From Reyranella sp. (GTDB lineage: Bacteria; Pseudomonadota; Alphaproteobacteria; Reyranellales; Reyranellaceae), in assembly GCF_004297405.1 (NCBI RefSeq), contig NZ_SCVC01000006.1:62001-126000 (forward strand): a stretch of DNA of 64,000 bases, read 5' to 3'. The notes under the pieces are model-generated. The model saw only the letters and a list, made by a program, of their open reading frames with translations. It ran no database searches and was not told the origin of the DNA. This document shows positions 1-64,000 of the stretch, piece by piece. Every line of letters begins with the position of its first letter. Within the stretch, counting starts at the first letter, position 1. The position numbers and the translations under genes were made by a program.

Positions 1-783
1 ATGGCGTTTCCCGCGACGCCGTTCGGGCCGGAGCCGGACAAGAGCTATCCCAACGTTCTGCTCGATGCGATGGCGACGCTCTCGCCCGCGCCCAAGACGA
101 TGGTGGTGCTGACCAGCAAGTTCCCGTCGGCGCAGTTCATGGCGCAGGGCATGCGCGTCGAGGCCGAGAAGCGCGGCGTGAAGGTGCCGCTCTTTCTCGA
201 ATACGAAGCCGGCAACCGCGACTTCGGCGCCATCGCTGCCCGCGTGAAGGAAGCCAACGCCGATTTCCTGTGGGTCGGCTCGCTGGGCCTGGAGAGCAAC
301 CAGATCCTCGAGGCGTTGCGCAAGCTCGACTACAAGCCGAAGAACAGCTTCCACCTCTATCCCGCGCCGGGCCCGCTCGCGCTCTCGCCCGACGGCAACC
401 TCGTCTGGTGCTCGACCTTCCTCGAACCCGACGAGCCCTTCATGAGCCGGCCGGGCGTGAAGAGGATCGCCGAGCTCTACAAGGAGCGCGCGACCAAGGC
501 GAACCTGCCGTATCCCATCATCGACGCGCAGGCCGCCGGCATGGTGTCGGAGTGGCAGATCCTTGAGCAGGGCGTGAACGGCGCCAAGAGCCTGGAGGAC
601 AAGGCGATCGCCGCCTGGCTGAAGAAGAACGTCGTCAACACGATCTACGGCCCCACCAAGTTCGACGGCCCCTTTAACCACGGCGCGCCGGCTCAGTTGA
701 TCCGCCAGGTTCAAAACAAGGAATGGAAGGTCGTCTGGCCGAAGGAGTTCGCCGCCCCCGGCGTGAAGCTGATCGGGGGCTGA
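1..783 (+). CDS. ABC transporter substrate-binding protein (branched-chain amino-acid/LivJ-like), 5' truncated by window edge
   Basis: ORF open at window start; type I periplasmic binding-protein features (ADFLWVGSLGLESNQILEALRKLDYKPK); followed directly by liv permease and ATPase genes. Confidence 0.85.
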   Translation: MAFPATPFGPEPDKSYPNVLLDAMATLSPAPKTMVVLTSKFPSAQFMAQGMRVEAEKRGVKVPLFLEYEAGNRDFGAIAARVKEANADFLWVGSLGLESNQILEALRKLDYKPKNSFHLYPAPGPLALSPDGNLVWCSTFLEPDEPFMSRPGVKRIAELYKERATKANLPYPIIDAQAAGMVSEWQILEQGVNGAKSLEDKAIAAWLKKNVVNTIYGPTKFDGPFNHGAPAQLIRQVQNKEWKVVWPKEFAAPGVKLIGG

Positions 784-796
784 GGGTGAAAACCTT

Positions 797-812
797 GTGC
801 AATCGATTGCAC
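797..812. promoter_or_regulatory. Perfect 16-bp palindrome GTGCAATCGATTGCAC, candidate transcription-factor operator
   Basis: Exact self-complementary 16-mer between the SBP stop and the livH ATG (824/827); identical copy at 7035-7050. Confidence 0.4.
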
Positions 813-823
813 GGCGTCCGCAC

Positions 824-1678
824 ATGATGCCGAGCGGGACGCTGCTGGGGCAGGCGTTGATATCGGGTGTGCTGGCGGGCGGGATGTACGGGTTGCTGGC
901 GCTGGGGCTCAGCCTCAGCTGGGGCCTACTGCGGCTGGTCAATCTCAGCCACTTCGCACTGGCTTTCCTCGCCGCCTATCTGACCTACGAGATGGGCACG
1001 ACCTACCACATCGAGCCGTGGTGGTCGGTGCTGGTGATCGTGCCGGCGATGTTCGCCATCGGCCTCGTGCAGCACTGGCTGTTCGACCGCTTCAAGGTGA
1101 ACGAGCTGGCCTCGCTGCTGATCACCTTCAGCTTCGCGGTCATGCTCGAAGTTGGCATCCAGCTCTACTGGACGGCCGACTACCGCCGCTTCGAGACTCA
1201 CTACTCGACCTGGTCGATCAAAGCCGGGCCTTTCTACATCCCGGTGCTGGAGCTGATCCTCTGCCTCGTGGCGGGCGTGCTGGCCTGGGGGACGTGGCTG
1301 TGGCTGCGCAAGACCTATGTCGGCAAGGCCCTGCGGGCCAGCGCCGAGGATGCCGACATCGCGGCGGCCTATGGCGTCGACCACAAGAAGCTCGCCTATC
1401 TTCTCTCCGGTCTCGGCGCCGCCTATGCCGGCGTCGCGGGCACCTTCATCGCTCTGATCGCGACCTTGGCGCCGGCGCAGATCTGGGCGTGGCTGGGCGT
1501 GGTCTTCGCCGTCGTCATCATCGGGCGGCTCGGCAATCCGTTGGGCGCGCTGTTCGCCGGCATGCTGATCGGCGCCAGCGAGTCCGTCGCCATGGCGGTG
1601 CTCAGTCCGGCCTGGGCGCCGGTCGTGTCCTTCTCGGTGCTGATCGCCATCCTGCTCTGGGATCCGGAGTGGTCATGA
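824..1678 (+). CDS. Branched-chain amino-acid ABC transporter permease (LivH family)
   Basis: Multi-TM protein MMPSGTLLGQALISGVLAGGMYGLLALGLSLSWGL...; precedes LivM/LivG/LivF. Confidence 0.9.
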   Translation: MMPSGTLLGQALISGVLAGGMYGLLALGLSLSWGLLRLVNLSHFALAFLAAYLTYEMGTTYHIEPWWSVLVIVPAMFAIGLVQHWLFDRFKVNELASLLITFSFAVMLEVGIQLYWTADYRRFETHYSTWSIKAGPFYIPVLELILCLVAGVLAWGTWLWLRKTYVGKALRASAEDADIAAAYGVDHKKLAYLLSGLGAAYAGVAGTFIALIATLAPAQIWAWLGVVFAVVIIGRLGNPLGALFAGMLIGASESVAMAVLSPAWAPVVSFSVLIAILLWDPEWS

Positions 1679-3429
1679 GCGTCGCGAAGAACGTTCCCAA
1701 GATCGCCGCCGTCCTCGGCATCGTCGCCTTCGCGATCCTGCCGACGGCGGGCCTGCCGGCCTTCTACGACTCCTTCTTCTATCTCGTCTTCTTCTGGGTC
1801 TCGCTGGCGACGAGCTGGGCGCTGCTCTCGGGCTTCGCGGGCTATTTCAGCCTGGGCCACGCCGCCTTCTTCGGCGTCGGCATGTACACGACGGCCACTT
1901 TGACGACGCAGGCCAACGTGCCGTTCCTCGCAACCATTCCGGCGGCCGGTGCGCTGGCCGCCCTGCTGGGTGTCGGCATCGGCGCGGTCGTGTTCCGCAT
2001 GAAGCGGCTGCGCGGCGAGCTGTTCGCATTGCTGACGCTCGCCGTCACTTTCGTTGTTGCCACCATTATCCTCAACACGCCGATCGACGGCGGCGCCGGC
2101 GTGTTCATGAGCGCGGTGCCGATGCCGAACATCATGCCGACGCAGACCGGCACGATCTACGTGCTGGGCTTCCTGATGTGCATCGCAACCCTGGGCACCG
2201 CCTGGTGGGTCACCCGTTCGCGGCTGGGCATGGGCCTGTTCGCCATCCACGACGACGAGGATGTGGCCGAAGCCAAGGGCGTGCCGACCTTCCGCTACAA
2301 GCTGATCGCCTTCGCACTGTCTGCCGGCATCGCGGGCGCGGTCGGCGGCATCCATGCGATGTATGTCGGATTCCTCACCGTGGCCGGCACCTTCGAACTC
2401 ACCGTGCCGCTCTATGTCGTGCTGATGAGCGTGCTCGGCGGCTCGCGCCACTGGTTCGGCCCGGCGGTCGGCGCCACGGTGATCACGGCGCTGCTCTATG
2501 CCTTCATCAGCGGCGGCGAGGCGATGGTTGGCCGCGCCGTCGTGGCGCTGGTGCTGATCCTCGCCATACTGTGGCTGCCCGATGGCGTCGTGCCGGCGGT
2601 GAAGGCGTGGCTGAAGCGCCGCCATCGGCCGGTCGCGGAGGAAAGGCATCGCGCCGAGGTGATCCCGGTCGTGCCGGAAGCGGCCAAGCCGATCGGCACG
2701 CGCCATATCCTGGAGGTGAGGGGCGCCGCCAAGCGTTTCGGCGGCCTGCAGGCACTGGGCGGCGTCGATCTCGACGTGCGCGAAGGCGAGATCCTGGGGC
2801 TGGTCGGTCCTAACGGCTCGGGCAAGACGACGCTGATCAACGTCATCTCGGGCTTCTATCCGCTGAGCGGCGGCACCATTGCCGTCGACGGCGTGCAGAT
2901 CGGCAACCTGCCGGCGCACGAGATCGCCCGCCGCGGCGTGGCGCGCACCTACCAGATCCCGCGGCCCTTCGTGAACATGAGCGTGCTCGACAACGTGGCG
3001 ATGGCCGCGACCTTCGGCGGGCCGCTGCGCAGCCAGGCCGAAATCCGCGACGAGGCGCTGCACTGGATCGGCTTTACCGGCCTCGCCGGCAAGGAAGAGG
3101 CGTTGCCGGCCGAGCTGAACCTGCACGAGCGCAAGTTCCTCGAACTGGCGCGGGCGCTGGCGGCACGGCCGAAGCTGCTGCTGCTCGACGAGGTGCTGTC
3201 CGGCCTCAACCCGGCCGAGGTCGACAATGCCATCCGGCTGGTGCGGGCCATCCGGGCGCAGGGCGCGACCATCGTCTTCGTCGAGCATCTGATGCGCGCC
3301 ATGGTCGAGCTGTCGGACCGCGTGGCCGTGCTGAACGAGGGCAAGCTCTTTGCGCTGGGTGCGCCACGCGAGATCATGCGCGATCCGCGTGTGGTCAGCA
3401 TCTATCTCGGTAAAGCCTATGCTGCTTGA
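1675..3429 (+). CDS. LivM-LivG fusion: branched-chain amino-acid ABC permease fused to ATP-binding domain
   Basis: ATG at 1675 overlaps livH stop (ATGA); N-terminal TM domain, then Walker A GPNGSGKTT and ABC motifs in the same frame. Confidence 0.9.
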   Translation: MSVAKNVPKIAAVLGIVAFAILPTAGLPAFYDSFFYLVFFWVSLATSWALLSGFAGYFSLGHAAFFGVGMYTTATLTTQANVPFLATIPAAGALAALLGVGIGAVVFRMKRLRGELFALLTLAVTFVVATIILNTPIDGGAGVFMSAVPMPNIMPTQTGTIYVLGFLMCIATLGTAWWVTRSRLGMGLFAIHDDEDVAEAKGVPTFRYKLIAFALSAGIAGAVGGIHAMYVGFLTVAGTFELTVPLYVVLMSVLGGSRHWFGPAVGATVITALLYAFISGGEAMVGRAVVALVLILAILWLPDGVVPAVKAWLKRRHRPVAEERHRAEVIPVVPEAAKPIGTRHILEVRGAAKRFGGLQALGGVDLDVREGEILGLVGPNGSGKTTLINVISGFYPLSGGTIAVDGVQIGNLPAHEIARRGVARTYQIPRPFVNMSVLDNVAMAATFGGPLRSQAEIRDEALHWIGFTGLAGKEEALPAELNLHERKFLELARALAARPKLLLLDEVLSGLNPAEVDNAIRLVRAIRAQGATIVFVEHLMRAMVELSDRVAVLNEGKLFALGAPREIMRDPRVVSIYLGKAYAA

Positions 3430-4126
3430 AGCGCGCCACCTCCATATCGGCTACGGCGACGCGCCCGCGGTGTGGGACGTCTCGTTTGACGTCGATGCCG
3501 GCGAGATCGTCTCGGTGATCGGCCCCAACGGTGCCGGCAAGACGACCTTGATCAACGCCATTGCGGGCCTGCTGCGCTGCCGCCAGGGCGAGCTGCGCTT
3601 CGACGGCGCCGACATGACCAAGGTGCGCGCCCACGATTATTGCGGCCACGGCATCGCGCTGGTGCCGGAAGGCCGGCGGCTGTTCACCAAGATGACGGTC
3701 GAAGAGAACCTCGAACTGGGCTGCTACCTGCCGTCGGCACGGGCGGCGCGGGCGTCGTCACTGGAGCGCGTCTACGGCCTGTTCCCGATCCTGCGCGACA
3801 AGCGCCAGCAGCCGGCCGGCGAACTCTCGGGCGGCCAGCAGCAGATGGTGGCGATTGGCCGGGCGCTGATGGCCCGGCCACGCATCGTGCTGTTCGACGA
3901 GCCGTCGCTGGGCCTCGCACCAACCATCGTCGACGACATGTTCGACATCATCTCGCGGGTGCGAGACGACGGGGCGGCGGTGCTGCTGGTGGAACAGAAT
4001 GTGCTCAAGGCGCTCAGCATCGCCGACCGGGCCTATGTGCTGGAGCAGGGACGCATTGTCGCCACCGGCCTGCCGGACGAGCTATTGAAGCAGCCGCATA
4101 TCCGCGAAGCCTATCTGGGCGTTTGA
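3419..4126 (+). CDS. Branched-chain amino-acid ABC transporter ATP-binding protein (LivF)
   Basis: MLLEARHLHIGYGDAPAVWDVSFDVDAGEIVSVIGPNGAGKTT...; LSGGQQQM signature; overlaps the preceding CDS. Confidence 0.92.
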   Translation: MLLEARHLHIGYGDAPAVWDVSFDVDAGEIVSVIGPNGAGKTTLINAIAGLLRCRQGELRFDGADMTKVRAHDYCGHGIALVPEGRRLFTKMTVEENLELGCYLPSARAARASSLERVYGLFPILRDKRQQPAGELSGGQQQMVAIGRALMARPRIVLFDEPSLGLAPTIVDDMFDIISRVRDDGAAVLLVEQNVLKALSIADRAYVLEQGRIVATGLPDELLKQPHIREAYLGV

Positions 4127-4133
4127 GGTGACC

Positions 4134-4919
4134 ATGGCCAAGATCCTTCCTGCGGCTCCTTTCGAGGGCGCCAACGAGAACCAGCCGGAGGCGACGACCG
4201 CGCCGCAGGATGTCAGTCGCGAAAGCGCCGCGACCTTCGAGGTGTTGAGCAAGATGCGCGAGGACATCCTCTGCTGCGTGCTGAAGCCCGACCAGAAGCT
4301 GCGCTTCGGCGAGCTGCGCCAGCGCTACGGCACCTCGGTCGGCACCCTGCGCGAGGCGCTGTCACATCTCGTCTCCGAAGGGCTGGCGCGCACCGAGGCA
4401 GGCCGCGGCTTCCAGGTGGCGCCGATCTCGCTGGCCGACTTCCTCGATCTCTCCGAACTGCGCGTCTATCTCGAAACCAAGACCCTGGCCGATGCCATCC
4501 GCCACGGCACCGACGCCTGGGAAGCGGAGATCGTCAGCTCGTACTTTCTGCTGAGCAAGCTCGCGCCGCCCAAGACCGACGACCTGCCGCAGGTGAAGCA
4601 GGAATGGGCCAAGCGGCACAAGCGCTACCACGATGCGCTGGTCGCGACCTGCCGCTCGCCGTGGTCGCTGCATTTCCGTAGCGAGCTGTTCGACCAGGCG
4701 CGCCGCTATCACTGGCTGACGATGATTCACAGCCGCATGCACCGCAAGAACGAGCACGAGCAGATCCGCGACGCCGTACTGGCGCGCGACGTCGATCTCG
4801 CCTGTTCGCTGCTGGAACAGCATATCCGCACCACCGTCGAGCAGGCGGTGTCCGACGTGCCGGGACTGATCCGCGGCAATGCGCGGCCGCTGAAGCTCGC
4901 CAAGCGCCGCAAGGTATGA
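4134..4919 (+). CDS. GntR family transcriptional regulator (FCD/FadR-like)
   Basis: N-terminal winged HTH (RFGELRQRYGTSVGTLREALSHLVSEGLA) and helical FCD-like C-terminus. Confidence 0.88.
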   Translation: MAKILPAAPFEGANENQPEATTAPQDVSRESAATFEVLSKMREDILCCVLKPDQKLRFGELRQRYGTSVGTLREALSHLVSEGLARTEAGRGFQVAPISLADFLDLSELRVYLETKTLADAIRHGTDAWEAEIVSSYFLLSKLAPPKTDDLPQVKQEWAKRHKRYHDALVATCRSPWSLHFRSELFDQARRYHWLTMIHSRMHRKNEHEQIRDAVLARDVDLACSLLEQHIRTTVEQAVSDVPGLIRGNARPLKLAKRRKV

Positions 4920-4929
4920 GGAGAGGACC

Positions 4930-6171
4930 ATGAGTGTCACGACTTCGACGACGGCAACCAACGGAACCTACGATGTCGGCGGCGTGCGCTATCCGCGGCC
5001 GTTCAAGATCCGCCGGCTGGGCCATTTCGGCTTCAACGTCGCGGACCTCGGCCAGGGCCTCGACTTCTATTCGCGGCTCTTGGGCTTTCGCATCACCGAC
5101 ACGCGCGACTTCTCCAAGGTCCCCGGCCGCGAGGAGTTGGCCAAGCGGATGCAGGACCCGCGCATCGTCTTCATGAGCCACAATTCCGACCATCATGCCT
5201 TCCTGCTGGCGCACAAGTCGCTGGGCGCGATCTTCGGCGACGATGCCGTCTCGCGCGACGTCACGGTGAACCAGATCACCTGGCAGGTCGGCACGATGGA
5301 CGAGGTCTTTGCCGCGGCCGACTACTTCCGCGATCGCCAGGTCGAAATCCGCCGGGTCGGCCGCGACATGCCGGGCAGCAATTGGCACACCTATATTCGC
5401 GATCCCGACGGCCACACGGTCGAGCTCTACTACGGCATGGAGCAGATCGGCTGGGACGGCCGCTCCAAGCCCGAGTCGATGTACTACCGCGCCTTCCGCG
5501 AGACGCCCGAACTGCCGCAGATGTCGGAAGCGCAGGAAGTGCGTGAAGCCATCGCCAAGGGCATCGACATCGACGCCGGCAACGTCATCGACGACAAGAC
5601 CGGCGAGGAATACATCGTCGCGGGCGTGAAGCTGCCACGGCCCTTCAAGGTGACGAACATCGGGCCCATGAGTTTGTTCGTGTCCGACGTCGGCGCGTCG
5701 GAGGCCTTCTATACCGAGACGATGGGCTTCGTTCGCACCGAGGCCGTGACCTACAAGGGCCATCGCTGCGTCTTCCTGCGCAACGGCAGCGAGCATCATT
5801 CGCTGTCGCTGTTCCCCAAGACGCTGCGCGGCGAACTGGGGCTCAACCCCGACACGAGCTGCGCCTCGATGGGCGTGGAGGTCGGCAGCTACCAGCAGCT
5901 CCGCGATGCCGTCGCCTTCTTGAAGAAGCACGGCGTGCCGTTCTCCGACGCGATACCGGCGGAACTCTATCCCGGCGTCGACTACGCCGCGCACGTCCTC
6001 GATCCGGCCGGCCACTGCCTGATGCTCTACTACTACATGGAACGCATCGGCTGGGACGGCAAACCCCGCCCGCCCGAACTGCGCCGCAAGGTCGGCAAGG
6101 ACTGGCCCGCGGTGCTCGATCCGCTGTCCGACACCTATGCCGACCAGACGTTCATGGGTCCGCTGGGATGA
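4930..6171 (+). CDS. Two-module VOC family protein (extradiol dioxygenase/glyoxalase superfamily)
   Basis: Two tandem VOC modules (LGHFGFNVADLGQGLDFYSRLLGF... and IGPMSLFVSDVGASEAFYTETMGF...). Confidence 0.85.
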   Translation: MSVTTSTTATNGTYDVGGVRYPRPFKIRRLGHFGFNVADLGQGLDFYSRLLGFRITDTRDFSKVPGREELAKRMQDPRIVFMSHNSDHHAFLLAHKSLGAIFGDDAVSRDVTVNQITWQVGTMDEVFAAADYFRDRQVEIRRVGRDMPGSNWHTYIRDPDGHTVELYYGMEQIGWDGRSKPESMYYRAFRETPELPQMSEAQEVREAIAKGIDIDAGNVIDDKTGEEYIVAGVKLPRPFKVTNIGPMSLFVSDVGASEAFYTETMGFVRTEAVTYKGHRCVFLRNGSEHHSLSLFPKTLRGELGLNPDTSCASMGVEVGSYQQLRDAVAFLKKHGVPFSDAIPAELYPGVDYAAHVLDPAGHCLMLYYYMERIGWDGKPRPPELRRKVGKDWPAVLDPLSDTYADQTFMGPLG

Positions 6172-6249
6172 GGAGAACCCGCGGAGGGTGAGTAGCGGCA
6201 CATAAACAAAAAAAGCGCCTCACCCGGGAAAGAACCAAGGGAGGAAGGG

Positions 6250-7209
6250 ATGAAACTGCAACGGCGTTCAGTACTGCTGGCAGCGCTTGCAACCCCCGCC
6301 ATCGCGCGGGCGCAGGCGTGGCCGGCACAGACGATCCGGCTGATCCACGGCTACGACGCCGGCTCCAATCCCGACACCATTGCGCGGCATCTCAGCGGCC
6401 CGCTGACCGAGACGCTGGGCCAGCAGATCGTGATCGAGCCGCGGCCCGGCGCGGCCGAACGCCTTGCCGCCACCCAGGTCGCGCGCATGAAGCCCGACGG
6501 GTACTCGCTCTATCTGATGACGGGCGGGCAGGCGGTGGTGTCGGCGACCGATCGCACGCTCTCCTACGATCTCCTGCGCGATTTCGAGTTCATCTCGATC
6601 GTGACGCGCTTTCCCTTCGTCTTCACCGTGGCGCCGGACTCGCGCTTCAAGACGGTGCAGGCCTATGTCGACGAAGCCAAGCGGTCGCCCGGCACGCTGA
6701 CTTACGGCACCTCAGGCGTCGGCTCGACCCTGCACATGGCCGTCGAGCTGGTGCTGGCCAAGACCGGCGCGAAGCTCACCCATGTTCCCTACAAGGGCGG
6801 GCTCGGCCAACCCTACAACGATCTGGTCGGCGGCCGGCTCGACATGCACGTCATCACCTTTTCGAACGCCCAGCCCTTCCTGAAGTCGGGCAAGCTTCGC
6901 GCCATCGCCGTCACCTCCAAGGAGCGCCATCCGGGCTTCCCCGATGTGCCGACGCTCGCGGAGACCCTGGTGCCGGATTACGACGTCGTCTCCTGGCTGG
7001 GCTTCACGTCGCCGGCCGGCCTGCCGCCCGCCGTGTGCAATCGATTGCACGAAGCCTTCAAGCAGGCGATGGCGCGGCCCGAGATCAAGAGCAAGCTGGA
7101 AGAGCTGGGCAACGACACGCGGGTTAGCACACCGGCTGAATTTCGCGCCCGCGTTGAAGCCGACATGGCGCGCTGGCGACCGCTCGCTCACGTCGTGAGC
7201 CAGTCGTAG
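6250..7209 (+). CDS. Tripartite tricarboxylate transporter substrate-binding protein (Bug family)
   Basis: Signal peptide then WPAQTIRLIHGYDAGSNPDTIARHLSGPL..., HVPYKGGLGQPYNDLVGGRLDM. Confidence 0.9.
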   Translation: MKLQRRSVLLAALATPAIARAQAWPAQTIRLIHGYDAGSNPDTIARHLSGPLTETLGQQIVIEPRPGAAERLAATQVARMKPDGYSLYLMTGGQAVVSATDRTLSYDLLRDFEFISIVTRFPFVFTVAPDSRFKTVQAYVDEAKRSPGTLTYGTSGVGSTLHMAVELVLAKTGAKLTHVPYKGGLGQPYNDLVGGRLDMHVITFSNAQPFLKSGKLRAIAVTSKERHPGFPDVPTLAETLVPDYDVVSWLGFTSPAGLPPAVCNRLHEAFKQAMARPEIKSKLEELGNDTRVSTPAEFRARVEADMARWRPLAHVVSQS

Positions 7210-7245
7210 AGTTAGGTCAAAGACGTTTCGGGGAGTGAGAAGCTC

Positions 7246-9579
7246 ATGAGCAAGTACGGTATCGGCCAGCCGGTGTTGCGTTTCGAGGACCCGCGTCTGT
7301 TGCGCGGGCAGGGCCGCTACATCAACGACGTGAACCTGCCGGGCCAGGTCTATGCCGTGTTCGTCCGCTCCCCGCATGCCCACGCCAAGATCAACGGCAT
7401 CGACACCGCCGCCGCCGCTGCCGCGCCTGGTGTGCTCGCGGTCTATACCGGCCACGATGTGGTCGCCGACGGGCTCGGCATGCCCAAGGCCAACATGCCG
7501 AGGAAGCGGCCCGACGGTAAGCCGATGTACGCGCCGCAACGGCCGGCGCTGGTCACGGATCGCGTGCGCTATGTCGGCGATCCGGTGGCGATGGTAGTGG
7601 CCAGCACGCTGGCCGAAGCCAAGGACGCGGCCGAACTGGTCGAGATCGACTACGAGGCGATCCCCTCGGTGACCCTGACCGAGGATACGGTGAAGCCCGG
7701 CGCGCCTGCGGTGTGGGATGACTGCCCCGACAACATTTCCAACTTCATCGAGCGCGGCAACAAGGCCGCGACCGAGGAGGCGATCAAGGGCGCTGCCCGG
7801 GTCATCAAGCGGCGCTACGTGATCACCCGCGTCCATGCCCAGTACATGGAGCCGCGCGGGACCCTGGGCGTCTACGACCAGGGCGAGGATCGCATGACGC
7901 TCTATGCGGACGTGCAGTACCCCCATCGCGTGCGCAACATGCTGGCGCAGAACGTGTTCAAGGTTCCCGAAAGCAAGATGCGCGTGATCGCCCAGGACGT
8001 GGGTGGCGGCTTCGGCACCAAGGGCTGGCAGTATGTCGAGCATCGGCTGACGCTCTGGGCGGCGCGCAAGCTGCTGCGTCCGGTGAAATGGACCTGCGAG
8101 CGCTCCGAGGCGGTGATGGCCGACGAGCATGGTCGCGACAATGTCGGGGAGATCGAGCTGGCGTTGGATAAGGACAACAAGTTCGTCGCGCTCCGGCTCA
8201 ACATGCTGGCGAACATCGGCGCCTATGTCGGGTCTGATCGCAACCTGCTGTCGCCCTTCGGCATGATCGGCACGGTGCTGGGCGTCTACCTGATCCCCAA
8301 GGCCTATCTCAATGTGATCGGCGTGCTCTCCAACACCAACCCGACGGCGCCCTATCGCGGCGCAGGTCGCCCGGAGGCGATCTATCTCATCGAGCGGCTG
8401 ATCGACGATGCGGCGCGCGAGCTGGGCGTCGACCGGGTCGAGCTGCGGCGCAAGAACATGCTGGCGGAATCGGCACTGCCCTATCAGAGCCCGGTCGGGC
8501 CATTCTACGACTGCGGCGAGTTCGAGAAGAACATGGACATGGCGCTGAAGCTCGCCGACGTGGCGGGCTATGCGGCGCGCGCCGAGGACTCGAAGAAGCG
8601 CGGCAAGCTGCGCGGGCTTGGCATCATCAACGCCATCGAGCAGGCCGCCGGCACGGCACAGCCGGAATATGCCGAGATCCGCTTCAACCCCAGCGGCACG
8701 GCGGCGCTGCTCATGGGCACGAAGAACCAGGGCCAGGGCCACGAGACCATGTTCAAGCAGATCCTGAACGAGCGGCTGGGCATCGACCCTGCCGACGTGC
8801 AGTTCATCGACGGCGACACCGATCGCGTGGCCTTCGGCATGGGCACCAACGGTTCGCGCTCGACCGTGCTGGGCGGCTCGGCGCTGTTCCTTGCTGCCGA
8901 CAAGGTGATCGAGAAGGGCAAGCGGCTCGCGGGCCATCTGCTGGAAGCGGGCGAGCAGGACATCGAGTTCGCCGAGGGCACCTTCACCATCAAGGGCACC
9001 GACAAGTCGGTGCCGCTGAAACAGGTCGCGATGGCGGCGTTCAATCCGACCAAATGGCCCAAGAGCGGCTTCGAGGGCGGGCTCTACGAGAACGCGACCT
9101 TCCTCGGCGAGAAGGACACCTATCCCAACGGCTGTCACATCTGCGAGGTCGAGGTCGATCCCGAGACCGGCGAGGTCAAGCTCGACCGCTATGCCGTGGT
9201 CGACGATGTCGGCACGGTGATGAACCCGATCGGGCTCAAGGGCCAGATCCATGGCGGCGTGGCACAGGGCGTCGGCCAGATCCTGGGCGAGCAGGTGGTG
9301 TGGGACCGCGAGAGCGGCCAGCTCCTGACCGCGAGCTTCCTCGACTACACGATGCCGCGCGCCGACACGATGTGCAGCATGGAGGTCAAGTCCAACCCCG
9401 TGCCGACCAAGTACAATCCGCTGGGCGCCAAGGGCGCGGGCGAGGCGGGCACCGTGGGCGCCATGCCGGTGGTGATGAACGCCGTGCTCGACGCGCTGGC
9501 GCCGCTCGGCGTCAAGGACGTCCCCATGCCCGCCAACGCCCACAACGTCTGGCGCGCGATTCAGGCGGCAGGGAAGTAA
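7246..9579 (+). CDS. Xanthine dehydrogenase/CoxL family molybdopterin-binding subunit
   Basis: GIGQPVLRFEDPRLLRGQGRYINDVNLPGQVYAVFVRSPHAHAKI, QDVGGGFGTKG, PYRGAGRPEAIYLIER, GAKGAGEAGTVGA motifs. Confidence 0.93.
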   Translation: MSKYGIGQPVLRFEDPRLLRGQGRYINDVNLPGQVYAVFVRSPHAHAKINGIDTAAAAAAPGVLAVYTGHDVVADGLGMPKANMPRKRPDGKPMYAPQRPALVTDRVRYVGDPVAMVVASTLAEAKDAAELVEIDYEAIPSVTLTEDTVKPGAPAVWDDCPDNISNFIERGNKAATEEAIKGAARVIKRRYVITRVHAQYMEPRGTLGVYDQGEDRMTLYADVQYPHRVRNMLAQNVFKVPESKMRVIAQDVGGGFGTKGWQYVEHRLTLWAARKLLRPVKWTCERSEAVMADEHGRDNVGEIELALDKDNKFVALRLNMLANIGAYVGSDRNLLSPFGMIGTVLGVYLIPKAYLNVIGVLSNTNPTAPYRGAGRPEAIYLIERLIDDAARELGVDRVELRRKNMLAESALPYQSPVGPFYDCGEFEKNMDMALKLADVAGYAARAEDSKKRGKLRGLGIINAIEQAAGTAQPEYAEIRFNPSGTAALLMGTKNQGQGHETMFKQILNERLGIDPADVQFIDGDTDRVAFGMGTNGSRSTVLGGSALFLAADKVIEKGKRLAGHLLEAGEQDIEFAEGTFTIKGTDKSVPLKQVAMAAFNPTKWPKSGFEGGLYENATFLGEKDTYPNGCHICEVEVDPETGEVKLDRYAVVDDVGTVMNPIGLKGQIHGGVAQGVGQILGEQVVWDRESGQLLTASFLDYTMPRADTMCSMEVKSNPVPTKYNPLGAKGAGEAGTVGAMPVVMNAVLDALAPLGVKDVPMPANAHNVWRAIQAAGK

Positions 9580-9593
9580 GCGGGAGACAAGCC

Positions 9594-10448
9594 ATGGGCC
9601 AGATCGTCGGCGCGGCCATCGTTTCGCATCATCCGGGGCTGGTGCAGCCCAAGGAGGTGCGCGTGCAGCGCGGCAACGGGCGCGACTCCGATCTCATCGA
9701 GGGCTTCGACCGGGTGCGGGCGAAGATCGATGCAGTGAAACCCGATACATTCGTGCTGTTCGACACGCACTGGATCACGACGTCGATGCATCTCGTGGCC
9801 GGCGCCCCGCACTACAAGGGCCGCTACACCTCCGACGAGCTGCCGTTCGCCATGTCGGGCTTCGCCTACGACTATCGCGGCGCGCCCGAGCTCGCGGCGC
9901 TGGTCGAGGAGGTGGCACTGGAGCGCCGGGTGGCGGCGCGCAATGCCAATGAGAAGTCACTGCCGCTGCACTATCCGACCATCAATGTCGTGCACTATCT
10001 CGGCCGCGGCGAGAAGGTCCTGAGCGTCGGTACCTGCCAGACCGCGAAGTTCCATCACTTCCTGCAGATGGGCGAAGTGGTGGCCGAAGCGATCCGCCGC
10101 TCCGACGCCCGCGTCGTGCTGCTGGCCTCGGGCGCGATGAGCCACAAATTCTACGACCTCGACCACATCCCGCCCAACCCGCGCATCTGGCATCCCGACA
10201 ATGTCTCGGACCCGAAGAACCGCGCGCTCGACCAGGAAGTGCTGGGGCTGTGGAAGGAGGGGCGGCACGATACCGTCCTCGACCGCTTCCCCGAACTGGA
10301 AGCCGCGAAATACGAAGGCCACGGCGCGCACTATGCCCAGATGATGGGCGCGCTGGGCGGCAAGGCCTGCCGCGCCAGGGGCACGCAGCTCTCGGAGTAC
10401 GAGAACGCGGCGGGCACTGGCAACGTCCACGTCTGGTTCGATCTTTAA
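9594..10448 (+). CDS. Class III extradiol ring-cleavage dioxygenase (LigB-like catalytic family)
   Basis: MGQIVGAAIVSHHPGLV..., FDTHWITT, LHYPTINVVHYL, ASGAMSHKF. Confidence 0.88.
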   Translation: MGQIVGAAIVSHHPGLVQPKEVRVQRGNGRDSDLIEGFDRVRAKIDAVKPDTFVLFDTHWITTSMHLVAGAPHYKGRYTSDELPFAMSGFAYDYRGAPELAALVEEVALERRVAARNANEKSLPLHYPTINVVHYLGRGEKVLSVGTCQTAKFHHFLQMGEVVAEAIRRSDARVVLLASGAMSHKFYDLDHIPPNPRIWHPDNVSDPKNRALDQEVLGLWKEGRHDTVLDRFPELEAAKYEGHGAHYAQMMGALGGKACRARGTQLSEYENAAGTGNVHVWFDL

Positions 10449-10466
10449 GTGAGGGGAGTGAGTAGG

Positions 10467-11336
10467 ATGAGCGTTCTCGAGGGGCCGCGCAAAGAAGTTC
10501 GTCACGTCATGAAGGACGGCAGCGCCTACTGGGTGGAATTCAAGGACGGCAAGATCGTCTTCGCCGACGGCCGCACCTGTGACGAGAAGGACGTGGTCCA
10601 TCTGCCGCCGTGCAGCCCGACCAAGATCCTGTGCGTGCACGTGAACTACATTTCGCGCTACTACGAGTTCAACAACACGCGCGTGCCGCCCAAGACGCCG
10701 ACTTATTTCCAGAAGCCGCTGACCGCGCTCAACGCCCACAAGGGCGAGCTGGTGAAGCCCCAGGGCTACACCTACGTGAACTACGAGGGCGAGATGGCCG
10801 TCGTGTTCGGCAAGGTCACCAAGAACGTGACGCGCGAAGAGGCGTGGGACTGCATCGCGGGCTTCGCCCCGGCCAATGATTTCGGCTGCCACGACTTCCG
10901 CGACACCGACGGCGGCTCGATGCTGCGCGTGAAGGGCATGGACGGGTTCTGTCCGATCGGGCCGGGCCTCGTTTCCGGCGTCGATGTGCGCCAGTCGACC
11001 TTGCGCAGCTACAAGAACGGCAAGATGGTGCAGGAGGGCTCGGTCAGCGAACAGATCTTCGACTGCGGCTACCTGATCGCCGATCTCGCGCGCCACATCA
11101 CCTTCCTGCCGGGAGATATCCTGCTGACCGGCACGCCGGCCAATTCGCGGCCGCTGCAGGCAGGTGACACGATCGACATCGAAGTGACGGGCGTCGGCCG
11201 GCTCTCGAACACCGTCGTCGAGACGCCGGCGCCGCGCTCCGCCGATGGCTTCCCGCCCAGCCCCGACAGCGAAGGCGTGCGCAAGGTGGCGCTCGGCAAC
11301 GAGGAGCGCCTGCCCGACAAGTTCAAGAGCAAGTAA
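10467..11336 (+). CDS. Fumarylacetoacetate hydrolase family protein
   Basis: KILCVHVNYISRYYEFN..., NYEGEMAVVFGK, FAPANDFGCHDFRDTDGG, GDILLTGTPANSRPLQAGD. Confidence 0.9.
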   Translation: MSVLEGPRKEVRHVMKDGSAYWVEFKDGKIVFADGRTCDEKDVVHLPPCSPTKILCVHVNYISRYYEFNNTRVPPKTPTYFQKPLTALNAHKGELVKPQGYTYVNYEGEMAVVFGKVTKNVTREEAWDCIAGFAPANDFGCHDFRDTDGGSMLRVKGMDGFCPIGPGLVSGVDVRQSTLRSYKNGKMVQEGSVSEQIFDCGYLIADLARHITFLPGDILLTGTPANSRPLQAGDTIDIEVTGVGRLSNTVVETPAPRSADGFPPSPDSEGVRKVALGNEERLPDKFKSK

Positions 11337-11338
11337 CC

Positions 11339-12136
11339 ATGCGGCCGGCCGCGTTCCTCGGTGCGTTGCTGGGAATGATATTCCTGGCGCTGCCGGTGTA
11401 CGCGGCCGAGACGCTGCTCACTCTGTCGCCGCGGCCGAACGTGAGCCTGCGCGTTCTGGTCGACAGGCCGGCGAGCCCCATCGGCAGCGTCGTGCTGATG
11501 GCGGGTGGAGACGGCGTGCTCGATATCGATTCCCAGGGTCGCATCGGCAGCGGGCTCAGCGGCAACCATCTGGTGCGCACGCGCAGCCTCTATGTGCGGG
11601 CGGGCTATGCCGTGTTCGTGCCCGACGTCGCCGCCGACCTCAAGGGCAAGGACAACTATCGCTTCGGCAGAGCCTATGCCCAGGACGTGGCGGCGGTGGT
11701 CGAGGCCGCGCGCGAGGTGGCGAGGCCCGTGGCGATCATTGGAACGAGCCGCGGCGCGCTGGCCGTGGCCAGCGTCTTCACGCGGCAGTCGGCGGTGTTG
11801 CCCGACGCGGCGGTGATCTCGTCCGGTGTCCTGATGGGCGAGGGCAAGGGCGGCAGCGCGAGCACGGTGGGCGACCTGAGACAGGTCCGCGTGCCGGTGC
11901 TGTTGCTGCGTCATCGGCTCGACGCTTGCCGTACCTCGGCACCGGCCGATGCCGACAAGTTCAAGGAGATGCTGATCGGCTCGCCGCGGGTCGATATCGT
12001 CACGCTCGAAGGCGGCGGTCCGCGCAGCAAGACGGCCGAGCCGTGCGGCGCCGCGCACTATCACGGCTTCTGGGGCATCGACGATCAGGCAGTGGCGGCC
12101 ACTGTGAAGTGGCTCGCCGCCAACATGCGTCGCTAA
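11339..12136 (+). CDS. Putative secreted alpha/beta-hydrolase-like protein
   Basis: N-terminal signal peptide; IIGTSRGALAVASVFTRQ resembles a nucleophile elbow (GTSRG). Confidence 0.6.
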   Translation: MRPAAFLGALLGMIFLALPVYAAETLLTLSPRPNVSLRVLVDRPASPIGSVVLMAGGDGVLDIDSQGRIGSGLSGNHLVRTRSLYVRAGYAVFVPDVAADLKGKDNYRFGRAYAQDVAAVVEAAREVARPVAIIGTSRGALAVASVFTRQSAVLPDAAVISSGVLMGEGKGGSASTVGDLRQVRVPVLLLRHRLDACRTSAPADADKFKEMLIGSPRVDIVTLEGGGPRSKTAEPCGAAHYHGFWGIDDQAVAATVKWLAANMRR

Positions 12137-12162
12137 AGATACGAAAAAATACGGAGGAAACG

Positions 12163-13110
12163 ATGGTCGCGATCAAGGTTGCCGAATTTGCCTTTCCGCG
12201 CATGGAAGCGCCGGACCTGGACGAGATGGAGGAGTTCCTGACGCATTTCGGATTGGTGCGGGCGGAGCGCACGCCTGATGCGCTCTACATGCGCGGCACC
12301 GACGGCCATCATCACCTGCACGCCGTGCACAAGGGCGGCACGAAGTTCATCGGCTTCGCCTATCACGCGGAGAGCGAGGACGATCTCAAGCGCGTCGCCA
12401 AGCTGCCGGGCGCCTCGGGGATCGAGACCATCGACGAGCCGGGCGGCGGCAAGCGCGTGCGGCTCGTCGAACCGAACGGCTATCAGATCGAGATCATTCA
12501 CGGCATGCAGGCGGTGCCGAAAGCTAGAACCGAACGCGATCACCAGAACTCGGGCAGCGAGCCGCACCGGCGCGCCGGCCGCTTGATGCGGCTCAGCAAG
12601 TCGCCGACGCCGATCCAGCGCATCGGGCACGGCGTGCTGGCGACGCCGCACGTTCAGGAAACGGCCGCATGGTTCCGCGAGACACTGGGCATGATCCGGT
12701 CCGACGATGTCTATGCCGGCCCGAAGGAAAACGTGATCGGCTCGTTCAACCGCCTCGACCGCGGCGACGACTATGTCGATCACCATGTCCTGTTCTGCGT
12801 GCACAACGAGAAGAGGGGGCTGAACCACGTCTCCTACGAGGCGCACGACATCGACGCGATCTTTCAGGACCATGAATATTTGAAGAAGGTCGGCAAGTAC
12901 GACCACATGTGGGGCATAGGCCGCCATGTCCTGGGCAGCCAGGTCTACGACTACTGGTGTGATCCGTGGGGCCGCGTCCACGAGCGCTGGGCCGATACAG
13001 ACCGGCTGAACGTTGCCAATGGCGGAAACCTGCTCAGCGCCGAGGAGGGCTTCCAGTCGCAATGGGGAGAGGAACCGCCGGAGCGTTTCCTGCATCATGC
13101 CAGCCCCTAG
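12163..13110 (+). CDS. VOC family protein, type I extradiol dioxygenase-like
   Basis: Two VOC modules; C-terminal module retains H (RIGHGVLATPH), H (GLNHVSYEAHD) and E (WGRVHERWADTD). Confidence 0.85.
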   Translation: MVAIKVAEFAFPRMEAPDLDEMEEFLTHFGLVRAERTPDALYMRGTDGHHHLHAVHKGGTKFIGFAYHAESEDDLKRVAKLPGASGIETIDEPGGGKRVRLVEPNGYQIEIIHGMQAVPKARTERDHQNSGSEPHRRAGRLMRLSKSPTPIQRIGHGVLATPHVQETAAWFRETLGMIRSDDVYAGPKENVIGSFNRLDRGDDYVDHHVLFCVHNEKRGLNHVSYEAHDIDAIFQDHEYLKKVGKYDHMWGIGRHVLGSQVYDYWCDPWGRVHERWADTDRLNVANGGNLLSAEEGFQSQWGEEPPERFLHHASP

Positions 13111-13126
13111 CAAGGAGGTATGATCG

Positions 13127-13474
13127 ATGTCCAAGCCACCCGCTGCGACCGCCGCTGCCGCCAATCCACGCGACCAGCTCCGCGCCTTCGCGCCCAAGCT
13201 GATCGACCTGACCGACAACGTTCTGTTCGGCGACGTCTGGGAGCGGCCTGGTCTTTCCAAGCGCGACCGCAGCCTGATCACCTGCGCCGCCCTGGTGGCG
13301 CTCAACCGCACGGAGCAGCAGACCGGGCATTTCACCCGCGCCATCAACAACGGCGTGACGAAGGAAGAGCTGATCGAGTTGATTACGCACCTGGCATTTT
13401 ATTCCGGCTGGCCAACGGCCATGTCGGCGGCAAACGTGGCCAAGAAGGTGCTTGAAGAGGGAGAGAAGAAGTGA
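13127..13474 (+). CDS. Carboxymuconolactone decarboxylase family protein
   Basis: DNVLFGDVWERPGLSKRDRSLITCAALVALNRTEQQTGHFTRAINNGVTKEELIELITHLAFYSGWP. Confidence 0.93.
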   Translation: MSKPPAATAAAANPRDQLRAFAPKLIDLTDNVLFGDVWERPGLSKRDRSLITCAALVALNRTEQQTGHFTRAINNGVTKEELIELITHLAFYSGWPTAMSAANVAKKVLEEGEKK

Positions 13475-14400
13475 AGCTTTGTTATTTCAACGAGTGGCGG
13501 CTGGGTGTCATCAAGGGTGACAGCGTCGTCGACGTCACCGACGCCGTGAAGGACATTCCGCATCTCGATTCGCGCGACCTGATCCTGGGCCTGATCGCCA
13601 AGTGGGATTCCTACAAGGCCAAGGTCGAGAAGGCCGCGGCCGAGGGCAAGGGCCAGCCGCTGAAGGGTGTGCGCCTGCGGCCGCCGGTGCCGAAGCCCGG
13701 CAACATCGTCTGCATGGCGGTGAACTACATGGAAGACGGCACCCTGCCAGAGAAGCCGCAGATCAACGCTTTCCACAAGGCGGCGACGGCGGTGATCGGC
13801 GACGGCGACACGATGCTGCTGCCCGATGCGCCGGCCAGCATCTTCGAGGGCGAGGCGGAACTCGCGCTGGTGATCGGCAAGCCGGCCACGCGCGTCTCGC
13901 AGGCCGACGCGATGAAGCACATCTTCGGCTATACCTGCTTCATCGACGGTTCGGCGCGCGGCCTGCCGCCGCCAGGCAACGTCTTCTTCCAGATGAAGTC
14001 ACGTGACACCTTCGCGCCGATCGGCCCCTGCATCGTCACGGCCGACGAGATCGCCGATCCGCAGAACCTCGCCATCGAACTGAAGAACAACGGCGAGACC
14101 ATGCAGAAGTTCAACACCAACGACATGGCGCACCAGATCCCGCGCTGCATCGAATGGGTGAGCTCGATCCACACGCTGGAGCCCGGCGACATCCTCGCCA
14201 CCGGCACCAACCATCGCGGCCTGCATTCCTTCATGGATGGCGACAAGATCGAACTCACCGTCGAGAAGGTCGGCACGCTCCACATCAACGTGAAGGACGA
14301 GCTGAAGCGCACCTGGGCCCGCACGACCCGCCTCCAGCACAAGGAGAAGGGCGGCGAAGGCGCTCACACGCCGCAGCTCACCGGCAAGCACGCGAAGTAG
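13471..14400 (+). CDS. Fumarylacetoacetate hydrolase family protein
   Basis: GNIVCMAVNYMEDG..., FEGEAELALVIGKPA, PGDILATGTNHRGLHSFMDGDKIEL; overlaps CMD gene end. Confidence 0.9.
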   Translation: MKLCYFNEWRLGVIKGDSVVDVTDAVKDIPHLDSRDLILGLIAKWDSYKAKVEKAAAEGKGQPLKGVRLRPPVPKPGNIVCMAVNYMEDGTLPEKPQINAFHKAATAVIGDGDTMLLPDAPASIFEGEAELALVIGKPATRVSQADAMKHIFGYTCFIDGSARGLPPPGNVFFQMKSRDTFAPIGPCIVTADEIADPQNLAIELKNNGETMQKFNTNDMAHQIPRCIEWVSSIHTLEPGDILATGTNHRGLHSFMDGDKIELTVEKVGTLHINVKDELKRTWARTTRLQHKEKGGEGAHTPQLTGKHAK

Positions 14401-14418
14401 GGAGCGCGCTGCTCTTCG

Positions 14419-14523
14419 CCTCCCCCGTCAACGGGGGAGGTGCCTCGTCATACGAGGCGGAGGGGTCATGACCCCTCCGTCGCCGCAGACGGCGCCACCT
14501 CCCCATTTGAATGGGGAGGAGAA
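14419..14523. repeat. Interspersed palindromic repeat, copy 1
   Basis: CCTCCCCCGTCAACGGGGGAGGTGCCTCGTC...GGGTCATGACCCCTCC...CACCTCCCCATTTGAATGGGGAGGAG; near-identical ends to 14966-15069. Confidence 0.85.
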
Positions 14524-14541
14524 GGGTGCGATCTACGCGCG

Positions 14542-14958
14542 ATGACTCGATCTGTGCACGCACCCGCCGGCCTATTCGACAGCCTGCAATACGGCTTCGC
14601 CCAGGTCGCGGTGATTGCGACGCCGCAGGGGCGGGAGGCGCACGTCTCCGGCCAGGTTGCCTGGGATGCTGACGGCAACATCGTCGGCCGTGACGATATC
14701 GGCCGGCAGCTCGAGAAGAGCCTGGAGAATCTCGCGACGGCGCTGGCATCGGTCGGCGCGCATCTCGACCAGGTCGGCGCGCTGCGGCTCTACATCAAGC
14801 AAAGCCATATCGGCGAGGGCAAGGCGATCAGCGCCGCTCTCAAGACAGCGTTCGGTGACAATCCGCCCTGTACGACCTGGATCGGCGTGTCGAGCCTCGC
14901 GAGCGAGGACTTCCTCGTCGAGGTCGAGCCGTCGGTCGTGTTCCTGTCGAAGGGGTAA
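14542..14958 (+). CDS. RidA/YjgF family-like protein
   Basis: AVIATPQGREAHVSGQVAWDADGNIVG...LENLATALASVGAHLDQVGALRLYIK...PPCTTWIGVSSLASEDFLVEVE. Confidence 0.88.
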   Translation: MTRSVHAPAGLFDSLQYGFAQVAVIATPQGREAHVSGQVAWDADGNIVGRDDIGRQLEKSLENLATALASVGAHLDQVGALRLYIKQSHIGEGKAISAALKTAFGDNPPCTTWIGVSSLASEDFLVEVEPSVVFLSKG

Positions 14959-14965
14959 TTCAAAG

Positions 14966-15069
14966 CCTCCCCCGTCAGCGGGGGAGGTGTCAGCGTCTGC
15001 GCTGACGGTGGGGTCATGACCCCTCCGCCTCGTAAGACGAGGCACCTCCCCATTTGAATGGGGAGGAGG
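14966..15069. repeat. Interspersed palindromic repeat, copy 2
   Basis: CCTCCCCCGTCAGCGGGGGAGG...GTGGGGTCATGACCCCTCC...CACCTCCCCATTTGAATGGGGAGGAG. Confidence 0.85.
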
Positions 15070-15147
15070 ATGACGGGGGCAAAAAGAAAGGACGCCACGG
15101 TTTCCCGTGGCGCCCCTTCGAGACAGTAGGCTGCTACCTACTTTGAG

Positions 15148-15594
15148 TTAGTGAGTGAGCGCGGCCTGGCCGGCGGTGACGGGGATCGCGCGGGGCTTCT
15201 TCTCCTCCGGGATCTCGCGCTGAAGCTCGATGGTCAGGAGACCGTTGGCGAGCTTGGCGCCCGTGACCTTCACATGGTCGGCGAGCTGGAAGCGGCGCTC
15301 GAAGTTGCGACCGGCGATGCCACGATAGAGATACTGCTTCTCATCCTGGCCGTTCGCGGGCGCGGTCTGGCCGGTGACCAGAAGCTCGTTCTCCTTCTGG
15401 GTCACGTTCAGCTCGGCCTCGGCAAAGCCCGCCACCGCCATCACGATGCGGTAGGCGTTATCGCCGGTCTTCTCGATATTGTACGGGGGATAGCCATTGG
15501 CATTTGCCTGGCCCGACACCGAATCGAGCAGGTCGAAGACCCGGTCGAAACCAACGGTGGCGCGATAAAACGGGGAATAGTCGAAAGTGCGCAT
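15148..15594 (-). CDS. Hsp20/alpha-crystallin family small heat-shock protein (IbpA-like)
   Basis: MRTFDYSPFYRATVGFDRVFDLLDS...YPPYNIEKTGDNAYRIVMAVAGFAEAELNVTQKENELLVTGQ...YLYRGIAGRNFERRFQLADHVKV. Confidence 0.95.
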   Translation of the reverse strand: MRTFDYSPFYRATVGFDRVFDLLDSVSGQANANGYPPYNIEKTGDNAYRIVMAVAGFAEAELNVTQKENELLVTGQTAPANGQDEKQYLYRGIAGRNFERRFQLADHVKVTGAKLANGLLTIELQREIPEEKKPRAIPVTAGQAALTH

Positions 15595-15665
15595 TGTCAT
15601 CCTCTCCTGGAGCGATGTGGTGATGTCCCAGCCCCGGATGGGCACTGGAACGCCCCTGATTTAGG
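15595..15665 (-). promoter_or_regulatory. Candidate ROSE-like RNA thermometer in the 5'UTR of the small heat-shock gene
   Basis: Minus-strand leader ends ACAUCGCUCCAGGAGAGGAUGACAAUG; UCGCU matches the ROSE U(U/C)GCU anti-SD motif opposite AGGAG. Confidence 0.55.
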
Positions 15666-15807
15666 TCCGGGAAAACGGGCTTCAAGAGGAGCAAAAATTT
15701 CCTTCGCGGGGTCTTGAACGGCAAGAATTGCTGCCTTTGCGCAGACCTTCGGTAATTCAAATCATGGTGGATGTGCGAGATATCGCCAGATCAAAGGCGG
15801 TATCAGC

Positions 15808-15915
15808 ATGTCCAAGATCCTGCGCAAACCCGAAGCTGTTTTGTGGATCCTGTCGGTCTCCCAGGCCGTCGGCATGCTGGTGTTCAACATCGTGCTGCGG
15901 GCCGCCGTTTCGTGA
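15808..15915 (+). CDS. Small ORF (35 aa), predicted single-TM protein coupled to the siroheme synthase gene
   Basis: MSKILRKPEAVLWILSVSQAVGMLVFNIVLRAAVS*; its TGA overlaps the GTG start of the next gene (GTGA). Confidence 0.55.
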   Translation: MSKILRKPEAVLWILSVSQAVGMLVFNIVLRAAVS

Positions 15916-17267
15916 AACATCTGCCGCTGTTCTTCGATCTCGCCGGCCGCCGCGTGGTGGTCGTGGGCGAGGGCGCCAAGGCCCAGGGCCGGGCCGATCT
16001 CGCGCGCTCCGCCGGTGCCGAGGTGAGCCGGCTCGTGCCGGCCGAGGCCCGCATCGAGGATTTCCGCGGCGCATCGGCGGCCTTCGTCGCTACGGGCGAT
16101 CTCGAGAGCGATGCCGCCGCACAACGTCTGGCCAAGCAGGCCGGCGTGCCGGTGAACGTGGCCGACCGGCCGGCTCTTTGCGATTTCATCCTGCCCGCCA
16201 TCGTCGATCGTGACGAGGTCGTGGTGGCCATCTCGACCGGCGGCACGTCGCCGACGCTCGCGACCGTGCTGCGCGGCCGCATCGAAGCGGTGCTGCCGCA
16301 GCAGCTCGGTGCGCTGGCACGGCTGGCCGCTACCTTCCGGTCTCAGGTCAATGCGCTGATCGTCGATCCCGCCCGTCGCCGCGCTTTCTTCCGTCGTCTG
16401 GTCGAAGGGCCGGCGGGGCGTCTGGCGATGCAGGGCGACGAGGCCGGCGCACGCCGCGCCGTGCTGAGCGATCTCGATGCCGCGCGTGGCCGTCAGGTCC
16501 CGCAAGGTGTTGCACATATCGTGGGAGCAGGGCCGGGCGATCCCGATCTCCTGACGCTCCGCGCCGCGCAGCTTCTGCAGGAGGCCGATGCGATCCTGCA
16601 CGACGATCTCGTCCCGCCGGAAGTGCTGGCGCGGGCGCGTCGCGACGCGGAGTTCGTTTCCGTCGGCAAGCGCAAAGGTCGCCCGAGCTGGGCGCAGGCC
16701 GACATCGACGCCGAGCTCGTGCGCCGCGTGGCGGCCGGTCAGACGGTGGTTCGCCTGAAGGCGGGCGATCCCTTCGTGTTCGGCCGCGGCGGCGAGGAAG
16801 TCGACGCGCTGCGCGCGGCAGGCCTTGCCTACACGATCGTGCCCGGCATCACTGCAGCGCTGGGCTGCGCGGCGTCCGCCGGCATCCCGCTCACCCATCG
16901 CCGCATCGCCTCGGCCGTGACCTTCGTCAGCGGACACAGTGCACTCGGCGCCAAGCAGCCGGCGTGGGCTGCGTTTGCCGCCGAAGGCCACACACTCGCG
17001 ATCTACATGGGCGCCTCGGAAGCTGCTTCCGTGCGCGACCGATTGCTGGACGCCGGCTCACCTCCCAGTACGCCGGTCGCCATCGTCGAGAACGGCACGC
17101 GGCCCGACCAGCGGGTCTCCTCCGGCCGTCTCTCGGATCTGGCGCGGCTCGCTGCCCCACACTCCCAGGGTGGCGACGCCGGTCCCAGCCTCATCATCGT
17201 CGGTGATGTCGCGGCCTATGCCGCCACCTCGGCTACCGAACCCTCTCAGCTTGCACAGGTGTCCTGA
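15912..17267 (+). CDS. cysG: Siroheme synthase (multifunctional CysG: uroporphyrin-III C-methyltransferase plus dehydrogenase/ferrochelatase)
   Basis: GTG start; FFDLAGRRVVVVGEGAKAQGRADLARSAGA...; VGAGPGDPDLLTLRAAQLLQEADAILHDDLVPPEVL; VRLKAGDPFVFGRGGEE. Confidence 0.95.
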   Translation: MKHLPLFFDLAGRRVVVVGEGAKAQGRADLARSAGAEVSRLVPAEARIEDFRGASAAFVATGDLESDAAAQRLAKQAGVPVNVADRPALCDFILPAIVDRDEVVVAISTGGTSPTLATVLRGRIEAVLPQQLGALARLAATFRSQVNALIVDPARRRAFFRRLVEGPAGRLAMQGDEAGARRAVLSDLDAARGRQVPQGVAHIVGAGPGDPDLLTLRAAQLLQEADAILHDDLVPPEVLARARRDAEFVSVGKRKGRPSWAQADIDAELVRRVAAGQTVVRLKAGDPFVFGRGGEEVDALRAAGLAYTIVPGITAALGCAASAGIPLTHRRIASAVTFVSGHSALGAKQPAWAAFAAEGHTLAIYMGASEAASVRDRLLDAGSPPSTPVAIVENGTRPDQRVSSGRLSDLARLAAPHSQGGDAGPSLIIVGDVAAYAATSATEPSQLAQVS

Positions 17268-17581
17268 TGGCCAAGAATCTCAGCGGCGAACTGCAGGTCG
17301 CCTCCGCCAACCGTCTGGTCGATGGCATGGTGGTGTGGCTCGACGATGCCGGCCAGTGGACCGACCGGCTGGAGCGCGCCGCCATCGCGCGCGATCCGCG
17401 GGGTTCGGAAATCCTGCTGGAGCGCGCCCGCGCCGAGAGCTTCACGGTCGTCGATCCGTTTCTCGTCGCCGTCTCGGAAGACGATGCCGGCGTGATCGAG
17501 CCGCTCTCCCTGCGCGAAAAGATCCGCGCCTCGGGTCTCACCTTCGACGCCATTGCGGCGGAAGCGGTGCGTTATGCCTGA
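17267..17581 (+). CDS. DUF2849 domain-containing protein
   Basis: Small protein between cysG and cysI (SGELQVASANRLVDGMVVWLDDAGQW); typical alphaproteobacterial context. Confidence 0.8.
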   Translation: MAKNLSGELQVASANRLVDGMVVWLDDAGQWTDRLERAAIARDPRGSEILLERARAESFTVVDPFLVAVSEDDAGVIEPLSLREKIRASGLTFDAIAAEAVRYA

Positions 17582-19247
17582 CACTCATTTTTACCGCTAC
17601 GACGACTACGACAAGACGCTGGTCGCCGAGCGGGTCGATCAGTTCCGCGATCAGGTGCGCCGCCGAATTGCCGGCGAGCTGACCGAGGAGCAGTTCAAGC
17701 CGCTGCGCCTCACCAACGGCCTCTACCTGCAACTCCACGCCTACATGCTGCGCATCGCCATCCCCTACGGGACCCTGGCGTCGCATCAGTTGCGCAAGCT
17801 CGCGGAGATTTCGCGCAAGTACGATCGCGGCTACGGCCATTTCACGACGCGCCAGAACCTGCAGCTCAACTGGATCAAGCTGGAGGACGCGCCGGACGCG
17901 CTGGCGGCGCTGGCCGAAGTCGACATGCATGCCATGCAGACCAGCGGCAACTGCATCCGCAACGTCACGGCCGATCACTTCGCCGGCGCGGCGATCGACG
18001 AGATCGAGGACCCGCGCATCTGGTGCGAGATCGTGCGCCAGTGGTCGACCTTGCATCCCGAATTCAGCTTCCTGCCGCGCAAGTTCAAGATCGCCATCAC
18101 CGGCTCGCCGAATGACCGCGCCGCCGTGCGCGTCCACGATATCGGCCTGCGCCTGTGGCAGAACGAGCAGGGCGAGGTGGGTTTCGAGGTGATCGTGGGC
18201 GGTGGCCTCGGCCGCACGCCGATGATCGGCAAGACGCTGCGCGAGTTCCTGCCGCGCGACGAGCTGCTGGCCTATCTCGAAGCGACGTTGCGCGTCTACA
18301 ACCGCTACGGCCGTCGCGACAATCTCTACAAGGCGCGCATCAAGATCCTGGTGCACGAGATCGGTGCGGAGAAGATGCGCGAGGAGGTCGAGGCCGAGTA
18401 TGCCTCGATGCGCGACAGCGCGCTCCGTCTGCCGGCCGAGACCATCGAGGCGATCGCCCGGCAGTTCGCGCCGCCGGTACTGGCAGAGCAGCCGGCGATC
18501 TCGGGCAAGGTCGAGGCGCTGCGGCTCGAGGACAGGGACTTTGCGCTCTGGCTCAAGTCGAACGTCGCGCCACATCGAGTGCAGGGCTACGCTATTGTTA
18601 CGGCCTCGCTGAAGCCTGCCGGTTCACCGCCAGGCGATGCCAGTGCAGCGCAGATGGAAGGCGTCGCCGACATCGCCGATGCCTACAGCCAGGGCGAGAT
18701 CCGGGTCAGTCACGAGCAGAACCTGATCTTCCCGCATGTCGCGATCGAGGATCTACCGGTGGTCTGGCTGGCGCTTGGCCGGCTGGGCTTCGCCGAAGCC
18801 AATGTCGGCAAGATCACCGACATCATCGCCTGCCCGGGGCTCGACTATTGCGCACTGGCCAATGCGCGCTCGATCCCGGTGGCGCAGCGTATCTCCACGC
18901 ACTTCGCGGGGCTGGCACAGCAGCACGATATCGGCGATCTCAAGATCAAGATCTCGGGCTGCATCAACGCCTGCGGCCATCACCATGTCGGCCACATCGG
19001 CATTCTCGGCGTCGACAAGAACGGCGTCGAACTCTACCAGCTCAGCCTCGGTGGCGATGTCGACTTCGGCAAGACGGCGATCGGCACGATCCTCGGTCCG
19101 GCCGTGACGGCCGACAAGGTCGTCGAAGCCGTCGATGCGCTGGTCGCCACCTATCTCGACACCCGCAGCGCCGGCGAGCGCTTCGTCGATACCTACCGCC
19201 GCATTGGCGCCAAGCCTTTCAAGGAGCGAGTCTATGCCGCTGTTTAG
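17574..19247 (+). CDS. cysI: Nitrite/sulfite reductase (hemoprotein)
   Basis: RGYGHFTTRQNLQLNWIKL, TSGNCIRNVTADHFAGA, ACPGLDYCALANARSIPVAQ, KISGCINACGHHHVGHIGILG siroheme/[4Fe-4S] motifs. Confidence 0.93.
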   Translation: MPDTHFYRYDDYDKTLVAERVDQFRDQVRRRIAGELTEEQFKPLRLTNGLYLQLHAYMLRIAIPYGTLASHQLRKLAEISRKYDRGYGHFTTRQNLQLNWIKLEDAPDALAALAEVDMHAMQTSGNCIRNVTADHFAGAAIDEIEDPRIWCEIVRQWSTLHPEFSFLPRKFKIAITGSPNDRAAVRVHDIGLRLWQNEQGEVGFEVIVGGGLGRTPMIGKTLREFLPRDELLAYLEATLRVYNRYGRRDNLYKARIKILVHEIGAEKMREEVEAEYASMRDSALRLPAETIEAIARQFAPPVLAEQPAISGKVEALRLEDRDFALWLKSNVAPHRVQGYAIVTASLKPAGSPPGDASAAQMEGVADIADAYSQGEIRVSHEQNLIFPHVAIEDLPVVWLALGRLGFAEANVGKITDIIACPGLDYCALANARSIPVAQRISTHFAGLAQQHDIGDLKIKISGCINACGHHHVGHIGILGVDKNGVELYQLSLGGDVDFGKTAIGTILGPAVTADKVVEAVDALVATYLDTRSAGERFVDTYRRIGAKPFKERVYAAV

Positions 19248-19677
19248 CGAAGCGGGTCTGCCCGCATCCTTCGTGCCGCTGAGCTTCGCCGACTGGCAGT
19301 CGCGCCCGGAGTGGCCCGCGGTGTCGCTCGCCAACACCGATCCGGTCGAGGATCTGGCGCCGCATGTCGGTCGCCTGCGCCTGATCGTGCTGAACTTCCC
19401 CAAGTTCAGCGACGGCCGCGCCTACAGCCAGGCACGCCTGCTGCGGGGCCGGATGGGCTATCGCGGCGAACTGCGCGCCACCGGCGGCGTGCTGCAGGAC
19501 CAGATTCCGTTCATGCTGCGCTGCGGCTTCGACTCCTTCGAGAGCGATCAGAAGGGCTTCGAGGAAGCGCTGGCCAAGGCGCGCACCCTGTTCAGCGTCG
19601 TCTATCAGCCGGCCGAGGATGGCCGCGTGCCGGCGTCGCGGCTGCGGCTCGACCATACCGGCCCTGCGGTCGGTTGA
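19234..19677 (+). CDS. DUF934 domain-containing protein (sulfate assimilation-associated)
   Basis: LIVLNFPKFSDGRAYSQARLLRGRMGYRGELRATGGVLQDQIPFMLRCGFDSFE. Confidence 0.88.
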   Translation: MPLFSEAGLPASFVPLSFADWQSRPEWPAVSLANTDPVEDLAPHVGRLRLIVLNFPKFSDGRAYSQARLLRGRMGYRGELRATGGVLQDQIPFMLRCGFDSFESDQKGFEEALAKARTLFSVVYQPAEDGRVPASRLRLDHTGPAVG

Positions 19678-20064
19678 TCAGGTCTCCGGCGTTTCGTCCT
19701 CGGGACTGTCCAGCCACTCGAGCGCTTCTTCCGGCGTCCGGAAGATCATGGCGCGCCCCTCGAACCTGCCGAGATTGATGTAGCGTTCGGCAAGGTCCGG
19801 CATGGCATTGCGCCGCGGCACCAGCGCCAGGCGGCCGCGCTTAGTCAGGGTGGCATAGGCGCTGGCCCGCGCCGCCAGGGTCATCACATCGTTGTCGTCG
19901 TAGGTGCCGGCCGCGTCGCTGGCATCGAACAGCTTGCGATAGGCGAGCGCGTCCTGGGCGACGACGGCGTCGGAGAAATCTTCGATGTCCTTCAGGGTGA
20001 TGATGCCTTCGGCTCGCGCCCGCACCAGGCGCGCCTCATGGTCGATAGTGTAGTTGATCGGCAT
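19678..20064 (-). CDS. Hypothetical protein; paralogue of 21770-22144
   Basis: MPINYTIDHEARLVRARAEGIITLKDIEDFSDAVVAQDALAYRKLFDAS...; similar in layout to the 124-aa protein downstream. Confidence 0.75.
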   Translation of the reverse strand: MPINYTIDHEARLVRARAEGIITLKDIEDFSDAVVAQDALAYRKLFDASDAAGTYDDNDVMTLAARASAYATLTKRGRLALVPRRNAMPDLAERYINLGRFEGRAMIFRTPEEALEWLDSPEDETPET

Positions 20065-20138
20065 TTCCCGACCTTAGCCCGGCAGGGGCGCCTCACTCCA
20101 GTGGATGGCCTTCACGATCGCGTCGGCAGCCGCTAGGC

Positions 20139-20159
20139 TGTTTCCCAAGCGGGGAAACA
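20139..20159 (+). other. Perfect 8-bp hairpin TGTTTCCC-AAGCG-GGGAAACA in the leader of the peptide SBP gene
   Basis: Inverted repeat just upstream of the GGGAGG Shine-Dalgarno of the CDS starting at 20177. Confidence 0.5.
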
Positions 20160-20176
20160 CCGACGGGAGGAAATGC

Positions 20177-21760
20177 ATGGTCAAGGGAGTAACGGGCGCC
20201 GTGATGGCGCTCGCGATGGGCTGGTGCGCGTTCTCGACACCGGCCACGGCGCAAACGCTGGTGAACATCCGCTCGCAGGATGCACCGAAATACGATCCCC
20301 ACAGCAACACGTCGAGCGGCATGGGGCATCCCATGTTCATGATGGGCGACACCCTGGTCGCCCTCGACTGGGATTTGAAGAACGTTCATCCCCTTTTGGC
20401 CAAGTCGTGGACCATCTCCGACGACCGGCTGACCTACACCTTCAAGCTGCGCGACGACGTCACCTTCTGCAGCGGCAAGAAGTTCACCGCCGACGACGTC
20501 ATCTATTCCTTCACGCGGCTCGCCGATCCCTCGGCCAGGTGGCCGTTCTACTGGCGGTTGGGCGAGATCCACAGCCTGACCGCGCCCGATCCCTACACCC
20601 TGGTCTACAAGCTGAAGCGCCCGCACTCGGAGCTGCTGGTCGATCTCGCGAATTTCGCCGCGACCATCATCAACAAGGAGAATGTCGAAGCGCTGGGCGC
20701 CGACTTCGGCGTCAAGGGGTTCGACGGCACCGGGCCGCTCTGCTGGGAGAGCTGGCAGCCGCGCAAGGATCTCGTGCTGAAACGGCACGATGCCTACAAG
20801 TGGGGCCCGACCGGCGTCTACGCCAACAAGGGGCCGGTGAAGTACGAGAAGATGATCTGGCGCATTGTGCCGGAGGAGACGACGCGCATCGCCACCATGC
20901 TGTCGGGTCAGGCCGACTTCTGCCACTGGAACCCGCTGCAGGCGATCGAGAGTCTGAAGAAGGCGCCCAACCTCACGGTCTACGAGCCGACTGCCGATTT
21001 CGCGATGTTCTACTGGGGGCTCAAGAGCACGCGCGAGAACCTGCAGGACAAGCGGGTGCGCAAGGCGCTGGCCCACCTGGTCGACCGCGAGGAGATCAAC
21101 AAGGCGATCTTCTTCGGCCAGGCCGAGACGGCGCGCTCGCTGGTGCACCCGAAGTCGCTGGACTTCGAGCCGGCCACGCTCGACGTGCTCACCAAGCGCG
21201 ATCCCGAGCTGTCCAAGAAGCTGCTCGACGAGGCGGGCTGGAAGGTGGGTGAGGGCGGCTTCCGCTACAAGGACGGCAAGAAGCTCGAGCTGCTGATGTA
21301 CTCCTACACCGTGGGCCAGAATCCCAAGCTGTCGGAAGTGATGCAGGCGGCCGCGCGCACCGTCGGCATCGACATCAAGATCCAGACCTGGGATCCCACG
21401 GTGTTCTTCCAGAAGATCGCGCAGCAGGATTACGACATCTGGACGCTCTCGGTGCCTTACACCTCGGCGGGCGACCAGATGTATCTCTACTATCACTCGA
21501 AGAACCGGCCGGTGCCGAACCGCATGATGTGGGACGACCCCGAGACCGATCGCATCCTCGATGCCGGCCGCACCGCGACCACCGACGCCGAGCGCGAGAA
21601 ATACTTCAAGCTCGTCCAGCGCATGATGCACGACGAGGCGCTGATGATTCCCGCGGCCCATTCGCGGCTCTTCCTGGTCGCCAAGAAGAGCATCAAGAAC
21701 GTGAGGGCCCACGGCATCTACAGTGCGCCCCTCTACAAGGGGCTCGACGTGCAGCCTTAA
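20177..21760 (+). CDS. ABC transporter substrate-binding protein (peptide/opine, SBP_bac_5 family)
   Basis: Signal peptide ending ATAQ; LAKSWTISDDRLTYTFKLRDDVTFCSGKKFTADDVIYSFTRLADPS. Confidence 0.92.
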   Translation: MVKGVTGAVMALAMGWCAFSTPATAQTLVNIRSQDAPKYDPHSNTSSGMGHPMFMMGDTLVALDWDLKNVHPLLAKSWTISDDRLTYTFKLRDDVTFCSGKKFTADDVIYSFTRLADPSARWPFYWRLGEIHSLTAPDPYTLVYKLKRPHSELLVDLANFAATIINKENVEALGADFGVKGFDGTGPLCWESWQPRKDLVLKRHDAYKWGPTGVYANKGPVKYEKMIWRIVPEETTRIATMLSGQADFCHWNPLQAIESLKKAPNLTVYEPTADFAMFYWGLKSTRENLQDKRVRKALAHLVDREEINKAIFFGQAETARSLVHPKSLDFEPATLDVLTKRDPELSKKLLDEAGWKVGEGGFRYKDGKKLELLMYSYTVGQNPKLSEVMQAAARTVGIDIKIQTWDPTVFFQKIAQQDYDIWTLSVPYTSAGDQMYLYYHSKNRPVPNRMMWDDPETDRILDAGRTATTDAEREKYFKLVQRMMHDEALMIPAAHSRLFLVAKKSIKNVRAHGIYSAPLYKGLDVQP

Positions 21761-21769
21761 GGTCGGGCG

Positions 21770-22144
21770 TTACTTCATCTGCTCCGCGAGCCACCGGCGT
21801 CCTTCTTCGACGGTGTTGACGATCTTGGCGGCGCGGCTGGCGCCGCCGAGGTTGGCGAAGCGGCGCAACGTGTCGATCGCATGGTTGGTCACGGCGACCA
21901 GGCAGATCGGCCCGCGCGGGTCGACGGCGGCATAGGCGCTGACCCTGGCGCCCAGCGCCATGATGTCGTCGTCGCTCGCCTCGAAGCGGGCATAGGTGGC
22001 GTCGATCAGCTTGGGGTAGGGCATGGCGTCCTGCACCATCAGGGCGTCGAAATAGTCTTCGACATCCTTGAGGACGACCCGGTCCTCGGCCGTGGCATGA
22101 ACAAAACGCTTCTCGTGATCAATCGTGAACTTCAGAGGCATCAT
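21770..22144 (-). CDS. Hypothetical protein; paralogue of 19678-20064
   Basis: MPLKFTIDHEKRFVHATAEDRVVLKDVEDYFDALMVQDAMPYPKLIDATYA... Confidence 0.75.
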   Translation of the reverse strand: MMPLKFTIDHEKRFVHATAEDRVVLKDVEDYFDALMVQDAMPYPKLIDATYARFEASDDDIMALGARVSAYAAVDPRGPICLVAVTNHAIDTLRRFANLGGASRAAKIVNTVEEGRRWLAEQMK

Positions 22145-22494
22145 TTACCCGAGGCGAGAGCCGGATCGTCGAACGTTCCCTTGAAGAGCTTGCCACCCAG
22201 CATGCCCCTCATCGTGCCGGGCGTTTCGCGTACCGACAGTTCGGCCGTGCCCGTGCGGCCATCGTCGCAGGTGATGACGACGGAGCCGGCGTGATCGGCG
22301 TCGAGTTGCCAGCGTCCATCGCAGGCAGCACCCTTGTCGCCGCTGAGTGCCAGCGCACCGCCGCCTCTTCCATCAGCCGGCGTGCTGAAGGTTCCAGTGA
22401 ACTTCTCGCCATCGGCAGTTTCGCCGGTGACAGGCACCGCTCCCGTGCAGCCACCGAGCGCAAGCAACGCCACGCTATAAAATAACTTTCTCAT
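22141..22494 (-). CDS. Small putative lipoprotein
   Basis: MRKLFYSVALLALGGCTGAVPVTG... lipobox-like LGGC; overlaps stop of neighbouring same-strand context. Confidence 0.7.
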   Translation of the reverse strand: MRKLFYSVALLALGGCTGAVPVTGETADGEKFTGTFSTPADGRGGGALALSGDKGAACDGRWQLDADHAGSVVITCDDGRTGTAELSVRETPGTMRGMLGGKLFKGTFDDPALASGK

Positions 22495-22581
22495 TCCACC
22501 CTCCACGTCGACCGTGGCGAGCCCTTGTTGTGGCGTCAAGCATTGCTGGAGTCGCAACCAATCGAGGATTACAGTCGAGCC

Positions 22582-22908
22582 ATGCTGCGAACGGTGTTGA
22601 TTGCACTTCTCGCGCTGGCTATCGGCGGATGCGCAAACGCGACGCACGACGACCACCGGCATGTCGCCACCGGAAACGAATACTACGATGTCGTTGGCCA
22701 TGGTGCGCACGAGCATCGCATCGTCGGCAAGGCCGACACGGTGACGATCACCAATGTGAGCAAGGACGACAACGGCTTCGCGCTGGCCAACGAGTATTGC
22801 GGCGGCCGTGGCAAGATTGCCCATGCCTTGCGGCCGGTGCGCTATACCTCTTTTCACCGGACGTGGAACAGCACTCTGTTCGGGTGCGTGCCGGGCACGA
22901 GCAGCTAG
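22582..22908 (+). CDS. Small putative lipoprotein
   Basis: MLRTVLIALLALAIGGCANATHDDHRHV... lipobox-like IGGC. Confidence 0.7.
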   Translation: MLRTVLIALLALAIGGCANATHDDHRHVATGNEYYDVVGHGAHEHRIVGKADTVTITNVSKDDNGFALANEYCGGRGKIAHALRPVRYTSFHRTWNSTLFGCVPGTSS

Positions 22909-23435
22909 AGCGCGCCCTCGTGCTCCAGCAGCCACTTCTTGCGCGGCAGGCCGCCGCCGTAGCCGGTGAGCGTGCCATTCGAGCCGATCACGCGATGGCA
23001 AGGTACGACGATGCTGATCGGGTTCTGTCCGTTGGCGAGCCCGGCGGCGCGAACGGCGCGCGGCTTACCGATGCGGCTCGCGAGTTCGGCGTAAGAGATG
23101 GTCTTGCCACGCCGGATCTTGCGTAGCGAACGCCAGACGCTGCGCTGGAATTCCGTGCCCGTGGTTTCCACCGGCAGCTTGTCGATCACGTCGATGTCAC
23201 CCTTGAAGTAGGCGCGCATCGCTTGCGTCAACCCGCCGGGATCGCGCGCCGGTTCGAGCGTGTAGCGGCCCTGGCCGTAGTAGCGATCGAGCAGGAGGCG
23301 CATGCGCGCTTCGTGATCGGTCCAGTCGATGGTGCGCAGGCGACCCTCGCGGTCGGCCACGATCAACAGCTCGCCGATCGGCGTTGCGAGGCGATCGACA
23401 AGCAGCTCCAAAGGTCCAACGCTCTTCTTAACCAT
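22905..23435 (-). CDS. ogt: Methylated-DNA--[protein]-cysteine S-methyltransferase
   Basis: GTEFQRSVWRSLRKIRRGKTISYAELASRIGKPRAVRAAGLANGQNPISIVVPCHRVIGSNGTLTGYGGGLPRKKWLLEHE. Confidence 0.95.
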   Translation of the reverse strand: MVKKSVGPLELLVDRLATPIGELLIVADREGRLRTIDWTDHEARMRLLLDRYYGQGRYTLEPARDPGGLTQAMRAYFKGDIDVIDKLPVETTGTEFQRSVWRSLRKIRRGKTISYAELASRIGKPRAVRAAGLANGQNPISIVVPCHRVIGSNGTLTGYGGGLPRKKWLLEHEGAL

Positions 23436-24480
23436 GGCTCGCCATCCTGAGGTGCTGCACGGCATAGGCGTTCCACGGACGCCAGGCCGGAGGTGATCTG
23501 TCGTCGACAGTGGCGACCGGGGCATCGCGTTCCCAGTCGCCGGGGGCGCGCAGGCCGGGACGCTTGGCGATCAACGGCGCCAGTTTGGGATCGCGCGCGA
23601 GATGGCTGCCGATCGTGGCGATATCGGCGCCGAGATCGAACACGCGGCGCACCTTCGCGACGATGGCGGGGAGCGCCTTCATCTCGGGAAAGCGGATCGT
23701 CACCATCACCGAGTTGCGCTCCGGCATATGCGCGACGGCGACGGTGCCCTTCTTGCCATCGAGTTCGATGCCGCGATGCCACACGCCATTCTCGATCCAC
23801 TCCGTGCGCGGTGCGGCGCGGGCGGCCAGCGCCGCCAGCATGCCGGGCCAGTCGTAGGGCGGGCGATAGGCCAGCCGCAGAGTGACGCCGTCGCGCGCCG
23901 ATGTATCCGCGCCGGTCTTGCGGCGGAGCGCGCTGGGTGGCCGGCCGAACAGGCTGCGGAAGGTCTCGTTGAAGCGGCGCACGCTGCCGAAGCCCGAAGC
24001 CAGCGCCACTTCCGCCATCGGCAGGCGCGTGTCGTGGATGAGCTGCTTGGCGAAGAGCACGCGGCGCGTCTGCGCCACGGCGACTGGCGAGGCGCCGAGA
24101 TGGCGCTGGAAGAGGCGGCGGAGCTGGCGTCCACCGACGCCCAGCCGTTCGGCCAGCGCCTCGACGCCGGCTTCATCGTCATCCAGTGCGCCGTCGGCGA
24201 TCAGCGCCAGCGCACGGCTCACCGTGTTGGCGGTGCCGCGCCAGAAGGCGAGGTCGGGTGCGATCTCCGGTCGGCAGCGCAGGCAGGGGCGGAAGCCTGC
24301 TTCCTGCGCCGCGGCGGCCGAGGCGAAGAAGCGGCAGTTCTCGAACTTCGGCGCGCGGGCCGGGCAGATCGGCCGGCAGTAGATGCCGGTCGATGTGACG
24401 CCCACGAACACACGCCCGTCGAACCGGGCATCGTGGCTCTGGAAGGCGCGGTAGTAGGTTTTGCGGTCGAGCAGTTCCAT
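23428..24480 (-). CDS. Ada-like (zinc/phosphotriester domain + AraC HTH) fused to AlkA N-terminal domain; HhH-GPD core apparently absent
   Basis: GVTSTGIYCRPICPARAPKFENCRFF, FRPCLRCRPE, AraC HTH, AlkA_N (VTLRLAYRPPYDWPGMLAALAARA), then RPGLRAPGDWER joins directly to PPAWRPWNAYAVQHLR. Confidence 0.85.
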   Translation of the reverse strand: MELLDRKTYYRAFQSHDARFDGRVFVGVTSTGIYCRPICPARAPKFENCRFFASAAAAQEAGFRPCLRCRPEIAPDLAFWRGTANTVSRALALIADGALDDDEAGVEALAERLGVGGRQLRRLFQRHLGASPVAVAQTRRVLFAKQLIHDTRLPMAEVALASGFGSVRRFNETFRSLFGRPPSALRRKTGADTSARDGVTLRLAYRPPYDWPGMLAALAARAAPRTEWIENGVWHRGIELDGKKGTVAVAHMPERNSVMVTIRFPEMKALPAIVAKVRRVFDLGADIATIGSHLARDPKLAPLIAKRPGLRAPGDWERDAPVATVDDRSPPAWRPWNAYAVQHLRMASHG

Positions 24481-24557
24481 GACGGTAATCTCTCACGCAG
24501 GCGCGAATGGTGCTGGCGGTTTTCGGACCCGTACATCGGGGCCGATGAACCAGCCCG

Positions 24558-25211
24558 CTAACGTGATCGATGAACCCTGTAGGCGCACCGGCGGGCGCCG
24601 GCGAGGAGGTGATCGATCCGCTGGACCATGATGCCATCGCCGAGGACATTCTGAAAGATCGCCAACTCCGACCGGCACAAAGCCTGACAGGTCGCCGCTG
24701 CAGCGCAGATCGGGCAGTGATCCTCGACGAGCAGGAAGCTGCCGTCCCGCTCTGGAATCACACGGGCCATGTAGCCTTCCTGGCTGCGCGCTGCGGCTAG
24801 GGCGTCGAGCTTCGCGCGCAGGGACAGCCGGCTAGGGACGAGCTTGCGATAGCGATCGAGGGAATCCTCCTCGCGGTGGCGGACGAGCTTTTCCAGCCCC
24901 GCCTTGCCGAAGACGGCTTGGGTCGATCGTATGAGTTCGAGCGTCAGGTCGGAGTGGCGATCGGGAAAGCGTCCATGTCCCTGATCGGTCAACCGCCAAA
25001 GCCGCGTCGGCCGTCCACGCTTCTGGCGTTGCTCCTTGCGCTGTTCGTTCCGTTGCTCCTGGCCTTCGACGAGTCCGTCGGCCTGTAGTCGAGCGAGATG
25101 CTGGCGGGCGCCGGTCGACGTCATGCCGAGGCGCGTGCCGACCGCGGCGGCCGTCTGCGGACCGCGCGTCTTGAGCTGGAACAGGATTCGATCGTCGCTC
25201 GTTGCCGCCAT
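24558..25211 (-). CDS. Winged-HTH transcriptional regulator with C-terminal Cys cluster (SufR-like, possible Fe-S sensor)
   Basis: RGPQTAAAVGTRLGMTSTGARQHLARLQADGLV HTH; C-terminal HCPICAAAATCQALCRSELAIFQNVLG...RRCAYRVH. Confidence 0.75.
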   Translation of the reverse strand: MAATSDDRILFQLKTRGPQTAAAVGTRLGMTSTGARQHLARLQADGLVEGQEQRNEQRKEQRQKRGRPTRLWRLTDQGHGRFPDRHSDLTLELIRSTQAVFGKAGLEKLVRHREEDSLDRYRKLVPSRLSLRAKLDALAAARSQEGYMARVIPERDGSFLLVEDHCPICAAAATCQALCRSELAIFQNVLGDGIMVQRIDHLLAGARRCAYRVHRSR

Positions 25212-25249
25212 TGCTATCTGACGCTCCGCCGCCGGCGATGGAAAATTTA

Positions 25250-25265
25250 GAAAGTAATCACTTTC
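25250..25265. promoter_or_regulatory. Inverted repeat GAAAGT-AATC-ACTTTC, candidate operator in a divergent promoter region
   Basis: 6-bp perfect arms in the AT-rich intergenic region between the SufR-like regulator (-) and the MFS gene (+). Confidence 0.55.
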
Positions 25266-25330
25266 GAAAATAGGCTATGGTGCCGCGGCCGGCAACTGCG
25301 ATCTCGCCGGGAAGGGGAGCGGCCGCCACC

Positions 25331-26728
25331 ATGTCCACGGAAGCGCAGAAAGTCGGTTGGGCCGCGTTGCTGAAGCCCGCCTGGTTTCCCGCGCTCGCGG
25401 TCCTCGTTGGCGGCGTGCTGCTGCATTCCATGAACGTGCTGATGCTGGCGACTGTGCTGCCGAGCATCGTCGAGGATGTCGGCGGTGCGACCTTGATGAG
25501 CCTGCCGACCACCTTGTTCCTCGCCTCGTCGATCGTGGCGGCATGCTGCACCGGCTACATCAATGCCGTGGTCGGCGCACGCCGGGCCTTTGCAACAGGC
25601 GCGCTGATCTTCGGCCTGGGTGCGCTGGTCTGTGCGCTCGCGTCCACGATGGCGCACGTCATCATCGGCCGCTTCGTGCAGGGGTTCGGCGGCGGCCTGC
25701 TGGCGGCCATGGCCTATGTGCTGGTGCGCAGCACCTTTCCCGAAATGATCTGGACGCGCGCGATCACCCTGCTGTCGGGTGCCTGGAGCATGTCGATCCT
25801 GTTCGGGCCGCTGCTGGGCGGCGCCTTCGCGACCTATGGCAACTGGCGCGGCGCCTTCTATGCCGTGACCGCGCTCGCCTGTGTGCTGGCGGTGGTGGCG
25901 GTGCGGGCTCTGCCGCGCACGCTCACGGGACATGGCGCACGGCCGCGTGTGCCGGGGCTGAGGGTGGCGCTGATCAGTGCGGCGATCTTTGCCATGTCGG
26001 CGGCGGCGGCGTCTCCGGTGGCCACCGTCAAGGCCGCCTTGTTCCTGGCGGCGATCGGCGGGCTGGCGCTGATGCTCTATATCGACCGCCGCGCCGCCGC
26101 GCCGCTGCTGCCACGCGATGCCTTTTCCTTCAACACGATGACGGGGATCGGCCTGTGGCTGGCGCTGCTGATCTCGGCGTCCTTCAGCCCGTTGCAGCTC
26201 TTCGTGCCGACCTTCCTGCAGGTCCTGCACGGGCTCGATCCGCTGGCGGCGGGCTACATGGTCGCCGGCGGCTCGCTCGGCTGGACCGTGGCGTCGATCG
26301 TCGTGGCCGGCGCCTCACCGCGCTGGGTCGCCCGCCTGCTGGTGATGGGGCCGCTCGCCATGGCCGTGGCCCTGTTCGGCCTCGCGGGCCTGCTGCCGCT
26401 CAAGCCGTTCGTGCTGTCGATCGGGCCGATCATCCTGCTGGGTATCGGCATCGGCTCGACCTGGGCCTTCACTGCACAGCGTGTGATGAGCGGCGCCCGG
26501 AAGGGCGAGGAAACCGTCGCTGCCTCGTCGGTCGCGACGGTCCAGCAGGCCGGCGGAGCGCTGGGCGCGGCGCTGGCCGGGCTGATCGCCAACCTGGCCG
26601 GCCTGTCGGGCGGGCTCACGGTGGCGGATGTAACGGCGGCGGCCTATTGGGTTCCAGCCTGTTTCATTGCTATAGCCCTTGCTGCAACTGTGGCGGGCAT
26701 TCGATTGACGAGGACGGGGGCACCATGA
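25331..26728 (+). CDS. MFS transporter (multidrug DHA-type)
   Basis: Multi-TM; SMNVLMLATVLPSIVEDVGGATLMSLPTTLFLASSIVAACCTGYINAVVGARRAFATGALIFGLGALVCALA. Confidence 0.9.
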   Translation: MSTEAQKVGWAALLKPAWFPALAVLVGGVLLHSMNVLMLATVLPSIVEDVGGATLMSLPTTLFLASSIVAACCTGYINAVVGARRAFATGALIFGLGALVCALASTMAHVIIGRFVQGFGGGLLAAMAYVLVRSTFPEMIWTRAITLLSGAWSMSILFGPLLGGAFATYGNWRGAFYAVTALACVLAVVAVRALPRTLTGHGARPRVPGLRVALISAAIFAMSAAAASPVATVKAALFLAAIGGLALMLYIDRRAAAPLLPRDAFSFNTMTGIGLWLALLISASFSPLQLFVPTFLQVLHGLDPLAAGYMVAGGSLGWTVASIVVAGASPRWVARLLVMGPLAMAVALFGLAGLLPLKPFVLSIGPIILLGIGIGSTWAFTAQRVMSGARKGEETVAASSVATVQQAGGALGAALAGLIANLAGLSGGLTVADVTAAAYWVPACFIAIALAATVAGIRLTRTGAP

Positions 26729-28194
26729 AGACGGTTTCGATCGCAGCAAACATCGACCGGACGTTCGAGCGCATGAACGATGCGATCGACAGCATGAACC
26801 TGCTGGAGAGCTTCACCGCGCCGCGTCCCTCCACCGCCGAACGCGGCGCCGCCGGCAAGGCCTTGCGCGACAAGGTGCCGAGGAAGGCGCATGCCCAGTT
26901 CGAGAAGGCCAAGGACCGTCCCGATCCCGTTTCCATCCTGGAACAGCAGAACCTCACGCGCGCGCAGAAGCTGGTGCCGGTGCGCTTCGCGCGCATGCTG
27001 GCCTCACCCTTCGCCTTTTTGCGCGGCTCGGCGGCAGTGATGGCAGCCGATCTGTCCGAAACGCCGGTGACCGGCATGGGTGTCGGCGCTTGCGGCGACA
27101 TGCACGTCTCCAACTTCGGTGTCTTCGCGTCGGCCGAACGCAACCTGATCTTCGCCATCAACGATTTCGACGAAGTGCATCCCGGCCCCTGGGAATGGGA
27201 CCTGAAGCGGCTGGCGGCCAGCGCGGCCGTGTCGGCGCGCTTCATGGGCGGCGACAAGGCGGACGCGGAGGATGCGGCACAGGCGATCGTGCGTTCCTAT
27301 CGCGAGCGCATGCGGCGCTATGCGGAGATGGGCTTCCTCGAGATCTGGTACGACCGCATCGACGACCGCGCCATCCTCGACACCCTGTCGCCAAAGGCCC
27401 GGCGCAACGCCGAGAAGGTGATGGACAAGGCGCGGAGCAAGGGCCATGTCGCGGTCCTCGAGAAGCTCACCGAGGAAGTCGACGGCCAGCATCGCATCAT
27501 CGAGGAAGTGCCGCTCGTCATCCGCGAGACCCACACCGAGCGGGGAATCCCGGTCAACGAAGCGCTCGACCTGATGCTGCGCTCCTACGTAGACTCGCTG
27601 CCGATCGACCGGCGCATCCTGCTGTCGCGCTATCGCATCGTCGATTCGGCCCGCAAGGTGGTGGGCGTCGGCAGCGTCGGCACGGGCTGCTGGGTAGTGC
27701 TGCTGCGGGGCATCGACAACGACGATCCGCTGTTCCTGCAGGTCAAGCAGGCGCAGCAGTCGGTCCTGGAGCCCTATGTCGACCACAAGCTCAGGTTCGA
27801 CAACCAGGGGCGTCGCGTGGTCTTCGGCCAGCGCTTGACGCAGGGCTCGCCCGATATTTTTCTGGGCTGGGGCGAGATCCCCGATCACGGCCATTTCTAT
27901 GTGCGCCAGCTCGCCGACATGAAGGGCAGCATCAAGTTCACCGAAGGCGATGACGGCAGCGTCGAGGAGTTCGTCGAATATTGCAGTCTCTGCGGTTGGG
28001 CGCTGGCGCTGGCGCATGCCAAGTCGGGCGATCCGGCGATGATTGCGGGCTATTGCGGTAACAGCGCCGCGCTCGACGAGGCCATCGGCAAATTCGCGCT
28101 GGCCTACGCCAAGCAGACCGACCAGGACCACGAAGCGCTCGACAAAGCGCGCCGCAGCGGCCGCATCAGGGTCGCCGCGCAGGCCATGGTGTAG
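26725..28194 (+). CDS. DUF2252 domain-containing protein
   Basis: ATGA overlap with MFS; LVPVRFARMLASPFAFLRGSAAVMAADLSETP...GDMHVSNFGVFASAERNLIFAINDFDEVHPGPWEWDLKRLAASAAVSAR. Confidence 0.9.
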   Translation: MKTVSIAANIDRTFERMNDAIDSMNLLESFTAPRPSTAERGAAGKALRDKVPRKAHAQFEKAKDRPDPVSILEQQNLTRAQKLVPVRFARMLASPFAFLRGSAAVMAADLSETPVTGMGVGACGDMHVSNFGVFASAERNLIFAINDFDEVHPGPWEWDLKRLAASAAVSARFMGGDKADAEDAAQAIVRSYRERMRRYAEMGFLEIWYDRIDDRAILDTLSPKARRNAEKVMDKARSKGHVAVLEKLTEEVDGQHRIIEEVPLVIRETHTERGIPVNEALDLMLRSYVDSLPIDRRILLSRYRIVDSARKVVGVGSVGTGCWVVLLRGIDNDDPLFLQVKQAQQSVLEPYVDHKLRFDNQGRRVVFGQRLTQGSPDIFLGWGEIPDHGHFYVRQLADMKGSIKFTEGDDGSVEEFVEYCSLCGWALALAHAKSGDPAMIAGYCGNSAALDEAIGKFALAYAKQTDQDHEALDKARRSGRIRVAAQAMV

Positions 28195-28227
28195 CAGGGC
28201 GACTGCGGGCGACTGGGGCAACGACCA

Positions 28228-28339
28228 CCTCACCCTGAGGAGCGCCGTGAAGCGGCGCGTCTCGAAGGGTGGGCCTCAGGCAAGGTGCTCGTTCCCATCC
28301 TTCGAGACGCCGTGCTCCGCACGGCCCTCAGGATGAGGA
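28228..28339. repeat. RPE-like interspersed palindromic repeat
   Basis: CCTCACCCTGAGGAGCGCCGTGAAGCGGCGCGTCTCGAAGGGTGG...CCATCCTTCGAGACGCCGTGCTCCGCACGGCCCTCAGGATGAGG, imperfect inverted repeat. Confidence 0.8.
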
Positions 28340-28351
28340 TTTGTGGTTTCC

Positions 28352-31300
28352 TCAGGTCAGGAGCGAGAGCTTCACGATCATGTCGTTGTAGTCGAAGTCG
28401 ACACCGGCGGTGGCGGCGTTCATGTCTTCGAAGCCGAAGGTGTTTTCGCCGAACACGCGGACGTGGGTCGTGCCGTCCGGGTTCGCGGTCAGCGTCGTCG
28501 TGGCATCGATGGTGAACATATTGCCAAGCGGATTGACCAGCACCGGCGCGTAGTAGCCGTCGCCGCCCGCCACGGTCCAGACGGCCGACGACGTTCCGGT
28601 CGAATTGCCCTGGGTCGAGCTGAACTCCCAGTGCTGGGCCATGGCCGCGCGGAAGGCGTCGGTGTTGCCGTAGGCCACGCCGCCGACCTGGAGCTGCTCG
28701 GTATTGGCCGGGTTCTGGTCCATGCGCACGAAGTGGACCGTGTTGGCGTAGGCGCCGCTCCACGCCAGGTCGACCTGCACCTGGCTGCCCTGCGTGAGAT
28801 AGACCCAGGCATGGTCGGTGATGCGCTGGCTCGCGGCCAGCACCGCCGATTCGCTCAGCGTATTGTCGACCGTGGCGGTGAAGTTGATCTGGCCGCCGCT
28901 GCCGGCAACGGACACCGCGAGCGTGCCGCTGCCGGTGACGTTCGTGGTCGGGTTGAGGTTGATCACGTCGTCGCCGGTAACGATGGCGAACTTCAGGTTG
29001 TCGCCGGCCGGCAGATAGACCGACTGCTGGCCGGTGTAGAACATCTGTCCGTTGTCGGCCGCCACGGCGCCGATCTTGGCCAGGGTCGCGTCGACCAGCG
29101 AAGTTGTGGTGCCGCTGCCGTCGCGGTTCAGCATGGCGCCGCTGCTGTCGGTGGCGTAGGCGATCAGCGTGCCGTTCTTCAGGGTCGAGCTGGAGACCGT
29201 GAGGTCGATCCAGTTACCGGCCGTGGTGCCGGGAGCCCCGGGGGTGAGCGTCAGCGCCGTGCCACCGCCCGCGGCCACCAGCGGCAGGGTGGCGAGGTTG
29301 ACGCTGAAGTCGAGGAGCTGCGTGGCCTCGCCGACCGGGTTGGTAAGCCCCCAGTCCTGCGGCAGGTACTGCTGCATGAAGACGCTGTAGTTGCCGTTGC
29401 CGAATTGCGTGCTCATCGCCGTATGCCAGTCGCCGCTTGCGTTCGCCTGCGTGACGATGGGCGTCATGATCCAGTTCGGATTGCCGAGGTTGGAGGCCGT
29501 CAGCTCGGCGACATTGTTGGGCGGCAGGACGTTGTTCGATCCCGGCGTGGAGCTGAAGGCGAGGCTGCCCAGCACCATGTTGGTCGGGTCGGCAATGGGC
29601 GTGAACGTACCGCCCTGGTCGTAGCCGACCTGGGGCGCAGCCAGGTTCTTTGGCGGTGGTGGCGGGGTCGGATTGGCGGTGGAGAAATAGATCGGATCGT
29701 AGGTGATGGCCGTACCGCCGCCGTTGGTCGAGAACTTGGCGGTATTGTTCGGGCTGATCACGGCGGCAGCGCCGCCGTCGATCTGGGCGGTCGTGATCGT
29801 GCTCTCGGTGCCCTGGACGTACATGTTGTACGTCTTGCCGAGCGTACCGCTGCCGATCGTGAGCTGGTACCAGCCGGTGTCGCCGGCCGACGGCATGAAG
29901 ACGTTGCTGATCGCGAAGCCGCCCACCGCAGTATAGGGGTTGGTGGCGTCGAGCTTCCAGCCCAGCGTCGCGTCGGGAACGATCTGATAATAGTTGCCGT
30001 AGTTGGGGGAGGCGGACGACGACACGTCGAAGCGGATGAACCCCTTGCTGTCGGCATGGGCGTCGCCCGGCGAATACATGCCGAAGGTGATCGGCGTGCC
30101 CGCCTTGGGCGCGAAGGTGCCCGCCACCGACATGTCGAAGATGAACGTGTTGGTGCTGTGCGTGGTGGTGGGGATCGGCAGGGCGCCGGAGATATAGGGA
30201 ATGCCGGTCTGCGGGGCGTAGCCGGACGGGGTTTCGTTGAAGTCGTACAGCGTGACGTTGATCGACGACACGTTCGCCGAGCCGTTCCACAGGCTGATCT
30301 GCGGATTGGTGCCGCCGGTCGAGAGCAGGTCGGAGTACGAGTAGCCGTAAGCGTTGCCAAGCTTCGCAAAGGTCGCGGCCAGCGGATCGTAGAACATCTG
30401 CCGGTCGGGGCCGGGCGTGCCGGTTCCGGTGCCGAGCGTGTTGGTATAGCCGTAGTGGTTGGTGCCTGCCGGGGCGTTGATGGCCGCGTAGCTGTACGGC
30501 GCGTCCCAGTTCCAGGTCTGGTTGAAGCTGATCGTTTCCTTGATCGTGGGGTTGGCCGAGTTGGCCTTGCCGCCCCAGTAGCCGGCGTCGAAGCCCGCGA
30601 CGAAATACTTGGTGATATCGCCCCAGGCGTTGTTGGGCGTAAAGGTGTTGAAGGTCTGGGTGGGCGTCGCGTCGCCCTTGTTCGCGTAGATGTTGAGCGC
30701 GCCGGTCTGGGCGTAGATGTTCTGCTGCAGCTCGGTCGAGGTGATACCGATCACGCCCGTCGTCGTGGTGACGCCGGTCATCTCCACGGGCGTCAGCCAG
30801 AACATGTCGCGGGACTGGTCGTAGCTCACGCCGTAGTAGGAGAGGCTCGGCGGTACGGCCGGATTGCCGTCCTTGGCGGCCACGCCGTTGAAGTAGGAGG
30901 CGAGGTAGGCCTGGTCGGCAATGCCCTTGAACTTGTTGACGTAGGCCGCCCAGTCGGCCGAGACGTTGGCCGGATTGCTGGGCACGTTGCTGCCGGCCAG
31001 CAGGGCCTCGCGCAACTGGTTCAGCGGCGAACCGCCGGATCCCGGACCTGCGCTCGGGGCGAAGGTGTAGTGCTCGGTGCCGGCCGGCAGGTTGGCCTGG
31101 AGAGCCGCATAGATATCGGCGGCACTCGCATTGTAGCCGCGCGTCACGCCGCCGGCCGAGATTTGCAGGGTCGAGCCGAACTGGACGATGCTGGTGATGT
31201 CGGCGACATCGGCGGCGTGGTTGGAGATCGTGGCCTCGACCACGTCGTAGCGATAGTTCCTGGCGATCGAGTCTTCGAAGTAGAGGCTGCCCGGCTGCAC

Positions 31301-31579
31301 GATCGTGCTGGGGTCGAGCGGCGCGATGCCGGTGCCCTTGGTCTGCTGGACGACAAAATAGACGGTGCCGGACAGGAAGGTGCCGTCGCCCTGGGTCAGA
31401 TCGAGCTGCGGGTTGACCGCGGCGACGCCGTCGGTGACCAGCGCAACCTGCGTAAGCTTGGTCGCCGGCGTGCCGTCGAACGCGAAGGCCCAGGCATAGA
31501 CGCCGTTGCCTGACCCACCGAGTGTCAGATTAGCCTTGTAGGTGTCGCTCAGCGCGACGTTCATTACCGTGTTCGCCAT
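28352..31579 (-). CDS. Large protein with GH64/beta-1,3-glucanase-like N-terminal region and DUF4114-like C-terminus
   Basis: FLSGTVYFVVQQTKGTG...IVQPGSLYFEDSIARNYRYDVVEATISN...; C-terminus VRVFGENTFGFEDMNAATAGVDFDYNDMIVKLSLL resembles DUF4114; no obvious signal peptide. Confidence 0.55.
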   Translation of the reverse strand: MANTVMNVALSDTYKANLTLGGSGNGVYAWAFAFDGTPATKLTQVALVTDGVAAVNPQLDLTQGDGTFLSGTVYFVVQQTKGTGIAPLDPSTIVQPGSLYFEDSIARNYRYDVVEATISNHAADVADITSIVQFGSTLQISAGGVTRGYNASAADIYAALQANLPAGTEHYTFAPSAGPGSGGSPLNQLREALLAGSNVPSNPANVSADWAAYVNKFKGIADQAYLASYFNGVAAKDGNPAVPPSLSYYGVSYDQSRDMFWLTPVEMTGVTTTTGVIGITSTELQQNIYAQTGALNIYANKGDATPTQTFNTFTPNNAWGDITKYFVAGFDAGYWGGKANSANPTIKETISFNQTWNWDAPYSYAAINAPAGTNHYGYTNTLGTGTGTPGPDRQMFYDPLAATFAKLGNAYGYSYSDLLSTGGTNPQISLWNGSANVSSINVTLYDFNETPSGYAPQTGIPYISGALPIPTTTHSTNTFIFDMSVAGTFAPKAGTPITFGMYSPGDAHADSKGFIRFDVSSSASPNYGNYYQIVPDATLGWKLDATNPYTAVGGFAISNVFMPSAGDTGWYQLTIGSGTLGKTYNMYVQGTESTITTAQIDGGAAAVISPNNTAKFSTNGGGTAITYDPIYFSTANPTPPPPPKNLAAPQVGYDQGGTFTPIADPTNMVLGSLAFSSTPGSNNVLPPNNVAELTASNLGNPNWIMTPIVTQANASGDWHTAMSTQFGNGNYSVFMQQYLPQDWGLTNPVGEATQLLDFSVNLATLPLVAAGGGTALTLTPGAPGTTAGNWIDLTVSSSTLKNGTLIAYATDSSGAMLNRDGSGTTTSLVDATLAKIGAVAADNGQMFYTGQQSVYLPAGDNLKFAIVTGDDVINLNPTTNVTGSGTLAVSVAGSGGQINFTATVDNTLSESAVLAASQRITDHAWVYLTQGSQVQVDLAWSGAYANTVHFVRMDQNPANTEQLQVGGVAYGNTDAFRAAMAQHWEFSSTQGNSTGTSSAVWTVAGGDGYYAPVLVNPLGNMFTIDATTTLTANPDGTTHVRVFGENTFGFEDMNAATAGVDFDYNDMIVKLSLLT

Positions 31580-31809
31580 ATTCGAGTCTCCGCCCCCCGT
31601 AGAGAATCGATCGCCCGTACTGTCTTGGTTGTTCGGCCGACTTGTTCTTCACTCGGTGTGACCATACCTGACGCGAAACGATTGCCAAACATCTTTGCCA
31701 AGTTTTGCCAGGTGTCGTCGTCGACAAGGCCAATTTCGACCGCGGCCGAAACGACGGCCACGCGCCGTCCGATAAAACGCTCCTGTCAACCTTCGACGGG
31801 AGAACTCAC

Positions 31810-32121
31810 ATGACCAATCTTCACACGCTGAAAGACGGACTTGTCGTTACCGCTTTCTGGGAAGCGAAACCCGGCGAGACCGACGCCGTCGCCGCAATCG
31901 TCCGCCAGTTCCTGCCCCAGGCGCAGAACGAACCGGGCGTGCACGCCTTCCAGATCCATCAATCGCTCACCGAGCCCGAGAAGTTCTTCTTCTACGAAGT
32001 CTTCAAGGACGAAGCGGCCTTCGCCGATCATCAGCAGACCGATCACTTCAAGACGCTGATCGTCGGTCAGGCCGTGCCGAAGCTCGCCAACCGCGTGCGC
32101 ACGCAACACCGCTTCGTGTGA
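31810..32121 (+). CDS. Antibiotic biosynthesis monooxygenase (ABM) domain protein
   Basis: LVVTAFWEAKPGETDAVAAIVRQFLPQAQNEPGVHAFQIHQSLTEPEKFFFYEVFKDEAAFADHQQTDHFK. Confidence 0.9.
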   Translation: MTNLHTLKDGLVVTAFWEAKPGETDAVAAIVRQFLPQAQNEPGVHAFQIHQSLTEPEKFFFYEVFKDEAAFADHQQTDHFKTLIVGQAVPKLANRVRTQHRFV

Positions 32122-32215
32122 TCCGAAGCCTTTGGACGGACTGTAGAGTCCGGAGTCCGCCAGACCGGACGGTCGTCGCTCCCTAGCTTCGGTGTTCAAG
32201 CAACGGAGCAGGACG

Positions 32216-32626
32216 ATGACCGATCAGGACGTTCAGGAGTTCGTAACCAAGTTCGCCGCCGCTTGGGCAGCACGCGACGGCGAGGCGTTTCTGGCGCTGT
32301 GGCATCCCGACGGTGTGCTGCATTCGCCGCACTACGACCGCCCGGTGACCGGCAAGGAGTTCGGGCGGTTCACCGATTTCGTGGCTGAAATCGCGCCCGA
32401 TCTCGTCTGGCAGCTCCTCGACTGGACGTGGCGCGGCGAGGTGGTGATTGTCGAGTGGCAGGCGACGCGCGTTCACGGTGGTGTTCGTTTCAACACGCGC
32501 GGCGTCGACAAGTTTCGGCTGCGCGACGGCAAGATCGTCGAGGAGCGGGTCTACACCGACACGGCGCCAATGCGCGCCGCGCGACGAGGCGAACAACTGG
32601 AACCGCTCGTTCGGCTCGCGATTTGA
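32216..32626 (+). CDS. SnoaL-like/NTF2 family protein
   Basis: VTKFAAAWAARDGEAFLALWHPDGVLHSPHYDRPVTGKEFGRFTDFVAEIAPDLVWQLLDWTWRGEVVIVEW. Confidence 0.85.
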   Translation: MTDQDVQEFVTKFAAAWAARDGEAFLALWHPDGVLHSPHYDRPVTGKEFGRFTDFVAEIAPDLVWQLLDWTWRGEVVIVEWQATRVHGGVRFNTRGVDKFRLRDGKIVEERVYTDTAPMRAARRGEQLEPLVRLAI

Positions 32627-32639
32627 GACGGGCTGGGCG

Positions 32640-32710
32640 CGCGCCAGTAAAGCGCGGAGGTTACTCCGCGCGAACTGGCGCGATCATGACCGCGCGACTG
32701 GAGTCGCGCG
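32640..32710. terminator. Pair of strong hairpins between convergent genes, possible bidirectional terminator/palindromic repeat
   Basis: CGCGCCAGT/ACTGGCGCG enclosing GCGCGGAG-GTTA-CTCCGCGC (32640-32682), then CGCGCGACT-GG-AGTCGCGCG (32691-32710). Confidence 0.6.
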
Positions 32711-32719
32711 CCCCCGGCT

Positions 32720-34765
32720 TTACGCCGCCGCCTGTGCCTTCCAGGGGCCGACGTCGAGGAAGGTGCTCTGGTAGGTGGCACCTTCGCCCATGTCGGTGTA
32801 GCGGTCCGAGCAGAGCATGTTGATCGTGCCGGACACCGCCTCGGACGTCGGGCGCTGGCCGGGGACCAGCAGCACGCCGGGCTGCACCTCGTCGACGACC
32901 TTCAGCATCAGGCCGACCTCGCCGCGTTCGTTGAACACGCGCACCTGGTCGCCATCCTTCAGGCCGCGCTTGGCGGCGTCCTCGGGATGCAGGATGCAGA
33001 AGGGCTGGCCCTCGCGCTTGCGCAGGAAGCCGACGCCGGAGAAGGCGGTGTGCGCCTGGAAGTAGCCTGGCGCCGTCAGCAGGCGCAGCGGCCACTTCTT
33101 GGCGTCCGCCACTTCGGTTGGATCGGGCTGCCAGTCGGGGATCGGCGACAGGCCCTGCTTGGCGAGCTGCTCGGAATAGAATTCCAGCTTGCCCGACGGT
33201 GTCTTGAAGGGCTGACCCTGCCAGTCATGCGCGATGTGGTGCGGCTCACCGGCAAAGAGCTTCGCCGGATCGGCCTTGGCGGCGGGACCGGTCGCGCCCT
33301 TGAACAGTTCTTCGGCCGCCTCGCGCGGCGTGAGGGTGAAGATGCGGTCCTTCACGCCCATGCGCTGCGCCAGCGCCTGAGCGACATGGAAGTTGGAGCG
33401 CGCTTCGCCGGCCGGTTCCGCGGCCTTCTGGCCCCACTGCATCCAGTAGGCGCCGTAGGCGCGATAGAGATCGTCGGTCTCGAGATAGCTCGCGGCCGGC
33501 AGCACGATGTCGGCATAGCGCGCCGTGTCGGTCATGAACGGGTCATGCACGACGGTGAACAGATCCTCGCGACTCAGACCTTTCTGCACCTTGTGCACTT
33601 CCGGGCAGGTCACGGCCGGATTGTTGGCCGAGACATAGAGCGCGCGGAGCGGCGGGTCCTTCATGTTGAGAAGTTCTTCGCCGAGGCGCAGGTGGTTCAC
33701 CATGCGCGCCGTCGCCGGGCCCGAAGGCTTGCGCACGGCGGCGTAGTTGAGATCGCACGACGCGGCCGTCAGCAGCAGCGAGCCGCCACCCTTGACGGCG
33801 TAGTGGCCGGTGACGCCCGGCAGAAGCACCACGGTGCGCAGTGCCTGGCCGCCATTGACGAGGCGGGTCATGCCTTCGCCGAGACGGATGAGGGCGGCCT
33901 TGGCGTTGCCATACATCGCGGCGAACTTCTCGATGTCGGCCACCGAGAGGCCGGTGATCTCGGCGGTGCGCTCCGGCGTGAACCTCGGCAGGACGTCGCG
34001 CTCGACCTTGTCGAAGCCCAAGGTGTGCTGGGCGATGTAGTCGCGGTTGGCGAGGCCGTCACGCACCAGGATGTGCATGACGCCCAACGCGAGCGCGGCA
34101 TCAGTGCCGATGCGGATCGGCAGATAGAGGTCGGCCGCCTTGGCGCTGCGCGTGCGGCGTGGATCGATCACGACGATCGGCATGCCGCGCTGCTTCTTCT
34201 GCGCTTCGGCGAGCGCCCAGAAATGGACGTTGGTGGCCGCAAGGTCAGCGCCCCACGATACGACGAGGTCGGAATGCACGACCGATTCGGGATCGGCGCC
34301 GCCTACGGGGCCCACCGTCACATCCCACGCGGTCTCGCAGCAGGTGTCGCACACCGTGCCGGCCTGCAGGCGCGACGTGCCGAGCGCGTGGAAGAGGCCG
34401 CCGACCAGCCCGCGGTTCATCAGGCCCTGATGGGCGGAGTAGGCGTAACCCAGGATCGCTTCGGGGCCGCTCTCGGCGATGATTGCCTTCCAGCGCGTGG
34501 CGATCTCGTCGAGCGCTTCGTCCCAGGTAATGCGCGTGAACTGGCCCGAACCCTTGGGGCCGCTGCGGCGCAGAGGCGTCGCGATGCGCTCCGGTGAGTT
34601 CACCAGATCGGCGTCGCGGTTGACCTTGCCGCAGGCGAAGCCTGCCGTATAGGGATGGTCGGGGTCGCCCTGGACGCGCACCACCTTGCCGTTATCGACA
34701 TGTGCAATGAGAGAGCACATGTCAGGACAATCGTGCGCACAGACAACTCGTACAGACTTCACCAC
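32720..34765 (-). CDS. Molybdopterin-dependent oxidoreductase (DMSO reductase family, [4Fe-4S] N-terminus)
   Basis: VVCAHDCPDMCSLIAHVDNGKVVRVQGDPDHPYTAGFACGKVN...; molybdopterin family layout. Confidence 0.92.
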   Translation of the reverse strand: MVKSVRVVCAHDCPDMCSLIAHVDNGKVVRVQGDPDHPYTAGFACGKVNRDADLVNSPERIATPLRRSGPKGSGQFTRITWDEALDEIATRWKAIIAESGPEAILGYAYSAHQGLMNRGLVGGLFHALGTSRLQAGTVCDTCCETAWDVTVGPVGGADPESVVHSDLVVSWGADLAATNVHFWALAEAQKKQRGMPIVVIDPRRTRSAKAADLYLPIRIGTDAALALGVMHILVRDGLANRDYIAQHTLGFDKVERDVLPRFTPERTAEITGLSVADIEKFAAMYGNAKAALIRLGEGMTRLVNGGQALRTVVLLPGVTGHYAVKGGGSLLLTAASCDLNYAAVRKPSGPATARMVNHLRLGEELLNMKDPPLRALYVSANNPAVTCPEVHKVQKGLSREDLFTVVHDPFMTDTARYADIVLPAASYLETDDLYRAYGAYWMQWGQKAAEPAGEARSNFHVAQALAQRMGVKDRIFTLTPREAAEELFKGATGPAAKADPAKLFAGEPHHIAHDWQGQPFKTPSGKLEFYSEQLAKQGLSPIPDWQPDPTEVADAKKWPLRLLTAPGYFQAHTAFSGVGFLRKREGQPFCILHPEDAAKRGLKDGDQVRVFNERGEVGLMLKVVDEVQPGVLLVPGQRPTSEAVSGTINMLCSDRYTDMGEGATYQSTFLDVGPWKAQAAA

Positions 34766-34803
34766 GCCGCCTCCCGTTGGGTATCGCGGCGCGAGTGTAG
34801 CAG

Positions 34804-34825
34804 AGGCCCGGAAGAAACCGGGCCT
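34804..34825 (-). terminator. Hairpin after rpmE (no clear U-tract)
   Basis: AGGCCCGG-AAGAAA-CCGGGCCT perfect 8-bp stem overlapping the rpmE stop. Confidence 0.55.
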
Positions 34826-35139
34826 TACTTCTTCTTGGCTGCGCCCTTAGCCGGCGTTGCTTCCGGTGCTGCGTCCGCCTTGGTGCCCGACCCCTTGAGG
34901 CCGGCGCCCATGGCCGCAGTCGCCGATCCGGTCATGCCGAAGCGATCCTTGAAGCGCTGCACGCGACCGCCACGGTCGATGCTCTGGCGCACGCCCGTCC
35001 AGGCCGGGTGCGTCTTGGGGTCGATATCGAGGCGGAGGCTCGCGCCTTCCTTGCCCCAGGTCGACTTCGTCTCGAAGGACGTTCCGTCCGTCATCACCAC
35101 GGTGATCTTGTGGTAGGCGGGGTGAATCTTCTCTTGCAT
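34825..35139 (-). CDS. rpmE: 50S ribosomal protein L31 with Lys/Ala-rich C-terminal extension
   Basis: [49 protein letters not shown]...RFKDRFG. Confidence 0.95.
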
Positions 35140-35267
35140 GAACTTTCTCCAGCGCTTCAGGGCCGATTACCGACCGGCCTGCGACAGGGCCGCGGGTATA
35201 CAGGCCCGGGGACGCGGCCACAAGTCGGTTGTCCGGGCCTGCCGTGGCCTGTAGACCGGCCCGGATC

Positions 35268-35573
35268 ATGACCGATTCAGCATTCGAAAGCCTCGCCGAC
35301 AGCCTGCTCGCCGCCCTCGAGGAGGCGATCGCCGATCATGCCGATGCTGAACTGCAGGGCGGGGTGCTCACCGTCGAGGGCGATGAGGGCACCTGGATCG
35401 TCAACAAACATGCACCCACCCGGCAAGTCTGGCTGAGTTCGCCCAAGAGCGGGGCGCGGCACTATGCCTTCGCGGCCGATGCCGGGAAGTGGCTGGATAC
35501 GCGCGGCGGCGGCGATCTGCTGGAGGTCCTGTCGGCGGAATTCGGCCTCCCGATCCGCTGGTCGGCCCCATGA
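35268..35573 (+). CDS. cyaY: Iron donor protein CyaY (frataxin family)
   Basis: FESLADSLLAALEEAIADHADAELQGGVLTVEGDEGTWIVNKHAPTRQVWLSSPKSGARHYAF. Confidence 0.92.
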   Translation: MTDSAFESLADSLLAALEEAIADHADAELQGGVLTVEGDEGTWIVNKHAPTRQVWLSSPKSGARHYAFAADAGKWLDTRGGGDLLEVLSAEFGLPIRWSAP

Positions 35574-35583
35574 GGGCAGCGAC

Positions 35584-37344
35584 ATGAAGCGCTTCGGCGG
35601 CCTCGCGCTCCTCGGACCCTATCTCAGGCCCTATCGCGGCCGGACCGTGCTGGCGCTGCTGTCGCTCCTGGTGGCGGCGGGGACGGTGCTGGCCTTCGGC
35701 GCCTGCCTGCGCGCGCTGATCGACCGTGGCTTTGCCCAGGGCCGGCCGGATGTCCTGAACTACGCGCTGGCCTCGCTGCTGGCCGTGGCCGTCGTGCTCG
35801 CCATCGCTTCGGGCGCCCGCTACTACCTCGTCTCCTGGCTGGGCGAGCGCGTGGTCGGCGACCTGCGGCGCGATCTCTTTGCGCATGTCGTGCGGCTGGG
35901 GCCGGCCTGGTTCGAGATCAAGCGCTCCGGCGACGTGATGAGCCGCATCTCGGCCGACGCGCAGCTCATCGAGCAGGTGATCGGCTCCTCGGCCTCGGTC
36001 GCGCTCCGCAACACGCTGATGTGCCTGGGCGGCGTCGTCATGCTGGTGATCACGAACCCCAAGCTCGCGGCCTGGACGCTGGCCGTCGTGCCGCTCACCG
36101 TCGTGCCGATCATCCTGTTTGGCCGCCAAGTGAAGGCGCTGTCGCGCGAGGCGCAGGCGCGCATGGGCGACATGGTTTCCGAAGGTGGCGAAACGCTCGA
36201 TGGCGTGCGCACCGTGCAAGCGTTTGCACAGGAGGATCGTGCGGCCCGTCGTTTCGGCCAGGCGACGGAGCGAGCCTTCGAGGCGGCGGCCCGGCGCATC
36301 TCGCGGCGCGCCATCATGACCACGCTGGTGATCTTCATCGTCTTCTCGGCGGTGGGTTTCCTGCTGTGGATGGGTGGCCATGACGTGCTGACCGGCCGCA
36401 TCAGCGCCGGCGATCTCTCGGCCTTCGTCTTCTACGCCGTGCTGGTCGCAAGCTCGGGTGGCGCGATCAGCGAAACCATCGGCGATCTGCAGCGCGCCTC
36501 GGGCGCGGCGGAGCGGCTGGCCGAGCTGCGCGCCGAACCGCCGTCCATCGCCGAGCCCGTGACGCCCAAGCCGTTGCCGCAGCCTGTGAAGGGCGCCGTC
36601 GCCTTCGACGATGTTTCGTTTCGCTATCCCACGCGACCCGATGCTTTGGCGCTGGACGGCTTCGATCTCAGTGTCGCGCCGGGCGAGACGGTCGCGATCG
36701 TCGGTCCCTCCGGCGCGGGCAAGACGACCGTCTTCAACCTGCTGCTGCGCTTCTACGATCCCGAGAAGGGCGTGGTGCGGCTGGACGGCATCGACGTGCG
36801 CGATCTCAAGCTGAACGATCTCCGCCGTGCGCTGGCGACCGTGCCGCAGGAGCCGGTGCTGTTCAGCACCTCGGTCGCCGAGAACATCCGCTACGGCCGG
36901 CCCGACGCGAGCGACGCCGAGGTCCGTGCGGCTGCCGAAGCTGCATCGGCGCTCAGTTTCATCGAGGCGCTGCCGCAGGGCTTCGCCACCGATCTCGGCG
37001 CGCGCGGCGTGCGCCTGTCGGGCGGCCAGCGCCAGCGCATCGCCATCGCACGAGCGCTGCTTTGCGAGCCTGCCGTGCTGTTGCTGGACGAGGCGACCAG
37101 CGCCCTCGATGCCGAGAGCGAGTTGGCCGTGCAGCAGGCGCTCGACCGGCTGATGCACAAGCGCACCACGTTGGTTATCGCCCATCGGCTGGCGACGGTG
37201 CAGAAGGCCGACCGCATTGTCGTGATCGACCAGGGCAGGGTGGTCGATGTCGGCCGCCATGCCGACCTCGTCCGCCGCGACGGCCTCTACGCCCGCCTGG
37301 CCGAACTCCAGTTCGGCCTCTCCGAGGCCGCGGCGGCGAGTTGA
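35584..37344 (+). CDS. ABC transporter, fused TM and ATP-binding domains (MsbA/multidrug-lipid exporter type)
   Basis: TMD followed by IVGPSGAGKTTVFNLLLRFYDPEKG...RLSGGQRQRIAIARALL...LLLDEATSALDAESE. Confidence 0.94.
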   Translation: MKRFGGLALLGPYLRPYRGRTVLALLSLLVAAGTVLAFGACLRALIDRGFAQGRPDVLNYALASLLAVAVVLAIASGARYYLVSWLGERVVGDLRRDLFAHVVRLGPAWFEIKRSGDVMSRISADAQLIEQVIGSSASVALRNTLMCLGGVVMLVITNPKLAAWTLAVVPLTVVPIILFGRQVKALSREAQARMGDMVSEGGETLDGVRTVQAFAQEDRAARRFGQATERAFEAAARRISRRAIMTTLVIFIVFSAVGFLLWMGGHDVLTGRISAGDLSAFVFYAVLVASSGGAISETIGDLQRASGAAERLAELRAEPPSIAEPVTPKPLPQPVKGAVAFDDVSFRYPTRPDALALDGFDLSVAPGETVAIVGPSGAGKTTVFNLLLRFYDPEKGVVRLDGIDVRDLKLNDLRRALATVPQEPVLFSTSVAENIRYGRPDASDAEVRAAAEAASALSFIEALPQGFATDLGARGVRLSGGQRQRIAIARALLCEPAVLLLDEATSALDAESELAVQQALDRLMHKRTTLVIAHRLATVQKADRIVVIDQGRVVDVGRHADLVRRDGLYARLAELQFGLSEAAAAS

Positions 37345-37353
37345 TCGTTTTCA

Positions 37354-37376
37354 TCCTCCCCCTTGAAGGGGGAGGA
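37354..37376. terminator. Perfect 9-bp hairpin TCCTCCCCC-TTGAA-GGGGGAGGA between convergent genes
   Basis: Inverted repeat between the exporter stop (37344) and the UGSC gene stop (37382). Confidence 0.6.
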
Positions 37377-37381
37377 GAAGA

Positions 37382-37903
37382 TCACGTCCCCAACAGAATC
37401 GGCAGCGCCTGTTCGTAGGCTTTTTCCGCCCGCGCCTTGAGCTCGGGCAAGGTGCAGCTTCCGATGGGATGCTGGACCTTCACGAAGGGATAGTCAGGCA
37501 GGCCGAGCACGCGCGCGATGTTCTTCGCCGTCACTTCGAAGGGTGTGGTGCAGATCACAAGCGCGCGCTTGCCGAGTTGTTCGAAGGTAATGCCGTCGTG
37601 CAGACTGCACGTTGAGCAGGACCCTCAATCTCCCAAACCGGTGACGACGAAGTCGACATCCTGCGCCAGTTTGACCAGCGTGGGCGAGGGGGCTGGCGCG
37701 CTGGCGTTGGACTTCGACGACAACATGCGCACGGTGCAGCCGTGACGCTCGACGAAGAGCTGCGCCACTTCGTTCAGCATCTCCTCGGCGTTGAGCTTGC
37801 CGTTTTCCAGAATGCCGATCCGCGCCCCGTCGAGGCTGGCGAGCGCCGGCGCCCGGAAGGCCTTGCGCTTCGGCGTGGTCGACATCGGTGAATAGAGCTG
37901 CAT
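37382..37903 (-). CDS. UGSC-family (seleno)protein, 173 aa, with in-frame UGA (Sec) at 37625-37627
   Basis: Minus strand reads ...DVDFVVTGLGD-UGA-GSCSTCSLHDGITFEQLGKRALVICTTPFEVTAKNIARVLGLPDYPFVKVQHPIGSCTLPELKARAEKAYEQALPILLGT*; RBS GGAG upstream of ATG. Confidence 0.85.
37597..37611 (-). promoter_or_regulatory. Candidate bacterial SECIS hairpin downstream of UGA
   Basis: CGUGCA-GUC-UGCACG, 6-bp perfect stem; apical loop begins about 20 nt 3' of the UGA. Confidence 0.65.
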
Positions 37904-37913
37904 CGGCGTCTCC

Positions 37914-38990
37914 TTATGACTTCTGGACGAACGGGGCGATGGGCGCGTGCTGCATCAACGACGAGCGGCCGCGGCTCCACGAGGGAATGAAGCAGGAATG
38001 GCCGCCGGCATCGCCGCCGCCCATGGTGATCAGGATGTCGGCGGGGCCGAGGCCGCGATGGACGAAGCCCTGTTCGACCAGCTTGTGGGCGTCCTTGTCG
38101 TGCTGGCGGTCGTACTCGCGGTCGCGGTACTTGCCGACGCTTTTCATGCCCTCGACCGACCGCTTGGCCAGGCTGAACAGGCAGTCCTGCGCCTGCTCGC
38201 GCGTCCAGCCGGCATCGCCCAGGATGCGCATATGCTCGGGCGCCAGGATCACCACGCTCTGGCCCAAGGTGATGCAGCCGTAGTTCGCCATGGCGTCCGC
38301 GACCGAGCCCAGGATCTGCTCGGGCGTGTTGCCGCCGTGGTTCTCGACGTTGCAGAAGCCGCCGCCGGCAAAGGTCGTGACGCTCGACGTGCCCTTGGCA
38401 TAGCCCTGCGCCTCGCACAGCAGCGGCCAGGGATTGGCGCGGCTACGTTCGGCGATGCAGAAGCTGTATTTGCCCGGATTGCCCTGGGTCGACTTGTCGG
38501 AAATGCCCGGCAGCATCTGGAAGACATTGCGCAGGATCAGGCGCGTGGCGCGGCCGATGGTCGAATTGGCGCGATTGCCGGGGCCGAACAGGTTGACGTC
38601 GGCATTCATGCCGATCTCGTCGACGATGGGGCCGCTGACGACGAGCAGCGGCGCCGAGCCGCCAGTGCTGGCGGTCGAACCATGGAAGTTGAATTCCGTC
38701 CGGTTCATCGCCTCGTAGGCCGCGACCAGCACCGGAAAATGCTCCGGCAGGCAGCCCGCCATGACGGCGTTGACCGCCGCCGCATGCAGCGAGAGATCGA
38801 GCGTGGTCGCCGGATGATGGCAGATGACCGTGTCGGCGGGCCGCGTGTCGGCGGCCAGCATCGCCTTCACGCGATCGACCTGCGGCGGCACCACCGGGAG
38901 GCCATCGGTCCAGCCCTGTTCGTAACAGAAGTCGATCGCGGCCAGCAGGTCGTCGGGGGCTTCGTGAATGCGGGGCGCAACGGCGGCCAT
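37914..38990 (-). CDS. Conserved hypothetical protein, operon partner of the UGSC selenoprotein
   Basis: 358-aa ORF, 10 nt upstream of the UGSC start, same strand; LLAAIDFCYEQGWTDGLPVVPPQVDRVKAML... Confidence 0.8.
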   Translation of the reverse strand: MAAVAPRIHEAPDDLLAAIDFCYEQGWTDGLPVVPPQVDRVKAMLAADTRPADTVICHHPATTLDLSLHAAAVNAVMAGCLPEHFPVLVAAYEAMNRTEFNFHGSTASTGGSAPLLVVSGPIVDEIGMNADVNLFGPGNRANSTIGRATRLILRNVFQMLPGISDKSTQGNPGKYSFCIAERSRANPWPLLCEAQGYAKGTSSVTTFAGGGFCNVENHGGNTPEQILGSVADAMANYGCITLGQSVVILAPEHMRILGDAGWTREQAQDCLFSLAKRSVEGMKSVGKYRDREYDRQHDKDAHKLVEQGFVHRGLGPADILITMGGGDAGGHSCFIPSWSRGRSSLMQHAPIAPFVQKS

Positions 38991-39003
38991 CCCTGAGACT
39001 CCT

Positions 39004-39966
39004 CTATTCGATCTTGATGCCGAGCTTCTCGATGAGCTCCTGATACTTCTTGCTCTCGCCCGGCAGCATAGCGGCGAATTCGGCCGGCGTGTTGAAGACG
39101 ACCTCGGAGCCGTCGCTGCTCAGCGCTGTGCGGAATTCCGGAGTCTCGGCGGCCTTCTTCAGCGTGGCGTAGACGCGGTCGATGATGGCGGGCGGTGTGC
39201 CGGCCGGCGCCGCCAGCGCCAGCCATGATTCCTGGACGAAGCCATTGGGCATGGCTTCGAGGAGGGTCGGCACGTCGGGCATCGCCGTCGAGCGCTTCGC
39301 TGAGGTCACGGCCAGCGGCCGCAGCGATCCCTGCTGCGCCAGCCGGACCACCGTCGGCATCGTGGGAAAGGCGACGTTGATCTGCTCGCCCAGCAGGCCG
39401 CGCACGATGTCAGGCGCTCCCTTGTAGGGGACGTGGACATAGTCGATGCCCGTCGCCAGCCGGAAGGCCTGGGCCGACAGGTTCGCCAGGCTGACGATGC
39501 CGCCCGAGCCGTAGTTGAGCTGGCCGGGCTTCGACTTGGCGAGCGCGATGAACTCCGCGACGGTCTTGGCCGGCGAGGAGGGCGGCACGACCATCAGCGA
39601 GGGCAGGCGGGTGATGATCGTGATCGGCGCGAAGTCCTTCAGGCCGTAGCCGGGTTTGGCGTAGAGGAACGGATTGATGACGTGGTTGCCTGTCATCAGC
39701 ATCAGCGTGTAGCCGTCGGGCGTCGCGCGGGCGCCCGCCTCGCCGCCAATGTTGCCGCTGGCGCCGGGCTTGTTGTCGATGATGAACTGCTGGCCCAGCC
39801 CGGCCGTCAGCCGGTCCGCGGCTTGGCGGGCGGCGACGTCAGGCGCGCTGCCGGCAATGTAAGGCACGATGATTTTGACCGGCCGATCCGGATACGGCGC
39901 CTGAGCCTGGATCTTGCCAGCCGCAAGACAGACGGCGGCGAGGGTGAGAAGGGCGGTCCAGCGCAT
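39004..39966 (-). CDS. Tripartite tricarboxylate transporter substrate-binding protein (Bug family)
   Basis: Signal peptide; YPDRPVKIIVPYIAGSAPDVAARQAADRLTAGLGQQFIIDNKPGASGNIGGEAGARATPDGYTLMLMT. Confidence 0.93.
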   Translation of the reverse strand: MRWTALLTLAAVCLAAGKIQAQAPYPDRPVKIIVPYIAGSAPDVAARQAADRLTAGLGQQFIIDNKPGASGNIGGEAGARATPDGYTLMLMTGNHVINPFLYAKPGYGLKDFAPITIITRLPSLMVVPPSSPAKTVAEFIALAKSKPGQLNYGSGGIVSLANLSAQAFRLATGIDYVHVPYKGAPDIVRGLLGEQINVAFPTMPTVVRLAQQGSLRPLAVTSAKRSTAMPDVPTLLEAMPNGFVQESWLALAAPAGTPPAIIDRVYATLKKAAETPEFRTALSSDGSEVVFNTPAEFAAMLPGESKKYQELIEKLGIKIE

Positions 39967-40192
39967 CAGTCTACTCCCCCAAAGGTCTCTTTCTTTTCAG
40001 TGTGGTGAGTGATATTTTTAATCTATATTATTAGAGTATTGCTCATGCCTCTTCATCTTAACTCCTGGTGGCCGGCCGCCCTGATCGGCTTCGTCACCCT
40101 GCTCAACAGCCTTCCCGGCCTCTTCCAAGGCTAACCTTCTTGGCCGGCTGCGCGCGACTCTAGCGCGTTGATTGATTCCGCATCTCGCAACT

Positions 40193-40214
40193 CTATATAA
40201 TGATTATTATATAG
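40193..40214. promoter_or_regulatory. AT-rich inverted repeat CTATATAAT-GATT-ATTATATAG, probable promoter/operator of the TA operon
   Basis: Perfect 9-bp arms immediately upstream (12 nt) of the antitoxin ATG at 40226. Confidence 0.65.
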
Positions 40215-40225
40215 AGGTCAGGTTG

Positions 40226-40453
40226 ATGCTGAAATTCAAGGTGACCACGGTCGGCGCCTCCGCTGGGTTCATTCTGACGAAGGAGGCCATGGCGCGTCTC
40301 AAGGTCCAGAAAGGCGACACGGTCTATCTGACCGAAGCGCCGGACGGCAGCTATCGCCTGACGCCGTACAATCCGGACTTCGAGCGCCAGATGAGTCTTG
40401 CCGAAGACATCATGCGCGAGGATAGAGACGTCCTCCGCGCCTTAGCGAAATGA
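40226..40453 (+). CDS. AbrB/MazE-type antitoxin
   Basis: MLKFKVTTVGASAGFILTKEAMARLKVQKGDTVYLTEAPDGSYRLTPY; overlaps the Doc toxin gene. Confidence 0.85.
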   Translation: MLKFKVTTVGASAGFILTKEAMARLKVQKGDTVYLTEAPDGSYRLTPYNPDFERQMSLAEDIMREDRDVLRALAK

Positions 40454-40836
40454 CTGTCTGGCGCTGGATCTCTCCGGAAGTTCTCCATGCAATCCATGAC
40501 CGGCAGATCGCCGAGCATGGCGGTCCCGACGGTGTGCGAGACAGCGGCGCCATAGAGTCGGCACTGGCCCGACCGCGAAATCTCGCTGCCTATGGCAAGC
40601 CCGACGCGGCCGATCTGGCTGCCGCCTATGCCTACGGCCTCGCGCGTAATCATGGGTTTGTTGACGGCAACAAGCGGGCGGCGTGGGTCGCCGCGCGTCT
40701 GTTCCTCGCCGACAACGGCTACCGTCTTCGCTTCGATCCTGCCGATGCGGTCAGGACTGTGGAAGCGCTCGCCGCCGACACGCTGGACGAGGCCCAACTG
40801 GCCGCATGGTTTCGAGACCGACTCGAGAAGCCGTAG
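40450..40836 (+). CDS. Doc (death-on-curing, Fic-fold) family toxin
   Basis: WISPEVLHAIHDRQIAEHGGPDGVRDSGAIESALARP...ARNHGFVDGNKRAAWVAARLFLADNGY; Fic-like H-x-F-x-D-G-N-K-R motif. Confidence 0.92.
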   Translation: MTVWRWISPEVLHAIHDRQIAEHGGPDGVRDSGAIESALARPRNLAAYGKPDAADLAAAYAYGLARNHGFVDGNKRAAWVAARLFLADNGYRLRFDPADAVRTVEALAADTLDEAQLAAWFRDRLEKP

Positions 40837-40839
40837 GAG

Positions 40840-42453
40840 TTAACCCAGCTTCCGGAGCTCGCGGCGCAGGATCTTGCCGGTCGTCGTGAGCGGCAGTTCG
40901 GCCACGAACTCGACCGCGCGCGGGTATTCGTGGGCGGCCAGCCGCGTCTTCACGAAATTCGCCAGGTCAGTCTTGAGCGCGTCCGTCGGCGCGATCTCGG
41001 GGCGAAGTTGGACGAAGGCCTTCACGATCTCGGTACGTACCTTGTCGGGCACGCCCACGACGCCGACCATGGCGACGGCGGGGTGCTTCATCAGGCATTC
41101 CTCGATCTCGCCCGGGCCGATGCGGTAGCCGCCCGAGGTGATCACGTCGTCGTCGCGGCTCTTGAAGAAGACGTAGCCGTCCTCGTCGATGCGGCCGAGG
41201 TCGCCGGTCAGCAGCCAGTCGCCGGCATATTTGCGCGCCGTGGCTTCAGGGTTGCGCCAGTATTCGAGCATCACGATGGGATCGTGCCGCCAGCCTGCGA
41301 TCTGGCCTTCCTCGCCCGGCGGCAGGACATTGCCTTGGTCGTCGACGATCGCGACCTTGCGACCGGGGCAGGCGCGGCCGCACGAACCCGGCCGCACGTC
41401 GAACCAGTCCGGCGAATTCAGCAGCATCATGTTCATCTCGGTCTGGCCGTAGCCTTCGGAGATCGTGGTGCCGAACGTGTCGCGGCCCCAGGCGAGTAGC
41501 TCCTCGCCCATGGCCTCGCCGCCGGTGCAGACGGCGCGGACATCGTAGGTCCAGCGGTCGCGCGGCTTGTGGACTTGGCGCATCATCTTGAGCGCGGTCG
41601 GCGGGATGAAGCTCACGCCGACCCTGTGCTTGGCCAGCATGGCGAAGGCGCGCTCGGGATCGAACTTGGCGAAGCGATGCGCCAGCACCGGCGTGCCGTA
41701 GTACCAGGCGGGGAACAGCGAATCGTAGAGGCCGGCGATCCACGCCCATTCGGCCGGCGTCCACATCACCTCGTTACCCATCGGCCAGTGGCTCAGCCAC
41801 TGTTCGACGGCCGGCATGCAGCCCAGCATCATGCGATGGGCATGCAGCGCGCCCTTGGGCTGGCCGGTCGTGCCGGACGTGTAGATCAGCAGCGCTGGAT
41901 CTTCGGCCAGCGTGTCTACCGTCGTGAAGCTGTCGGAGGCCGCCGCGAGCAGCAGCCGCCAGTCGAGGAAGGCGCTGCCATGCGCGCCGGCGCCGATCAC
42001 GATCACCGTCTTGAGGTTTGGCAGGCGATCGCGCACGGCGAGCAGCTTCGCCAACTGGCTCATGTCGGTGACGATGGCCGAGGCTTCGGCGTTGGTGAGG
42101 CGATATTCGATCGCTTCCTCGCCGAACAGCGTGAACAGCGGCAGCACGACGGCGCCCATGCGATAGCCGGCGAGATGGCAGATCGTGAGTTCGGCGCTCT
42201 GGCTCAGGAACACCGCCAGCCGGTCGCCCTTGCCGAGACCGCGCGCGACCAGCGCATTGGCGAGCCGCGAGCTGGCGGCCAGCATCTGCCCGAAGCTCCA
42301 GTTGCGTATCGAGCCGTCGGACGCCTCGACGATCATTGCCAGCGTGTCCGGCGCATGCCGCTCGCAGATCGCGCGCCCGATGTTGAAGCGCTCCGGCGTC
42401 GGCCAACGGAATTGCCGCATCGCATCGTCGTAGGAAAGGCCGCGGGGGATCAT
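40840..42453 (-). CDS. AMP-dependent acyl-CoA synthetase/ligase
   Basis: LIYTSGTTGQPKGALHAHRM, ISEGYGQTEMN, TGDLGRIDEDGYVFFKSRDDDVITSGGYRIGPGEIEE, LPLTTTGKILRRELR. Confidence 0.94.
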   Translation of the reverse strand: MIPRGLSYDDAMRQFRWPTPERFNIGRAICERHAPDTLAMIVEASDGSIRNWSFGQMLAASSRLANALVARGLGKGDRLAVFLSQSAELTICHLAGYRMGAVVLPLFTLFGEEAIEYRLTNAEASAIVTDMSQLAKLLAVRDRLPNLKTVIVIGAGAHGSAFLDWRLLLAAASDSFTTVDTLAEDPALLIYTSGTTGQPKGALHAHRMMLGCMPAVEQWLSHWPMGNEVMWTPAEWAWIAGLYDSLFPAWYYGTPVLAHRFAKFDPERAFAMLAKHRVGVSFIPPTALKMMRQVHKPRDRWTYDVRAVCTGGEAMGEELLAWGRDTFGTTISEGYGQTEMNMMLLNSPDWFDVRPGSCGRACPGRKVAIVDDQGNVLPPGEEGQIAGWRHDPIVMLEYWRNPEATARKYAGDWLLTGDLGRIDEDGYVFFKSRDDDVITSGGYRIGPGEIEECLMKHPAVAMVGVVGVPDKVRTEIVKAFVQLRPEIAPTDALKTDLANFVKTRLAAHEYPRAVEFVAELPLTTTGKILRRELRKLG

Positions 42454-42478
42454 GCCGTAGGAACCTCTTTTCAACTCG

Positions 42479-43729
42479 TCAGCGATTTATGCGGTTCACG
42501 ACCTTGCCGGCCAGCAGTTCTTGCGGCGTCGGGGTCCAGATTTCGTCGGCCGGCGTGTCGATGGCGCGCTTGGCGAAAGCGGGTGTGACGCCACTGGCGA
42601 TGAGGAAGCGCCGCATGTCGCGGTTGCTCTCGAACATGTCGTTGGCACCCAGCCCCGGAAAGCTGCCCTGATGGAAGCCGAGCCGTCCGGTCGGAGAGAT
42701 CGAGCGATCCGTGCCACCGAGGAAGGCGATGGTGCAGGCCGAGGCGCAGCCGGTTTCGACGTGCGTGGCGAGCTTGCGTTCGCGGATCATGCGATTGATC
42801 TCGAAGGCGGGACCGATGCGGCCGCCGGGTCCCGCCAGCACGACGCGTCGAACGCGCGGATTGCTGTCGAGCGCGCGCCGCACCAGATCGGCGCTGCCGA
42901 CCCCGTAGGCGCCCTGCACCAGGAGCGTCGTGCCGTCGTTGCTTGTGGCGACCTCGAGATCGCCCAGCTCCTCGTCACCGCCATAGATCTCCCACAGCTC
43001 GGCGAGCGAGGGCAGGGCGCGGTCGTAGAACAGCCCGCCGATGGCGAGGACGGAAACCGCCGCCGCGGCGATGATCGTCAGCGCGATGAGGCCGCGACTG
43101 CCGCGCTGCGCCGCCTTGACGATCAGTCCGATCTGCCAAAGCGCGAACAGCGTGCCGGTGATGCAAACGATTGCCGGCACGACGACATGCAGCAAGGTCA
43201 CGTCGCCCGGACTGAACACCGTGAGCGGAATGATGCCGAAGCCGACCAGCAGCGCAATCGCCGCCCAGATGCCGCGATAGTAGAGCGTCTGGTCGAGCGG
43301 CGCGGCGCCGTCGCGCAGCAGCGGCACACCGACGCCTTCGAGATGATCGAGCGCGCGCAGCCACCAGCGGTTGGAGATACGCTTGATGCCGTTGCCGAAG
43401 CCGAGAGCCGCCGCACCGTCGCTGGAGACAGCGTCGGGCTGCAGGTGAAGCTCGCCGATCTTCAGGGCACGCGCGGTGCGTTCGGCGAAGGCGGTGAGCT
43501 GGCGCGCCACGTCGCGGGATGTGGCGGCGATCCGCTCGATCTCGAGGCGATCGTTGGCATAGCGCAGGCGCATGGCGCCGACGGGATCACCATCGCCGTC
43601 GATCACGAACACGGCGCAATCGCTCGACGCGGTCGCCGGCCACAGGCCGGGCGCGAACCGCTCTACGGCCGCCGCATCGGAAGTATCGGCGCGGCGAACG
43701 CTACGGACAGGAACTCGATCTGAAGACAC
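42479..43729 (-). CDS. Membrane protein with ClpP-like/COG3904-type periplasmic domain (start uncertain)
   Basis: Central TM segments; LLVQGAYGVGSADLVRRALDSNPRVRRVVLAGPGGRIGPAFEINRMIRERKLATHVETGCASACTIAFLGGTDRSISPTGRLGFHQ. Confidence 0.65.
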   Translation of the reverse strand: MSSDRVPVRSVRRADTSDAAAVERFAPGLWPATASSDCAVFVIDGDGDPVGAMRLRYANDRLEIERIAATSRDVARQLTAFAERTARALKIGELHLQPDAVSSDGAAALGFGNGIKRISNRWWLRALDHLEGVGVPLLRDGAAPLDQTLYYRGIWAAIALLVGFGIIPLTVFSPGDVTLLHVVVPAIVCITGTLFALWQIGLIVKAAQRGSRGLIALTIIAAAAVSVLAIGGLFYDRALPSLAELWEIYGGDEELGDLEVATSNDGTTLLVQGAYGVGSADLVRRALDSNPRVRRVVLAGPGGRIGPAFEINRMIRERKLATHVETGCASACTIAFLGGTDRSISPTGRLGFHQGSFPGLGANDMFESNRDMRRFLIASGVTPAFAKRAIDTPADEIWTPTPQELLAGKVVNRINR

Positions 43730-43778
43730 GCAGGCGGCATGCTGGTGCAGCCCGCCGCCGCCGTCCAGAGCGTCGATG

Positions 43779-46700
43779 TCACCAGGTGATTCTGAAACCT
43801 GCGCGTAACGAGTGATTATCTGTGCCGCCGCCGACTTCGCCGTCATAGGAGACGAAGAGGGAGGTGCGGTCGCTGAGGGCCGTCGCGGCGGAGAAGCCGA
43901 TGACGGCACTGTCCCGCTGCGGCGTGGCACCGAAGACGGTGAACTGGCTGACGGGTGCTGCTGCAAAGGCTGCCGTCATCGGGCGTGCGGTGTCGGCGAA
44001 CTCGTGCATCCAACCGAGCCGCAGGCCGAGATCGAGCAGCGTGCCGCCGATGTCGAAACCGCCGGCGAGGTCGACGCCAAAGGTGGTGCGTACCGACGTC
44101 GTGGTCTGGCTGGCGACGGCGAGATTGAAGACACCGCCGCCATACTCGGTGAAGCCGGCCTGGTTGATCGAGCCGATCTGCAGGCGGGCGAAGGGGCTGA
44201 TCGAGGTATTGGCGCCGAGGTCCAGGCCAAACTTGTAGCCGGTCTCGATCTGGCCGAGGAACTGGTTGGCCGAGGTATTGCCGTTGGCGATGCCGGTGGG
44301 ATTGCCGGGCAGCGCGATGACCCTCTGCATGCGGTTGCTGGCATTGGCGTAGCCGGCCAGCGCGTCGGCGTAGAAGCCTGGTCCGCTGCCGTTCTGAGTG
44401 AACGAGCCGTAGACCGCGACACTGAACGAGTCGGAGTATCCGTTGCCGGAGAAGCCGTTCACCCACTGCGTGCCTGACGTATAGCCGCCGGCGATGCCGA
44501 CGAGGAAACGAGGATCGAGGCGGTAGTCGATGCCGAAGGCAGTACCGCCCATCGTGTAGGTGAAGCCCGAGGCGTTGGCGTCACCGAGAACGCTGCCGGT
44601 ACTGCCGATCCCAGCAAGCCACGCGCCGAAGCGATTGGGCGTGGTCGTATCGCACGCCACATCACAAGCCTCTGCAAGGGCGACGCTCTTGGCGCCACCG
44701 AGTCCTGCACCGCGTTCCGTCGCCATCTGGCGTCCGACCGAGTTCATGAAGAGCTGGCTGGCACGTGTGTTCAACGTGCCGAAGTCGGCATATTGCTGAC
44801 CGCTCAGCGCCTGCAGGGCAGGGGCGCCTTGCGTGGTCGGCAGGTTCGCCATCGTCGTGACGATGCCGCCGACATTGCCCGAAGCGGCAATGGCATCGAG
44901 AGCACCGCCGACTGCCTGCTGGTTGATGGTCTGTCCCGCCGAGGCAAAGGCATTGGGGGCCAGTGCGAGGGTGACGTAGATGTTGTTGCGGTCGAGCGAG
45001 AGCTTCGATGTGAGGAAGCCGACGCCACCGGTGGCGGCGTCGAACTTTACGGTGCCGCCGTCCTGGGTCGTGATGATCGTGTAGGTGGTGTTGGGCGTGT
45101 AGGTGCCGGCGTCGGGGACGATCAGGAGCGTGCCGGCATTGATCATCACCTTGTGGCCGGCGCCGACGACATTGATGCGGTCGCTGTTGCCCTGGGCGTT
45201 GACCTCGACCTCGTACGTTCCGCTGTTGAAGGTGAAGTTGCCGTTGACGGTCAGGTGGCCAATCGAGTTACCCGGTTTGACCGTGCCGCCATGGTTCGTG
45301 ATGTCGCCGGTAACGTTGCCGCTGCCGCTGAGGGTCCCGCCCTTGTTGACAGTGACATGGCTGGTCAGGTGGCCGTTCACCGCGAGGCCACCGGCATTGA
45401 TCGTCGTACCACCGCTGACGGTGCTGGTACCGGTGAGGTTGAGGCTGCCGGTGCCATTCTTGATGAGCGTGCCGGCGCCGGTCATGTCCCCTGCATAGGT
45501 GCCGTTGAACGCCTGGTCGAAGATGACGGTGGCAGTGTTTGAGATGTTGCCCTTCAGACTGTTGGAGGTTCCCTGCAGGATGCCGCCACTGACGAGGATG
45601 CCGGCACCGAAGTTGTTGTCGCCACTCAGGATCAACTTGCCGGCGCCGTCCTTGATCAACTCGCCGGTGCCCGTGATGTTGCCGGCGTAGGTCCCGTCGC
45701 TCGCCTGCTCGAAGACCACGATGGCGTTGTTGGCGATGTTGCCCACGAGGCTCGGGGTGTTGCCCTGCAGGATGCCCGACTTGACGGTGGTTCCGCCGGT
45801 ATAGGCGTTCGCGCCGGTCAAGGTCGTGATCCCCGAACCGTCCTTCACGAGCGACCAGCTCCCAGCATTGGCGTGGGTGCCGCCGGCGCCCGTCTGATCG
45901 ACAATGGCGTCGCTGATCGTTTGCGTCTGGCCGGCGCCAGGAGCGAGCGTGATCGTGCCGTTGGCATTGAGGAAGAGGCCCGATCCGGCGCCTGAACCGG
46001 ACGCGCCGTTGTTCGTACCGCTACCGCCACTGCCACCACCACCAGCGCCGCCCGCGACTGTGTTGCCGGAGACGGTGAACGAACCGGCCATGATCAGAGT
46101 GCCGCCGCCCTGAACGAAGAGCGCACCGCCAAGTCCCGCTCCGCCACCGCCGCCACCACCGCCGTTGCCACCGTGGCCACCCAGGAAGCCAGCTGTCCCT
46201 TGGTAAATTTCGCTGCTGCCGCCACCGCCGCCGCCAAGGCCGCCGTCTCCTCCGGTCGTACCGCCACCGCCGCCGCCGCCGAACCCGCCGGCTTGGCCAA
46301 TGCTGACCGAATGGCCGTTACCGCCGCCGCCGGCACCGCCTCTGCCTCCCGTATAGTCGCCGTTGGCACCGTCGGCTCCGGCGGGCAGGTACCCGCCGCC
46401 ACCGCCGCCCGCTCCGAAGGAGCCGTTGGCATTGCCGCCGTTTCCGCCGCGCGCCGAGCTGTTCTGCAAGTTGACGTTGCTCACGGCCACATGAGCGCCG
46501 GCACCGACGAAGAGCGCGCCGCCAAGTCCGGCGCCACCTGCACCACCGGGACCGGGGGGAGCGACCTCAATGCTCGCGCCGTCTCCGCCCTTGCCGCCCT
46601 GGGCGACGGCGTGAGTGATGTTGAGATCGTTGATCGCGACCGTACCGGACTGCACGAACAGGCCGCGATGCTGGTTGTTACCGGAGAGGGTGAAGTTGCC

Positions 46701-46988
46701 GCCATTGAAGGTGATGTTCTTGGTCACGGTCGGCAGGTTGCTGCTCAACGTGATGTTGGCGGTGAAGGTAATGGTGTCGCCGTTCGCCGCGTTGCTGATC
46801 GCGTTCTGGAGTTGCGATGAGTTGGCGACATTGAAGTTGGCCGCATTTGCCTGAAGCGGTGCGGAGAGCATGCCTGCTGTTAGCAGCATGGTGAATGCCA
46901 GGCGCGAGGCCTGCGTCGAGAGACAAGTCCCCTTGAGCAGATCCGCCATGCCACGAACCTGCCTCGCTACCCGAACACCACTGTACAT
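43779..46988 (-). CDS. Autotransporter (type Va) with Gly-rich beta-helical passenger, paralogue 3 of array
   Basis: Signal peptide; repeats of the autotransporter-associated beta-strand type (GSGITTLTGANAYTGGTTVKSGILQG); C-terminal barrel ending GGGTDNHSLRAGFRITW. Confidence 0.93.
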   Translation of the reverse strand: MYSGVRVARQVRGMADLLKGTCLSTQASRLAFTMLLTAGMLSAPLQANAANFNVANSSQLQNAISNAANGDTITFTANITLSSNLPTVTKNITFNGGNFTLSGNNQHRGLFVQSGTVAINDLNITHAVAQGGKGGDGASIEVAPPGPGGAGGAGLGGALFVGAGAHVAVSNVNLQNSSARGGNGGNANGSFGAGGGGGGYLPAGADGANGDYTGGRGGAGGGGNGHSVSIGQAGGFGGGGGGGTTGGDGGLGGGGGGSSEIYQGTAGFLGGHGGNGGGGGGGGAGLGGALFVQGGGTLIMAGSFTVSGNTVAGGAGGGGSGGSGTNNGASGSGAGSGLFLNANGTITLAPGAGQTQTISDAIVDQTGAGGTHANAGSWSLVKDGSGITTLTGANAYTGGTTVKSGILQGNTPSLVGNIANNAIVVFEQASDGTYAGNITGTGELIKDGAGKLILSGDNNFGAGILVSGGILQGTSNSLKGNISNTATVIFDQAFNGTYAGDMTGAGTLIKNGTGSLNLTGTSTVSGGTTINAGGLAVNGHLTSHVTVNKGGTLSGSGNVTGDITNHGGTVKPGNSIGHLTVNGNFTFNSGTYEVEVNAQGNSDRINVVGAGHKVMINAGTLLIVPDAGTYTPNTTYTIITTQDGGTVKFDAATGGVGFLTSKLSLDRNNIYVTLALAPNAFASAGQTINQQAVGGALDAIAASGNVGGIVTTMANLPTTQGAPALQALSGQQYADFGTLNTRASQLFMNSVGRQMATERGAGLGGAKSVALAEACDVACDTTTPNRFGAWLAGIGSTGSVLGDANASGFTYTMGGTAFGIDYRLDPRFLVGIAGGYTSGTQWVNGFSGNGYSDSFSVAVYGSFTQNGSGPGFYADALAGYANASNRMQRVIALPGNPTGIANGNTSANQFLGQIETGYKFGLDLGANTSISPFARLQIGSINQAGFTEYGGGVFNLAVASQTTTSVRTTFGVDLAGGFDIGGTLLDLGLRLGWMHEFADTARPMTAAFAAAPVSQFTVFGATPQRDSAVIGFSAATALSDRTSLFVSYDGEVGGGTDNHSLRAGFRITW

Positions 46989-47047
46989 TTACGCTTACCC
47001 TTACCCTTAGTCCTGAAAGTCGATCTCGCCGCGGGAGCTATCGATGA

Positions 47048-50000
47048 TCACCAGGTGATCCTGAAGCCTGCGCGCAGCGAGTGATTGTCGGTGCCGCCGC
47101 CGACTTCGCCGTCATAGGAGACGAAGAGGGAGGTGCGGTCGCTGATCGCCGTCGCGGCGGAGAAGCCGATGACGGCACTGTCCCGCTGCGGCGTGGCACC
47201 GAAGACGGTGAACTGGCTCACGGGTGCTGCTGCAAAGGCTGCCGTCATCGGGCGTGCTGTGTCGGCGAACTCGTGCATCCAACCCAACCGCAGGCCGAGG
47301 TCGAGAAGCGTGCCGCCGATGTCGAAGCCGCCGGCGAGATCGACGCCGAAGGTCGTGCGGACCGACGTCGTGGTTTGGCTGGCGACGGCGAGGTTGAAGG
47401 CACCACCGCCATACTCGGTGAAGCCGGCCTGGTTGACCGAGCCGATCTGCAGGCGCGCGAACGGACTGATCGATGTGTTGGCGCCGAGGCCCAGGCCAAA
47501 CTTGTAGCCGGTCTCGATCTGGCCGAGGAACTGGTTGGCCGAGGTGTTGCCGTTGGCGAGGCCGGTGGGATTGCCGGGCAGCGAGATCACGCGCTGCATC
47601 CGGTTGCTGGCATTGGCGTAGCCCGCCAGGGCATCGGCGTAGAAACCCGGCCCGCTGCCGTTCTGCGTGAAGGAGCCGTAGAGCGCGACGCTGAAGGCAT
47701 CGGAGTATCCGTTGCCGGAAAAGCCGTTGACCCACTGCGTGCCTGACGTATAGCCGCCGGCGATGCCGACGAGGAAACGCGGGTCGAGGCGATAATCGAT
47801 ACCGAAGGCGGTACCGCCCATCGTGTAGGTGAAGCCCGAGGCATTGGCATCGCCCAGCACGCTGCCGGTGCTGCCGATACCCGAGAGCCACGCGCCGAAG
47901 CGACTCGGCGTCGAGGTCTCGCAGGTGACGACGCAGGCTTCGGCGAGCGCTACTCGCTGCGGACCACTGCCGAGGCCGACACCGCGTTCGGTGGCCATCT
48001 GGCGTCCGACCGAGTTCATGAACAACTGCGAGGCCCGCGTGTTCAACGTGCCGAAGTCGGCATAGGGCTGGCCGCTCAACGCCTGCAGGGCAGGGGCACC
48101 TTGTGAAGTCGGCAGGTTGGCCATCGTCGTGACGATGCCGCCGACACTGCCCGAAGCGGCAATGGCATCGAGCGCGCTACCGACTGCCTGCTGGTTCTGT
48201 GTCTGTCCTGCCGAGGCGAAGGCGTTGGGCGCCAGCGCCAGGGTGACGTAGATGTTGTTGCGGTCGAGCGAGACCTGCGGCGTGAGGAAGCCGACACCGC
48301 CGGCGACATTGTCGAACTTCACGGTGCCGCCATCCTGCGTCGTGATGATCGTGTAGGTCGTGTTGGGCGTGTAGGTACCGGCGTCGGGCACGATCAGCAG
48401 CGTGCCGGCATTGATGTTCACCTTGTGGCCGGCACCGATTACGTTGATGCGGTCGCTGTCGCCCTGGGCGTTGACCTCAACCTCGTAGGTGCCGCTGTTG
48501 AAGGTGAAGTTGCCGTTGACGGTGAGGTGGCCGATCGAGTTGCCGGGCTTGATGTGGCCGCCATGGTTCGTGATGTTGCCGGTGATGTTGCCGGTGCCGC
48601 TCAGCGTGCCGCCCTTGTTGACCGTGACATCGCTCGTCAAGTGTCCATTCACGGCGAGGCCGCCGGCATTGAGCGTCGTGCCCCCGCCGACGGTGCTGGT
48701 GCCGGTGAGGTTGAGGGTACCGGTGCCGTTCTTGGTGAGCGCGCCGGCGCCGGTCATGTCGCCGGCATAGGTGCCGTTGAACGCCTGGTCGAAGATCACC
48801 GCGGCGTTGTTCGCGATCTTGCCCTGCAGGCTGTTGGACGTTCCTTGCAACGTGCCGGCATTGACGGTGGTGCCGCCGGTATACTTGCTGGTGCCGCTCA
48901 GAATCAGCTTGCCGTTGCCGTTCTTGACCACGGCGCCGCTGCCGTTGGTGGTGCCGACACCGGCGATGTTGCCGGCGAAGGTGCCGTCGGTCTCCTGGTC
49001 GAACAACATCGTCTTGGAAAGCGGCGACTCGTCGAAGGCGATGTTGCCGCGCACGGTGGTCGTGTTGCCCTGCAGGATGCCCTGGAAGACCTGCGTGGTG
49101 CCGGTATAGGTGCTGTTGCCGGCAAGGATCAGCGTGCCGTCGCCCACCTTGAGAATGCTGCTGCCGGCCACGGTGCCGGTCAGTGTCAGGGTCTTGCCGC
49201 CGTTCACCAGCAGCGTGCCGCCGGCGCCCTGGAGATTGAAGGGACGCTCGGTGGTGAAGGTGTCGGTCGCGAACAGAGTTCCGTTGTTGATGAGTGTGAC
49301 GGCCGTGCCGGCTGCGCCGAGCTTGTCGTCGGAAGCGACCTGCACGGTGCCGAACAGCACTTGCGTGCCGCCGCTGTAGGTGTTGGTTCCCGTGAGCTGG
49401 AGAACGCCGGCGCCATATTTCGTGAGTTGGCCGGTGCCGCCGATGTTGCCGCTCCAGGTGAGGGGATTGTTGTCGACGTAAAAGCCGCCACCGCTCGCGC
49501 CCAGAGTGACCGAGCGGCCGATGGTGAGGGTCGCCGGCGCTTCCTTGACTGTTCCGATGCTGCCGCCGTTCAACGTGATGGCCGTGCCAGCCGCGCCGAG
49601 ATTGGCGTCGGCGCTGATCTGCAGAAGACCGTCGCTGACCGTCGTGCCGCCCGAATAGGTGTTGGTGCCGGACAGGATCAGCCGGCCGCTGCCGGACTTC
49701 ACCAGCGTGCCGGCTCCGTCGATCGTGCCGCTCCAGGTCACCGCACCCGCCACATTCTCGCTCACATACACGCCGCCGCTGTTGGTGATCGTGAGAGGCC
49801 GGTTGAAGGTCTGCCCTCCGGCGCCGGTCGCGACGCCGATCACCGCATCGGTCACGCTGATGCCCTTGCCGGCAGCGCCTAGGTTGGCGTCCGATGTGAA
49901 CAGCAGACGGCCATCGGTGACCGTCGTGCCGCCGGAGTAGGTGTTGGTGCCGGCGAAGGTCACCTCGCCGGAGCCTCGCGCGATGACGGCGCCAGTGCCG

Positions 50001-51325
50001 GAGATGTTGCCGGCATAGGTGCCGGCGCCGGTCTGCTCGAACACGACGGTGGCGTTGTTCAGGATCGTGCCATGCAGGCTGCCGGTGTTGCCTTGCAGGA
50101 TGCCCGAGTTGACGGTGGTACCGCCGGAGTAGGTGTTCGCTCCAAACAGGATTGTCGTTCCCGCGCCGTCCTTCACAAGCGACCAGCTCCCGGCATCAGC
50201 GCCGGTGCCGCCCGCGCCGGACTGGTCGACGATGGCGTCGCTGATCGTCTGAGTCTGGCCGCCGCCCGGCGCCAGGGTGAGAGTTCCGTTGCCCTGGAGG
50301 AACATGCCGTTGCCCGCTGCGCCGCCGGCATCGCCTTGACTAAGGTAGCCACCGCTGCCGGCTGCGCCGCCGGCAACCGTGTTTCCGGAAACGACGAGCG
50401 CGCCGGCCAGGGAAATGGTTCCGCCATCCTGGACGAAGAGGGCGCCGCCCAGTCCGGCGCCGCCACCGCCGCCGCCGTAGAACAAGACATTGCCGGCTTC
50501 CGAGAGCCGGCCACCCGCGCCACCCAGAAAGCCTCCGGGCGACTTGTGGGGTGCGTTGGCGCTGGAGCCGCCGCCGCCGCCGCCGAAGCCGCCGGTTCCT
50601 CCGATGCCACTGCCGCCGCCGCCACCGCCGCCGCCGAAGCCGCCATTGCTTCCGGCGCCGTTCGTGCTGCCGTCACCGCCACCGTTGGTGCCACCGCCGC
50701 CGCTGACGAAGAGGCCGCCGTCGCCGCCGTCGGCGCCGGTGGGCCAATAGCTGCCGCCGCCGCCCGACGTGCCGTTGTTCGCCGACGTGCCGCCCGCGCC
50801 GCCGTGCGCCGAATTGTCCTTCAAGCCGACATTGCTCACCGTGACATGGGCACCTGCGCCGACGAACAGCGCGCCGCCCAGTCCGGCGCCACCGCCGCCG
50901 CCGCTGCCATCGTCACCGTTTCCGCCTTTACCACCCTGTGCCTTGGCATTGACGATGTTGAGATCGTTGATCGCGACCGTGCCGGACTGGATGAGCAGGC
51001 CGCGATACTGGTTGGCGCCGGACAGGCTGAAGGCGCCGCCGTTGAAGGTGACGCTCTTGGTCACGACCGGCAGGTTGCTGCTCAGCGTGATGTTGGCGGT
51101 GAAGGTGATGGTGTCGCCGTTCGCCGCGTTGCTGATGGCGTTCTGGAGCTGCCCTTCGGTGGCGACGTTGAAGTTGGCGGCATTTGCCTGAAGCGGTGCC
51201 GAGAGCACACCGGCTGCCAGCAGCATGGTGAATGCCAGGCGCGAGGCCGGCGTCGAGAGACAAGTCCCCTTGAGCAGATCTGCCATGCCACGAACCTGCC
51301 TCGCTACCCGAACACTGTTGTACAT
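47048..51325 (-). CDS. Autotransporter (type Va) with Gly-rich passenger, paralogue 2 of array
   Basis: N-terminal signal region and C-terminal barrel almost identical to 43779-46988; longer passenger with additional NTYSGGTTV repeats. Confidence 0.93.
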   Translation of the reverse strand: MYNSVRVARQVRGMADLLKGTCLSTPASRLAFTMLLAAGVLSAPLQANAANFNVATEGQLQNAISNAANGDTITFTANITLSSNLPVVTKSVTFNGGAFSLSGANQYRGLLIQSGTVAINDLNIVNAKAQGGKGGNGDDGSGGGGGAGLGGALFVGAGAHVTVSNVGLKDNSAHGGAGGTSANNGTSGGGGSYWPTGADGGDGGLFVSGGGGTNGGGDGSTNGAGSNGGFGGGGGGGGSGIGGTGGFGGGGGGSSANAPHKSPGGFLGGAGGRLSEAGNVLFYGGGGGGAGLGGALFVQDGGTISLAGALVVSGNTVAGGAAGSGGYLSQGDAGGAAGNGMFLQGNGTLTLAPGGGQTQTISDAIVDQSGAGGTGADAGSWSLVKDGAGTTILFGANTYSGGTTVNSGILQGNTGSLHGTILNNATVVFEQTGAGTYAGNISGTGAVIARGSGEVTFAGTNTYSGGTTVTDGRLLFTSDANLGAAGKGISVTDAVIGVATGAGGQTFNRPLTITNSGGVYVSENVAGAVTWSGTIDGAGTLVKSGSGRLILSGTNTYSGGTTVSDGLLQISADANLGAAGTAITLNGGSIGTVKEAPATLTIGRSVTLGASGGGFYVDNNPLTWSGNIGGTGQLTKYGAGVLQLTGTNTYSGGTQVLFGTVQVASDDKLGAAGTAVTLINNGTLFATDTFTTERPFNLQGAGGTLLVNGGKTLTLTGTVAGSSILKVGDGTLILAGNSTYTGTTQVFQGILQGNTTTVRGNIAFDESPLSKTMLFDQETDGTFAGNIAGVGTTNGSGAVVKNGNGKLILSGTSKYTGGTTVNAGTLQGTSNSLQGKIANNAAVIFDQAFNGTYAGDMTGAGALTKNGTGTLNLTGTSTVGGGTTLNAGGLAVNGHLTSDVTVNKGGTLSGTGNITGNITNHGGHIKPGNSIGHLTVNGNFTFNSGTYEVEVNAQGDSDRINVIGAGHKVNINAGTLLIVPDAGTYTPNTTYTIITTQDGGTVKFDNVAGGVGFLTPQVSLDRNNIYVTLALAPNAFASAGQTQNQQAVGSALDAIAASGSVGGIVTTMANLPTSQGAPALQALSGQPYADFGTLNTRASQLFMNSVGRQMATERGVGLGSGPQRVALAEACVVTCETSTPSRFGAWLSGIGSTGSVLGDANASGFTYTMGGTAFGIDYRLDPRFLVGIAGGYTSGTQWVNGFSGNGYSDAFSVALYGSFTQNGSGPGFYADALAGYANASNRMQRVISLPGNPTGLANGNTSANQFLGQIETGYKFGLGLGANTSISPFARLQIGSVNQAGFTEYGGGAFNLAVASQTTTSVRTTFGVDLAGGFDIGGTLLDLGLRLGWMHEFADTARPMTAAFAAAPVSQFTVFGATPQRDSAVIGFSAATAISDRTSLFVSYDGEVGGGTDNHSLRAGFRITW

Positions 51326-51370
51326 TTACGCTTACCCTTAGTCCTGAAAGTCGATTTCGCCGCTTCTTGA

Positions 51371-54300
51371 TCACCAGGTGATTCTGAAACCTGCGCGCAG
51401 CGAGTGGTTGTCGGTGCCGCCACCCACTTCGCCGTCATAGGAGACGAAGAGGGAGGTGCGGTTGCTGAGGGCCGTTGCGGCCGAGAAGCCGATGACGGCA
51501 CTGTCCCGCTGCGGCGTGGCGCCGAAGACGGTGAACTGGCTCACGGGGGCTGCTGCAAAGGCTGCCGTCATCGGGCGCGCGGTGTCGGCGAACTCGTGCA
51601 TCCAGCCGAGCCGCAGGCCGAGATCGAGCAGCGTGCCGCCGATGTCGAAGCCGCCGGCGAGGTCGATGCCGAAGGTTGTACGCACCGACGTCGTGGTCTG
51701 GGCGGCGACAGCAAGATTGAAGACGCCGCCACCGTATTCGGTGAACGCTGCTTGGTTGACAGATCCGATCTGCAGGCGGGCGAAGGGGCTGATCGAGGTG
51801 TTGGCGCCGAGACCGAGCCCGAACTTGTAGCCGGCCTCGATCTGGCCGAGGAACTGGTTGGCTGAGGTGTTGCCGTTGGCGAGGCCGGTGGGATTGCCGG
51901 GCAGCGAGATCACGCGCTGCATGCGGTTGCTGGCATTGGCGTAGCCCGCCAGGGCATCGGCGTAGAAACCCGGTCCGCTGCCATTCTGAGTGAACGAGCC
52001 GTAGACCGCGACACTGAACGAGTCGGAGTATCCGTTGCCGGAGAAGCCGTTCACCCACTGCGTGCCCGACGTGTAGCCGCCGGCGATGCCGACGAGGAAG
52101 CGCGGATCGAGACGGTAGTCGATGCCGAAAGCAGTGCCGCCCATCGTGTAGGTGAAGCTCGAGGCATTGGCATCGCCCAGCACGCTGCCGGTACTGCCGA
52201 TGCCGGCGATCCACGCACCGAACCGGCTGGGTGTCGTCGTATCGCAGGTGACGACGCAGGCTTCGGCGAGCGCTACTCGCTGCGGACCACTGCCGAGGCC
52301 GGCACCACGTTCCGTCGCCATCTGCCGGCCGACCGAGTTCATGAACAACTGCGAGGCCCGCGTGTTCAACGTGCCGAAGTCGGCATAGGGCTGGCCGCTC
52401 AACGCCTGCAGGGCAGGGGCGCCGGCGCCACTGGGAAGGTTAGCCATGACGGTGACGATGCCGTCGACATTGCCGGAGGCGGCAATGGCATCGAGCGCAC
52501 CGCCGACCGCCTGCTGGTTGATAGTCAGTCCGGCCGAAGCGAAGGCATTCGAGGCCAGCGCCAGCGAAACATAGACGTTGTTGGCGTCATAGCTGAGGCT
52601 GGGTGTCAGGAAGGCGAGGTTGCTGGTGGTCCGGTCGAACTTGCCGACGACACCACCTGCCGCCGAGATGAGCGTATAGGTGCTGTTGGGCCTGTAGGTG
52701 CCGGCCAGCGCAAGCACCTCGATCGTGCCACCCTGCAGGGTCGCCTTGTGGCCGGCGCCGACAACATTGATCTTGTCGTTCTGGCCGTTGGAGTTGATCT
52801 CGAACTCCAGAATGCCGCTGCGGACCGTATAGTTGCCGTTGATGGTGATGGTGCCGATCGAGTTGCCCGGCGCGATCTCACCACCGTTCTGCGTGATGTC
52901 GCCGGTGATGTTGCCGGCACCGCTCAGGATGCCGCCGTTCAACGTCACGTTGCTCGTCAGGCTGCCGTTCACGGCGAAGCCACCGGCATTGATCGTCGTG
53001 CCACCACCGAGGGTGCTGGTGCCGGTGAGCGTGACCTTGCCGGTGCCGTTCTTGGTCAACGAACCGGTGCCGGTCATGTTGCCGGCGTAAATGCCGGTGA
53101 TCGTCTGGTCGAAGATCACCGCGGCATTGTTGACGATATTGCCCTGCAGGCTGTTGGTCGTGCCCTGCAAGGTGCCGGCATTGACGGTGGTGCCGCCGGT
53201 GTACTTGCTGGTGCCGGTCAGGATCAGAGTGCCGGCGCCGTTCTTGACCACGCTGCCGTTGCCCGTGGTGGTGCCGACACCTGTGATGTTGCCGGCGAAG
53301 GTTTCGTCGCTGTGTTGATCGAAGACCAACGACTTGCTGAGATCTGAAGAGTCGAAGGCGACGTTGCCGCGGATGGTGTCGGAGCTGCCCTGCAGGATGC
53401 CCTGGAAGACCTGCGTTGTGCCGGTATAGGTGTTGGTACCGGTGAGGACGAGGGTGCCGGCGCCAACCTTGAGGAGGTTGGTGCCGCTCATGTGGCCTTG
53501 CAAGGTGAGCTCCTTGCCTGCATCGACGAGGAAGACACCGCCGGATCCGGCGAGAGTGATGGCGCGCGCCGTTGCGAAGGTATCGGACGCGCGCAGGACA
53601 CCATTGTCCTGCAACGTGATCCCTGCGGGGGCGAAGCCCAGCTTGTCGTCGGACGCGACCTGCAGCGTTCCGCGCCGGACAAGTGTGCCGCCGCCGTAGG
53701 TATTGGTGCCCGTGAGTTGGAGCTCACCGACGCCGTCCTTGACGAGCTGTCCGGCGCCGACAATGTTGCCGCTCCAGGTGATGGGGTGCTGACCGACCGA
53801 GACGCCGCCAATACCTTCCAAGGTGATGGTGCGGTTGAACGACGTGCCGGCAGGAGTCGTGGTGGTGGTTCCAATCGAACCGCCGTCCAGGGTGATCCCC
53901 GTGCCGGCCGCGCCCAGATTGGTATCGAGCGTAAAACTGATTATGCCTCCGCGCGCCACCGTGCCGCCGGAGTAGGTGTTGTTGCCCGTCAGCACGAGCT
54001 CGCCGACACCGGATTTGACCAGCCGGCCGCCGCCGTCGATGACACTGGACACGGTGAGTTCGTTGCGCGTCGACGCGACAACAAAGCCGCCGTCGTTGAT
54101 CAGCGTGACCGCTCGGTCGATGACTGTCGCCGGGCCGACCGTCAAGTCATCCGAGCGGCCGATCGTGCCGTTGTTCAGTGTGATGCCGGCGCCCGGACCG
54201 CTCAGACTGGTCGAAGAGGTGAGCAGCAACGTGCCGCCGGTGATCGTCGTGGCGCCGCTGTAGGTGTTGTTTCCCGTGAGCTTCAGCGTGTTGTTGCCCG

Positions 54301-55621
54301 TCTTGGTGAAAGCACCGGTGCCGGACATGCTGCCGGCATAGATTCCATCGAGGCGCTGGTCGAAGACGATCGTGCCGCCGGTGCTGGTGATGTTGCCCAA
54401 CAGGCTTCCGCTATGGCCCTGCAGGGTGCCGGCCATGATCCTGATGCCGCCGGAATAGGCGTTATTGAGGCCAGTCAGTACGGTCGTGCCGGCGCCTTCC
54501 TTGTAGATGGACCAGCTCCCGCCGCTGCCCGCGACACCTTTCTGGTCGGCGATCGTGTCCTGGATCGTCTGCGTCTCGCCAACGGCTGGGGCGACTGTGA
54601 ATTCACCGCTACCGTGGAGAAAGAGGCCGGAGCCGATCCCCTGACCGGCGGTGGATGTCGTCGACCCGGCATTGCCGCCCTGGGCGGTATTGCCCGAGAT
54701 ATTGAGCGAACCGTTGAAGTGCAGTTGGCCGCCGTCTTGGACGAAGATCGCACCGCCGAGGCCTGCGCCACCGCCACCGCCCGCAAAATTGTCACCGACA
54801 GCATTGCCGTTGCCGCCGCCGAAGCCGCCGGCGGCGCCTGCGGTGCCGCCGATGGTGCTGCCACCGCCACCGCCGCCGCCACCGCCAAAGCCGCCGGTAC
54901 CGGCCTGCTGACCGCCACCGCCACCGCCGCCGCCGAAGCCGCCGGGCTGCCCTTGTCCTGACGCCGTGGGAGAACCGTTGCCGCCGCCACCGGTCCCGCC
55001 GGCGCCGCTGCCGCCGTTTGCATTGGCGCCGTTGCCCGACGTGCCGCCGCCGCCGCCGCCGCCACCTGGAGCGTTGGAGTTGCGAAAACCGCCAGAGCCG
55101 CCGACCGCCGCGTTGCCGTTGAAGCTGACATTGGTCGCCGTTACGGCGCCGGTGCTGGCAATGTACAGGGCGCCGCCGAGACCCGCGGCGCCACCGCCAC
55201 CGCCACCACCGCTACCGGAATTGCCGCCGCTGCCACCGTGCACTCGGCCATTGACGATCTTGAGGTCGACGATGTCGACGGTGCCGGATTGCACGGTCAG
55301 GACGCGGGTATGGTTGTCCCCGGACAGCGTGAAGTTGGCGCCGTTGATCTGGACGCTACGCTGCAGGTTCGGCAACGGGCTGGTCAGGGTGATGTTGGCG
55401 GTGAAGGTGATGGTGTCGCCGTTCGCCGCCGTGCTGATCGCGTTCCTGAGCTGAGCGTCGGTGCCGACATTGAAGTTGGCCGCATTTGCCTGAGGCGGCA
55501 ACAACACACCGACTGCAACGAGAGCGGTCAGTGCGAGGCGCGAGGCCGGCGTTGAAAGGCAGGTTTCCTGAAGCAGGCTGGCCGTCCGGCAAGCCTTCAT
55601 CGAATTGTTTTTGTTTTCCAT
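51371..55621 (-). CDS. Autotransporter (type Va) with Gly-rich passenger, paralogue 1 of array
   Basis: MENKNNSMKACRTASLLQETCLSTPASRLALTALVAVG...; same passenger/barrel layout and C-terminus HSLRAGFRITW. Confidence 0.93.
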   Translation of the reverse strand: MENKNNSMKACRTASLLQETCLSTPASRLALTALVAVGVLLPPQANAANFNVGTDAQLRNAISTAANGDTITFTANITLTSPLPNLQRSVQINGANFTLSGDNHTRVLTVQSGTVDIVDLKIVNGRVHGGSGGNSGSGGGGGGGAAGLGGALYIASTGAVTATNVSFNGNAAVGGSGGFRNSNAPGGGGGGGGTSGNGANANGGSGAGGTGGGGNGSPTASGQGQPGGFGGGGGGGGQQAGTGGFGGGGGGGGGSTIGGTAGAAGGFGGGNGNAVGDNFAGGGGGAGLGGAIFVQDGGQLHFNGSLNISGNTAQGGNAGSTTSTAGQGIGSGLFLHGSGEFTVAPAVGETQTIQDTIADQKGVAGSGGSWSIYKEGAGTTVLTGLNNAYSGGIRIMAGTLQGHSGSLLGNITSTGGTIVFDQRLDGIYAGSMSGTGAFTKTGNNTLKLTGNNTYSGATTITGGTLLLTSSTSLSGPGAGITLNNGTIGRSDDLTVGPATVIDRAVTLINDGGFVVASTRNELTVSSVIDGGGRLVKSGVGELVLTGNNTYSGGTVARGGIISFTLDTNLGAAGTGITLDGGSIGTTTTTPAGTSFNRTITLEGIGGVSVGQHPITWSGNIVGAGQLVKDGVGELQLTGTNTYGGGTLVRRGTLQVASDDKLGFAPAGITLQDNGVLRASDTFATARAITLAGSGGVFLVDAGKELTLQGHMSGTNLLKVGAGTLVLTGTNTYTGTTQVFQGILQGSSDTIRGNVAFDSSDLSKSLVFDQHSDETFAGNITGVGTTTGNGSVVKNGAGTLILTGTSKYTGGTTVNAGTLQGTTNSLQGNIVNNAAVIFDQTITGIYAGNMTGTGSLTKNGTGKVTLTGTSTLGGGTTINAGGFAVNGSLTSNVTLNGGILSGAGNITGDITQNGGEIAPGNSIGTITINGNYTVRSGILEFEINSNGQNDKINVVGAGHKATLQGGTIEVLALAGTYRPNSTYTLISAAGGVVGKFDRTTSNLAFLTPSLSYDANNVYVSLALASNAFASAGLTINQQAVGGALDAIAASGNVDGIVTVMANLPSGAGAPALQALSGQPYADFGTLNTRASQLFMNSVGRQMATERGAGLGSGPQRVALAEACVVTCDTTTPSRFGAWIAGIGSTGSVLGDANASSFTYTMGGTAFGIDYRLDPRFLVGIAGGYTSGTQWVNGFSGNGYSDSFSVAVYGSFTQNGSGPGFYADALAGYANASNRMQRVISLPGNPTGLANGNTSANQFLGQIEAGYKFGLGLGANTSISPFARLQIGSVNQAAFTEYGGGVFNLAVAAQTTTSVRTTFGIDLAGGFDIGGTLLDLGLRLGWMHEFADTARPMTAAFAAAPVSQFTVFGATPQRDSAVIGFSAATALSNRTSLFVSYDGEVGGGTDNHSLRAGFRITW

Positions 55622-55814
55622 GTGATGGACCACCTTGGGTTCATCCCCATCACGCGAGCTCTCCCCTGGCCCGGATGAAGGACTACCCATGCGGTGTTTG
55701 CCGCAGAACGCGTGTTTCCAGTATTCTTCTCTTGAGGAATGCGCTGGAATTCTGCGTCTTTTCCGGGGAAATGAGGTATGGAAATCCCGAAGCGTTCGTT
55801 AGCGGGGAGTATGG

Positions 55815-56741
55815 GTGGCACAGGATATCGACCGTAAGTTGCGCCTTACGGCAGCCTTGTTGGGCACGGTCGCGCGCAAGGACCTCGCGGCAGCGTTTCG
55901 TCGCGTTAACGCCAACACGTCGTTCGACATCGGCCGTGCCGACAAATGGTTACAGGGCCGGGCGCAGCCGCGCGAACGCCAGGTCTATGAAGACTGGGCG
56001 AAGGTCCTCGAACTCGACCGGCCCGGACAGTGGGTCGCGGATTGCGACATTGAGACTTTCCTCGACGAGATCTGCACCCGTCACGGCCGGGATCGAAAGG
56101 TCCTGGCACGCGATATCGAGGTGTTTGCGAGCCGTGTGAACGGACAGGGGCCCGCCCTCTCGTTGGCCGGCACGTTCGTCTGCTATTCCCACGCCTGGTC
56201 ACCCTATTTTCGGGGCCGATTGATCCGTGGAGAACTGACGGTCACGACGTCGTCGACTCCGAACCGTATGCACGCCATTTATACGGAGGTCCTGCCGACC
56301 GGGCTGCTGGAACTCAAAGGCGCGATCAACATCGGCAAACGCGCGACACAGGGCAGCGTGGGCGAAGACTCGAGCGGCGTGCCGACGCTCACCTTCTGCC
56401 TGTTCCCGGCGTCTCCGCCCGCAAGCGTGCTCGGCGGATTGATGTTCGGCACCACGCTGATCGGTCCCGACGCCCAGCCTTCAGTGACACGCATCGCCAT
56501 GGTGCGGTTGCCTGGGGCATCGCCGCGGCTGCGGTCGACTGCCGCGTACCTGCCGGCTCAGGGATCGATCGCCGAGGATCTGGTGGAGCTGGGCCTGCGC
56601 GTTCAGGACTCCGCCGCGGTCGACCGGCATCTTGCCGAATTTCTCGCCGTCGGCGTCAACGGTTTTGATCAGGTGTCCGTGCCCGCCTATCGGGCGCTGG
56701 CCGACCTGTTCGATCGGATCTGGCTGGCGGACGTGTGCTGA
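55815..56741 (+). CDS. Hypothetical protein with XRE/HTH-like N-terminus, divergent from the autotransporter array (GTG start proposed)
   Basis: KDLAAAFRRVNANTSFDIGRADKWLQGRAQPRERQVYEDWAKVLEL resembles HTH; remaining domain not recognised. Confidence 0.6.
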   Translation: MAQDIDRKLRLTAALLGTVARKDLAAAFRRVNANTSFDIGRADKWLQGRAQPRERQVYEDWAKVLELDRPGQWVADCDIETFLDEICTRHGRDRKVLARDIEVFASRVNGQGPALSLAGTFVCYSHAWSPYFRGRLIRGELTVTTSSTPNRMHAIYTEVLPTGLLELKGAINIGKRATQGSVGEDSSGVPTLTFCLFPASPPASVLGGLMFGTTLIGPDAQPSVTRIAMVRLPGASPRLRSTAAYLPAQGSIAEDLVELGLRVQDSAAVDRHLAEFLAVGVNGFDQVSVPAYRALADLFDRIWLADVC

Positions 56742-56889
56742 CGGCCCCGCCGGGACCGCCTGCGGGCCGACCGGCATACTTGCATGATATGTGCGATCAG
56801 CTGAACATGTGGATCAGGGACCCTCCCATCCACATTGTTCATCGACATGTCATCTGTATGTTGGGCGGGACCATAAGGAGCGCCGAGTA

Positions 56890-59001
56890 ATGTCCCCCGA
56901 CGACCATGCCTATGCCCCCAATGCGCGGGTGAAGCACGGCGATGCCGGCATCACCACCGTGCCGTCGGTCTGTCCGCACGATTGCACCAGCACCTGCGCC
57001 CTCGATGTCGAGCGGCTGGATGCCAAGCGGATCGGCCGCGTGCGCGGCTCGATGCGCAACGACTACACCGCCGGGGTGATCTGCGAGAAGGTCGCGCGCT
57101 ACGCCGAGCGCATCCATCATCCCGACCGGCTGATGAAGCCGCTGCGCCGAGTCGGCCCCAAGGGCTCCAAGCAGTTCGCGGAGATCTCCTGGTCGGACGC
57201 GCTCGACATCGTGGCCGAGCAGTTCATCGCCAAGGCGCGCCAGCATGGCAGCGAAACGATCTGGCCGTACTACTACGCCGGCACAATGGGACTGGTGCAA
57301 CGCGACGGCATCAACCTGTTGCGCCATGCGATGAAGTATTCACGCTGGTTCTCCACCATCTGCGTGACGCTTTCGGATACCGGCTGGATCGCCGGCGTCG
57401 GCGCCAAGCGCGGCGCCGATGTGCGCGAGGTCGACGAGCATTCCGATCTGGTGGTGATCTGGGGCGGTAATCCGGTGAACACCCAGGTCAACGTCATGAC
57501 CCACGCCATGAAGGCTAAGAAGCGTGGCGCCAAGCTGGTCGTGGTCGATCCCTACCGCACGGGCACGGCCGACCAGGCGGATATCCATCTCGCGGTGAGG
57601 CCGGGCACCGATGGTGCGCTGGCGGTCGGCGTCATGCACGTCCTCTTCAAGGAGGGCTATGCCGACTGGGATTATCTCCGGAAGTACACCGACGCGCCGG
57701 ACGAGCTGGCCGCCCATGTGGCGACGCGCACGCCGGAATGGGCGTCGAAGATCACCGGCCTCTCGGTCGAGGAGATCGTGGGCTTTGCGCGCCTCTACGG
57801 GCAGACCAAGGCCGCGTTCATCCGTTGCCATCACGGCTTCAGCCGCAGCCGTAATGGCGCGGCGAACATGCACGCCGTGACCTGCCTGCCGGCCGTGACC
57901 GGCGCGTGGAAGGTCAAGGGCGGTGGCGCACTCTACGGCCACACCGGCATGTACCCGATCAAGAAGACCCTGATCGAAGGGACGGACATGATCGACCTGT
58001 CGTTGCGCGAACTCGACCAGTCGCGCCTGGGGCCGATCCTGACCGGCGATCCGGAAGCGCTGAAGAACGGTCCGCCGGTGACCGGCATGCTGATCCAGAA
58101 CACCAACCCGGCGATGGTCTGCCCGGAGCTGGAGAAGGTGCATGCAGGCTTCAAACGCGACGACCTCTTCGTCTGCGTGCACGAGCAGTTCATGACTGAG
58201 ACGGCGGCCCTCGCCGACATCGTGCTGCCGGCCACCATGTTCCTCGAGCATGACGACTTCTACACCGCGAGCGGCCATACCTTCTTCCAAGTGACCAAGG
58301 CCGTGATCGAGCCGCCGGGCGAATGCCGCGAGAATCACTACGTGATCTCCGAACTGGCCAAGCGGCTGGGCGCCAAGCATCGCGGCTTCGACATGAGCGC
58401 GTGGGAAATCATGGACGAGAGCCTGAAGGCCTCGGGCATGTGGGACGCCGAAACCAACTGGCAGAAGGGTGGCCAGGATTTCCATCTCGGCTTCGAGACG
58501 TCGCACTTCCTCGATGGTTTCGCCTGGCCGGACAAGAAGTTCCGCTTCAAGCCGGATTGGTCGGCCTACGGTCCGCGCGGCAAGGACATGCCGGTGCTGC
58601 CCGACCATTTCGACGTGATCGACAATGCGACGGAAGATAAGCCGTTCCGTCTGGTCGCTGCGCCCGCGCGCACCTTCCTCAATTCGACCTTCACCGAGAC
58701 GCCGTCCTCGCAGAAGCGCGAGGTGCGGCCGACGGCGTTGATGAATCCGGAGCAGTGCACCGAGATGGGCATCGCCGAAGGCGACCGCCTGGAAATCGGT
58801 AACGATCGCGGCAAGACGATCGTCCACGCCAAGCCGCGCAAGGGCCAACAGAAGGGCGTGGTCGTGGTCGAGGGCATCTGGCCCAATCGCAACTTCGAGA
58901 CCGGTATCGGCATCAACATCCTGACCTCGGCCGATCCCGGCTGGCCGAACGGCGGCGCGGTGTTCCACGATACCGCCGTCTGGATTCGTAAAGCGTCGTG
59001 A
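56890..59001 (+). CDS. Molybdopterin-dependent oxidoreductase (DMSO reductase family)
   Basis: SVCPHDCTSTCALDVERLDAKRIGRVRGSMRNDYTAGVICEKVARYAERIHHPDRLMKPLRRVGPKGSKQFAEISWSDALD. Confidence 0.93.
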   Translation: MSPDDHAYAPNARVKHGDAGITTVPSVCPHDCTSTCALDVERLDAKRIGRVRGSMRNDYTAGVICEKVARYAERIHHPDRLMKPLRRVGPKGSKQFAEISWSDALDIVAEQFIAKARQHGSETIWPYYYAGTMGLVQRDGINLLRHAMKYSRWFSTICVTLSDTGWIAGVGAKRGADVREVDEHSDLVVIWGGNPVNTQVNVMTHAMKAKKRGAKLVVVDPYRTGTADQADIHLAVRPGTDGALAVGVMHVLFKEGYADWDYLRKYTDAPDELAAHVATRTPEWASKITGLSVEEIVGFARLYGQTKAAFIRCHHGFSRSRNGAANMHAVTCLPAVTGAWKVKGGGALYGHTGMYPIKKTLIEGTDMIDLSLRELDQSRLGPILTGDPEALKNGPPVTGMLIQNTNPAMVCPELEKVHAGFKRDDLFVCVHEQFMTETAALADIVLPATMFLEHDDFYTASGHTFFQVTKAVIEPPGECRENHYVISELAKRLGAKHRGFDMSAWEIMDESLKASGMWDAETNWQKGGQDFHLGFETSHFLDGFAWPDKKFRFKPDWSAYGPRGKDMPVLPDHFDVIDNATEDKPFRLVAAPARTFLNSTFTETPSSQKREVRPTALMNPEQCTEMGIAEGDRLEIGNDRGKTIVHAKPRKGQQKGVVVVEGIWPNRNFETGIGINILTSADPGWPNGGAVFHDTAVWIRKAS

Positions 59002-60035
59002 GTTCGCTGGTGAGTGGTTCATTCCAACCGGCGCCCAATCCAAGCATCGCCCAGACACAGGCGGCGCGGACTCCGGGGCGCGGCCATGTGCTGGTCATCG
59101 GCAACGAGAAGGGTGGCTCGGGCAAGTCGACGACGGCGCTTCACATCGCGGTCTCGCTGATGAGCGACGGTGCCAAGGTGGCGACGCTCGATCTCGATGC
59201 GCGCCAAGGCACGCTCAGTCGCTACCTCGAAAATCGCGCGGCCTATATCAAGCGCAAGGGCGTCGACCTGCCGATGCCGATCCATACGCCGGTGCCGATC
59301 TCGACGTTGAACGAGCGCAGCGCCGCCGAAGCCGACGAGCGCGCACGGCTCGAAGCAGCGCTGGAACCCGCCGTCAGTGCGGCCGACTTCGTGATCGTCG
59401 ATACGCCGGGCAGCGACACGCATCTCAGCCGGCTGGCCCACACCTGGGCCGACAGCCTGCTGACACCGCTGAACGACAGCTTCATCGACCTCGACCTTCT
59501 GGCGCGGGTCGATCCCGACACGCTGAAGGTCGTGCGGCCGTCGATCTATTCGGAAGCGGTGTGGAAGCAGCGCCAGATTCGCGCTGTGCAGGGCGGCCGG
59601 CCGGTCGACTGGATCGTGATGCGCAATCGCCTGTCCGCGCTGGCCGCGCGCAACAAACGCGACATGAGCACGGTGATCGAGGCGCTCTCCCGGCGCATCG
59701 GCTTCCGCGTCGCCGCTGGGCTCAGCGAACGTGTGATCTACAAGGAGCTGTTCCTGAACGGCCTCACCTTGCTCGATCTCAAGCGCGGCGGCACCGGCCC
59801 GTCATTGACCCTGAGCCACGTCGCGGCCCGTCAGGAAGTGCGCGACCTCGTGGCCGCGCTCAACCTGCCGCCGCTGGCCACTGAGTCTGCGCCAACGGAC
59901 GAGCCTGCACCGGAGACCACGCCTGAAGCGCCATCACCGTCTGCTGAGGCCGAGGCCCAGCCTCAGTCCGAATCTCCGGCAGAGGACGCGCCTGAGATGG
60001 AAGTAGCTACAGAAGGCCTGCGGCGGACTGAGTAA
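58998..60035 (+). CDS. mipZ: MipZ-like ParA-family division-plane positioning ATPase
   Basis: HVLVIGNEKGGSGKSTTALHIAVSLMSDGAKVATLDLDARQGTLSRYLENRAAY; Pro/Glu-rich C-terminal tail; GTG start overlaps previous stop. Confidence 0.88.
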   Translation: MSSLVSGSFQPAPNPSIAQTQAARTPGRGHVLVIGNEKGGSGKSTTALHIAVSLMSDGAKVATLDLDARQGTLSRYLENRAAYIKRKGVDLPMPIHTPVPISTLNERSAAEADERARLEAALEPAVSAADFVIVDTPGSDTHLSRLAHTWADSLLTPLNDSFIDLDLLARVDPDTLKVVRPSIYSEAVWKQRQIRAVQGGRPVDWIVMRNRLSALAARNKRDMSTVIEALSRRIGFRVAAGLSERVIYKELFLNGLTLLDLKRGGTGPSLTLSHVAARQEVRDLVAALNLPPLATESAPTDEPAPETTPEAPSPSAEAEAQPQSESPAEDAPEMEVATEGLRRTE

Positions 60036-60052
60036 TACCTCAGTCCGCCGCA
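60019..60052. terminator. 14-bp perfect hairpin containing both convergent stop codons (mipZ and MFS)
   Basis: TGCGGCGGACTGAG-TAATAC-CTCAGTCCGCCGCA. Confidence 0.75.
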
Positions 60053-61299
60053 AGTGGCCGTGCCTCCGCTAGCGGACGAGCCTGAGACAGAAACAGCCAC
60101 AGAAGCCCTGCCACCTGCAGGACGAACAGCGCGCCGTAGGACCAGGTGTAGCCGTCGGTCGCGTAGCCGGTTGCCGTGCGTGGCCACAGGTCGACGATCT
60201 TTCCGATCGCCCATTGCAGGGCGAAGATCATGGTGAAGACGACGAGGTTCGAGCTGGTGCTGACCCGGCCGGCATAGTGCGCCGGGAAGGAGCGTGCCAG
60301 CAGCGGCATGTACTGGATCGGATAGGCGCCGAGGAAGCCGAACAGTAGCCACGCGAGCACGGGCTGGAACGAGGGCAGGAAGGCGAGCCAGGCGCAGACC
60401 AGCGCGAAGAGCATGCTGACCAGGGTGGAGGAGGCGAAGTCGCTCACGCCCACGCGACGGAAGGCACCCGACAGCACGCCGCTCAGCGCAAAGCCTAACG
60501 TCATGGTGGCCGTCGTGTAGAGCTGGATGTCGGCGCGCACATCCCTGTCGGCGATGCCGCCGACGTCGCGCAGCCACGGCCCGATCCACAAGGTGATGCT
60601 GGCGATGAAGGCGACTTGTTGGAACGTGAGCAGCGGCTGGATGCGCCAGAAGAAGCCGTCGGTCAGCACGATGCCGGTGATCTGGAACTGTTCACGCAAC
60701 GTGCCTTGTGCCTTGGGTGTGCCACGTTCCGGCACGACCACGAACAGGATCGCCGCGGTGACAAGGCAGAACCCGGCCAGCCAGAAGAACAGGCCCTGCC
60801 AGCTCATGATCGAGAGCGACCATTGAATGGGGAGGGTGGCGGCCATCGAGCCAAGCCCGCCCGCCATCATGTGGAAGCCGGTGATCAGCCCCCAGCGCTC
60901 CGGCGGATACCAGAGTGTGATCGCCTTGATGGCGGCCATCAGCCCGCCGGCGAAGCCCAGTCCGATGAGCACACGTGCGACGACCAGCTCGCCGAGCGAG
61001 AAGCTGAGGCCAAACAAGGCTGACCCGATGCCGGCCATCGCCAGCAGCACGGTCTGCACCTTGCGCGGCCCGTAGCGGTCGAGCATGACGCCCAGCACCG
61101 GCTGGCAGCCCGCGAAGAACAGGAAGAAGGCGGAGGTGAGGAGGCCGAGGTCGCCCGCGGTGATGCCGACATCCCGTTCGAGATACGGGAAGATGACCGC
61201 ATTCACGCCACGGAAGATGTAGGAGAGGAAGTAAGCGAGCGCGAAGGGTAGAAAGACGCGCAGCAGCAGCGTGGCGAATGTAGGGGCGTTTCCGGTCAT
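60040..61299 (-). CDS. MFS transporter
   Basis: Multi-TM; FALAYFLSYIFRGVNAVIFPYLERDVGITAGDLGLLTSAFFLFFAGCQPVLGVMLDRYGPRKVQ. Confidence 0.9.
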   Translation of the reverse strand: MTGNAPTFATLLLRVFLPFALAYFLSYIFRGVNAVIFPYLERDVGITAGDLGLLTSAFFLFFAGCQPVLGVMLDRYGPRKVQTVLLAMAGIGSALFGLSFSLGELVVARVLIGLGFAGGLMAAIKAITLWYPPERWGLITGFHMMAGGLGSMAATLPIQWSLSIMSWQGLFFWLAGFCLVTAAILFVVVPERGTPKAQGTLREQFQITGIVLTDGFFWRIQPLLTFQQVAFIASITLWIGPWLRDVGGIADRDVRADIQLYTTATMTLGFALSGVLSGAFRRVGVSDFASSTLVSMLFALVCAWLAFLPSFQPVLAWLLFGFLGAYPIQYMPLLARSFPAHYAGRVSTSSNLVVFTMIFALQWAIGKIVDLWPRTATGYATDGYTWSYGALFVLQVAGLLWLFLSQARPLAEARPLAAD

Positions 61300-61362
61300 G
61301 CTTCGTGTTGGCGCGAATGCGCGCGTGCACCATATTGAACGTGTAACGGAGGGTCAAAGGAC

Positions 61363-62067
61363 GTGGTTGGCGATCGCAAGCTTCCGTCTTCCGCAGGTGC
61401 GAACGAGGTCGACGCCTTCGTGCGCGAAGTCGGCAAGTTGCCGACCACCGCCAAGCCGGGCGGTCGCGGGCGGCTGCTGTTCGCGATGGATGCCACGGCC
61501 AGCCGCGAACCGACCTGGGATCACGCCTGCACCATCCAGGGCGAGATGTTCGTCGCCGCCGATACGCTGGGCGGTCTCGATGTGCGGCTCGCCTTCTATC
61601 GCGGCTTCGACGAATTCAAGGTGAGCAAGTGGACGTCGGACGGCCGCGAACTGGCGCGTCTCATGAGCGCCGTGCGCTGCCTCGCCGGCCGCACCCAGAT
61701 CGCGCGCTTCCTGCGCTATGCCGGCGACCAGAAGCGCGAAAGCCGGCTCGATGCCGTGGTGTTCGTGGGCGACTGCTGCGAGGAGGATGTCGATGCCGTC
61801 GGCCATGAGGCCGGCCAGCTCGGCTTGCTCGGCCTGCCGGTGTTCGTCTTCCAGGAAGGCGACGATCGCGTGGCCTCGCGGCTCTTCCCGCAGATCGCCA
61901 AGCTGACGCGCGGCGCCTACTGCAGGTTCGATCGCTCCAGCCCCGACCAGCTCAAACGCCTGCTGGGCGCGGTGGCGGCCTATGCCGCCGGCGGCCGCGC
62001 CGCGCTCCTGAAGTATGGCAAGGATCAGGGCGGCGCTGCCGCACTTCTCACCAACCAGATGAAGTGA
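61363..62067 (+). CDS. VWA-like domain protein
   Basis: GRLLFAMDATASREPTWDHACTIQGEMF...DAVVFVGDCCEEDVDAVGHEAGQLGLLGLPVFVFQEG. Confidence 0.75.
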   Translation: MVGDRKLPSSAGANEVDAFVREVGKLPTTAKPGGRGRLLFAMDATASREPTWDHACTIQGEMFVAADTLGGLDVRLAFYRGFDEFKVSKWTSDGRELARLMSAVRCLAGRTQIARFLRYAGDQKRESRLDAVVFVGDCCEEDVDAVGHEAGQLGLLGLPVFVFQEGDDRVASRLFPQIAKLTRGAYCRFDRSSPDQLKRLLGAVAAYAAGGRAALLKYGKDQGGAAALLTNQMK

Positions 62068-62090
62068 TCGCTCTTTCAAGGGAGAACATC

Positions 62091-62543
62091 ATGGCCGATG
62101 TCGCGACCGCTCTTGCGCCGGGTATTGTCGTTGTCGAGGACAACGGGACCGGACCTTTCTCCGAGACGGTGCGCAGTGGCGTGCATGTGCTGGCCGCCGA
62201 CGAACCGGTCGCGAAGGGCGGCAACGATACCGGACCCGATCCCTATGCTTATCTGCTTGCCGGCTTAGGCGCCTGCACGGCGATGACGCTGCGTATGTAT
62301 GCGCGGCAGAAGAAGTGGCCGCTGGAGAAGGTGAGGGTGCAGCTCCAGCACGACAAGATCCACGCCGCCGACTGCGAGAGCTGCGAGACCAAGGAAGGCA
62401 AGGTCGACCGCATCCAGCGGACCATCGAACTCGAGGGGCCGCTCGACGACGAGCAACGCAAGCGGCTCATGGAAATCGCCGACCGCTGCCCCGTGCACCG
62501 CACGCTCACGTCGGAGATCCTGATCCAGACGAGTGCTCGTTAG
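62091..62543 (+). CDS. OsmC family protein
   Basis: [50 protein letters not shown]...[33 protein letters not shown]. Confidence 0.93.
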
Positions 62544-62545
62544 CG

Positions 62546-63757
62546 ATGAACGTTTCGGAAGGTGCATCGAAGCTGCGCGCGGCTGTCGACACGTTCTTCA
62601 ACGAAGAGGTACTGCCGCGGCATCGCGACTGGGCGGCTCACGTTGCCCGGCATCCGGGCTCGCCGCCTTTCCTCGCCGGGTTGCGGGCACGGGCGCGTGA
62701 GCGTGGCTTGTGGAACCTCTGGCAGCCGGATCGCCTGAGCAATCGCGACTACGCGCCGATTGCCGAGATCACGGGCCGCCTGCCCTGGGCGTCCGAAGTG
62801 TTCAACGGCCAGGCGCCCGATGTCCCGAACATGATCATGCTGCAGCATGCCGCGACCCCGGCGCAGAAGCAGCGCTGGCTGGAGCCGCTGCTGGAAGGCC
62901 GCATCCGCTCCGCCTTCGGAATGACCGAACCCGACGTGGCGTCCTCGGACGCCACCAACATCGCCACGAGCCTGCGGCGCGACGGTGGCGAGTGGGTCGT
63001 CAACGGACGCAAGTGGTACATCACCGGCGGTGCCCATCCCGATTGCGCCTTCGTCATTGTCATGGGGGTCTCGCGCCCCGAGGCGTCGCGCACCGGCCGG
63101 CATTCCTGCGTGATCGTGCCGATGGAGACGCCTGGCCTGAAGGTCGTGCGCGAGCTGCGCTTTCTCGGCTGGGAGGACAGCATCGCTCCCATCGCCGAGC
63201 TTGAGTTTCGCGACGTGCGAGTGCCACTCGAAAACCTGCTGGGCGAAGAGGGCGAGGGTTTCGCCGCGGCGCAGGTGCGGTTGGGGCCGGCGCGGTTGCA
63301 CCATTGCATGCGGGCCATCGGGACCTGCGAGGTGCTGGTCGAGTTGATGATGGCGCGGGCGGCCGAGCGGAGCACTTTCGGCCGCACCGTCATCGACTAC
63401 GACGCAACCCAGCACGCGATTGCACGGTCGCGCATCGAGATCAATCAGGCGCGGCTGCTGGTGCTGCACACCGCCGAACGGCTGGACGCCGACGGCCATC
63501 ACGCGGCGTGGCGCGACGTTTCAATGGTCAAGGTCGCGGTGCCGGAGATGGCGCAGCGCGTTGCCGATCGTGCGCTGCAATTGTTCGGCGCCATGGGTGG
63601 CAGCGACGATGCACCCATTCACCGTGCCTTCGCCGTTGCCCGCATGCTGCGCATTGCCGACGGCCCCGACGAAGTTCACCTGCGCCAGATCTTCCGCGCC
63701 GAACCGCCGGCACGATGGCGAGTCGCCGACTCGCCCTACATCACGCCGGGCGCTTAA
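62546..63757 (+). CDS. Acyl-CoA dehydrogenase family protein
   Basis: [40 protein letters not shown]...[55 protein letters not shown]. Confidence 0.94.
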
Positions 63758-64000
63758 GCCCCCATCAGCCTCGCGGTCCAGCCGCCGGGCAGCACGGCGC
63801 CCAGCCAGACGGCGGCTTTGGTACCGATAGGGAAGGCGATGCGGGCGCGGTTGTTGGCGAGGCCGCGACGGATGATCGAGGAGGCACGCGCCGAACTCAT
63901 CAGGAAGGGCATGGGGAAAGGGGCGCCCGCCGTCATGCGGCTGACGACGAAGCCGGGGCAGATCACGCTGACGCCGATGCCGTGCTTCTTCAGCACGTAA
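63754..64000 (-). CDS. Short-chain dehydrogenase/reductase, C-terminal part (continues beyond window)
   Basis: LKKHGIGVSVICPGFVVSRMTAGAPFPMPFLMSSARASSIIRRGLANN. Confidence 0.75.
   Translation of the reverse strand, partial: YVLKKHGIGVSVICPGFVVSRMTAGAPFPMPFLMSSARASSIIRRGLANNRARIAFPIGTKAAVWLGAVLPGGWTARLMGA

Follow-up and report, generated by a model that had tools for sequence, protein, structure and literature searches.

The 64,000-nt stretch of Reyranella DNA that we analyzed (the window) encodes a 350-aa protein whose homology to Ada-AlkA fusions covers the sensor, the HTH, AlkA_N and the C terminus, with the glycosylase core missing. The excision is genus-wide and not specific to the source strain, and Brevundimonas and Niveispirillum have short forms of a similar kind. 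From its sequence features, we consider it likely that the protein is an Ada-AlkA fusion reduced to a methyl-phosphotriester sensor that activates ogt and a small regulon and has no glycosylase activity.

Table 1. Features of the core-less Ada-AlkA locus (window positions)
Feature	Position	Strand	Basis
ogt, O6-methylguanine methyltransferase, 176 aa	22905-23435	-	Pfam DNA_binding_1, E 8.9e-35; NCBIfam PRK10286 above cut-off
Ada-AlkA protein without glycosylase core, 350 aa	23428-24480	-	ORF and Pfam
AlkA C-terminal segment kept, residues 332-350, WRPWNAYAVQHL...	23431-23487	-	Invariant residues, pN/pS, predicted helix
Junction linker, residues 318-331, site of missing HhH-GPD core	23488-23529	-	Low identity, low pLDDT
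AlkA_N, residues 200-317, including the helix that precedes HhH-GPD in complete relatives	23530-23883	-	Pfam, E 1.5e-37
AraC-type HTH_18, residues 109-187	23920-24156	-	Pfam, E 1e-22
Ada_Zn_binding, residues 9-72	24265-24456	-	Pfam, E 3.5e-29
Candidate Ada box GTCCGAAAACCGCCAGC, in the 77-nt gap upstream of the ada gene	24512-24528	-	Same element before 156/158 loci

Pfam and alignment bore out the layout proposed in the first-pass annotation, namely an Ada zinc domain, an AraC-type HTH and AlkA_N followed by the AlkA C terminus. Complete Ada-AlkA relatives are 485-502 aa long. Over residues 1-319 the window protein was 72% identical to one of them, the 502-aa L052 of Microvirga alba, with which it also shares the tail motif; its C-terminal motif is the WRPWxAYAxxHL of AlkA. 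Alignment with full-length homologues, which the first-pass annotation had suggested as a check, showed the core to be missing: the complete relatives L035 (495 aa) and L037 (485 aa) read ...RPGLRAPGAWDGFELAVRA[core]...AETWRPWRAYAAQHLW, and the window protein reads ...RPGLRAPGDWERDAPVATVDDRSPPAWRPWNAYAVQHL at the junction. It tracks the complete relatives up to RPGLRAPGDW, diverges from them for about 14 residues and matches them again from WRPWNAYAVQHL on. About 150 residues, the helix-hairpin-helix and catalytic Asp region, are swapped for about 14. The resulting net shortening of 135-152 residues, with a reading frame that is open through the junction, agrees with the earlier estimate that 130-150 residues had been lost in frame.

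No Pfam match to HhH-GPD was obtained in the 350-aa protein even at E ≤ 1. This absence is informative because the same profiles located the domain at residues 325-475 of the complete relative L052, our positive control; a hidden HhH-GPD domain was thereby ruled out, and the scan upheld what had been read from the letters. Since HhH-GPD with its catalytic Asp is absent, the protein cannot act as an AlkA glycosylase.

Searching 65 Reyranella genomes with the complete 502-aa protein, we found the short form, starting at residue 1 or 2 and ending at about residue 320 of the query, in 50 genomes, and the glycosylase core of Ada-AlkA in none of the 65. Among named genomes, R. massiliensis 521 is the nearest (97% identity). 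The first-pass annotation had allowed for complete closest relatives or for a domain found by profile; the closest relatives are short as well, and no HhH-GPD was found by profile. Because the core-less form recurs in 50 of the 65 genomes, it is neither chance nor misassembly, and a collapse of the assembly across the core has next to no probability, the same junction being present in independent assemblies that include the single-contig G016 and G022.

In the sister genus (g26), complete versions were found in three of four genomes, and the fourth was complete but frame-shifted. In one genome of another genus of the same family (G450), we found a 452-aa Ada-AlkA whose core is shortened and poor in motifs (L170, around 960-2350). 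It may represent an intermediate stage of core loss. The short forms in Brevundimonas and Niveispirillum, about 353-370 aa long, likewise retain AlkA_N and the C-terminal motif but lack HhH-GPD. The Brevundimonas junction differs (...LxxRAEAWRPWRAYGALHL), and most of these proteins share a C-terminal ...AA extension with complete Phenylobacterium proteins. A tree of residues 1-314 separated Reyranella from the other short forms across a starred branch. Constraining all short forms together was 22.5 log units worse, yet was not rejected by the AU test (p 0.24); at least two independent core losses are therefore favored by these sequences and not proven. Since the complete genes of g26 sit in the other half of the tree from the Reyranella short forms, vertical loss from a g26 complete gene was rejected.

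The four cysteines of the zinc domain (Cys35, 39, 66 and 69) did not vary among 24 Reyranella sequences or among 38 sequences of the short and complete forms; Cys35 is expected to be the methyl acceptor. Tail residues W333, P335, W336 and Y339 were invariant across short and complete forms, and identity in the linker was 37% within Reyranella. The pN/pS values within the genus were 0.16 for Ada, 0.23 for HTH, 0.33 for AlkA_N, 0.19 for the helix after AlkA_N and 0.11 for the tail, compared with 0.81 for the linker. AlkA_N is no more relaxed in Reyranella than in the complete forms (0.41-0.42). Because the synonymous divergence (pS) of the tail was the highest among all segments in Reyranella, overlap with the ogt start or translation signals does not account for the conservation of its protein sequence. 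The AlphaFold model had a mean pLDDT of 81, with about 90 for AlkA_N, values below 50 for linker residues 320-325 and a confident terminal helix at 337-348. Foldseek found N-Ada and the AlkA N-terminal domain in the window protein, AlkA_N matching E. coli AlkA (3ogd) over 118 columns (rmsd 2.4, E 8e-07); the alignments cover AlkA_N alone, and the tail was not placed. By these patterns, AlkA_N and the two helices kept with it, the one that follows it and the C-terminal one, remain under selection; they most likely persist as a structural or partner-binding module.

Proteins of about 200 aa that consist of Ada-N and HTH exist without AlkA_N or the tail, so regulation alone does not explain why both were kept. 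One explanation is a non-catalytic docking or lesion-recognition module formed by AlkA_N and the terminal helix, which could, for example, hold Ogt, the pair rebuilding an Ada-like sensor and methyltransferase. The kept pieces are discontinuous in AlkA and yet co-conserved, and almost every Reyranella and Brevundimonas locus has ogt as the next gene. The Ada-AlkA of M. smegmatis binds Ogt, the two forming a complex in gel filtration, but the interface there was only docked (PMC7432924). The Niveispirillum short forms, which have no ogt alongside, count against Ogt docking as a general rule, and we regard this explanation as unlikely.

Still less probable, in our assessment, is that the protein is a decaying relict, the deletion being the first step toward a pseudogene and AlkA_N and the tail remnants without a role. 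Decay would fit G444 (L224), which kept the box and an intact ogt and has only a remnant of the regulator gene, so that this gene is dispensable in G444. It would also fit Brevundimonas, where constraint on the helix after AlkA_N is weaker than in complete forms (pN/pS 0.65 vs. 0.11-0.17). In Reyranella, however, every kept segment is under strong purifying selection, the tail most of all and not through its overlap with the ogt start signals, with an unconstrained linker in between.

The 8-nt overlap with an adjacent ogt, noted in the first-pass annotation, is correct (ogt 22905-23435; ada stop ending at 23428), and ogt is intact, with its PCHR motif. Upstream, 77 nt from the ada gene, lies a gene for a SufR-like MarR/ArsR-type regulator (24558-25211, minus strand; NCBIfam SufR_cyano, E 6e-29, below cut-off). 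The intervening gap contains an element with the consensus GTCCGAAAACCGC(G/C)AG(A/C), nearly invariant upstream of short and complete Ada-AlkA genes. It was found in 156 of 158 partly overlapping loci from Alpha-, Beta- and Gammaproteobacteria, Myxococcota and Acidobacteria (≤4 mismatches), at a nearly constant spacing from the start codon that was 31-39 nt in most cases; seven of its positions (GTCCG and GC) never varied. Based on this distribution, it is a candidate for the Ada box of this clade; its likeness to the E. coli Ada box is only general (PMC3788762). Two genomes with the complete form have a further copy of the box before a separate, stand-alone AlkA-type gene. Several Phenylobacterium Ada-AlkA promoters (L068, L069, L072, L073) have two tandem copies about 30 nt apart. 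Short Ada-N/HTH paralogues in other Reyranellaceae (L278-L285, about 190-220 aa) have a divergent upstream element, CTCGCCGGA(A/T)TC(A/G)GACTC, which resembles the box in reverse orientation.

The 6.46-Mb genome has two exact-class sites: the copy in the window, GTCCGAAAACCGCCAGC, and one upstream of a glyoxalase-like (VOC) gene (L175, G000:C44:327039-327055). A further site, before an SRPBCC-family gene (G000:C48:247458-247474), deviates from the first search pattern at two positions and from a broader pattern at one. In all 30 Reyranella SRPBCC loci found, the box was present with 0-1 mismatches, 47-57 nt from the start (mean of about 6.5 for shuffled upstream regions). It was also found upstream of VOC genes in four genomes and, in other genomes, before PaaI-like thioesterase and MFS genes (named by sequence resemblance). 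Five box-bearing family members outside the genus had no box beyond that of their own gene. The target set thus probably extends beyond ogt, as judged from box positions. Short Ada-N/HTH paralogues are absent from the window genome, whose separate 387-aa Ada (L002) has no box upstream; the 350-aa protein is therefore the natural candidate regulator in this genome. Six Reyranella genomes, some of them incomplete, have the SRPBCC box without the 350-aa gene (G010, G019, G020, G030, G033 and G428), and therefore another Ada-like regulator may use the box.

In Ada, methyl transfer to a zinc-bound cysteine turns the protein into an activator. We propose that the N-terminal zinc domain of the 350-aa protein would likewise take the methyl group of a DNA phosphotriester onto Cys35, and that the methylated protein would bind the GTCCGAAAACCGCNAG box via its AraC-type HTH. 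It would then activate its own operon (the ada gene and ogt) and a few further genes, predicted in the window genome to be the VOC and SRPBCC-family genes. The first-pass suggestion of a sensor and regulator, with ogt supplying the methyltransferase, gains support from the invariant zinc cysteines, the common box, the boxes before other genes and the adjacent intact ogt, all of which fit such a role. Base excision would fall to separate HhH-GPD proteins, for which the window genome has four loci, two of them AlkA-like. Both AlkA-like proteins match the core at just 28-31% identity and therefore look like old stand-alone enzymes; a move of the core to another gene by fission was rejected on the same grounds. 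We would advance only tentatively a broader scenario, in which the core was lost repeatedly, AlkA_N was retained along with the helix behind it and the C-terminal one because they make up an independent regulatory mini-domain (serving Ogt docking or the control of activation), and the Reyranella regulator took over a wider alkylation regulon with SRPBCC and glyoxalase-like genes.

Ada-AlkA fusions with the core have already been described (PMC1839093, PMC7432924); in the literature searched, with partial coverage, we found no description of a core-less form. The window protein resembles the fusions of Mycobacterium, Ralstonia, Microvirga and Caulobacteraceae in its Ada zinc domain, AraC HTH, AlkA_N and C-terminal WRPWRAY helix, in the ogt that is often adjacent, and in the upstream box common to the proteobacterial, acidobacterial and myxobacterial members examined, but has a short unconserved linker for the HhH-GPD core of about 150 residues. 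With E. coli Ada, a transcription activator, it shares the zinc methyl-phosphotriester domain and AraC HTH; instead of a fused O6-methylguanine methyltransferase it has AlkA_N and the tail, with ogt separate and overlapping. Like Bacillus AdaA and short Ada-N-HTH proteins, it appears to be a sensor/activator without an enzyme domain whose methyltransferase gene is separate, whereas AdaA-like proteins, including the short paralogues in other Reyranella, are about 200 aa long and lack AlkA_N and the AlkA tail. The AlkA_N fold and C-terminal motif are those of E. coli AlkA (PDB 3ogd, 1mpg), without its helix-hairpin-helix and catalytic Asp region.

AlkA_N resembles TATA-binding protein, for a reason that has been called obscure (PMC9266487), and its presence without a glycosylase in the 350-aa protein offers a clean way to probe its role. 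From the conserved box, the Ada regulons of many bacteria with Ada-AlkA can be predicted directly. Within one fused protein, sensing has been split naturally from repair and kept so across Reyranella, and the core-less protein is most likely now only an alarm switch for repair genes.
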